Below, one piece after another: positions 1 through 29,976 of a stretch of DNA of 29,976 nucleotides. Made by a program: the position numbers and the translations under genes. Under the pieces are notes generated by a model. The model had not been told where the DNA came from and did not search any database. It saw nothing but the letters and a program-made list of their open reading frames with translations. The stretch is from a virus: positions 1 through 29,976 of IMG/VR virus record IMGVR_UViG_3300050014_000204, one strand, 5' to 3'. How positions within the stretch are numbered: the first letter of the stretch is position 1; each line of letters opens with the position of its first letter.

Positions 1-178
1 CAAGTACCGAATGGATGATTGACGCTATCATGGAGGTCTTACCGAAGCCGGTAGTTCCACCAATAAGCAGGTGAGGGGATTCGGTGAGGTCCAGCACATG
101 GAGCCCGGTTCTGCTGTAGCCGATTGGGAGCATTCTCTTTAGACTTAAGTAAATTACTGGACATTGCACATATCCCAT
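1..178 (-). CDS. FtsK/SpoIIIE-type DNA translocase ATPase, 5' part, cut by window edge
   Basis: The leftward frame reads a segment ending HLLIGGTTGFGKTSMIAS. This is the Walker A region of FtsK/SpoIIIE/HerA-type ATPases (PHLLIAGTTGSGKS in the family), preceded by the usual G-x-x-x-x-G-x-x-V-x-D-L strand. Such proteins pump DNA. In prophages and conjugative elements they sit near the regulator and integrase genes. The ATG at 178 is the only conventional start I find. The frame stays open upstream to a stop at 317-319 with no ATG, GTG or TTG, so the annotated start is uncertain and the 5' end may be damaged or use a rare start. The rest lies outside the window. The ATPase family is fairly secure; the element role is inferred. 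Confidence 0.6.
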   Translation of the reverse strand, partial: MGYVQCPVIYLSLKRMLPIGYSRTGLHVLDLTESPHLLIGGTTGFGKTSMIASIIHSVL

Positions 179-303
179 ACCAGCTTCCCGACCTTGCGTT
201 GACCAAAACCTTATATCGTCTATACCTTTGGAAGGCTCCGACCTGCCTAACCATATTTTAGAGCAATTCTTAATAAAAACATAAAATAAATAATATAAAG
301 TGC

Positions 304-332
304 TTGCTTTTGTGGATTAGTTATATTAAAAT
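304..332 (+). promoter_or_regulatory. Promoter TTGCTT-17-TAAAAT for the first XRE gene
   Basis: TTGCTT at 304-309 and TAAAAT at 327-332 are separated by 17 bp, a good sigma-A-type match. The predicted start of transcription falls near 339, at the edge of a run of eight G (340-347). That run also serves as the ribosome binding site of the TTG start at 355, so the leader would be very short. Confidence 0.5.
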
Positions 333-354
333 ATCCACAGGGGGGGGTGATGAA

Positions 355-630
355 TTGAAGATCCAATTAAAAGACATTGAATATTTTCAGGAATTGCTTT
401 TAAAAAAAGGTTATTCCCGAAGGCAGTTTGGTAGAACGATCAATATATCGGAACCATACGCGCAGCAAATAGCCAAAGGGCAAAAAAATCCAAGCGCCAG
501 GGTAGCAAAACTTATTTGCGATGCTCTGGAAGTAGAATTCGACGATATTTTTTTTATAGATAATGCTCGCAAAAGAGGATTTTCAGAAGAGGCCTCTTCC
601 GAGTTGTGTCCTACCGGCACAGAGAACTAA
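355..630 (+). CDS. XRE-family helix-turn-helix regulator
   Basis: This 91-residue protein is a single Cro/CI-type HTH domain. The pattern YSRRQFGRTINIS, then SEPYAQQIAKGQKNPS, then AKLICDALEVEFDDIFFID is the classic XRE five-helix core, ending in the hydrophobic strand typical of phage regulators. I chose TTG at 355 because a G-rich ribosome site ends 7 bases before it; an upstream TTG at 304 would overlap the promoter. It heads a module with a Cys-rich small ORF, a KilA-N protein and a short conserved ORF, and is divergent from the FtsK-type gene. It probably acts as a repressor or Cro-like regulator of this first module; which one cannot be told. Confidence 0.85.
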   Translation: MKIQLKDIEYFQELLLKKGYSRRQFGRTINISEPYAQQIAKGQKNPSARVAKLICDALEVEFDDIFFIDNARKRGFSEEASSELCPTGTEN

Positions 631-646
631 GAAAGGAGCGTAGAGC

Positions 647-814
647 ATGAGCAATACCATTAAGCGCGAACCCGTCTTAATAAAAACAATTGTACCAATA
701 CTGGCGGAACAATCTATTCTTCCTAACTGCATTTGGTATGCCTCACACGATATATGCGGGAAAGATTGCCCTGAGTACGATTTGAGTTGCGAAGAAACGA
801 GGGTAATGCAATGA
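647..814 (+). CDS. Small cysteine-containing protein, unknown function
   Basis: A 55-residue ORF starts with ATG after a strong GAAAGGAG site and ends in TGA overlapping the next ATG by four bases (ATGA), which implies translational coupling to the KilA-N gene. It has four cysteines at residues 28, 37, 41 and 48 (C-x8-C-x3-C-x6-C), including a GKDCPEYDLSC stretch that could bind zinc. I do not recognise a family. Its spacing and coupling support a real gene; its function is unknown, though it is probably co-expressed with the early regulators. Confidence 0.7.
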   Translation: MSNTIKREPVLIKTIVPILAEQSILPNCIWYASHDICGKDCPEYDLSCEETRVMQ

Positions 815-1566
815 AAAACGAATTGGCGAAGTTTGAATACAACGGAGTCGCGATCGCTATTGAAGGAAAAGAAAAAATTAGCCTGACCGATTTATGGAAG
901 GCTTCCGGAAATGTCGAAACCCAGCATCCCAAATTTTGGTTAGGCCAAGATGAAAGCAATCGATTTATTTCAACGGTAGCAAATTCCCTAAAGGTAACCC
1001 GGGATTACCTTTTAAAAGTTAAGCGTGGCAAGGGCGGAGGCACATGGGCTCACTGGCAGATCGCATTAGCTTATGCAAAATATCTATCTCCGGAACTTCA
1101 CATGCAAGTAAATGAGGCATTTAAAAAATTATCCCAGGAAGAAAATAATCCCGAACTGGCAATTACAAGAGGCAGAGAACGCGCTATGCGTAAATGGAAA
1201 AAAGAAGGCCGCTCCGATGATTGGATTTCTGCAAGAATACGTTCCATTATCGCCACCAAAGAAGATAATCGCATACTGCGCCAATACGGAGACAACGACA
1301 AGGTCTTCCCGATGTGTGCCAATGCTTTAAATCGCGCAATTGTTGGTTCAGAAGCTAAACAGTTTCGTGAGGAACACAATCTCCCCGTAAAAGCACCACT
1401 TCCAGATTATATGAACGATATACAACTTGCAGAATACGAACTTTCTCGACTGGTAAGTAAACGTCGAATTCAAGATGATCGCATTTATGGCAATAATGCC
1501 TGCGCTAATGTTCACGAAGTAGTAGCTGGACGCATTCACAATGCCGTAACGATGAGAGGAGTATAA
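811..1566 (+). CDS. KilA-N domain protein, likely phage antirepressor
   Basis: This 251-residue protein has a KilA-N domain at about residues 15-105, with ISLTDLWKASG, HPKFWL and GGTWAHWQIALAYAKYLSP, the hallmark of the family. KilA-N is a DNA-binding fold found in phage antirepressors and other early phage proteins. The C-terminal half is charged and has a helical look, and I do not recognise it. The ATG at 811 overlaps the preceding stop; an in-frame extension to 787 lacks support. Its place after an XRE gene parallels the AntA-type antirepressor at 2352, so a role in tipping the lysogeny decision is inferred. Confidence 0.85.
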   Translation: MKNELAKFEYNGVAIAIEGKEKISLTDLWKASGNVETQHPKFWLGQDESNRFISTVANSLKVTRDYLLKVKRGKGGGTWAHWQIALAYAKYLSPELHMQVNEAFKKLSQEENNPELAITRGRERAMRKWKKEGRSDDWISARIRSIIATKEDNRILRQYGDNDKVFPMCANALNRAIVGSEAKQFREEHNLPVKAPLPDYMNDIQLAEYELSRLVSKRRIQDDRIYGNNACANVHEVVAGRIHNAVTMRGV

Positions 1567-1568
1567 CG

Positions 1569-1865
1569 ATGAGTAGCTGGATGAACAATGGCCCCAACAT
1601 TGAACCGGGCGGGCATTTAATTGTGTCTATTGATGTGCCCGATACGGAAGATTACAGATCAGTAGCCTTGGTATACGACGAAGAGGATATTGGCCTAATC
1701 GTTCACGCCCCAGATATGTACCGGATCATTCACGATTTAGTGGGTCTTAACCTACTGAGGGAAAGAATTGGAGAAACAGATGTTATCAAACAGGGCTTCC
1801 GCAAATTCCATAATGGTGTTCCATGTGACATTGCTACCACTTGTCATTATCTTACTGATAGATGA
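1569..1865 (+). CDS. Short conserved phage protein, 3' end replaced (paralogue of 3131-3520)
   Basis: Residues 1-70 match the gene at 3131-3520 along their length: FNNGPHIKEGYNLIVS there versus MNNGPNIEPGGHLIVS here, then IVHAPEMYEIIHEL versus IVHAPDMYRIIHDL, then VGET versus IGET. After residue 70 (about 1780) similarity stops. The last 28 residues are antisense to the XRE repressor gene at 1752-1952. The tail therefore looks like read-through across a recombination junction, not original coding sequence. Function of the family is unknown; in both modules it directly follows the antirepressor. The gene may still be expressed, since the stop of the KilA-N gene is only 2 bases upstream. Confidence 0.7.
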   Translation: MSSWMNNGPNIEPGGHLIVSIDVPDTEDYRSVALVYDEEDIGLIVHAPDMYRIIHDLVGLNLLRERIGETDVIKQGFRKFHNGVPCDIATTCHYLTDR

Positions 1866-1952
1866 TGAATCCTTGCCCGTTCTCCTTCCTAATTCATTCT
1901 GAGAAACCCCTAATTCGTTTAAAATTTTCTTCAAACTTTCTGCGAAATTCAT
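1752..1952 (-). CDS. Divergent XRE-family repressor (CI-like), short form
   Basis: This leftward 66-residue protein has a complete XRE HTH: LNELGVSQNELGRRTGKD, then SSSISKIMTSGSNVTWNTI, then MEFAEAL up to residue 54. It starts at an ATG preceded by AGGAGGT on its strand, 10 bases away. It has no C-terminal cleavage or oligomerisation domain. Residues 55-66 are encoded in DNA that is homologous, in the opposite sense, to the short conserved ORF, so its natural tail seems to have been replaced. It is divergent from the Cro-like gene at 2138 across a 185-base region with paired operator half-sites, the layout of a lysogeny switch. Its role as lysogenic repressor is inferred from this arrangement. 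Confidence 0.82.
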   Translation of the reverse strand: MNFAESLKKILNELGVSQNELGRRTGKDSSSISKIMTSGSNVTWNTIMEFAEALFDNICFSNSFPQ

Positions 1953-1971
1953 TTTCCAATTACCTCCTATG

Positions 1972-2064
1972 ACTTATATGCTAGTAATTATTATGCTACA
2001 CACTGGGATTTAAGGTAATGAAATAAAGTTCCATTTTATTATTATTAAGTATTGACATATAAGT
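1972..2064. promoter_or_regulatory. Paired operator half-sites of the lysogeny switch
   Basis: ACTTATATG at 1972-1980 and its exact reverse complement CATATAAGT at 2056-2064 lie on either side of the divergent intergenic region. The left copy falls about 20 bases ahead of the leftward repressor start, where its -10 would be. The right copy lies directly after the -35 of the rightward promoter. A shared 9-base element placed against both promoters fits binding by the XRE pair. This is seen in sequence; binding is inferred. Confidence 0.5.
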
Positions 2065-2081
2065 AAGTGCTGTATTACAAT
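2052..2081 (+). promoter_or_regulatory. Early rightward promoter TTGACA-18-TACAAT
   Basis: A consensus -35 TTGACA (2052-2057) is followed after 18 bases by TACAAT (2076-2081). It would drive the Cro-like gene, the AntA antirepressor and probably much of the early operon. The half-site CATATAAGT overlaps the end of the -35, so a bound repressor would block the promoter. A further weak inverted pair, GTCAG (2085-2089) and CTGAC (2104-2108), lies just downstream. Confidence 0.7.
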
Positions 2082-2137
2082 ATAGTCAGGTCAAGAAAAG
2101 ACACTGACCCATAAAACAGCGAAGGGAGGATTCAAAC

Positions 2138-2359
2138 GTGGTAGATGGAGCAAAGTTGAGAGCCATAAGAGAATTGCAAAATAAGAGCCTGGAAGAAGTA
2201 GGTAGATCAACCGGATTGTCGGCTCACACTATTATGAGAATTGAGACAGGATTTACCAAAGACCCCGGAATCGAAACATTAACATTGATAACCAAGGCGT
2301 TACTGGTAGACCTGCACGATGTGTTGACTGAGGACGAGGAAGGAGAAACCAATGAGTAA
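2138..2359 (+). CDS. Cro-like XRE regulator, first gene of the early operon
   Basis: This 73-residue XRE protein has its HTH at about residues 5-60: LRAIRELQNKSLEEVGRSTG, then LSAHTIMRIETG, then IETLTLITKALLVDLHDVL. The GTG at 2138 follows GGGAGG by 8 bases. It is the first gene after the consensus early promoter and is divergent from the XRE repressor, so it holds the Cro position. Its 3' end overlaps the AntA-type antirepressor gene by 8 bases, implying coupled translation. The acidic tail (EDEEGETNE) is unremarkable. The assignment as Cro rests on position; either XRE protein could be the stronger repressor. Confidence 0.85.
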   Translation: MVDGAKLRAIRELQNKSLEEVGRSTGLSAHTIMRIETGFTKDPGIETLTLITKALLVDLHDVLTEDEEGETNE

Positions 2360-3113
2360 CCTAATGATGATCGAGGGAGCCAAAGAAAGGCAGACACCCA
2401 TAGAAGTAGCTTTACAGATTGACGAGCAGGGCAACGGGACATCAAGGGCACTCTATGAATACCTGCAACTCGATCTAACTCATTACTCTCGGTGGGCAAA
2501 AAAGAACATCGAAGATAATCCATATGCCGTAGAAAACGAGGATTATTGGGTTTACGCCATCGAGGGCGAAAACCTCCAAGGGGGAAGACCTACAACCAAT
2601 TATAAACTTCGAGCATCCTTTGCCAAAAAACTAGCCATGTCATCCAGTAGTCCCAGGGGAGAAGAAGCCCGCGACTATTTTGTGATGGTCGAAGGAAACG
2701 CAAAGAGAATTGCCAACGGTATGCAGCAACCCACAACGCAAATGGAATTTCTAGCGGTGCTTGCTCAGCAATGGGTAGAAAAGGAACGGCTAGATGCTAT
2801 TCGAGATCATCAGTTACAAGCGCAATCATCCAGGCTTGACCAGATAGAAAGCAAAATTGAAAAGCGATTGACGGATGATTTTTCCTCACAGCTTATAGTC
2901 CCCTCTCAGCTAGGGAAAATGTTTGAACCCGCCATAAGTGCCCAAGAAGTTAATAAGCGGTTACGCGAACATGGCCTACAGTGGAGAGTGGGCGGTGAAT
3001 GGGTCGCAACGGTCGAGGGAAAAAAATACAGCAGTTCCGAGCCGGTTCAACTGGATAATGGCAAGATGATCTATCAATTAAAGTGGCAACGCAGGGTTAA
3101 GGAATTAATTTAG
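2352..3113 (+). CDS. AntA/AntB-family phage antirepressor
   Basis: This 253-residue protein has an AntA/AntB domain at about residues 25-110: GTSRALYEYLQL, then HYSRWAKKNIED, then GGRPTTNYKLRASFAKKLAM, then GEEARDYFVM. A coiled segment follows at about 150-180 (QAQSSRLDQIESKIEKR). The C-terminal domain (VPSQLGKMFEPAISAQEVNK onwards) resembles the KilAC-type domain that ends many antirepressors. Proteins of this group inactivate or outcompete phage repressors and promote lytic growth. It overlaps the Cro-like gene and is followed 17 bases later by the short conserved ORF, the same order as in the KilA-N module. Confidence 0.85.
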   Translation: MSNLMMIEGAKERQTPIEVALQIDEQGNGTSRALYEYLQLDLTHYSRWAKKNIEDNPYAVENEDYWVYAIEGENLQGGRPTTNYKLRASFAKKLAMSSSSPRGEEARDYFVMVEGNAKRIANGMQQPTTQMEFLAVLAQQWVEKERLDAIRDHQLQAQSSRLDQIESKIEKRLTDDFSSQLIVPSQLGKMFEPAISAQEVNKRLREHGLQWRVGGEWVATVEGKKYSSSEPVQLDNGKMIYQLKWQRRVKELI

Positions 3114-3130
3114 GGGAGGTGAAAGAGTAA

Positions 3131-3520
3131 ATGGATAACAAAGGTCACTGGTTTAATAACGGGCCGCATATCAAAGAAGGTTACAACCTAATAGTGTCCA
3201 CCGAAATAAACAAGGAAAACGATTATACCACTATTGCATTGGTGCCAGATGAAGAAACAAAAAATATAGGTTTTATAGTCCATGCACCTGAAATGTACGA
3301 GATCATTCATGAGTTAGTAATGCTTCATCTGTTGAAAAAAACAGTAGGCGAAACAGCATTGTGCGCGCAAAAGCTTGATGCGGCATGGTTCCAAGCAGAG
3401 CAGATGCTATGTAATTTCGTATTGCTAGAGGAACTAGAGCCAGAAGATACGGAGAAAAGAAAAGAGACCGCTCGTCACAGCGGCCAGATAAAAAATAACA
3501 CTTTGATTATAACCGATTGA
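3131..3520 (+). CDS. Short conserved phage protein, full-length paralogue of 1569-1865
   Basis: This 129-residue protein starts at an ATG after GGGGAGGTGA. Its first 75 residues share the pattern NNGPHIKEG, LIVS, IVHAPEMYEIIHEL and VGET with the truncated copy at 1569. Unlike that copy, it continues with a helical stretch (AQKLDAAWFQAEQML) and a charged tail. I do not recognise a function. It follows the antirepressor in both modules, so a role linked to the antirepressor or early control is plausible but unproven. Confidence 0.75.
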   Translation: MDNKGHWFNNGPHIKEGYNLIVSTEINKENDYTTIALVPDEETKNIGFIVHAPEMYEIIHELVMLHLLKKTVGETALCAQKLDAAWFQAEQMLCNFVLLEELEPEDTEKRKETARHSGQIKNNTLIITD

Positions 3521-3535
3521 AGGGAGGAAGACAAA

Positions 3536-3826
3536 TTGAAGGATTTAATGGAATGCGGTCATTCTGCTAATGCAGAACACGTTGCAGATGATGGAACCAG
3601 AACTCCTGCTTGTGCAATATGCGGATGTACCAAGATTATCGATAACAAACCCGACTTAACAGGTAGAAAAGCTAGGTGCACTTATTTTGGCAGAACATTT
3701 AAACACAAGGGGCAGACAATAACTTGTTATGGCGAAGCAAATTCAAAATATGAATTGCCCTTCTTTGAGCATAAACCCAATAGTAGCCACGATGAATATT
3801 ATTGCGGCTGTTGGGGTTGGGATTAG
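3536..3826 (+). CDS. Cysteine-rich putative zinc-binding protein
   Basis: A 96-residue ORF starting at TTG 3536 after AGGGAGG; an ATG at 3548 is an alternative start. It carries MECGHS, then PACAICGCTK, and later CTYFGRTF, ITCYGE and YYCGCWGWD. That is many Cys residues in short pairs, suggesting one or two zinc ribbons. No named family is recognised. It lies between the control region and the recombination genes in the early operon, and its product probably acts in the cytoplasm. Confidence 0.7.
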   Translation: MKDLMECGHSANAEHVADDGTRTPACAICGCTKIIDNKPDLTGRKARCTYFGRTFKHKGQTITCYGEANSKYELPFFEHKPNSSHDEYYCGCWGWD

Positions 3827-3860
3827 ACATTAAATACATGGAAGGCAAGGAGGTAACGGC

Positions 3861-4121
3861 ATGAACACTTTAGATAACCCCATGATTGTTAATCTCGTAA
3901 ATGTATATTTCCCCGAGTTCCCCGATCGCCGTCTACCGAAACACCATGCGCAGATTATGGAGCTGGATGCCCTTGAATTGAAACTTGACGAACTGCACGC
4001 GCAAATGTGCGGCATGGATAACCTGGCAGGATATGCGCCGTATAAGAAGGCCAGAAGCCTTTTGAATGATGCGGTCAATGCGGTTGATGATCTGGTTGAA
4101 TCGTTAGGATTGGAGGGGTAG
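3861..4121 (+). CDS. Hypothetical small helical protein
   Basis: An 86-residue ORF with an ATG preceded by AAGGAGG 9 bases upstream. The C-terminal two-thirds is a heptad-like helical region (ELDALELKLDELHAQM and SLLNDAVNAVDDLVESL), acidic, with no cysteine cluster or membrane segment. No family is recognised. It is followed within 5 bases by the next gene, so the two are probably co-translated. Confidence 0.65.
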   Translation: MNTLDNPMIVNLVNVYFPEFPDRRLPKHHAQIMELDALELKLDELHAQMCGMDNLAGYAPYKKARSLLNDAVNAVDDLVESLGLEG

Positions 4122-4125
4122 CGAG

Positions 4126-4386
4126 ATGAAGATTAAAGAGGCATATGATGCGCTGGTAGAGGCGATCAAAGAGGAAACGGGCGCGACGCCTAGTATAACC
4201 ATTAATTTCCACGCCTGTTACAACGAGAGGTTGAGAGATGCTTCGGAGGCCTTAAGAGTTGCCAAGATTATGGCTGAACAATTAGAAACCAAACAACCAG
4301 TATACGATGAATCAGAAGGGCGCACTTGGTTCTGTGTTCACGACTATCGCACCGACCCGGGAATAAACTTTGCCGTGTTTATGTAG
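4126..4386 (+). CDS. Hypothetical small protein before the recombination cassette
   Basis: An 86-residue ORF. GGAGGGGTAGCG lies just ahead of its ATG, within the end of the previous gene. It has a helical N-terminus (AYDALVEAIKEETG) and a C-terminal part (TWFCVHDYRTDPGINFAVFM) that looks beta-rich. No family is recognised. It ends 12 bases before the YqaJ exonuclease gene and so belongs to the same transcript. Confidence 0.65.
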   Translation: MKIKEAYDALVEAIKEETGATPSITINFHACYNERLRDASEALRVAKIMAEQLETKQPVYDESEGRTWFCVHDYRTDPGINFAVFM

Positions 4387-4398
4387 GGCGGTAGCAAG

Positions 4399-5049
4399 AT
4401 GATTGACGCGGCAACCATCAAAGAGGACTGGGTAAAAAGCAGACGGTATTTTCTCGGTGGGAGCGATGCCGCAGCCGTCTTAGGGCGAAACCCGTACAAA
4501 AACAATGTTGATGTTTGGCAGGAGAAAACAGGGCGAGTCGAACCGGAGGATATAGGCTATAAGCCATATGTTCAATACGGACTCCAAGCAGAACAATACC
4601 TAACAGCATTATTCGCTTTAGATCATCCTCAATACCATGTTACGGCCAATACCAATTATAAGGTAATTACCCATCCCTTGCATCTATTTATAGCAGGAAC
4701 ACTTGACGGAGAACTGGTTGAGATAGCCACGGAACGTAAGGGTATTCTCGAAGTCAAAACAACCAATATTCTTCAATCCATGCAACGGGAGAAGTGGAAC
4801 GATAAAATTCCCGAAAACTATTACATTCAGGTCCTTCACTACCTACTGGCCACTGGATGGGACTTTGTAGAGTTAAAGGCACAGCTTAAAACAGTTTTTG
4901 ATAACGAGATAAGGCTCAACACCAGGCACTACCACATAGAACGAGCAGAAGTCGAGGACGATTTAGCCTACCTACTGGAAGAAGAAATTAAGTTTTGGTG
5001 GCATGTGGAGCACGACAAGAAACCTAGCTTGGTGCTCCCACCCATATAA
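4399..5049 (+). CDS. yqaJ: YqaJ-family phage exonuclease/recombinase
   Basis: This 216-residue protein matches the YqaJ viral recombinase family (lambda exonuclease-like PD-(D/E)xK nucleases). Visible family features are GGSDAAAVLGRNPYKNNVDV at residues 20-39, G61 to E65 of the following helix, the catalytic pair AGTLDGE (D103) and EVKTT (E118, K120), and the later QVLHYLLATG. Such enzymes chew 5' ends of double-stranded DNA, leaving 3' single strands for the annealing protein. The partner RecT lies two genes downstream, with a DUF1351 gene between, the usual Firmicute phage cassette order. Both active-site segments look intact. Confidence 0.9.
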   Translation: MIDAATIKEDWVKSRRYFLGGSDAAAVLGRNPYKNNVDVWQEKTGRVEPEDIGYKPYVQYGLQAEQYLTALFALDHPQYHVTANTNYKVITHPLHLFIAGTLDGELVEIATERKGILEVKTTNILQSMQREKWNDKIPENYYIQVLHYLLATGWDFVELKAQLKTVFDNEIRLNTRHYHIERAEVEDDLAYLLEEEIKFWWHVEHDKKPSLVLPPI

Positions 5050-5064
5050 GAAAGGATGATGAAA

Positions 5065-5952
5065 ATGGAATTAGTGATATACAGTCCTACTGAGGATGGA
5101 TTCTTGAAATCCATAGATTTCAATTATGACGAGTTAAAGACCCAGCTGGAACAGCAGTTAAAAAAATACGAGGGATTGGTTTACTCAGACGAAAACATCA
5201 AGCAAGCCCGGGCCGACAAAGCCACTTTAAATAATTTTAAAAAAGCCATTGAAGCAAGACGAATCGAGATCAAGAAACAATGCTTACTCCCCTATGATAC
5301 CTTCGAAGTGAAGGTTAAGGATTTAATAGCCATGGTTGATAAACCTGTCAATGCTATCACCACTCAGGTGACAAATTATGAGCAACTTATCAAGGATGAA
5401 AAGCTGGCGGGTATCAAGATTGTTTACGCTGATCGGGTAGGAGATTTAGCTAAGTTGGTGCCCTTTGACAAGATATTCAACGAACGCTGGCTCAACGTCA
5501 CTTACAAAGGTTCAGATATTGAGAAAGAAATTAAGGAACTGTTTGTCAAGATTGAAGCTGACCTGAAAGTTATTGACGAACTACAAACGGATTATTCCCT
5601 GCAGATCAAGGATACCTACTTGAAAAATTACGACCTAACCGCGGCCCTTCAAGAGAAAACCAGACTTGAAGAACAGGCTGCCAAGATAGCCGAACATAAA
5701 CGGCTACAGGCTGAGAAGGCTCAGAGAGAAAAAGAACTGAAGGCACAGGAACAACCCAAACCAACAGAGACGGTCAAGGCTCCAACTCCTGTCCCTGAGC
5801 CTATTGCCCAAGAAATTCCAAAACCCGAACCGCAGAAGGTAGAACAACTACGACAGATGGACTTCCGGGTATGGGGAACGGTGGAGCAACTTCTTGATTT
5901 GCAGCAATATCTAAAAACAAACGGTATCAAATATGGGAAGGTCGTGGCATAA
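5065..5952 (+). CDS. DUF1351 protein of the phage recombination cassette
   Basis: About 295 residues, with the DUF1351 pattern: an N-terminal ELVIYSP strand, then long helices including ENIKQARADKATLNNFKKAI and EARRIEIKKQCLLPYDTFE. A Glu/Lys/Gln-rich coiled coil follows at about 205-235, then a Pro-rich linker, then a compact C-terminal part (MDFRVWGTVEQLLDLQQYLK). DUF1351 proteins regularly accompany YqaJ and RecT; their biochemical role is not settled. The ATG at 5065 lies 8 bases after AAAGGA; in-frame ATGs at 5056 and 5059 are too close to that site. Confidence 0.82.
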   Translation: MELVIYSPTEDGFLKSIDFNYDELKTQLEQQLKKYEGLVYSDENIKQARADKATLNNFKKAIEARRIEIKKQCLLPYDTFEVKVKDLIAMVDKPVNAITTQVTNYEQLIKDEKLAGIKIVYADRVGDLAKLVPFDKIFNERWLNVTYKGSDIEKEIKELFVKIEADLKVIDELQTDYSLQIKDTYLKNYDLTAALQEKTRLEEQAAKIAEHKRLQAEKAQREKELKAQEQPKPTETVKAPTPVPEPIAQEIPKPEPQKVEQLRQMDFRVWGTVEQLLDLQQYLKTNGIKYGKVVA

Positions 5953-6906
5953 ATGGCAGTTAAAAACAACTTGGTAGCACAGAGCAAAAAAGAGACATTT
6001 TCCACATATCTTACCCAGGATGCCATAAAAAATAGGATTAATTCAATGGTAGGCGGCAAGGATGGGCAACGGTTTGTTACTGCGATTATCTCCGCAGTTT
6101 CCGTCAATCCTGCACTATCCGAGTGCAATTACGGCACCATTGTATCCTCTGCTATGTTAGGGGAGAGTTTGAAGCTTTCCCCTTCTCCCCAGCTAGGTCA
6201 ATACTACATGGTCCCCTTTAAAAAGAAAGACAAACAGGGAAACGTAATCGACATTCTGGCCCAATTCGTTCTCGGATACAAAGGATATATTCAACTTGCC
6301 ATCAGAAGCGGATATTACAAAAAGATAAATGTACTGGCAATCAAGGAAGGTGAACTCGTTCGGTACGACCCATTGAATGAGGAAATAGAGGTCAATCTTA
6401 TTGAGGACGATGATTCCAGAGAAGCGGCCCCTACCATTGGATACTATGCCATGTTTGAATATCAGAACGGTTTTAAGAAAGCCATGTATTGGAGTTTTAA
6501 GAAAATGATGATTCATGCCGACAAGTATAGCGCAGCTTTTAATTCCGCGTCTTACGAAAAACTTCTTGCCGGGAAAATTCCAGAGAAAGAATTATGGAAA
6601 TATTCTTCCTTCTGGTACAAGGACTTTGACGGCATGGCTTATAAAACCATGTTGCGCCAGATCATAAGTAAGTGGGGCATTATGTCCATCGAACTGCAAA
6701 ACGCCTTTGAGCGGGATGAATCCTTACTGCATGAGGACGGTAGCTTTGAGTATGTAGATAATACCCCAGAGGCATCCGTCAACGATATCACGCCAACAAC
6801 CATTGATACTACGGCCACAGTAGTAATCGACAAAGAGCCGCCACAAGACGAACCGCCGCAGAATGAAGCGGATGTATTCGACCAGATGCTTAAGGCTCAG
6901 GACTAG
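5953..6906 (+). CDS. recT: RecT-family single-strand annealing protein
   Basis: This 317-residue protein is a RecT/Redbeta-type annealing protein. Recognisable segments are FVTAIISAVSVNPALSEC, SSAMLGESLKLSPSPQLGQY, YMVPFK, FVLGYKGYIQLAIRSG, FKKAMYWSFKKMMIHADKYS and GMAYKTMLRQIISKWG, all in the normal order. It binds 3' single strands exposed by the YqaJ exonuclease and anneals them to homologous DNA. The C-terminal 50 residues are acidic, Pro-rich and low in complexity, a usual variable tail. It begins directly after the DUF1351 stop. Confidence 0.93.
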   Translation: MAVKNNLVAQSKKETFSTYLTQDAIKNRINSMVGGKDGQRFVTAIISAVSVNPALSECNYGTIVSSAMLGESLKLSPSPQLGQYYMVPFKKKDKQGNVIDILAQFVLGYKGYIQLAIRSGYYKKINVLAIKEGELVRYDPLNEEIEVNLIEDDDSREAAPTIGYYAMFEYQNGFKKAMYWSFKKMMIHADKYSAAFNSASYEKLLAGKIPEKELWKYSSFWYKDFDGMAYKTMLRQIISKWGIMSIELQNAFERDESLLHEDGSFEYVDNTPEASVNDITPTTIDTTATVVIDKEPPQDEPPQNEADVFDQMLKAQD

Positions 6907-6938
6907 AATCTTGCCCTAACCGAAAGGAGGAATGAACA

Positions 6939-7577
6939 GTGGAACCATATAAATCATGGGACTTTTGCAAAGAGATAGAATGTCTGGCAATGAGACGCAG
7001 TAAAGAAGTAAATCAAAGCGATGAGGCAAGAATACAATCCTGCAAAGACTGTAAGGCCTATCAGCTGCATCAATACCTAAAAGGGCATGGGCAGATATTG
7101 GAGGAAGGTAGCGACCTCGAATCCCAGCTTGCCGAGGCGCAGGCAGAGATAATAAGACTAGAAAACGAAGTAATTCCCGAGATATGCGCAAGGGCTATGG
7201 GATATGAGGAAACCAAGACGTTATTAGAGGAGGCGCAGGCAGACAATGCGGCGGTGGCGGAGGCCTATGAATCCTGCGAAGGTGTTAAAAAATATATGAC
7301 CTTACCGCCTTCATACTGGAATGAAGATTGGTCTGAAAAACGAGAGGGCGACTATTACGAGGCGGACAAAAGATACAAAAAAGCAAAAGAAGCCCTTTCC
7401 ACTCCCCACCCCGGCGCGTCCCTGCTGGCAGAACTGGAGCAGTTGCAGAAGGTTAGGGATGCGGCAGTAGCGTTACCGACGATGGATTGTTTTATTACTG
7501 GATGTTTTGATTATCACTGTGATTGTGGTTTTAAAGCATTAGGGCAGGCTCTATCCCAACCCAAAGAGGCGGAGTGA
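6939..7577 (+). CDS. Hypothetical coiled-coil protein with Cys pairs
   Basis: A 212-residue ORF starting at GTG after AAAGGAGG. Residues about 60-110 form a long Glu/Ala/Leu coiled coil (SDLESQLAEAQAEIIRLENE), with a second at about 165-185 (LLAELEQLQKVRDAAVALP). Cys pairs occur near the N-terminus (SCKDCKAYQ) and the C-terminus (CFDYHCDCGF). Proteins of this mosaic type are common among early genes of Clostridia phages, but no function is known to me. Its stop overlaps the next start. Confidence 0.65.
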   Translation: MEPYKSWDFCKEIECLAMRRSKEVNQSDEARIQSCKDCKAYQLHQYLKGHGQILEEGSDLESQLAEAQAEIIRLENEVIPEICARAMGYEETKTLLEEAQADNAAVAEAYESCEGVKKYMTLPPSYWNEDWSEKREGDYYEADKRYKKAKEALSTPHPGASLLAELEQLQKVRDAAVALPTMDCFITGCFDYHCDCGFKALGQALSQPKEAE

Positions 7578-7843
7578 TGGCCCAGATTATCAAAACCAAA
7601 ACCACTGTATATAACGTCACGAATGTTGCAATAGATTTTGCGGTATTCGATGAACATTGGCGAAGGATACGCGGCAATTTTAAATATAAAGGTTTCGAGT
7701 GCTATGCCTGCAACAAACACTTTAAGGATGGTGAAAATATCAGCGTAATATTCACCGACCGCGGCAATAAGCTGGTCTGCAGAGAGTGCGGTCTAAAATC
7801 CAAATCTGAATTGGAGGCTGACGCCAATGCCAAATCTAGCTGA
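7577..7843 (+). CDS. Small zinc-ribbon protein
   Basis: An 88-residue protein from ATG 7577; GTG 7574, one codon earlier, is also possible. It overlaps the previous stop. A treble-clef or ribbon signature is visible: YACNKHFKDGEN and later LVCRECGLKS, i.e. two CxxC pairs (the first starting C-Y-A-C) about 25 residues apart. It probably binds one zinc. No partner or reaction is evident. It lies in a run of small overlapping accessory genes. Confidence 0.65.
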   Translation: MAQIIKTKTTVYNVTNVAIDFAVFDEHWRRIRGNFKYKGFECYACNKHFKDGENISVIFTDRGNKLVCRECGLKSKSELEADANAKSS

Positions 7844-8216
7844 AATATGCGCCCAATGCGAGGCCGCTAACGAGCGAATATTCAACGGTCTGCTGGAAGA
7901 ATTTAAAGAACTGCAAGCCGAGAATGAGCAGTTAAAGGCAAGCGAAAAATCGTTGATTGAAGGTCAAAACTCCCTAGAGAATATAAACTTTGATCTTAAA
8001 GAGCAGTTAAGGGCTCTGGAATCAAAGCCGGAGCCTATACAGACAGACCGCATCAACCACCTGGAAAACATAGCATTTATATTGGGCAATGTAGCAAAGT
8101 TATGGGCGGTTAGGTGGGATACCTTGCCCGGATGGGGACGCGAGTTGATTAACGCTTACGACAAGCTACAAGGCCAGAAGCGCGACCAGGTGACCGGGGA
8201 GATTGTGAGCGAGTAA
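7827..8216 (+). CDS. Hypothetical coiled-coil protein
   Basis: A 129-residue ORF starting at ATG 7827 inside the previous gene (17-base overlap). Residues 20-70 are a strong coiled coil (LLEEFKELQAENEQLKASEK and following), and the C-terminal part is aromatic and compact (LWAVRWDTLPGWGRELINAY). A CAQCEAAN pair sits near the N-terminus. No family is recognised. Confidence 0.6.
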   Translation: MPNLAEICAQCEAANERIFNGLLEEFKELQAENEQLKASEKSLIEGQNSLENINFDLKEQLRALESKPEPIQTDRINHLENIAFILGNVAKLWAVRWDTLPGWGRELINAYDKLQGQKRDQVTGEIVSE

Positions 8217-8229
8217 GGAGCCACTATCA

Positions 8230-8415
8230 ATGTATGAAGCCAGAATATTTTACAAAGACGGTCGTCAAAACATTGTCGAGGCGAACACCCTAGAGATGCT
8301 AAAAAGCAAATGCGCTGACTATATTAGCAGTTTAGGCGTTTATAGCATAGTGGTGGTAAAAATCGAGAGCATAGGATATTTCAAAAGCGATATTGTAAAA
8401 ATGCCATTGCTTTAG
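8230..8415 (+). CDS. Hypothetical small protein
   Basis: A 61-residue ORF whose ATG follows TAAGGAG by 9 bases. Its composition suggests a small alpha/beta fold (ARIFYKDGRQNIVEANTLEM, then VYSIVVVKIESIG). No cysteine cluster or membrane segment. No family is recognised, but the ribosome site and tight spacing to its neighbour support it as real. Confidence 0.6.
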   Translation: MYEARIFYKDGRQNIVEANTLEMLKSKCADYISSLGVYSIVVVKIESIGYFKSDIVKMPLL

Positions 8416-8458
8416 TTTTTTCGCAAGGTGTTCAGGGAGATTGAAGGGAGAGGAAAGA

Positions 8459-9130
8459 ATGAAAAAGTATGAATTAACCACAATTTTCAAGATCCATCTA
8501 GGCATAAAACTGTATCAGATAAAAGCCCTGGTGGCATTCGGAAGCATAGAAGCCGGAGATCTCGGTGGATATATAGAAAAAGAAGAAAACCTTAACCAAT
8601 TTGGCGATGCTTGGGTGTATGGCGCTGCTCAGGTGTATGGCGCTGCTCAGGTGTCTGGCGATGCTTGGGTGTATGACGCTGCTCAGGTGTATGGCGCTGC
8701 TCAGGTGTATGGCGCTGCTCAGGTGTATGGCGATGCTCAGGTGTATGACGCTGCTCAGGTGTCTGGCGCTGCTCGGGTGTCTGGCGCTGCTCAGGTGTCT
8801 GGCGCTGCTCAGGTGTCTGGCGCTGCTCGGGTGTCTGGCGCTGCTCGGGTGTCTGGCAATGCTTGGGTGTCTGACGATGCTCAGGTGTATGGCGATGCTC
8901 ATGTGTTGAAAAGTACTCATCTCCTACAAATCGGTGCCATTGGTTCCCGCAATGGTTTTACTACCTTCTTTAGGTCAAAAACAAACGAAATATTAGTTTC
9001 CTGCGGTTGCTTTTTAGGAACTATAGCTGAATTTCAAGTCGCTGTTACTAAAAGCCATGCTGGCACTAAGTACGAAAAAACCTACTTCGCAGCCATCGAA
9101 CTGGCTAAGTTGCAGATCGAACTGGGTTAA
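8459..9130 (+). CDS. Hexapeptide-repeat (left-handed beta-helix) phage protein
   Basis: A 223-residue protein from ATG 8459, preceded by GGGAGAGGAAAG; an upstream TTG at 8441 is unlikely. Residues 49-149 are 17 tandem six-residue units of the type G-A-A-Q-V-Y/S, the spacing expected for coils of a left-handed beta-helix like that of hexapeptide-repeat proteins. An N-terminal cap contains GDLGGYIEKEENL. A conserved C-terminal domain follows (LLQIGAIGSRNGFTTFFRSK, then VSCGCFLGTIAEF). Similar proteins recur in Firmicute phages and have no proven activity. No transferase histidine is apparent, so an enzyme is not claimed. Confidence 0.75.
   Translation: MKKYELTTIFKIHLGIKLYQIKALVAFGSIEAGDLGGYIEKEENLNQFGDAWVYGAAQVYGAAQVSGDAWVYDAAQVYGAAQVYGAAQVYGDAQVYDAAQVSGAARVSGAAQVSGAAQVSGAARVSGAARVSGNAWVSDDAQVYGDAHVLKSTHLLQIGAIGSRNGFTTFFRSKTNEILVSCGCFLGTIAEFQVAVTKSHAGTKYEKTYFAAIELAKLQIELG
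8603..8905 (+). repeat. 18-bp in-frame tandem repeat, 17 units
   Basis: The unit GGCGCTGCTCAGGTGTAT recurs at 18-base steps from 8603 to 8905 with point variants (GCT/GAT, CAG/CGG/TGG, TAT/TCT). The period is a multiple of three, so copy-number change keeps the reading frame. Neighbouring units are often identical, which suggests recent duplication. Confidence 0.9.
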
Positions 9131-9138
9131 TTTTTTTA

Positions 9139-9169
9139 CCCATCAGGGGAAGAATTTTCCTCTGGTGGG
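9139..9169 (+). other. 13-bp RNA stem-loop after the hexapeptide-repeat gene
   Basis: Arms 9139-9151 and 9157-9169 pair over all 13 positions around a 5-base loop (GAATT), counting one U-G and one G-U pair. Those wobbles pair only in rightward RNA, so the structure belongs to the plus-strand transcript. No U-run follows, so it is not a standard intrinsic terminator. It may stabilise or process the mRNA. Confidence 0.55.
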
Positions 9170-9273
9170 CGATTGAACCCATTACCCCAATATAGCATAC
9201 GCAAAGGACTTATTCTATACCTATTTTTTTGATTATCAGCGGGAAATTATTCTATTTGAGGGAGGTTAGACCA

Positions 9274-9744
9274 GTGAGCAAACTACTGACCGTCATCCCA
9301 ATTTCGCTAAGAGAAGCTAATGATTTTGTATCTACATATCATCGGCATAGTGACAGAACATCACGGGATGGCGGTAAGTTCGCAATAGGGGCGACAACCG
9401 GAGAGCAGTTGGTAGGAGTAGGAATAGTGGGTAGACCAATTGCGAGGCTATTAAATGACAATTATACTGCCGAGGTTTTGAGAACTTGCACATCACCTGA
9501 TGCACCTAAAGGAGCGGTATCTTTTCTTTATTCAAACTGCTGGCGAATATGCCAAGCAATGGGTTACAGGAAGTTAATCACTTATACCTTACAGTCGGAA
9601 TCAGGTGCAAGCCTCAGGGGAGCTGGGTGGAAAATCGTAGGAGAAACAAAACCAGGGGGATGGAGCAGAGAGGGCCGCGAAAGAGAATGGAAATCTATTT
9701 ACGACCAACCCAAGTTTAGATGGGAGAGGGAGGAAAAATTATGA
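9274..9744 (+). CDS. XF1762-family protein (GNAT-like fold)
   Basis: A 156-residue protein matching the phage XF1762 family. It shows STYHRHSDRT (H23, H25), FAIGATTGEQLVGVGIVGRP, EVLRTCTSPDAPKGAVSFLY, GYRKLITYTLQSESGASLRG, and AGWKI with W-S-R-E-G-R-E-R near the end. The family has an acetyltransferase-like appearance, but its substrate is unknown. GTG 9274 is chosen because GGGAGG lies 8 bases upstream; the longer frame from 9229 lacks a good site. It overlaps the next gene by four bases. Confidence 0.8.
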   Translation: MSKLLTVIPISLREANDFVSTYHRHSDRTSRDGGKFAIGATTGEQLVGVGIVGRPIARLLNDNYTAEVLRTCTSPDAPKGAVSFLYSNCWRICQAMGYRKLITYTLQSESGASLRGAGWKIVGETKPGGWSREGREREWKSIYDQPKFRWEREEKL

Positions 9745-9959
9745 GACTACAACCATTAAACGGCAACCGTTTCTCCCAATGGGAGATCGAAGAAATGACA
9801 TACGACCGCGCGCACGGCTATAAAATCAGCGCATTGCCGCTTAAAACAGCGCAGGCGAAGCGCATCAACTGGCGGTATAACATTGCCCTGTTTATAGCTA
9901 TTGCATTGTTCCTGGTCACGCTAATTGTGACAGGGAATCTGCTGGAAAGGTTGGTGTGA
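9741..9959 (+). CDS. Small single-pass membrane protein
   Basis: A 72-residue ORF starting at ATG 9741, overlapping the previous stop (ATGA). The N-terminal 45 residues are polar and basic. Residues 48-68 form one clear membrane helix (YNIALFIAIALFLVTLIVTG). It probably sits in the host membrane with its N-terminus inside. No family is recognised. The neighbour at 9959 also has membrane segments, so the two may act together. Confidence 0.65.
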   Translation: MRLQPLNGNRFSQWEIEEMTYDRAHGYKISALPLKTAQAKRINWRYNIALFIAIALFLVTLIVTGNLLERLV

Positions 9960-10234
9960 TGATGACCTGCTACGATTGCCCTAAATATCGGTATAAATTT
10001 GAGTGGTGCGATAAATATAACACGTCTATGCACCCAGATGATTGCTGCCACAAACCTGAGAGCATTTTAGACAAGCCGGTACCACCCTGGATGGAATATG
10101 CCATTGTCGCCAGCGGATTGTTTGTATTCTTCAGCGCCGCAGCGTATTTTGTTGACCTTGAGTTATTGGCGCCGCTGGTGATCTTGCTGATATATCGGTG
10201 GCTTAGAGAACAGACGAGGGGTGAATCGAAATGA
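9959..10234 (+). CDS. Small membrane protein with N-terminal Cys cluster
   Basis: A 91-residue ORF overlapping the preceding stop; starts at 9956 (GTG), 9959 or 9962 (ATG) are all possible. The first 35 residues hold five cysteines (MTCYDCPKYRYKFEWCDKY and DDCCHKPE), suggesting a metal site. Two hydrophobic stretches follow: AIVASGLFVFFSAAAYFV and LELLAPLVILLIYRWL. It is probably a membrane protein with a cytoplasmic zinc finger. Function is unknown. Confidence 0.65.
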   Translation: MMTCYDCPKYRYKFEWCDKYNTSMHPDDCCHKPESILDKPVPPWMEYAIVASGLFVFFSAAAYFVDLELLAPLVILLIYRWLREQTRGESK

Positions 10235-10575
10235 AAACCATATACACACACCGCATGGAACTATATCAGCAAGGTCTGAGTGATAGCCGGATAGCAGAGG
10301 CCGTGGGAGTTAATCGGCAAAAAATAACGAGCTGGCGCTGGTACTGGGAGCTGCCCAACAGATGGGAGCGTCCGGAACATATAGGCGTTCGTCCCAAAAA
10401 TTCTGCAGGTTGCCCCATGGAGCAGGCACTCACGCCGGAGCAGGCCGATGTAATGCGGGTGTTTCTAAGCGATTTGGTCAAGGCCGCAGATGCCTGCAGG
10501 GGGCGCAAGGACGTGATGGGATTCATGCGCGAGTGGGCGGCGCTAAATTCGGAGGGAAAGAGGGTTGCAGGGTGA
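10231..10575 (+). CDS. Helix-turn-helix protein of unknown role
   Basis: A 114-residue protein whose ATG overlaps the previous gene by 4 bases. Residues 3-35 look like a resolvase-type HTH (RMELYQQGLSDSRIAEAVGV followed by NRQKITSWRWYW). The rest is helical and polar. Such single-HTH proteins occur next to methyltransferases and in small terminase subunits. Here the terminase lies far downstream, so I read it as a DNA-binding accessory protein. It overlaps the methyltransferase start by 4 bases (GTGA). Confidence 0.65.
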   Translation: MKTIYTHRMELYQQGLSDSRIAEAVGVNRQKITSWRWYWELPNRWERPEHIGVRPKNSAGCPMEQALTPEQADVMRVFLSDLVKAADACRGRKDVMGFMREWAALNSEGKRVAG

Positions 10576-11363
10576 ACCTATACAATGACCATTTCCAAAA
10601 TTATAAACGCTACAACATTCCCAAGGCCCAGCTAATCATAGCCGATATACCGTTCAATCTTGGTAAAAATGCCTACGCATCTAATCCCGCATGGTACAAA
10701 GACGGCGACAATCAAAACGGCGAAAGCGAATTGGCGGGCAAATCATTCTTTGACACAGACAATGATTTTCGGGTCGCTGAGTTCATGCACTTTGTAAATA
10801 CCATGCTCAAGAAAGAACCGAAGGAAAAGGGACAAGCGGGTTGTATGTTAGTCTTTTGCGAATTTGAACAGCAGTTTTTGCTTATAGAACAAGGTAAAAA
10901 ATATGGGTTTCCTAATTATATCAACCTTGTTTTCCGGAAGAATTATTCGGCCCAGGTTCTCAAGGCCAATATGCGAATAGTCGGCAACTGTGAATATGCC
11001 CTGGTGTTATATCGGGACAAGCTGCCCAAGTTTAATAATCACGGAAAAATGGTTTTCAACTGCATGGAATACGAGCGGGACAATATAACTCCTAAAATCC
11101 ACCCTACTCAGAAAAGTATCCATGTTTTAAAAAATCTCATTGAAATATTTACGGACGTTGGAGATGTTGTTGTTGACCCGGTTGCTGGTAGCGGAACCAC
11201 ATTAGTTGCCGCTGAAATGCTAGGCCGTAAATCTTTTGGTTTTGAGATTAAAAAGAATTTCGTTAAAGACTTCAATGACTATATGGTTCCCCTCGCCGCC
11301 CCAATACAGGCTATAACAAATAGTGTTATGCCTAATCTTTGGGAAGGGACTCAGGTATTATGA
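10572..11363 (+). CDS. Phage DNA methyltransferase (beta-type motif order)
   Basis: A 263-residue S-adenosylmethionine-dependent DNA methyltransferase. The catalytic motif comes first, as DIPFNLG at residues 25-31, and the cofactor motif comes late, as DPVAGSGTTLVAAEMLG at 202-218, preceded by HPTQKS. This is the order of beta-class N6-adenine or N4-cytosine enzymes. The catalytic motif is DIPF instead of DPPY/SPPY; I recall related phage enzymes with DIPY. No restriction partner is adjacent, so protection from host restriction or a regulatory role is more likely than a full R-M system. GTG 10572 follows AGAGGG; the frame upstream overlaps the HTH gene and is not used. Confidence 0.85.
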   Translation: MNLYNDHFQNYKRYNIPKAQLIIADIPFNLGKNAYASNPAWYKDGDNQNGESELAGKSFFDTDNDFRVAEFMHFVNTMLKKEPKEKGQAGCMLVFCEFEQQFLLIEQGKKYGFPNYINLVFRKNYSAQVLKANMRIVGNCEYALVLYRDKLPKFNNHGKMVFNCMEYERDNITPKIHPTQKSIHVLKNLIEIFTDVGDVVVDPVAGSGTTLVAAEMLGRKSFGFEIKKNFVKDFNDYMVPLAAPIQAITNSVMPNLWEGTQVL

Positions 11364-11566
11364 ACGGCAAGATTTGTGGCCGCTGCCACTTCTGGCAGCC
11401 GGGCATACGCAAAACAATCGGCAGCATAACGCACACTACCCACGACCCGCGCTGCGCCCTACTGGACAAGGTGCGCTATGCGGAGGACAGGCCGTATTCG
11501 TTTTGCTGGATGCAGGCGAGCGATGAGCAGATAGGGAGTAGGGTTAAGGCGGGGGAGCTGCCATAA
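11360..11566 (+). CDS. Small Cys-containing protein
   Basis: A 68-residue ORF whose ATG at 11360 overlaps the methyltransferase stop. It carries CGRCHFW near the start and further Cys at PRCALLD and SFCWMQ, a pattern suggestive of a single zinc site. No named family is recognised. The overlap implies co-translation with the methyltransferase, but no functional link is known. Confidence 0.6.
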   Translation: MNGKICGRCHFWQPGIRKTIGSITHTTHDPRCALLDKVRYAEDRPYSFCWMQASDEQIGSRVKAGELP

Positions 11567-11656
11567 CAATAGCCACTTCTGCCCGTGGTCGCGAACTCGG
11601 GCGGTTGATATAAACAATGTTGTGACAGGACTGAATATCAAAAGGAGGATTTATTG

Positions 11657-12016
11657 ATGGAGAAATTAAGTTTTTCTACCTTGGCGGGTGGAGGCGTAGA
11701 AGAAAAGTTGCAATACGCATTGGATGAAGTCGCAGCAAATATCGCTGACCCTAACACCGATGCTAAGAAAACAAGAAAAGTAACCCTGACCCTAACCATG
11801 AAACCCAATGAACAGCGGACAATTGCCAATTTAGATGTAGACGTGAAAACCAGTCTGGCTCAACCCATACCTATCAGTACGACGCTGATGATTGACCGAG
11901 ACGAAAAAGGCAAGATAGTGGCTGCGGAGATACCTTACGGAAAAGACCCCAATCAGGGTGTTATTGATTATGAGACCGGCGAGGTTATTAACCTCAGAGA
12001 GAGGAGCGCGAAATAA
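11657..12016 (+). CDS. Phage 'replication terminator protein' family member
   Basis: A 119-residue protein with the family pattern LAGGGVEEKLQYALDEVAAN, then IADPNTDAKKTRKVTLTLTM, then DVKTSLAQPIPISTTLMID. Homologues in Firmicute phages are usually named 'replication terminator protein', but I know of no experiment behind this and see no DNA-binding motif. The sequence looks beta-rich with a conserved loop around TDAKKTRK. ATG 11657 lies 8 bases after AAAGGAGG. It overlaps the DUF2303-like gene by one base, a pairing common in these phages. Confidence 0.75.
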   Translation: MEKLSFSTLAGGGVEEKLQYALDEVAANIADPNTDAKKTRKVTLTLTMKPNEQRTIANLDVDVKTSLAQPIPISTTLMIDRDEKGKIVAAEIPYGKDPNQGVIDYETGEVINLRERSAK

Positions 12017-12741
12017 TGATAAAAGAAGCACTGGAATATTTAGTTGAGTTAGGGGTAGATATGGACCCTATAGTTTTCGTTGACGAAAAACCATATTCGT
12101 TGAAAACACTTAATCCCGTCAAAGAAATTGGCCCATCTGCCATGGAGTTTAATTTCCTGGACTCGTTAATAACATATGTAAAAGAAAATATTGATAATTT
12201 ACGCCCTGATAATCACCTAATTATCGAAATTATAAATCCGACTAAAACTTCCCTTCACACAGAACTCATTGGCAAGTTTAATCAGCGCTTTACACCGATT
12301 AATTGTACTGCTCTATTAGAACCATTTCCTTACGGGCGCTTCATTTCTCCTGAAGAATTTGTCATCATGGCACAGTCTCGGTTCGTTGAAACTGAAGATC
12401 TGGCAAAAATCCGGGCCATTGCTGGAAATGTTAGAGGTGAAGAAGTTATTCAATTTTCCGACGATGGCGTGAGTCAGCAAGTAACGGCCAAAAGCGGTGT
12501 AGCTAGAGTTGCCGATATTGTTTTACCACCTCGGGTTAAACTTTCCCCGTATCGCACTTTTATCGAAATAGATCAGCCGGAAAGCGAATTTGTTTTCCGC
12601 GCCAAGAAGTCAGACGGTTTACCGCTATTCGCCCTGTTTGAAGCTGATGGCGGCGCGTGGAGAATCGAAGCCATGAAGCGCATTAAGATGTTCTTAGAAG
12701 CCTCTCTGAAGGATATTGAAAATGTCGTAGTTCTTGGGTAA
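12016..12741 (+). CDS. DUF2303-like phage protein
   Basis: A 241-residue protein resembling the DUF2303 (YfdQ) group. Recognisable are FNQRFTPINCTALLEPFPYG, the internal GVSQQVTAKSGVARV, LSPYRTFIEIDQPESEFVFR and LFEADGGAWRIEAMKRIK. No catalytic motif is evident; members are often encoded near replication genes. It directly follows the 'replication terminator' gene with an overlapping start. A GC hairpin (GGGGAG and CTCCCC around 12754-12778) lies downstream, without a U-run. Confidence 0.7.
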   Translation: MIKEALEYLVELGVDMDPIVFVDEKPYSLKTLNPVKEIGPSAMEFNFLDSLITYVKENIDNLRPDNHLIIEIINPTKTSLHTELIGKFNQRFTPINCTALLEPFPYGRFISPEEFVIMAQSRFVETEDLAKIRAIAGNVRGEEVIQFSDDGVSQQVTAKSGVARVADIVLPPRVKLSPYRTFIEIDQPESEFVFRAKKSDGLPLFALFEADGGAWRIEAMKRIKMFLEASLKDIENVVVLG

Positions 12742-12812
12742 TCACTTATGCAGGGGAGTTCCTTTATGGGGCTCCCCAATAGGCATTGGACAAGAGGGGA
12801 GTAGAGGGGAGG

Positions 12813-12962
12813 TTAGTTCCCTCCCCCGTTATCGCGGACGTAATCTTGCAGGAGCTTGACCACCAGGGAATTAAAAGACCTGGCATCATTAGAAGCTATT
12901 TTCTTTGCTTTATTGTACAGTTCCTTATCTAGTGAAAGAGTCGTTTTTAACTTCTCGGGCAT
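12813..12962 (-). CDS. Arc-type ribbon-helix-helix protein, leftward
   Basis: A 49-residue protein: an N-terminal strand (LKTTLSLDKELYNKAKKIA) followed by RSFNSLVVKLLQDYVRD, the ribbon-helix-helix pattern of Arc/MetJ/CopG DNA-binding dimers. ATG 12962 is preceded by GGAGGTG on its strand; a longer frame to 13010 would start in the promoter. It is transcribed against all its neighbours from its own strong promoter. It probably represses itself and perhaps the rightward promoter at 13030 that faces it. Confidence 0.8.
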   Translation of the reverse strand: MPEKLKTTLSLDKELYNKAKKIASNDARSFNSLVVKLLQDYVRDNGGGN

Positions 12963-12980
12963 GTTATCACCTCCATTAAT

Positions 12981-13010
12981 ATTATATACCCTTGGTGCGG
13001 TTTTATGCAA
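12981..13010 (-). promoter_or_regulatory. Leftward promoter TTGCAT-18-TATAAT
   Basis: On the minus strand TTGCAT (13010-13005) and a perfect TATAAT (12986-12981) are 18 bases apart, just ahead of the ribosome site of the leftward Arc-type gene. It is one of the best -10 elements in the window and suggests expression independent of the phage's rightward operons, perhaps in the prophage state. Confidence 0.65.
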
Positions 13011-13029
13011 AGAAAGTGCGCTTTTAATA

Positions 13030-13058
13030 TTGTTGTGGTGGGCAAATAGTGGTAAAAT
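13030..13058 (+). promoter_or_regulatory. Rightward promoter TTGTTG-17-TAAAAT before the replication genes
   Basis: TTGTTG (13030-13035) and TAAAAT (13053-13058) with 17-base spacing lie directly upstream of the HNH, initiator and helicase genes. The promoter is back-to-back with that of the leftward Arc-type gene, only 20 bases between their -35 elements. It would restart transcription after the antisense gene. Confidence 0.55.
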
Positions 13059-13090
13059 AATAGTAGAGTAATGGGCAGGGGGTGGACAGG

Positions 13091-13612
13091 TTGAAAAAAG
13101 ACATTAATCATAAAATAGCTGAACAGATAGGGTCGTCCCCGTATTTTATAGCTACTTCTGGTATAAGAGGCTTGGGAACCGAAGAATTGTCTGAATTTAT
13201 AAAAATTGTTCGTACCAATAAAACAAACGACATCTTAGAAATGTTGTCAAAATTATATAAATACTCTCCAGATACAATTGAAATAGACAGATGTGAAATT
13301 GAGCGTAATTGTCCCGGTTATTTAGATAGTTGTACTTGCTATTTGCCAGACACAAATATCGAGGATGTATGCTGGCAACATATACAAAGAAAATTAGATA
13401 TTCAAAGGGAGAGGGGTACAGCCCAGTATCAATCATGGCGGACCAATATTTTTATTAGGGATCAATATACTTGTCAATTATGCGGTAAAATCGGGGGTCA
13501 ATTGAACGCTCACCACAAGAAATTTTGGAGTAAATATCCTGATTTAAGATTTGAGGATACAAATGGAATCACCCTTTGCGAAACTTGTCATAAAAAAGAA
13601 CACAAGAAATAG
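13091..13612 (+). CDS. HNH endonuclease
   Basis: A protein of about 173 residues with a C-terminal HNH nuclease: CQLCG (C128, C131), AHHKKFW (H141, H142), then ITLCETCHKKEH (C163, C166, H167, H171). All zinc ligands and the catalytic His look intact. The N-terminal 100 residues are helical and unfamiliar and include a Cys-rich loop (CPGYLDSCTCY). TTG 13091 or GTG 13082 could be the start. It is an HNH of the free-standing type that moves between phages; position before the initiator suggests an accessory insertion, though a role in replication is not excluded. Confidence 0.8.
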   Translation: MKKDINHKIAEQIGSSPYFIATSGIRGLGTEELSEFIKIVRTNKTNDILEMLSKLYKYSPDTIEIDRCEIERNCPGYLDSCTCYLPDTNIEDVCWQHIQRKLDIQRERGTAQYQSWRTNIFIRDQYTCQLCGKIGGQLNAHHKKFWSKYPDLRFEDTNGITLCETCHKKEHKK

Positions 13613-13621
13613 GTGACGATT

Positions 13622-14377
13622 ATGTCCGAAGTTAAATGGATTAAAATAACTACCTCTATGTTTGACGATGAAAAAATACGGATCATTGAGAGTATGCCGG
13701 ATGCAGATTCTATTCTAGTGATTTGGATTAAGTTGCTTACATTAGGTGGCAAAGTTAATTCAAACGGATTTATATTCCTTACAGAAAACATACCTTACAC
13801 AGATGAAATGCTATCCAATTTGTTTAACCGTCCACTCAATACAGTTAGGTTAGCTCTCTCTACTTTTAAGCAATTTGGAATGGTTGAGTATGATGAAGCC
13901 AATTTTTTACACATAACAAATTGGAGCAAACACCAGAACATAGAGGGATTAGACAAAATAAGGGAGCAGAACAAGATCAGACAACAGCGACATAGAGAGA
14001 CTCGCAAAGCACTTCCAGAAGTAAAGAAAAGCAAAAAAAGTAACGTGACAGTAACGTTAAGTAACGCAATAGAACTAGATATAGATAAGAAAGAGAATAA
14101 GAATTTATATGGTGAATTTGTTTTACTTACGGATAAAGAGCATCAGACCTTAACGGCTCAATTTAAAGATGATTTACCTCGCATGATTGAGATATTAGAC
14201 AACTATCTTGGCCAGAACGAAAAGAACCGCAAAAGATACACAAGCCATATTCATGTTTTGCGGGGATGGGTTAAAAATCGGATGGCGGAAGAAAAAGATA
14301 AGGCACCGAAACTTAACCACGTAAAAACATTCAGTAACACCAGCGGTTCCGGTGCAAGAATCTATGACGGGAGGTGA
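13622..14377 (+). CDS. Phage replisome organizer (initiator), Phage_rep_org_N domain
   Basis: A 251-residue protein. Residues 1-115 match the Phage_rep_org_N winged-helix domain: WIKITTSMFDDEKIRIIESM, then IWIKLLTLGGKVNSNGFIFL, then NTVRLALSTFKQFGMVE, ending in NWSKHQNIEGLDKIREQNK. A Lys-rich linker follows, and a C-terminal part with YTSHIHVLRGWVKNRMAEE of DnaD-like appearance that probably contacts the helicase. Such proteins bind the phage origin and load DnaB. The linker region of the gene itself carries iteron-like repeats. ATG 13622 is preferred over GTG 13613 because AGGTGAC lies just upstream. The DnaB-type helicase gene follows 4 bases later. Confidence 0.87.
   Translation: MSEVKWIKITTSMFDDEKIRIIESMPDADSILVIWIKLLTLGGKVNSNGFIFLTENIPYTDEMLSNLFNRPLNTVRLALSTFKQFGMVEYDEANFLHITNWSKHQNIEGLDKIREQNKIRQQRHRETRKALPEVKKSKKSNVTVTLSNAIELDIDKKENKNLYGEFVLLTDKEHQTLTAQFKDDLPRMIEILDNYLGQNEKNRKRYTSHIHVLRGWVKNRMAEEKDKAPKLNHVKTFSNTSGSGARIYDGR
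14039..14066 (+). repeat. Three iteron-like AGTAACG repeats, candidate phage origin
   Basis: AGTAACG occurs at 14039-14045, 14050-14056 and 14060-14066, at 11- and 10-base steps, i.e. on the same face of the helix. An AT-rich stretch follows (about 14067-14120). The array lies in the linker-coding part of the initiator gene, the position of replication origins in several Firmicute phages. Origin function is inferred. Confidence 0.55.
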
Positions 14378-14381
14378 GTAA

Positions 14382-15746
14382 GTGTATACGGATAAAGAGA
14401 GCGAACGGCGTGTATTGTCGGCTATGTCCTGGTCAGAAGCAGCATGTATTGAAATTATTAGTCAGTTAGAATCTAAAGATTTTTCCGAACCATTACATCA
14501 AGATATATTCGACCTTGCCTCGAGCATATACGCAGACGGCATACATCCGACTGGTGCTGTGTTAATTAAAGAAGGTATGAAGTACGGATTTATAGATAGT
14601 CCGCAAAAAATGGAGTCCTTCCAACATGTTATGGGTGAATATGTTGGCGATGATATTCAATATTGGATTGACAGAGTTAGTAATAATGCAAAAAATGTTG
14701 CCTTTGCCTCGGTTTTGAAAAAATATCAACTAGGGATGGAAGAACAAGAAGTCAAAAACATAGATGATATGCTAGGGCAAGCCATTGGCGATCTTTCTTT
14801 AATATCCGCCGGAAGAAACAAAAACAACTTCGAGGACGGGGAGCAAGTGGCGGACGTGCTGGAAAAACTGATGAAAGAAAAGGAAGCCAGATTTGAGCAG
14901 TTAAGGGTTACCGGGGAAGCCGTACTTGAGGGATTACCCACAGGGTTCGCTAAACTGGACGAGGTTACGCTTGGATATAAGCCAGGTGATCTTATTGTCC
15001 TAGGAGCACAGACCGGGCACGGCAAGACAGCGTTTGCATTACAGACGGCGAAGAAAATAGCGGTAGAGCTCAAAAGACAAGTGTTATATATCAATACCGA
15101 AATGTCCAAAGAATTAATTTACATGAGGTTTGCGGCAAATATAGCAGGGGTTCCGTTTTATAACATTCGCCAGGGTAATCTTGTTAGCGGGGATGGTAAC
15201 GACAGGGGAAGATTTAATAAGGCCTTAAAGTCTATTCGGGGATCTGGATTTATTCACAAGTATTCACCCGAACTAACCCCGACCAGGTGCATAATGGACG
15301 CTCGCAAGGCCAAGATTCAGAAGAAAATAGACATGTTAATAATCGACTACGTTGGCAGAATGGAGAAGTTTGACCCCAAACTACAGGAATGGCAGGTATT
15401 GGAGCAGATAGTCAAGAGTCAGAAAATACTTGCTCAAGAACTTAAAATACCCGTCATGGTGCTGGTGCAACTTAACCCAGACGGAAGTCTACAGGGGGCC
15501 AAAAGGATTAAAAACGAGTGCGATATGTTGTTGAAATTATGTCCGATAGGGAGAGATGAGCAAGAGTCTTATCGGGATTATAAGAATGCAAATTATCGGT
15601 TGTATGTGGATAAGAACCGGGATGGTGATAGTGATTTGAATATACCGCTGCGCTACGACAAGCAGATTCAGCGGTTAGAGGTTGCGACATTAGACTCTAG
15701 TAGAGCAGATTTTAGTGATCTAGGGAAAGAGGTAAGGGGGAGATAA
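14382..15746 (+). CDS. dnaB: DnaB-type replicative helicase
   Basis: A 454-residue hexameric helicase of the DnaB/gp4 family. The N-terminal domain (1-120) includes ESERRVLSAM and the usual helical hairpin. The RecA-like core has Walker A GAQTGHGKT at 208-216, Walker B MLIIDYV with D322, and family segments INTEMSKELIYMR and MVLVQLNPDGS. It unwinds DNA at the phage fork. The initiator gene just upstream (4-base gap, GGGAGGTG site) is its likely loader. All motifs look intact, and no intein or insertion is seen. Confidence 0.93.
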   Translation: MYTDKESERRVLSAMSWSEAACIEIISQLESKDFSEPLHQDIFDLASSIYADGIHPTGAVLIKEGMKYGFIDSPQKMESFQHVMGEYVGDDIQYWIDRVSNNAKNVAFASVLKKYQLGMEEQEVKNIDDMLGQAIGDLSLISAGRNKNNFEDGEQVADVLEKLMKEKEARFEQLRVTGEAVLEGLPTGFAKLDEVTLGYKPGDLIVLGAQTGHGKTAFALQTAKKIAVELKRQVLYINTEMSKELIYMRFAANIAGVPFYNIRQGNLVSGDGNDRGRFNKALKSIRGSGFIHKYSPELTPTRCIMDARKAKIQKKIDMLIIDYVGRMEKFDPKLQEWQVLEQIVKSQKILAQELKIPVMVLVQLNPDGSLQGAKRIKNECDMLLKLCPIGRDEQESYRDYKNANYRLYVDKNRDGDSDLNIPLRYDKQIQRLEVATLDSSRADFSDLGKEVRGR

Positions 15747-15748
15747 CA

Positions 15749-15916
15749 TTGATTAACCTAATTGATTTTAGAAAGATACCTTCAACTGAGATAGTCAAAA
15801 TAGCGTTGCCTGATGAATCCAAGGAGATAGTAATTGTTAATGAAGTTGGCGGAATAACGCACATAATTTTTCCAAAGGATGTATGGGCAAACATAATGGA
15901 TTGGCAGCTACGATGA
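15749..15916 (+). CDS. Small hypothetical protein after the helicase
   Basis: A 55-residue ORF starting at TTG 15749, 2 bases after the helicase stop, with AGGGGGAGA ahead. The composition is beta-rich and hydrophobic (EIVIVNEVGGITHIIF), ending in WANIMDWQLR. No family is recognised. The ribosome site and tight coupling support it as real. Confidence 0.55.
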   Translation: MINLIDFRKIPSTEIVKIALPDESKEIVIVNEVGGITHIIFPKDVWANIMDWQLR

Positions 15917-15945
15917 TCTAAACCAACATAAAAGGGGGAATAGTG

Positions 15946-16128
15946 ATGGCAGACAGGGTTTTTGTAAATAAAGAAGCCACGGTTATTAAAGGCGTGGCCA
16001 AGGGTATAACCGGGCTAGTGGTGATGGCTAACAGCAAAACAAAACGGGTCGAATTGGAACTGGCGGACGGGAGTTGCGTGTATACCTCTTTCGACAATAT
16101 AAGTCAGGAAAGCGGGGTGCACGCATGA
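15946..16128 (+). CDS. Small KOW/SH3-like protein
   Basis: A 60-residue ORF from ATG 15946 after AAAGGGGG. The sequence ATVIKGVAKGITGLVV, then KRVELELADGSCVYTSFDNI has the turn-glycine and strand pattern of a small SH3-like (KOW) barrel, which often binds nucleic acid or protein. This is a fold guess, not a family match. It overlaps the next gene by 4 bases. Confidence 0.6.
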   Translation: MADRVFVNKEATVIKGVAKGITGLVVMANSKTKRVELELADGSCVYTSFDNISQESGVHA

Positions 16129-16316
16129 AAGACGAAGAACGCAAAGGGATCGCACTGTGGGACTACATCGAAATCAAGGCGCGGGAGAAATTCGGCAAAG
16201 ACAATACCTGGGCATTGGTGGAAGCTAATCTTAAAGACAATGAAATCGCCTCGGTAATCTTGAAATGCGGCATGGAGAAAGTCACGGGGTTGGTAGTTTA
16301 CAAGGGGGTGTCGTGA
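16125..16316 (+). CDS. Small hypothetical protein
   Basis: A 63-residue ORF whose ATG overlaps the preceding stop (ATGA), so translation is probably coupled. It is mixed helix and strand (ALWDYIEIKAREKFG, then MEKVTGLVVYKGV), with no cysteine cluster or membrane helix. No family is recognised. Confidence 0.55.
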   Translation: MKDEERKGIALWDYIEIKAREKFGKDNTWALVEANLKDNEIASVILKCGMEKVTGLVVYKGVS

Positions 16317-16582
16317 TGAAACGATTAACAGAGCGCGATGAATACGGCAATGCTGATATTATTGGCGTTGACAGTGAAGAATTACAGTTGAATCTTGAAT
16401 TTAAAGAATTTAATTTAGTTACAGATGCTTTAAACAAACTTGCAGCCTACGAAGATATTGGGCTTACACCAGGAGAAATAAAACTACTTATCCATGATGG
16501 CGGGATTAGTATAGCAATGCGAAACAGGGCATTAAGGGATGAAAATGTAAAGTTGCGCATTGCATTGGGGGTGCAACCATGA
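16316..16582 (+). CDS. Small phage protein with NKLAAYEDIGLTPGEI motif
   Basis: An 88-residue ORF from ATG 16316 with GGGGGTG ahead. The segment DALNKLAAYEDIGLTPGEIK is a motif seen again and again in small accessory proteins of Firmicute phages, usually after an N-terminal LTERDEYGN-like start as here. Its function is unknown. It sits in a run of overlapping small genes (stop overlaps the next ATG). Confidence 0.65.
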   Translation: MKRLTERDEYGNADIIGVDSEELQLNLEFKEFNLVTDALNKLAAYEDIGLTPGEIKLLIHDGGISIAMRNRALRDENVKLRIALGVQP

Positions 16583-16833
16583 GCCACCGCCGCCACTACA
16601 AGCCAAAAAAGGACAAGCCGGTGCGCAGCATGGGAGTCATCGAACCGGAGCCGGTGCTGGCAGAGGTCAGGAACCGCGCGATAGAACACGCGCCTGACGT
16701 GATAATACACGCGGAGCGCGTGACTGAACTGCAACCATCGCGCGGCGAAACATTGCGTCCGGTGGTGCATGGCGGGTATCAGCACAGCTTTCAGAGTTAT
16801 TCGCATACGATTTGGGGAGGGAAGAAAGCATGA
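16579..16833 (+). CDS. Small basic hypothetical protein
   Basis: An 84-residue ORF beginning SHRRHYKPKKDKPVRS, which is basic, and rich in His and Arg throughout (GYQHSFQSYSHTIWGGKK at the end). The GC content is higher than its neighbours. ATG 16579 overlaps the previous stop. A nucleic acid-binding role is possible from the charge only. No family is recognised. Confidence 0.55.
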   Translation: MSHRRHYKPKKDKPVRSMGVIEPEPVLAEVRNRAIEHAPDVIIHAERVTELQPSRGETLRPVVHGGYQHSFQSYSHTIWGGKKA

Positions 16834-17477
16834 TTAGTTTGGAGACAGCCAAGGCGTTGAAGCCTTCTAACTATCGTGGTGGCACAATCACTAAACAAGG
16901 TTATAGGCTAATTTATATTCTTCAATCAGAACGCAATGTCCATGCTTGTAAGAGCGATGGATACGAACTAGAACATCGTTATGTTATAGAGAACGCAATA
17001 AACCGGAAACTTGAGAAACGTGAAGTGGTGCATCATATAAATGGCAATAAATTAGACAATAGGATTGAAAACTTACAATTAATGACGAACAGTGAACATA
17101 TGAAATTAGAAGGACTCAAGAGACCTACTAATCCAACCGCCATAGAGGCCATGCGTCAAATAAATGTTAAACAAGTAAAGGAAAAATGCAAAGTAGATGA
17201 TTGTGAAAAAATTGTTAGGGTTCATGGTTTATGTAGTAAACACGAGCACTGGCAACGAGAAGGAAAATTAATTATAGAAAATGGCTTTATCCGATTAATT
17301 AAGAAACCAAAGGCGGAACTAAAACTTAAAGAAAAAGTATGCAAACAATGTGGAAATCAATTTATAACGACAAGCAATCGAGGGATTTATTGCGAAAAAT
17401 GCAGAACCCCATACCAGTTTGTAAAGCGCGGAAGAATAAAAAGGAGGACGGCAAATGTTATCTCTCGATACCTCTAA
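16830..17477 (+). CDS. HNH endonuclease with captured N-terminus and C-terminal zinc ribbon
   Basis: A 215-residue protein. Residues 48-90 form an HNH_3-type nuclease (LEHRYVIENAINRKL, then VVHHINGNKLDNRIENLQLM with H68, H69, N73, N77). Later come Cys pairs KCKVDDCEK, and VCKQCGNQF with YCEKCRTP, a zinc ribbon. Such enzymes are free-standing homing-type nucleases. The first 12 residues (MISLETAKALKP) resemble the start of the next gene (MLSLDTSKKLKD), as if the nuclease had fused to the 5' end of a related gene. It overlaps that gene by 23 bases. It is AT-richer than the neighbours before it, which fits acquisition. Confidence 0.8.
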   Translation: MISLETAKALKPSNYRGGTITKQGYRLIYILQSERNVHACKSDGYELEHRYVIENAINRKLEKREVVHHINGNKLDNRIENLQLMTNSEHMKLEGLKRPTNPTAIEAMRQINVKQVKEKCKVDDCEKIVRVHGLCSKHEHWQREGKLIIENGFIRLIKKPKAELKLKEKVCKQCGNQFITTSNRGIYCEKCRTPYQFVKRGRIKRRTANVISRYL

Positions 17478-17844
17478 AAAGTTAAAGGATGCGGGGTTGG
17501 AGTGGGAACACCCGCAAATAGGGGATATGTATAGTTACGGTGATTCAGAAATATTTGTTATACGTCCAAACGGGAAAGCAGGTTTAGAACCTCCAAAACA
17601 TTTACTGGTTGATGCTATCTGGCTTCCCTCCCTATCGCAACTGCTGGCAGAGATTGTGATAAAAGAATGGGGATACAGACTGTCAAGCACCTGGGTAGAA
17701 GATGAATTGAGCGGCTTTGAATGCTTAATCAGCCGCAGAGAAGAAATAAAACCAGGTAAATGGAAACTTGAGGAGCATGAGTTTAGGGCCGACTCCCCCG
17801 AAGAAGCCGCCGCACAAGCCTTATTATGGATATTGAAATCATGA
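17455..17844 (+). CDS. Hypothetical phage protein following the HNH gene
   Basis: A 129-residue ORF with AAAAAGGAGG 9 bases before ATG 17455. It starts LSLDTSKKLKDAGLEWEHPQ, a start type I recognise from small Firmicute phage proteins, and ends with DSPEEAAAQALLWILKS, a helix typical of the same group. Function is unknown. Its first residues are mirrored in the HNH protein upstream. Confidence 0.65.
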   Translation: MLSLDTSKKLKDAGLEWEHPQIGDMYSYGDSEIFVIRPNGKAGLEPPKHLLVDAIWLPSLSQLLAEIVIKEWGYRLSSTWVEDELSGFECLISRREEIKPGKWKLEEHEFRADSPEEAAAQALLWILKS

Positions 17845-18035
17845 CCGTCCCGCGCTGCAAAGACTGTCAATCGGAGATAACGCGGGCAACGCCCAAAAGG
17901 ACTTATTATTACTGTAATCATCCGGACGAGGTGAAAAAGGTATACAGCAAAGTGATACCCCGGCAAATGTACGCGGTAGACCATATTAACAGCCCGTGGT
18001 GGTGCCCGAAAAGGAGAATGGGGGTGGAGAAGTGA
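17841..18035 (+). CDS. Small Cys-containing protein
   Basis: A 64-residue ORF from ATG 17841 overlapping the previous stop (ATGA); 17826 is an alternative start. Cysteines at CKDC, YYYCNH and WWCPKR give a CxxC plus two single-Cys pattern, consistent with one zinc site. No family is recognised. Its stop overlaps the start of the DUF1064 gene. Confidence 0.6.
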   Translation: MTVPRCKDCQSEITRATPKRTYYYCNHPDEVKKVYSKVIPRQMYAVDHINSPWWCPKRRMGVEK

Positions 18036-18439
18036 CCAGGATATCCGAGAAAAAAGCAATTGAAATGGGACTTATACCGAAATTGTCGGAACTTATTGAT
18101 GAGCAAGCCAAAAGTAAATATCACAGCCGCAAGGTGACGATTGACAACATCGTCTTTGACAGCCAAAAAGAGGCCAATTATTATTTGGAATTGAAGCTGA
18201 GAAAGCGCGCCAATGACATTGTCGACTTTGAGCTACAACCTGTTTATATTTTGCAAGATGCGTATTACCGTGATGCTAAGAAGGTACAGCCTATAACCTA
18301 TAAGGCAGATTTTAAGATCGTCCATAAGAATTTTGATGTTGAGATAGTGGATGTTAAGGGCATGAAAACCGAAGTGTACAGAATAAAGAAAAAGCTACTA
18401 TTGGCAAAATATCCGAGCATTAGGTTTACCGAAGTTTGA
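18032..18439 (+). CDS. DUF1064-family putative nuclease
   Basis: A 135-residue protein matching DUF1064: KYHSRKVTIDNIVFDSQKEA (residues 29-48), then FELQPVYILQ, ITYKADFKIV, DVEIVDVKGMKTEVYRIKKK and a C-terminal PSIRFTEV. The layout E47, then D-F in YKADF, then VDVKG is that of PD-(D/E)xK nucleases, with the lysine in VKG. The role in phage is not established; DNA processing during replication or recombination is plausible. GTG 18032 overlaps the previous stop. Confidence 0.8.
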   Translation: MTRISEKKAIEMGLIPKLSELIDEQAKSKYHSRKVTIDNIVFDSQKEANYYLELKLRKRANDIVDFELQPVYILQDAYYRDAKKVQPITYKADFKIVHKNFDVEIVDVKGMKTEVYRIKKKLLLAKYPSIRFTEV

Positions 18440-18456
18440 GAAGTGGAGGGGTAGAG

Positions 18457-18915
18457 ATGCAGAATTTTAAGGCCAATAAACAGATATGCGACTGGACAAC
18501 AAAAAGACCCTGGGAAGTAGAGCTAGCAGCTGGAGAACTTGATGAAAATGGAGATTCTTTATTAATTGTAATAGTAAAGCAAACAGGAGTTAAATTTGAA
18601 ACTGTACAAGCACACAAAGATGTTGCATATATTTCTCTGGCGGTTAATCATTTTTCAGATGCAGTTGACAGGATAATAGATGCCGAAGATAAGTTGAAAT
18701 GTATACCCTGTCTCACCGAGGAAAACGACATTCAGCGCGCGAGTATTCAGGAGTTGCGCGGGAAGGTTGCCGAGATGCAGGCTGTTGTTGATGCGGCAAA
18801 GGAAATAGCTCTCTTTGGGGCAATTACTAACGAAAAGCAAGTAAATAGTTTTATGCGCAAGGTGGCAACATTGGGGAAAGCCCTGCAAAATTTGGAGGCC
18901 GAGCATGAGCAATAA
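18457..18915 (+). CDS. Hypothetical two-part phage protein
   Basis: A 152-residue ORF from ATG 18457 after TGGAGGGG. The N-terminal 60 residues look like a beta-rich module (PWEVELAAGELDENGDSLLI onwards). The C-terminal 90 residues are helical (LRGKVAEMQAVVDAAKEIAL, then FMRKVATLGKALQNLEAEHE). The C-terminal part resembles helical repeats widespread in small phage proteins. No function is known. It overlaps the next gene by 11 bases. Confidence 0.6.
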   Translation: MQNFKANKQICDWTTKRPWEVELAAGELDENGDSLLIVIVKQTGVKFETVQAHKDVAYISLAVNHFSDAVDRIIDAEDKLKCIPCLTEENDIQRASIQELRGKVAEMQAVVDAAKEIALFGAITNEKQVNSFMRKVATLGKALQNLEAEHEQ

Positions 18916-19225
18916 AACATCAATCTGCCAACTGTGCAGCCGAATGCGCGCATTACCCGATCCAAAGGGGTGTAGTTTTCACCGCCACGACTGGGAAACC
19001 GGGGAGCCAGAGGGCAGACCATATGCCGAGTCTGTGGTAAACAAAAAGGTCGTCAAACAGACACATAGAGTCGGAGCAAGCTATATTTACGAGATGATAA
19101 CCGTCACAAAATGCCAGGATTTTGAGTTATCGCCAAGGGCCATAGACGATGCCGAGAATGTGAGATATAACCGCCAGAGGGGTGCAGAACTGAATAGACT
19201 AAAACGGTTGCAGGTGGCCAATTAA
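18905..19225 (+). CDS. Hypothetical protein with N-terminal CxxC
   Basis: A 106-residue ORF starting inside the previous gene. CQLCSRMR at residues 8-15, then GCSFHRHDW suggest a small metal site of Cys and His. The rest is polar with a C-terminal helix rich in Arg and Asn. No family is recognised. Confidence 0.6.
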   Translation: MSNKTSICQLCSRMRALPDPKGCSFHRHDWETGEPEGRPYAESVVNKKVVKQTHRVGASYIYEMITVTKCQDFELSPRAIDDAENVRYNRQRGAELNRLKRLQVAN

Positions 19226-19239
19226 GGGGAGGGAAAATA

Positions 19240-19590
19240 TTGAATATCAATCTGCCAGAGGTGAACTGGAGAATCCATAACTGGAATCTCCCTGGACAAA
19301 TCCGCAAAATGGGGGAAGAATTTGCCGAAGTTGCCGAGGCCATTGCGCTAGGCAATCCAGTAGAGGTGGCACGAGAAGTACTTGATGTCATTCAAACTGG
19401 ATTGACAATGCTAGATATGCTACAAGATGAATGGCACCTCGATCTGGCAAGGTTCACACGCGAGCACATAGCAAAATTAGAGCGCAAAGGATATCTGGTT
19501 GAGAGTCCGCCGGAAGCCAGTAAGTGGGACAACCTGGCACGGAGCATAATTGACGGGGTGGCAGAGGAAGCCAATGCCCATGAGATATAG
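19240..19590 (+). CDS. MazG-like nucleotide pyrophosphohydrolase
   Basis: A 116-residue protein with the MazG/all-alpha NTP pyrophosphatase metal motif: GEEFAEVAEAI (E26, E27, E30) followed by EVAREVLDVIQ (E46, D49). This EExxE...ExxD set binds magnesium. These enzymes hydrolyse NTPs or dNTPs to monophosphates; phage versions may clean nucleotide pools or blunt host alarmone responses. Which substrate applies here is unknown. The start is TTG 19240 after GGGGAGGG. Confidence 0.8.
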   Translation: MNINLPEVNWRIHNWNLPGQIRKMGEEFAEVAEAIALGNPVEVAREVLDVIQTGLTMLDMLQDEWHLDLARFTREHIAKLERKGYLVESPPEASKWDNLARSIIDGVAEEANAHEI

Positions 19591-19619
19591 GCATTTAGAT
19601 AACAGGGGAGGGTGGAAAG

Positions 19620-20138
19620 TTGGGGGAAGGACGAAAGCCGAGGCCACAATATGAGCTAGATGTTGACCGTGACCTATTTGGATACACTGATGCCCTAAAA
19701 GCCATCGAGCATCATAAGGTTAGGTTGGTACAGGAGGCATTATCAGATATGAGCTATATGCTGAGGCTGACGAGCAACTACGACAATTCAGCCATCCAGC
19801 ACATGGCAAGCAGCAGCTCAGCCGAGGCTGATTGGCGCAGGATAGATCAGATAGAGGATATACTGCAAGCCAAGCGGCTATATGTGGACAAGGTGTTAGA
19901 CGGTATAGCGTACGCGTTTCAGTATGACAAGGACTATAGGGACGTGTTGCAGTTTATACAGCTGTATTGGTGGAGTTTTCCGCATACAGGAGTGCGACTC
20001 AGGCGGGAGGTGGTGATAGGCAGTATGAGGTTTTTGCGGCAGCAACCCAGCGGATATTGGCCGTTTTACGATTTCAGGAGCAGGGTATATTGCAGGTTGG
20101 CAGAGGTTTGGGGATATAAAGGGGAGGGAAATACATGA
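19620..20138 (+). CDS. Possible late transcription regulator (ArpU/RinA-like)
   Basis: A 172-residue helical protein from TTG 19620 with GGGGAGGGTGG ahead. Its C-terminal half has aromatic and Arg-rich helices (LYWWSFPHTGVRLRREVVIG, then RVYCRLAEVWGYKGEG) reminiscent of the sigma-70-region-4-like ArpU/RinA regulators that sit just before Firmicute phage terminase genes. Its place, near the end of the early operon and before the packaging module, agrees. I see no certain family signature, so this is a positional guess. Confidence 0.45.
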   Translation: MGEGRKPRPQYELDVDRDLFGYTDALKAIEHHKVRLVQEALSDMSYMLRLTSNYDNSAIQHMASSSSAEADWRRIDQIEDILQAKRLYVDKVLDGIAYAFQYDKDYRDVLQFIQLYWWSFPHTGVRLRREVVIGSMRFLRQQPSGYWPFYDFRSRVYCRLAEVWGYKGEGNT

Positions 20139-20446
20139 GGATAGCTTTTCAATGTCACAATTGCGGCGAGTGTTGCGGACTGGTGCCATTTACAAAATAT
20201 GACCGGGCACGAATAACGAAATATCTTATTGAGTTAGGATTGGAATATTTAGAGAAGCTGCAAGGTCAAAAACGGGAGCTTTTAACCTGCCAGTATAGGG
20301 ATATAGAAAACAAGAAATGCGCCATTCACCCGGTAAGACCCGAGATATGCAGAATGCAGGGATACTATAAAGGCTTAGAGTGCCCGCATCAACCACAATT
20401 TGCAAACAAGACCAGAGAAGAAGGAATGAAACGATTAATAATATAG
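20135..20446 (+). CDS. YkgJ-family cysteine-cluster protein
   Basis: A 103-residue protein starting MRIAFQCHNCGECCG, with C7, C10, C13 and C14 forming the CxxCxxCC signature of the YkgJ family (metal or Fe-S cluster). Further Cys lie in LTCQYRD, KKCAIHPVRPEICRMQGYY and LECPHQ, the usual second half of the site. The reaction of the family is unknown. A phage-borne copy is uncommon. It overlaps the preceding gene and is the last rightward gene before the leftward cassette. Confidence 0.8.
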   Translation: MRIAFQCHNCGECCGLVPFTKYDRARITKYLIELGLEYLEKLQGQKRELLTCQYRDIENKKCAIHPVRPEICRMQGYYKGLECPHQPQFANKTREEGMKRLII

Positions 20447-20652
20447 CTTGCCCGCAGCAGGGCAGGAATAAATAAATTAAGAAAGAGAGGCAGTTTATCG
20501 CTAATTGGAGTCTAATTAAATATCTCCCCCACAAGGGGGCAGGGACTAATCATCATGGTAGTTTGGAACAGAGGGGGGATAGGATGGGCAATAGAGAGTA
20601 GTAGTGTGCATAGCGTGCATCGGTTTTTAGTAGGGCCGATACACAAAAAGAG
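20447..20652 (+). other. Noncoding segment with two short hairpins
   Basis: About 200 bases without a supported gene. A hairpin directly follows the YkgJ stop (CTTGCCC and GGGCAGG, 20450-20466, one wobble), and another around 20526-20540 has CCCCC and GGGGG arms. Neither has a U-run. An open frame from 20555 runs straight through the terminator and lacks a ribosome site, so I do not call it. Confidence 0.5.
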
Positions 20653-20680
20653 AGCCGGGTTATTTGCCCGGCTTTTTGTC
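20651..20680. terminator. Bidirectional intrinsic terminator
   Basis: AGCCGGG (20653-20659) and CCCGGCT (20667-20673) pair around a 7-base loop. Rightward RNA ends in UUUUUG; leftward RNA meets CTCTTTTTG on the other side. It ends both the rightward early transcript and the leftward RHH cassette, whose last stop codon lies in the loop. Confidence 0.8.
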
Positions 20681-20830
20681 TCTGTATTGATCTATCGCCT
20701 CCCGGATTAGAGCGTTTATACTGCCCCTTGCCGAATCACCTGCTCGTTTGATCTCTAGTGCTTTATCCTCGAGCCATCGATGCTGGTCGGGAGTGAGCCG
20801 CACAGGGAGCGTTTTGTATGCTGTTGTCAT
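20660..20830 (-). CDS. Ribbon-helix-helix protein, last gene of the leftward cassette
   Basis: A 56-residue protein: a strand TAYKTLPVRLTPDQHRWLED, then ALEIKRAGDSARGSINALIR and EAIDQY. This is the ribbon-helix-helix pattern, a strand ending in V-R-L-T followed by two helices, the second starting SARGSINALIREAI. ATG 20830 lies 7 bases after GGAGGT on its strand. It is the third gene of a leftward operon whose promoter carries three half-sites at 8-base steps, a spacing RHH dimers are known to read (MetJ). Autorepression is the likely role. Confidence 0.8.
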   Translation of the reverse strand: MTTAYKTLPVRLTPDQHRWLEDKALEIKRAGDSARGSINALIREAIDQYRDKKPGK

Positions 20831-20844
20831 TTCATTACCTCCAA

Positions 20845-21075
20845 TTATCGTGTGCCGATATAGTTGATAGCCAGATTGCCCGTACCATCATCTGATATGC
20901 TACAGGTAGTTTTTTCGTCTCGTGCATAAGCTATCCATTCCCCGCTATCTGTATCAAGTTCATATTCATAAATTTCCAGGTCATCAAACTCCGGAGCATG
21001 GTCAACAATAAAGTCACGTATCATTTCTTTAAAATCGTCTTTGGTAAAGCCATCTTTGTCAATTCTTGCTGCCAT
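20845..21075 (-). CDS. Small strongly acidic protein of the leftward cassette
   Basis: A 76-residue protein with AAAGGAGG ahead of ATG 21075. It has about 20 Asp/Glu against 8 Lys/Arg, a net charge near -12 (segments DKDGFTKDDFKEMIRDFIVD and EFDDLEIYEYELDTDSGEW). A helical N-terminus leads into what looks like a beta-sheet. No family is recognised. High negative charge in a protein of this size is typical of DNA mimics but also of many ordinary proteins, so no function is assigned. It lies between the first gene and the RHH gene of the cassette. Confidence 0.75.
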   Translation of the reverse strand: MAARIDKDGFTKDDFKEMIRDFIVDHAPEFDDLEIYEYELDTDSGEWIAYARDEKTTCSISDDGTGNLAINYIGTR

Positions 21076-21076
21076 T

Positions 21077-21322
21077 TTATCTTCCTCCTTTTTTTGCCAG
21101 TGGATTAATGCGGGGGTCCTCCATCATGGATAAGTGATTGAGGGCCTCGTCGTTAGTCTCCGGACTATCGTCGGTCTGATGTAACTCTCCGTTTTTAGCT
21201 GTCCAACTGATACCACCATTGTATATCATGTGTTGCCCTTGCAGGGGGTTAAGTCCAAATATAGGTCCGTAGTCTTTACCGATGATTAATTCCTTTTTCA
21301 TTCCAATCCGCCTCGCTTTCAT
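21077..21322 (-). CDS. Hypothetical protein, first gene of the leftward cassette
   Basis: An 81-residue ORF from ATG 21322 with AAGGA 9 bases ahead; ATG 21301 is an alternative and the frame to 21382 overlaps the promoter. Visible are KKELIIGKDYGPIFGLNPLQ, then GGISWTAKNGELHQTDDSPE, and a basic tail (INPLAKKGGR). No family is recognised. It ends 1 base before the next start and so is co-translated with the acidic protein. Confidence 0.7.
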   Translation of the reverse strand: MKARRIGMKKELIIGKDYGPIFGLNPLQGQHMIYNGGISWTAKNGELHQTDDSPETNDEALNHLSMMEDPRINPLAKKGGR

Positions 21323-21336
21323 TTGCTGCTTTCCTT

Positions 21337-21371
21337 GATATAAGTATATCACGATATACAAACATACGCAA
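21337..21371 (-). promoter_or_regulatory. Leftward promoter with three-half-site operator
   Basis: On the minus strand TTGCGT (21371-21366) and TATACT (21348-21343) are 17 bases apart. Over the -10 and spacer lie GATATA (21337-21342), TATATC (21345-21350) and GATATA (21353-21358), alternating in orientation at exact 8-base steps; the right-hand pair extends to GTATATC-AC-GATATAC. This is the kind of site an RHH dimer array binds, and an RHH gene ends this operon. Confidence 0.7.
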
Positions 21372-21521
21372 GTTATTTCCAAAATATTATAAATACGAAA
21401 AGGCCAATATAACGGCGTTTATGGGCTATTGGGAAACATTGTGAAAAAGAAAACAATCAAGTAAATAAATTTACACACAAATAAACCTAGTAAAATAAAT
21501 GCCCAAACCGCTTAAAAGCCC

Positions 21522-21550
21522 TTGACGTTGGGATTGTGATAATTTAACAT
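21522..21550 (+). promoter_or_regulatory. Rightward promoter TTGACG-17-TAACAT
   Basis: TTGACG (21522-21527) and TAACAT (21545-21550) are 17 bases apart. This promoter starts the rightward transcript after the leftward cassette, giving a leader of about 109 bases before the nuclease gene at 21666. The sequence between the leftward promoter and here (about 21372-21521) is AT-rich and holds nothing I can identify. Confidence 0.6.
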
Positions 21551-21594
21551 AAAAGACGGAGAAAATATCTAAAAAATTAAATATAGACAAATTA

Positions 21595-21620
21595 ACGCGC
21601 TATAAAAGGCGTGTTTTTTT
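21595..21620 (+). terminator. Weak terminator-like element in the leader
   Basis: ACGC and GCGT arms (21595-21598, 21609-21612) around an AT-rich loop are followed within 2 bases by seven T. The stem is short, so termination would be partial; it could act as an attenuator between the promoter at 21522 and the gene at 21666. Confidence 0.35.
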
Positions 21621-21665
21621 ATGTAAATTTTGGGGCACAGCTCCAAGTAAAAAAGGAGGAAAACC

Positions 21666-22367
21666 ATGTTTAAAAGGACAGAAAGGAAGTTTATTAAATG
21701 TTGGAATTGCGGCAAAGATACAAAATATGCCGTGGGTGCATATGCCTCGATACGGCAGTTTTGCCCTTTATGTTGGGAGAAATACAAAGATAATAAATTA
21801 GAAAACACAAAGAAACATGCATATTACAGCAATTTCCTTATGCACGAAAGAGCCTTGAGAATCCTTGAAAAACAAGAAGTAGACATGTATGAATACCAAG
21901 AGGCGAGTGAGGCCGTATTGGACCTTGCTCTTAGGTCTGAAATAAGTAAATTTCGAAGCGCGGACGAAATGGTTGCGGCAATGGAACTACTGCGCAATTA
22001 TGTGCAAATAAAAATGCAAAGGTCAGTAGGGGCTTATAAGATTGACATATACATAGAACCTTTTAAAGTGGCCCTAGAGGTGGACGGGCACTATCACGAA
22101 AACAAGAAGGTTAAAGATAATAAGAGAGATATTGAAATAAGGCAAATGCTGGGTAAAGACTGGGAGATAATTAGAATTCCGACAAAATATGTTGAGGGAA
22201 ATATACAACAATTAATTCCGGCAATTGAGAAGATAAAGGAATACAAACAGTCCTTAAGGAAAGTAAACAACGGAATTATACCGGAAAGCTATTCAGATCG
22301 AGAGAAGCAACATTATGAGCTATTATTAAAAGGCATGAAGAAAACAATTAGAGAACCTAAAATATAG
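21666..22367 (+). CDS. DUF559/Vsr-like endonuclease with N-terminal zinc ribbon
   Basis: A 233-residue protein after AAAAGGAGG. The N-terminus has KCWNCGKD (C12, C15) and FCPLCWEK (C33, C36), a zinc ribbon. Residues 125-200 match the DUF559/Vsr-like fold: KIDIYIEPFKVALEVDGHYH (D127, E138, D140), a helix, then WEIIRIPTKYV. These PD-(D/E)xK nucleases nick or cut DNA and occur as free-standing homing-type enzymes. The gene has its own promoter region and stands apart from the operons on both sides, which fits a mobile nuclease; a role in packaging is possible from its position. Confidence 0.75.
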   Translation: MFKRTERKFIKCWNCGKDTKYAVGAYASIRQFCPLCWEKYKDNKLENTKKHAYYSNFLMHERALRILEKQEVDMYEYQEASEAVLDLALRSEISKFRSADEMVAAMELLRNYVQIKMQRSVGAYKIDIYIEPFKVALEVDGHYHENKKVKDNKRDIEIRQMLGKDWEIIRIPTKYVEGNIQQLIPAIEKIKEYKQSLRKVNNGIIPESYSDREKQHYELLLKGMKKTIREPKI

Positions 22368-22450
22368 AAGCGTAATATAAGGTCTACATACTTTTCAGCC
22401 TGCCAATGATACCGATTGGTGGGCATTTCTATTTTATTGGAGGTGCGCGC

Positions 22451-22591
22451 GTGGAGAAACGTATCTGGCGAGAAGGCCAATGGTGGAGTAAAACTAAGAC
22501 CGTTCTGGTCGTTCGCACCACGCAGGGAAAGCCGGAACCGGAGCCCCGATACAGGGATGTAAGGTTAAGGCCACTATTTAAGAAGTGGTGA
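22451..22591 (+). CDS. Small basic protein
   Basis: A 46-residue ORF from GTG 22451 with TTGGAGGTG ahead; the frame from 22406 lacks such a site. It is rich in Trp and Arg (KRIWREGQWWSKTKT, then YRDVRLRPLFKKW) and basic. No family is recognised. A good intrinsic terminator follows 14 bases after its stop, supporting it as the last gene of a short transcript with the nuclease. Confidence 0.55.
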   Translation: MEKRIWREGQWWSKTKTVLVVRTTQGKPEPEPRYRDVRLRPLFKKW

Positions 22592-22604
22592 ATAGACGCA
22601 ACAA

Positions 22605-22632
22605 AGGAACTGATTATGTCGGTTCTTTTTTT
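22605..22632 (+). terminator. Intrinsic terminator
   Basis: GAACTGA (22607-22613) pairs with TCGGTTC (22619-22625) with one U-G pair, loop TTATG, then seven T (22626-22632). It ends the short transcript from 21522 and separates it from the packaging module. Confidence 0.8.
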
Positions 22633-22633
22633 A

Positions 22634-22705
22634 TGCCTATTCGTAGGCAGAAGCACACGGTCTGGCCGGACCGTCTGAGACTAGGGGGAGCCTTGCCCTC
22701 CCCTT
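22634..22705 (+). other. Three consecutive stem-loops before the packaging module
   Basis: TGCCTA-TTCG-TAGGCA (22634-22649, a stable UUCG tetraloop), ACGGTC-6-GACCGT (22657-22674) and AGGGGGAG-7-CTCCCCTT (22683-22705, one wobble) follow one another directly after the terminator. None has a U-run. They may be a packaging or cos region, a leader structure, or mRNA processing sites. Confidence 0.55.
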
Positions 22706-22742
22706 GGCCGAGTGTTGATTAACTGGCAAGGAGTTGATTACA

Positions 22743-23105
22743 GTGGCTAAACAGGAGGTATATTGGTTTCACCATGACGGGAACGCTCGCAGGGATATTA
22801 AGATATTAGAGATGCGAGCAGAATACGGCGCAGAGGGTTATGGATGGTGGTGGATGTTGCTAGAGCTCATGCGCGAAGCCACAGACTACAAACTGAAACT
22901 AGCTGGTAAATATTTATCGAAAGAACTTGATGCTGATCCGGTTCGACTAAATAAATTTATAGACGATTGTATAAATGATTTTGAACTATTCAAGGCTGAT
23001 GATAAATACTTTTGGAGTCCATCAATGTGTAGAAGGATGAAAACATACGATGACATAGTGGAAAAGCGCAGGGAAGCGGCTGTACGAAGCCATTTAAACC
23101 GTTAG
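22743..23105 (+). CDS. DUF4373 (Lin1244-type) protein, possibly shortened
   Basis: A 120-residue protein with the DUF4373 pattern: YWFHHDGNARRDIKILEMRA, then YGAEGYGWWWMLLELMREAT and FWSPSMCRRMKTYDDIVEKR. Relatives are DnaD-like replication or regulatory proteins, usually with a longer variable C-terminus. Here the frame stops at TAG, directly followed by TAA, yet the same frame then stays open for 39 more codons with a basic, repetitive look typical of these tails. GTG 22743 is chosen because AAGGAG ends 9 bases before it. Confidence 0.75.
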   Translation: MAKQEVYWFHHDGNARRDIKILEMRAEYGAEGYGWWWMLLELMREATDYKLKLAGKYLSKELDADPVRLNKFIDDCINDFELFKADDKYFWSPSMCRRMKTYDDIVEKRREAAVRSHLNR

Positions 23106-23228
23106 TAATGCAAGTGTATTGCAAGTGCTCTGCAAATGCAGGCCTTTTGCTCTGCGACTAGAGTAGATATGAGTAGATATGATATGAGTAGACTAGAAGG
23201 GAATAGACATGATAGGAAGGGATTGTAA
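23106..23228 (+). other. Probable untranslated remnant of the DUF4373 C-terminal tail
   Basis: After the TAG-TAA pair the DUF4373 frame reads on without a stop from 23109 to 23225, ending at TAA 23226. The sequence holds a repeating GAGTAGATAT unit near 23160-23190. It has no start or ribosome site. The 87 bases from there to the small terminase gene hold only that gene's ribosome site. Confidence 0.4.
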
Positions 23229-23315
23229 GGGGAACCTAGTTTTGCTTTTACCCCTACAGGACCTTTTCCATATTGGAGAGATTTAACCCCCATCCGGGAG
23301 GTGGTGTAAGTGTAG

Positions 23316-24218
23316 ATGAGCGCAGACCATGAACAAGCTCAAAAAGATTATATGGCTGGAATGAAATACAGAGAGCTGGCTGAAAAATATCAGGTCTCTA
23401 TTAATACAATTAAGTCCTGGAAGCAGAGATATGGGTGGAACAAAAAAGGTGTGCATACAAAAACAGAAAAAGGGTACGCACAAAAAAAGAATGCGCCTGC
23501 ATCTAATTCCGAAGCAAAAACTCCAAAAATTAAAGAGCCCGAACTCACTGCAAAACAGGTTCTTTTTGTTGCTGAGTACTTAATAGACTTCAATGCGACA
23601 CGGGCGGCCATGGCTGTGGGATATAGCAAAAAAACGGCTAGACAAATAGGATATGAAAACCTTACAAAGCCTTACATTCAGGCTGAAATAAAACGGCAGA
23701 CTGCAATAGTCACTGAATCGTTGGGCATAACCTCCCAGCGTGTACTACTGGAATATCTTAAAATAGCCTTTTCCGACATAACTGATTATGTTGACTTCGG
23801 GCAAAAAGAAGTCCAGGCCACGGGCGCATTCGGTCCGGTATATGAGGGCGAAGGCGATGACAAAAAGCCTGTTATGAAAATAATTAATTATGTTGACTTC
23901 AAAGAGTCGACTTCTATTGATGGAACTCTTATTAGCGAGGTAAAGCAGGGCCGCGATGGAGTAAGCATCAAGTTCCATGACAAAATGAAAGCACTGGAGA
24001 AGTTGGAGAAATATCTCGACTTGCTTCCCGATCAGCACAAACGCATGGTTGAAGAAGAAAAGCTTAAGTTAGCCAGGGAGCAATTAGAAGTTAATAAAAC
24101 CAAGGCCAAACTAGGAACCGGGGACGAGACCGATAGCAACGAAAATATAATGATACTTGCTGACTTGCTTAATAGCCCTGTCCCTGATCGTAACCTCGAG
24201 GACTTTGATGATGAGTAA
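23316..24218 (+). CDS. Terminase small subunit (Terminase_2 type)
   Basis: A 300-residue protein. The N-terminal 45 residues hold an HTH ([20 protein letters not shown], then [10 protein letters not shown]), and residues about 75-170 show the Terminase_2 signature: [20 protein letters not shown], then [20 protein letters not shown] and YIQAEIKRQ. The C-terminal part includes [20 protein letters not shown], which may contact the large subunit. It recognises phage DNA for packaging. The start follows GGAGGTGG; it overlaps the large subunit by 8 bases. Confidence 0.9.
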
Positions 24219-25509
24219 CTACGCAGCATTTAATCAAAAACAGTCCGGTTATATAAATAGATGTCTGCAAGATGGGGTTTGGCTCTCAGTTGCCGAAGGC
24301 GGCAAAAGAGCGGCTAAGAATGTGGTAAACATTATAGCCTGGTGCAGCATTATCGAAACGCATCCGGATAAACTACACTTGGCCGCTGGTGTATCTGTAG
24401 CCATGGCAAAGCTAAACATTATAGATAGCGATGGATTCGGCGTCTTAAACTATTTTAAGGGCCGTTGCCGCCAGGGCAAATACCAGGATAAGGATGCGGT
24501 TTATGTCCAGACCGCGACCGGGGAAAAAATAATCCTCATAAGCGGCGGTGGGAAAAACGGAGATGAACGCTATATAAAGGGGTTAACACTAGGAAGCGTC
24601 TATATTTCGGAGGTAAATGAGTGCGCACAATCTTTCGTAAAAGAGGTATTTGACCGCACACTATCCAGTAGTCGGCGCACGATACTGTTTGACCTTAACC
24701 CTAAATCGGAACTGCACTGGTTTTACACCGAGATACTTGATAAGCACCAGGTTAACAACCTGAAATATGAAAACTACGGACTAAATTACGAACACTTTAC
24801 TTTATGCGATAATTTAAGCTTTCCGGACGAAAAGATCAGGGAGACCATTCGAACATATGACAAAAAGTCTATTTGGTATCAGAGAGACATTTTAGGGCTT
24901 AGGAAGAACGCCGAAGGAGTAATCTACGATTGTTTCGACATTGACAACCTGTACGAAGACGGCGGCGGTCCTAATTATGATCTGTACTATAGACGCTGGT
25001 ACGCAGCTGACTATGGCACAATTAATCCCTTTGCTTGCTTGGAGATCATCGAGCAGACCATTGAGGGGAAAACCCTATATTACATCGAGAGTGAATATTA
25101 TTACGACTCCAAAAAGGTCAACAAGCAGAAAACAGATGCAGAGTATGCAGATGATATGGCCGTTTTTATTGATGGCAAAAGATATACCGGATATATAATC
25201 GATCCCAGCGCAGCCAGCTTCAAAGCAGAGCTTAGAAAACGCGCCCTGAAGGTTAAGGAAGCCGATGACCTTATTAACGCCGATAATGAAGTCCTAAACG
25301 GAATAAGGCTTACCGCTAATCTATTCCATTCGAAGAAACTGCTGGTCAATAAAGAAAAATGTCCTAACCTGCGCCGAGAACTATCGTCTTATATATGGGA
25401 TTCGAAGGCGTCTGAGCGCGGAGTAGAAAAGCCGATTAAGGAAAATGACCATTTGTGTGATTGTGCACGCTATTGGTCAAAATCCGTGATTAAACAAATT
25501 AGGTGGTGA
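24211..25509 (+). CDS. Terminase large subunit
   Basis: A 432-residue packaging motor. The ATPase has a variant Walker A ([10 protein letters not shown], residues 28-37) and a Walker B-like [10 protein letters not shown] (128-137) ending in the catalytic Glu, then FDLNPKSE. The C-terminal nuclease has the three acidic sites [11 protein letters not shown] (D267), IIDPSA (D331) and [11 protein letters not shown] (D413), as in PBSX/Terminase_3-type enzymes. It cuts and pumps DNA into the prohead. ATG 24211 is preferred over an upstream start that would overlap the small subunit further. It is followed closely by the portal gene. Confidence 0.93.
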
Positions 25510-25514
25510 ACCCA

Positions 25515-26966
25515 TTGTCAGAAACCAACGAGGAAAAACAGCAGGCTGCCCCACGAAGCTCCGTTATGGACATGTTTGTGAACTCCCTGGCCAGACTCGG
25601 GAGTGCATCGTCTAATATCATTTCTATGGCAGAATATCCCATGTCCAGGCTGTCAAGAAACTACATGCTGCTAAATAGCCTCTACAGAAATTCATGGATC
25701 TGTAATAAAATTGTAAATTGCATTCCTGATGACATGATGAAAAACGGATGGGAAATAACTGCGGAATTAAAACCAGAAGAAACAGATCGCATTAACAAGT
25801 TGGAACAGCGGACTCTGGTTAGAGAAAAGATGCTCGAGGGTTTATATTGGGGCAGGCTTTACGGTGGAGCTGGCGCCATCATAATCATTGATGGCCATGA
25901 GGACAGGCTTGATGAACCGCTGAAATATGAGGACATAATGCCAAACTCTTTTTGCGGTCTGATGGTGGTCGACAGATGGTCCGGAATATATCCTGGCCTT
26001 GAATTGATTACTGACCACCGAGATCCTGAATTGGGAATGCCCCTGTATTATGAGGTCAAGGACAATGCATCCGAAAAGCTTATTTCGAAAGTGCATCATT
26101 CCCGGGTTATAAGATTTACCGGTAAAAAGCTGCCGTTCTGGGAAGAGATAGCGGAGATGTTCTGGGGTAGCAGCGTAATGGAGCATGTCTACGAAGAATT
26201 AGTAAAGCGAGACTCCACTTCATGGAACATCGCATCCCTGGTTTTTCAGGCCAACCTACTGGTGGACAAAGTAAAGGGTTTTGAACAATTGATGTCTGTA
26301 TCGGACCCAGAAATGCAGAAGGATTTTTACAACTTAAAATCGGCCCAAAATGAAATGCGCAGCAACAATGGAATGATGATCGTAGGCGATGATGAAGATG
26401 TTTCAGCCATAAACTATACTTTCACCGGGCTGGAGGAGATCTCTGAAACTCAGATGATGGATATTTCCGGTGCTGCTGATATACCCATGACAAGGCTGTT
26501 TGGTAGAAGCCCGGCCGGGATGAATGCAACTGGTGAATCCGACATGCAAATGTATTATGACATGATCGGGCAGCAGCAGAACAAAGATCTACAACCCAAA
26601 ATTAACAAGCTATTGCCGGTTCTGTTTATGTCGGAGTTTGGCTACATACCAGCTGACCTAGGAATTAAGTTTAATCCCATTTCAACACCGACAGAAGAGA
26701 AGCTGGCCACAATAGTACAGACCAAATCCGGAGCCATTAATGAAGTGTTTGTTTCAGGCATAATCAGCCAGAGAATCGCTATGCGAGAGCTGCATGAAAT
26801 GTCGTATACAACCAATATGTTTACCTCGATCACCGATGAAGATATCGAGAAGGCTGACGATGGCACACAGGTACTTGGAGAGGATATGCCTGACCTTGGG
26901 ATGCTAGGGGATTTAGCAAAGACAAATACCCCCGACGCTACAGATACGCCCCCCCCCGCGAAATGA
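25515..26966 (+). CDS. Portal protein, DUF1073 family
   Basis: A 483-residue protein of the DUF1073 portal family: NYMLLNSLYRNSWICNKIVN, then IPDDMMKNGWEIT, GRLYGGAGAIIIIDG, HHSRVIRFTGKKLPF and GAADIPMTRLFGRSPAGMNA. It forms the dodecameric ring through which DNA enters the head. DUF1073 proteins are sometimes labelled 'anti-CBASS Acb1 family' in databases because of fusions; I see no fused extra domain here. TTG 25515 lies after AGGTGGTG; GTG 25503 is possible. Near the C-terminus nine C (26949-26957) encode three prolines, two codons before the stop. Confidence 0.88.
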   Translation: MSETNEEKQQAAPRSSVMDMFVNSLARLGSASSNIISMAEYPMSRLSRNYMLLNSLYRNSWICNKIVNCIPDDMMKNGWEITAELKPEETDRINKLEQRTLVREKMLEGLYWGRLYGGAGAIIIIDGHEDRLDEPLKYEDIMPNSFCGLMVVDRWSGIYPGLELITDHRDPELGMPLYYEVKDNASEKLISKVHHSRVIRFTGKKLPFWEEIAEMFWGSSVMEHVYEELVKRDSTSWNIASLVFQANLLVDKVKGFEQLMSVSDPEMQKDFYNLKSAQNEMRSNNGMMIVGDDEDVSAINYTFTGLEEISETQMMDISGAADIPMTRLFGRSPAGMNATGESDMQMYYDMIGQQQNKDLQPKINKLLPVLFMSEFGYIPADLGIKFNPISTPTEEKLATIVQTKSGAINEVFVSGIISQRIAMRELHEMSYTTNMFTSITDEDIEKADDGTQVLGEDMPDLGMLGDLAKTNTPDATDTPPPAK

Positions 26967-27027
26967 GCAACGAAGAGTATTTCAAGCGATATGGGCATGG
27001 GAGATAAAAATAGGAGGATAAAAGGTT

Positions 27028-27369
27028 ATGGTTAAATTAACAGAAGAAATTGGTGAGGTTAAGTTGACCTATGAGGCTGATACCGTTCAAGAGTTGATAA
27101 ATCTTAAAAATGCCATCAATCAAGAACCCGCAAAAGTAGCGCAGATTTCCAAAAGCTTAATCGAAAGGCTGCGCCTGGTAACAAATCAGAAGAGAAAAAT
27201 ATCAGTAGCGTTAAGAAATGGTGAGATTATGGAGGGGTTTGTTTATGAATTCAGATTAACTGAGTATATGAACGTACCAGGACAATCGGGATACCTCTCT
27301 ATGATATCTGAAGAGGGTAAAATAAGTTCGAAAATAGACATCAACTTTATTGAAAAGTTAACACTATGA
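27028..27369 (+). CDS. Hypothetical small protein after the portal
   Basis: A 113-residue ORF with ATAGGAGG ahead. Residues 10-55 are helical (TVQELINLKNAINQEPAKVA), and residues 55-113 look like five short strands with turn glycines (KISVALRNGEIMEGFVYEFR, then SGYLSMISEEGK), giving an SH3 or Sm-like barrel appearance. This is a fold guess. No family is recognised. It overlaps the next gene by four bases. Confidence 0.6.
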   Translation: MVKLTEEIGEVKLTYEADTVQELINLKNAINQEPAKVAQISKSLIERLRLVTNQKRKISVALRNGEIMEGFVYEFRLTEYMNVPGQSGYLSMISEEGKISSKIDINFIEKLTL

Positions 27370-27563
27370 TTTGCGATTGTTCGTTGGCTGGTACTAAAGA
27401 TTGTAACTATTGCCTAGCTGCTAAGAGCAGCATTGAAGTACCTCGTGTTGAATATAGACCAAGCATTATTCTGCCTCCCCAGGGTGATAGAATCGTGATC
27501 CAAGTCAGCTCTAATTGGAAAGAGATAGTGAGTAAGATGATAGAAAGCCAAAATGATAGATAG
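27366..27563 (+). CDS. Small Cys-rich hypothetical protein
   Basis: A 65-residue ORF whose ATG overlaps the preceding stop. The first 17 residues carry CDCSLAGTKDCNYCLA, four cysteines able to hold one metal. The rest is beta-rich (RPSIILPPQGDRIVIQVSSN). No family is recognised. Its position between the portal and the minor head protein suggests a small morphogenesis factor, which is inference from place only. Confidence 0.6.
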   Translation: MICDCSLAGTKDCNYCLAAKSSIEVPRVEYRPSIILPPQGDRIVIQVSSNWKEIVSKMIESQNDR

Positions 27564-27624
27564 CAAAGACAGAGAAAAGGTTGAGGATGAATATTGCGGA
27601 GTGCTTTTTAGTGGGGGTGATTAA
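27553..27624 (+). CDS. Possible very small ORF
   Basis: A 23-residue frame (MIDSKDREKVEDEYCGVLF, then SGGD) overlaps the previous gene by 11 bases and ends 1 base before the next start. It is acidic with one Cys. There is no clear ribosome site, but its position in a chain of overlapping genes makes it possible that ribosomes move through it to the minor head gene. Confidence 0.3.
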   Translation: MIDSKDREKVEDEYCGVLFSGGD

Positions 27625-27625
27625 A

Positions 27626-28474
27626 TTGGCAATGCGAGACCCGTGGGAGCCACGACAAAGACTAGAACACAGTTACTTCCAGTCTTTACAGGAGATAATT
27701 AATTATCTCTGGGAGTCCATAAAAAACACTAAGGAACCTTATGACATCATAAGGCTATTGAATCATGCATTTAATGCGCCAGAGATTAATCGTTATGCCG
27801 AACAGGCCGCGCAAAGCATGGTGACTCACGTATGGGCGGACGGCGCGAGATCATGGCGAGAAGCGGCTCGGATTGGCGGCAAAGGAAATATTATACTCGC
27901 AGCGCTTAAAAACGAGCTGCATGGCCCGCTTGGAAGTCTGCTCAACTCCCAGATCCAGCGCAACGCCCAGATAATTAAGACGTTGCCCCTGGATATAGCT
28001 GACCATGTAACGGACTATATTGGCAGGGAGGCAATGAAGGGGCGCAGGGCTACAGATATTGCCGAGGATATACAAAAGATGTTCCCCCAGAATAGCAGAG
28101 CGAAAGCGCAGTTGATAGCCCGCACTGAGGTGAGCAAGACGTCCACCGCGTTAACTCAGGGACGAGCCGAGATGATGGGACTAGAATATTATGAATGGCG
28201 GACCAGCGAAGATAGTAGGGTCCGTGAAAGCCATCGCAAAATGGACCATGTTTTGATTAGATGGAGTGACCCGCCGAGTCCCGAAGAACTTGATCACATT
28301 AAGTCAACGCTGGGCCATTACCATGCAGGAAACGCGCCAAACTGCCGATGTTATCCAGCGCCGGTCCTCAATTTTGACCGCCTGACCTGGCCCCATAAAA
28401 TCTATATGAATGGGCAAATACAAATGATGACTCTAAGTAAAATCAAGGCCATAGGAAGAATCACGGCAGCATAA
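27626..28474 (+). CDS. Minor head protein, Mu gpF-like
   Basis: A 282-residue head morphogenesis protein of the Mu gpF/SPP1 gp7 type. It shows IARTEVSKTSTALTQGRAEM (from residue 164), then YYEWRTSEDSRVRESHRKMD and near the end NAPNCRCYPAPVL (C240, C242), the classic order. A few copies sit inside the head near the portal. TTG 27626 follows GGGGGTGA; ATG 27587 and TTG 27581 are earlier in-frame options with poorer sites. An intrinsic terminator follows 13 bases after the stop. Confidence 0.88.
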   Translation: MAMRDPWEPRQRLEHSYFQSLQEIINYLWESIKNTKEPYDIIRLLNHAFNAPEINRYAEQAAQSMVTHVWADGARSWREAARIGGKGNIILAALKNELHGPLGSLLNSQIQRNAQIIKTLPLDIADHVTDYIGREAMKGRRATDIAEDIQKMFPQNSRAKAQLIARTEVSKTSTALTQGRAEMMGLEYYEWRTSEDSRVRESHRKMDHVLIRWSDPPSPEELDHIKSTLGHYHAGNAPNCRCYPAPVLNFDRLTWPHKIYMNGQIQMMTLSKIKAIGRITAA

Positions 28475-28487
28475 AACAGAGGCTTCA

Positions 28488-28514
28488 AGTCGGGCAAATA
28501 ACCCGGCTTTTTTA
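28488..28514 (+). terminator. Intrinsic terminator after the minor head gene
   Basis: AGTCGGG (28488-28494) pairs with CCCGGCT (28502-28508), with one wobble, loop CAAATAA, then TTTTT. The 21-base hairpin 28488-28508 equals the reverse complement of 20653-20673 except for one base. Confidence 0.8.
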
Positions 28515-28547
28515 TTGCCTAAATAACAAAAGGAGGAACGGAACAAA

Positions 28548-29279
28548 ATGATTGATGCAAATTTCCAAATCACCAATCAAGTAGGCTTCCCTATCGCGAA
28601 CTTATCAACCATCGTAGCCGCAGCCGGTCCCGGTGCCGCTGGAACATTAACCGGCGCTGCCAGTCCCGCAACAACTCTATCAGGAATCACTGGGCCTAAC
28701 TTCAATCTCCAACTGGATGGAGATCCGACTCCCCGAAATATCGCCCTTACTAATACCGATGCAACCGGGGCAAATATCGCGGCTGAAATTCAGAGCGTGG
28801 CCCGCGCGCTATCTGGCGTACCCGCTAGCTATGCCGCCATGACATGTACTTTTATCAACAGCAAATATGTTATTACATCTGGTGCCATAGGCAGCGCATC
28901 ACAGGTAGTAGTGACAGCAGGAGCAACTGCCGCAGGTTCCACGACAGATATTGCCGCTACAACTTTAAAACTCTTAACGGGTACCGTGGCAGTCCAGGGC
29001 ACTGACGCAGGCATACTTGTAACAGGTACCCCCCCGGCACAGAATCCCTATGTAGCCAAAGAAAACACACGGGCGCGTCTATGGGTTACAAGCGATACCG
29101 CTGGTACATTGTATCTTATTAAAGACGGAGTATCCATTAAACTCAATGCCGGTGCCGCTCTGACCGTCGGCGTTCCGGTGGCCATTTCTGACTTGCCACT
29201 GATGTATGGCTCTGCCTATAATCTGGCATTCTCCGCAGCCGGCGCACAACTCCAAATCAGCTGGATTGGTGGAATGTAG
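28548..29279 (+). CDS. Putative virion structural protein
   Basis: A 243-residue ORF with AAAGGAGG ahead, very rich in Ala, Gly, Thr and Ser. The centre (about 55-150) has the pattern NIALTNTDATGANIAAEIQS, then MTCTFINSKYVITSGAIGSA and SQVVVTAGATAAGSTTDIAA, seen in beta-rich modules of phage sheath and decoration proteins. The C-terminal 80 residues (RLWVTSDTAGTLYLIKDGVS onwards) look like another beta domain. Its position in the head module suggests a decoration or fibre-like protein; no exact family is recognised. GC content is a little above its neighbours. Confidence 0.6.
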   Translation: MIDANFQITNQVGFPIANLSTIVAAAGPGAAGTLTGAASPATTLSGITGPNFNLQLDGDPTPRNIALTNTDATGANIAAEIQSVARALSGVPASYAAMTCTFINSKYVITSGAIGSASQVVVTAGATAAGSTTDIAATTLKLLTGTVAVQGTDAGILVTGTPPAQNPYVAKENTRARLWVTSDTAGTLYLIKDGVSIKLNAGAALTVGVPVAISDLPLMYGSAYNLAFSAAGAQLQISWIGGM

Positions 29280-29318
29280 TTTTCCAAAATCTTATTTGCC
29301 ATAGAGCGAGGTGATCAC

Positions 29319-29976
29319 ATGGATTATTACGGAGACAAAATATCCCCCAATATGGTCATAACCCCAGAGGGATATTTGATCTGCCAAAATGTCCCGATTG
29401 GACGCACCGGATGGATGAATTATTACGGCCAAGAGCTCCCTGCAATATTTGGGGAACCTACGGGACAACCTTGCAAAGTATACCGCAGCCCGGAAGAATT
29501 ATTCAGCCCGGCTACAATAGCAAGCTTTGAAGGGAAGCCGGTAACAAATACTCATCCTACTGCCAGTCTCGATATAAATACAGTGCCTATGACCGAAAGG
29601 GGCCATGCTCAGAATGTTCGCCGCGATGGCGAATTTTTAGTTGCTGACCTCTATGTCAATGATGCCGGGCTAATATCGGAGGTGCAGAACGAGATCAAGC
29701 GTGAAGTATCCAGCGGATATAATTGCTCTTGGCATAAAATCGGGGACGGTCAATACGAACAGCGTGATATAGTCGGGAACCATGTTGCTATAGTTCCCAA
29801 TGGAAGAGCAGGTCCCAAAGTGGCCATACAAGATTCAAAGCCGGAAGAAGAAAAAAAGAAGATGGAGGTAAAAAAGAGCATGAAGGTAAGCAAACAGATA
29901 CTAACTGCACTTGGTTTCAAACAATTTGTGCAAGATGCAGAACCAGAGGACATTGCGAAGGCAATGGAGGCCATGA
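29319..29976 (+). CDS. DUF2213 protein (putative head maturation protease), runs off the right edge
   Basis: The frame opens at ATG 29319 with GCGAGGTGAT just ahead and stays open to the window end (at least 219 codons). It matches DUF2213: EGYLICQNVPIGRTGWMNYY, then FEGKPVTNTHP, EVSSGYNCSWHK and GNHVAIVPNGRAGPKVAIQD. Members lie between the minor head and major capsid genes and are thought to act as the prohead protease, sometimes with a scaffold part; the Lys- and Glu-rich stretch near residue 175 may begin that part. The catalytic set cannot be confirmed here. The capsid gene is expected just beyond. Confidence 0.82.
   Translation, partial: MDYYGDKISPNMVITPEGYLICQNVPIGRTGWMNYYGQELPAIFGEPTGQPCKVYRSPEELFSPATIASFEGKPVTNTHPTASLDINTVPMTERGHAQNVRRDGEFLVADLYVNDAGLISEVQNEIKREVSSGYNCSWHKIGDGQYEQRDIVGNHVAIVPNGRAGPKVAIQDSKPEEEKKKMEVKKSMKVSKQILTALGFKQFVQDAEPEDIAKAMEAM

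Follow-up and report, generated by a model that had tools for sequence, protein, structure and literature searches.

A leftward small-gene cassette with a recurrent promoter/operator core in a phage genome, a candidate anti-defence module analogous to acr-aca operons

The window, i.e., the whole stretch of DNA analysed here, is an IMG/VR virus record of 29,976 bases. Three open reading frames on its minus strand lie between rightward early genes, with RecE/RecT, DnaB, and a Holliday resolvase on the left flank, and rightward packaging genes, with TerS, TerL, and the portal gene on the right flank. They are an orphan gene (21077..21301, encoding 74 aa, or 81 aa if the start is at 21322), the gene of an acidic 76-aa protein (20845..21075), and RHH56 (20660..20830), the gene of a putative 56-aa ribbon-helix-helix (RHH) regulator. 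Each is preceded by a plausible Shine-Dalgarno sequence, that of the acidic gene being strong and located inside the 3' end of the orphan gene, and the intergenic gaps are 1-14 bp. The computed net charges are -2 for the orphan, -12 for the acidic protein, and +4 for RHH56. The cassette ends in a terminator hairpin (20653..20673) with T-runs on both strands, in the loop of which lies the stop codon of RHH56. A first-pass annotation of this DNA had described three tightly spaced leftward genes running against the early and packaging modules, an acidic product with a charge near -12, and a bidirectional terminator, all of which were confirmed. The gene adjoining the cassette (21666-22367) is DUF559/REase-like and resembles mREase_II of PADLOC (E 3e-7); in the L013 locus, the position equivalent to it is taken by an HNH-like gene (5724-6038).

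On the cassette strand, the predicted promoter is TTGCGT-17-TATACT, its -10 being of the extended (TGn) type. Its core, TATACTTATATCAAG (21334..21348, minus strand), contains the -10 hexamer at 21343-21348, and the -35 hexamer (21366..21371, minus strand), 17 bp away, is weak. The operator GATATAAGTATATCACGATATA (21337..21358) carries three GATATA half-sites in 8-bp steps, and its inverted half-sites overlap the -10, i.e., an inverted repeat lies within the core promoter. This triple half-site is unique within the 30-kb window and appeared in a fraction of only 0.0002 (0.02%) of the sequences obtained from the promoter region by dinucleotide shuffling, in agreement with the single promoter and 8-bp-stepped operator proposed earlier. 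A simple sigma-70 scan did not pick up the promoter because its -35 is poor; comparative evidence supports the prediction.

Exact TATACTTAWATCAAG was found seven times in 618 kb, where 0.009 occurrences were expected (about 800 times expectation), each time as the -10 of a promoter fronting an operon of small orphan genes; the loci carrying it had been collected for the orphan or for TerL, not for the promoter motif. Beyond the window, the six sites, five of them non-identical, belong to four other phages: L004, L054 (twice, once at its orphan cassette and once at a second operon), L013, and L014/L015, which are identical here. TATACTTATATCAAG, exact or as an A/T variant, occupies the same promoter position in L004, at both L054 sites, in L013, and in L014/L015. 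A -35 to -10 spacing of 17 bp is common to the window, L004, L013, and L014 promoters, and GTGATATACTTAWATCAAG is common to L014 and the window. The window, L004, L014, and the second L054 site all show inverted repeats around the -10, those of the last having perfect 10-bp arms (TTATCTTGAT-N16-ATCAAGATAA); no exact repeat of at least 6 bp was found around the -10 in L013 or at the first L054 site. The setting recurs as well: the operon under this promoter core is also antisense and upstream of the terminase gene in two relatives of the window phage, and antisense beside packaging genes in L013 and in L004, a phage with an unrelated terminase.

The cargo under the promoter core differs among these phages, being either the orphan domain or unrelated acidic proteins. 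The order in the window is orphan, acidic 76-aa protein, and RHH56. In L004 the orphan is followed by a 188-aa ORF, in which there is a GGKRPGSGRKP segment and from which a 54-aa acidic (-12) product may be made at a strong internal start. The first L054 operon consists of the orphan and a 126-aa protein that ends in GGKREGAGRK and is 41% identical to the product of the 188-aa L004 ORF, and the second encodes proteins of 142 aa (-20), 155 aa (basic), and 85 aa, the last being RHH-like with a GGKRQGSGR segment. The L013 operon encodes a 65-aa (-10) protein and a 51-aa GGKRANSGRKK protein, and that of L014 a 108-aa (-7) protein and a 161-aa protein whose C-terminus is the same. The GGKRxGSGRK-type C-terminal segment aligns across the phages. 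At the nucleotide level, GGGCTACCGCAAAGTAGCTCTTTTTT is common to the ends of the L013 and L014 regulator genes, whose 3' ends (L013 5190-5260 and L014 3460-3530) share sequence including a likely terminator; this is consistent with module ends being kept during cargo exchange. The 142-aa protein of L054 (4569-4997), which is encoded behind a perfect copy of the operator common to these phages, matched no family and is a candidate DNA mimic; neither it nor the L013 regulator was found in named phages.

The earlier assignment of the last gene product to the RHH proteins is plausible. The best matches of RHH56 are RHH-type, namely a PHROG Arc-like repressor (E=0.025, residues 8-52) and Pfam RHH_1 (E=0.12), and the matched region fits the layout of the RHH (MetJ/Arc) fold, a beta-strand plus a pair of helices, but both matches are below profile thresholds. 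RHH56 had no Aca-like match in NCBIfam or PADLOC that would place it in a known Aca family. It is alike in type only to the regulators with the shared C-terminal segment, and its gene was found in no other cassette or locus searched. The suggestion that the RHH gene would follow unrelated small genes in other phages was borne out as far as the promoter/operator and the regulator type are concerned, but not for the RHH56 gene itself. Among named phages and plasmids (phages only for RHH56), the window proteins searched gave weak hits and no confident homologue.

A single-sequence AlphaFold2 model of the acidic protein (pLDDT 81) combines alpha structure with a 4-strand antiparallel sheet. The protein had no PDB match at E<=0.001; its best fold match (Z 6.4) was to PepSY/cystatin-like common folds, and the match to Ugi (Z 4.5) was tied with unrelated folds. 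Two structural relatives, both uncharacterised, are encoded by gut siphophages (33% and 30% identity). Ocr-like DNA mimicry, which the first-pass annotation had raised, found neither a sequence match nor a significant fold match, and DNA mimicry by this protein is a guess.

The window orphan had no match in Pfam, PHROGs, NCBIfam, PADLOC, or PDB, as expected from its first description as a protein of no known family, but it does have five homologues in viral contigs. One of them, in L002/L004, was obtained by a peptide-pattern scan and is 69% identical over 59 aa; because its start aligns with M8 (the eighth residue) of the window orphan, the 74-aa form is likelier than the 81-aa form. The changes between the window and L004 orphans number 13, 11, and 33 by codon position, with a dN of 0.23 and a dS of 3.2, the latter saturated, a pattern that indicates purifying selection on a protein-coding gene. 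Four more members (L053-L056) came from a degenerate DNA scan for YNGG[IV]xWTA, and the positions invariant among the members are L, G, Y, YNGG, WTA, and T. Judging from the sequence similarity, the orphan is a member of a previously unlabelled family, YNGGhxWTA, with five other members in viral contigs. The predicted structure of the orphan is of low confidence (pLDDT 44). An extra N-terminal domain is fused to the orphan domain in two members (L056 4299-4649 and L054 3319-3651); Anoxybacillus phage A403 and Parageobacillus phage vB_PtoS_NIIg3.2 encode hypothetical proteins in which the N-terminal domain of L056 (NRKEIMKRAHEIAKKMVGDWYARLALALRQAW) is found as well. L003 (Saprospiraceae) was rejected as a homologue, being by its sequence a short chance match within an AsnA-like protein.

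In L056 the orphan domain is followed by an acidic 91-aa protein (-12) and an HTH_59 regulator, under a promoter with a different repeat, CATCCC-N6-GGGATG, between the -35 and the -10. In L053 and L055 the domain lies in ordinary small-gene runs that lack the shared promoter/operator; the last gene of the L055 run has a weak match to Cro/C1-type HTH proteins, and no regulator was found at the end of the L053 run.

The TerL relatives of the window are L005-L010 and L019 (about 75% identity), plus L011 and L012, and more distantly L013 (67%) and L014/L015 (63%). Six loci (L005, L007, L010-L012, and L019) were inspected upstream of TerS and had no comparable leftward operon, and a profile built from the six orphan members detected no orphan in any TerL relative searched. 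These comparisons support an accessory status of the cassette in the window phage.

The L004 phage (G001) carries mimics of CRISPR repeats. A complete, solitary type I-C repeat stands directly after a TTGCCT-17-TATAAT promoter at L051 483-551 (IMGVR_UViG_3300037608_000038 5982-6050), and 26 nt of it are identical to a repeat of the Nitratidesulfovibrio vulgaris DP4 plasmid NC_008741.1, which has it at 40 or more positions; the L051 unit is a strong racr candidate. Its neighbours, a peptidase/lysin-like gene on one side and a small gene on the other, are both encoded on the opposite strand. The minus strand of L004 has, downstream of the orphan cassette, a pair of degenerate type I-C units (7145-7216) and a further degenerate unit (7900-7931). 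The pair lies about 0.9 kb from the orphan gene and downstream of a TTGACA-16-TATACT promoter match (7315-7288). The repeat score in L004 was 24, vs. at most 12 in shuffles. Because about 12-15% of the L004 phage genome lies within 1 kb of a repeat mimic, the proximity of mimic and orphan is suggestive only. No mimic was found in the window, where the best scores for the 11 repeat types tested did not exceed those of shuffles, and a window hairpin near 20525-20545 has a score within shuffles. The L004 phage also has a PAPS-reductase-like accessory gene (9880-11124).

By analogy, we lean modestly toward the view that this is an accessory, probably anti-defence cassette comparable to acr-aca operons. 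The strong promoter would fire once the host is infected, the orphan (YNGGhxWTA) and acidic proteins would be made as putative inhibitors of host immunity, and RHH56, made last, would bind the inverted half-sites over the -10 and shut the promoter off. The promoter/operator and the regulator ends would form a socket, the cargo of which may be exchanged between phages by recombination. Of the autorepressed anti-defence or lysogenic-conversion cassette proposed in the first-pass annotation, the layout, the autoregulatory promoter logic, and the accessory status are supported, but no known Acr, Aca, or DNA-mimic family was matched. A comparison of the orphans with anti-defence protein sets, recommended at that time, was likewise negative, as Pfam, NCBIfam, PADLOC, and PDB gave no known Acr or anti-defence match for the cargo proteins. 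On balance, the Acr/Aca-like reading gains strength and is our leading hypothesis, short of established membership. More tentative, and in our opinion doubtful as a whole, is a fuller version in which the TATACTTAWATCAAG operator, the RHH/GGKR-GSGRK regulators, a new anti-CRISPR family (YNGGhxWTA), and, in at least one phage, type I-C repeat-mimic RNAs together make up a cargo-swapping mobile anti-defence socket.

Own promoter and terminator and an antisense position at the early/late junction are also classic features of morons, and we consider it unlikely, but worth weighing, that the cassette serves lysogenic conversion or superinfection exclusion, its self-regulated cargo being expressed from a prophage and acting on other phages or on host physiology. 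The window has neighbouring accessory genes, and its anti-repressor (Ant) gene suggests a temperate relative. However, another phage with this type of cassette has repeat mimics, which point to an interplay with CRISPR, and a strong promoter with an autoregulator-like operator is closer to acr-aca operons than to constitutive conversion genes. It is still less probable that the orphan and acidic proteins are developmental regulators that tune the early/late switch with RHH56 in the circuit. The cassette does sit between early genes and the terminase, and a late-type transcriptional regulator (phrog_36) adjoins the island in L004, but the TerL relatives of the same module order had no orphan match, and the same operator precedes variable cargo. 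Antitoxins are often RHH proteins that autorepress through inverted repeats, a habit that RHH56 and its operator would fit, but a type II toxin-antitoxin module is very improbable, since RHH56 is last, basic, and devoid of a C-terminal toxin-binding tail, and its partners are acidic orphans that matched no toxin family.

If the anti-defence reading is true, the 15-bp promoter/operator core would be a DNA bait for anti-defence genes beyond the reach of protein searches, and YNGGhxWTA, with its link to type I-C repeat mimics, would be a candidate family concrete enough to test. RHH-type regulators would also join a field in which the ten described Aca families (Aca1-10) are all HTH proteins (PMC9410906).

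Strongly acidic small proteins in these cassettes remind us of the DNA-mimic inhibitors Ocr, ArdA, and Ugi, but they have no sequence match to them. Solitary repeat units can serve as RNA anti-CRISPRs, and the 1 kb around Racr candidates is enriched in acr genes (PMC10651486); the L004 phage is similar in that it has one solitary type I-C repeat behind a promoter, plus two degenerate units close to its orphan cassette, although these units are putative racr candidates and the window phage has none. As in acr-aca operons, small orphan genes are followed by that of a small DNA-binding protein (in the window, by a sub-threshold assignment), inverted repeats lie inside a strong sigma-70 core promoter, as reported for bacterial Aca families (PMC9410906), and the same regulatory element is found with variable cargo. 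The putative regulators here are of the RHH or GGKR-GSGRK type instead of HTH, and the putative cargo inhibitors have no known Acr match in the libraries searched. Anti-defence genes of archaeal viruses were found by a shared regulatory sequence (PMC11065993). Although we are dealing with bacterial phages, sigma-70 promoters, and unrelated regulators, in both cases a conserved promoter/operator, with inverted repeats overlapping the core promoter, marks otherwise unrelated small genes. The recurrence of one operator before different small genes may reflect a pattern of plug-in anti-immunity kits in viruses.
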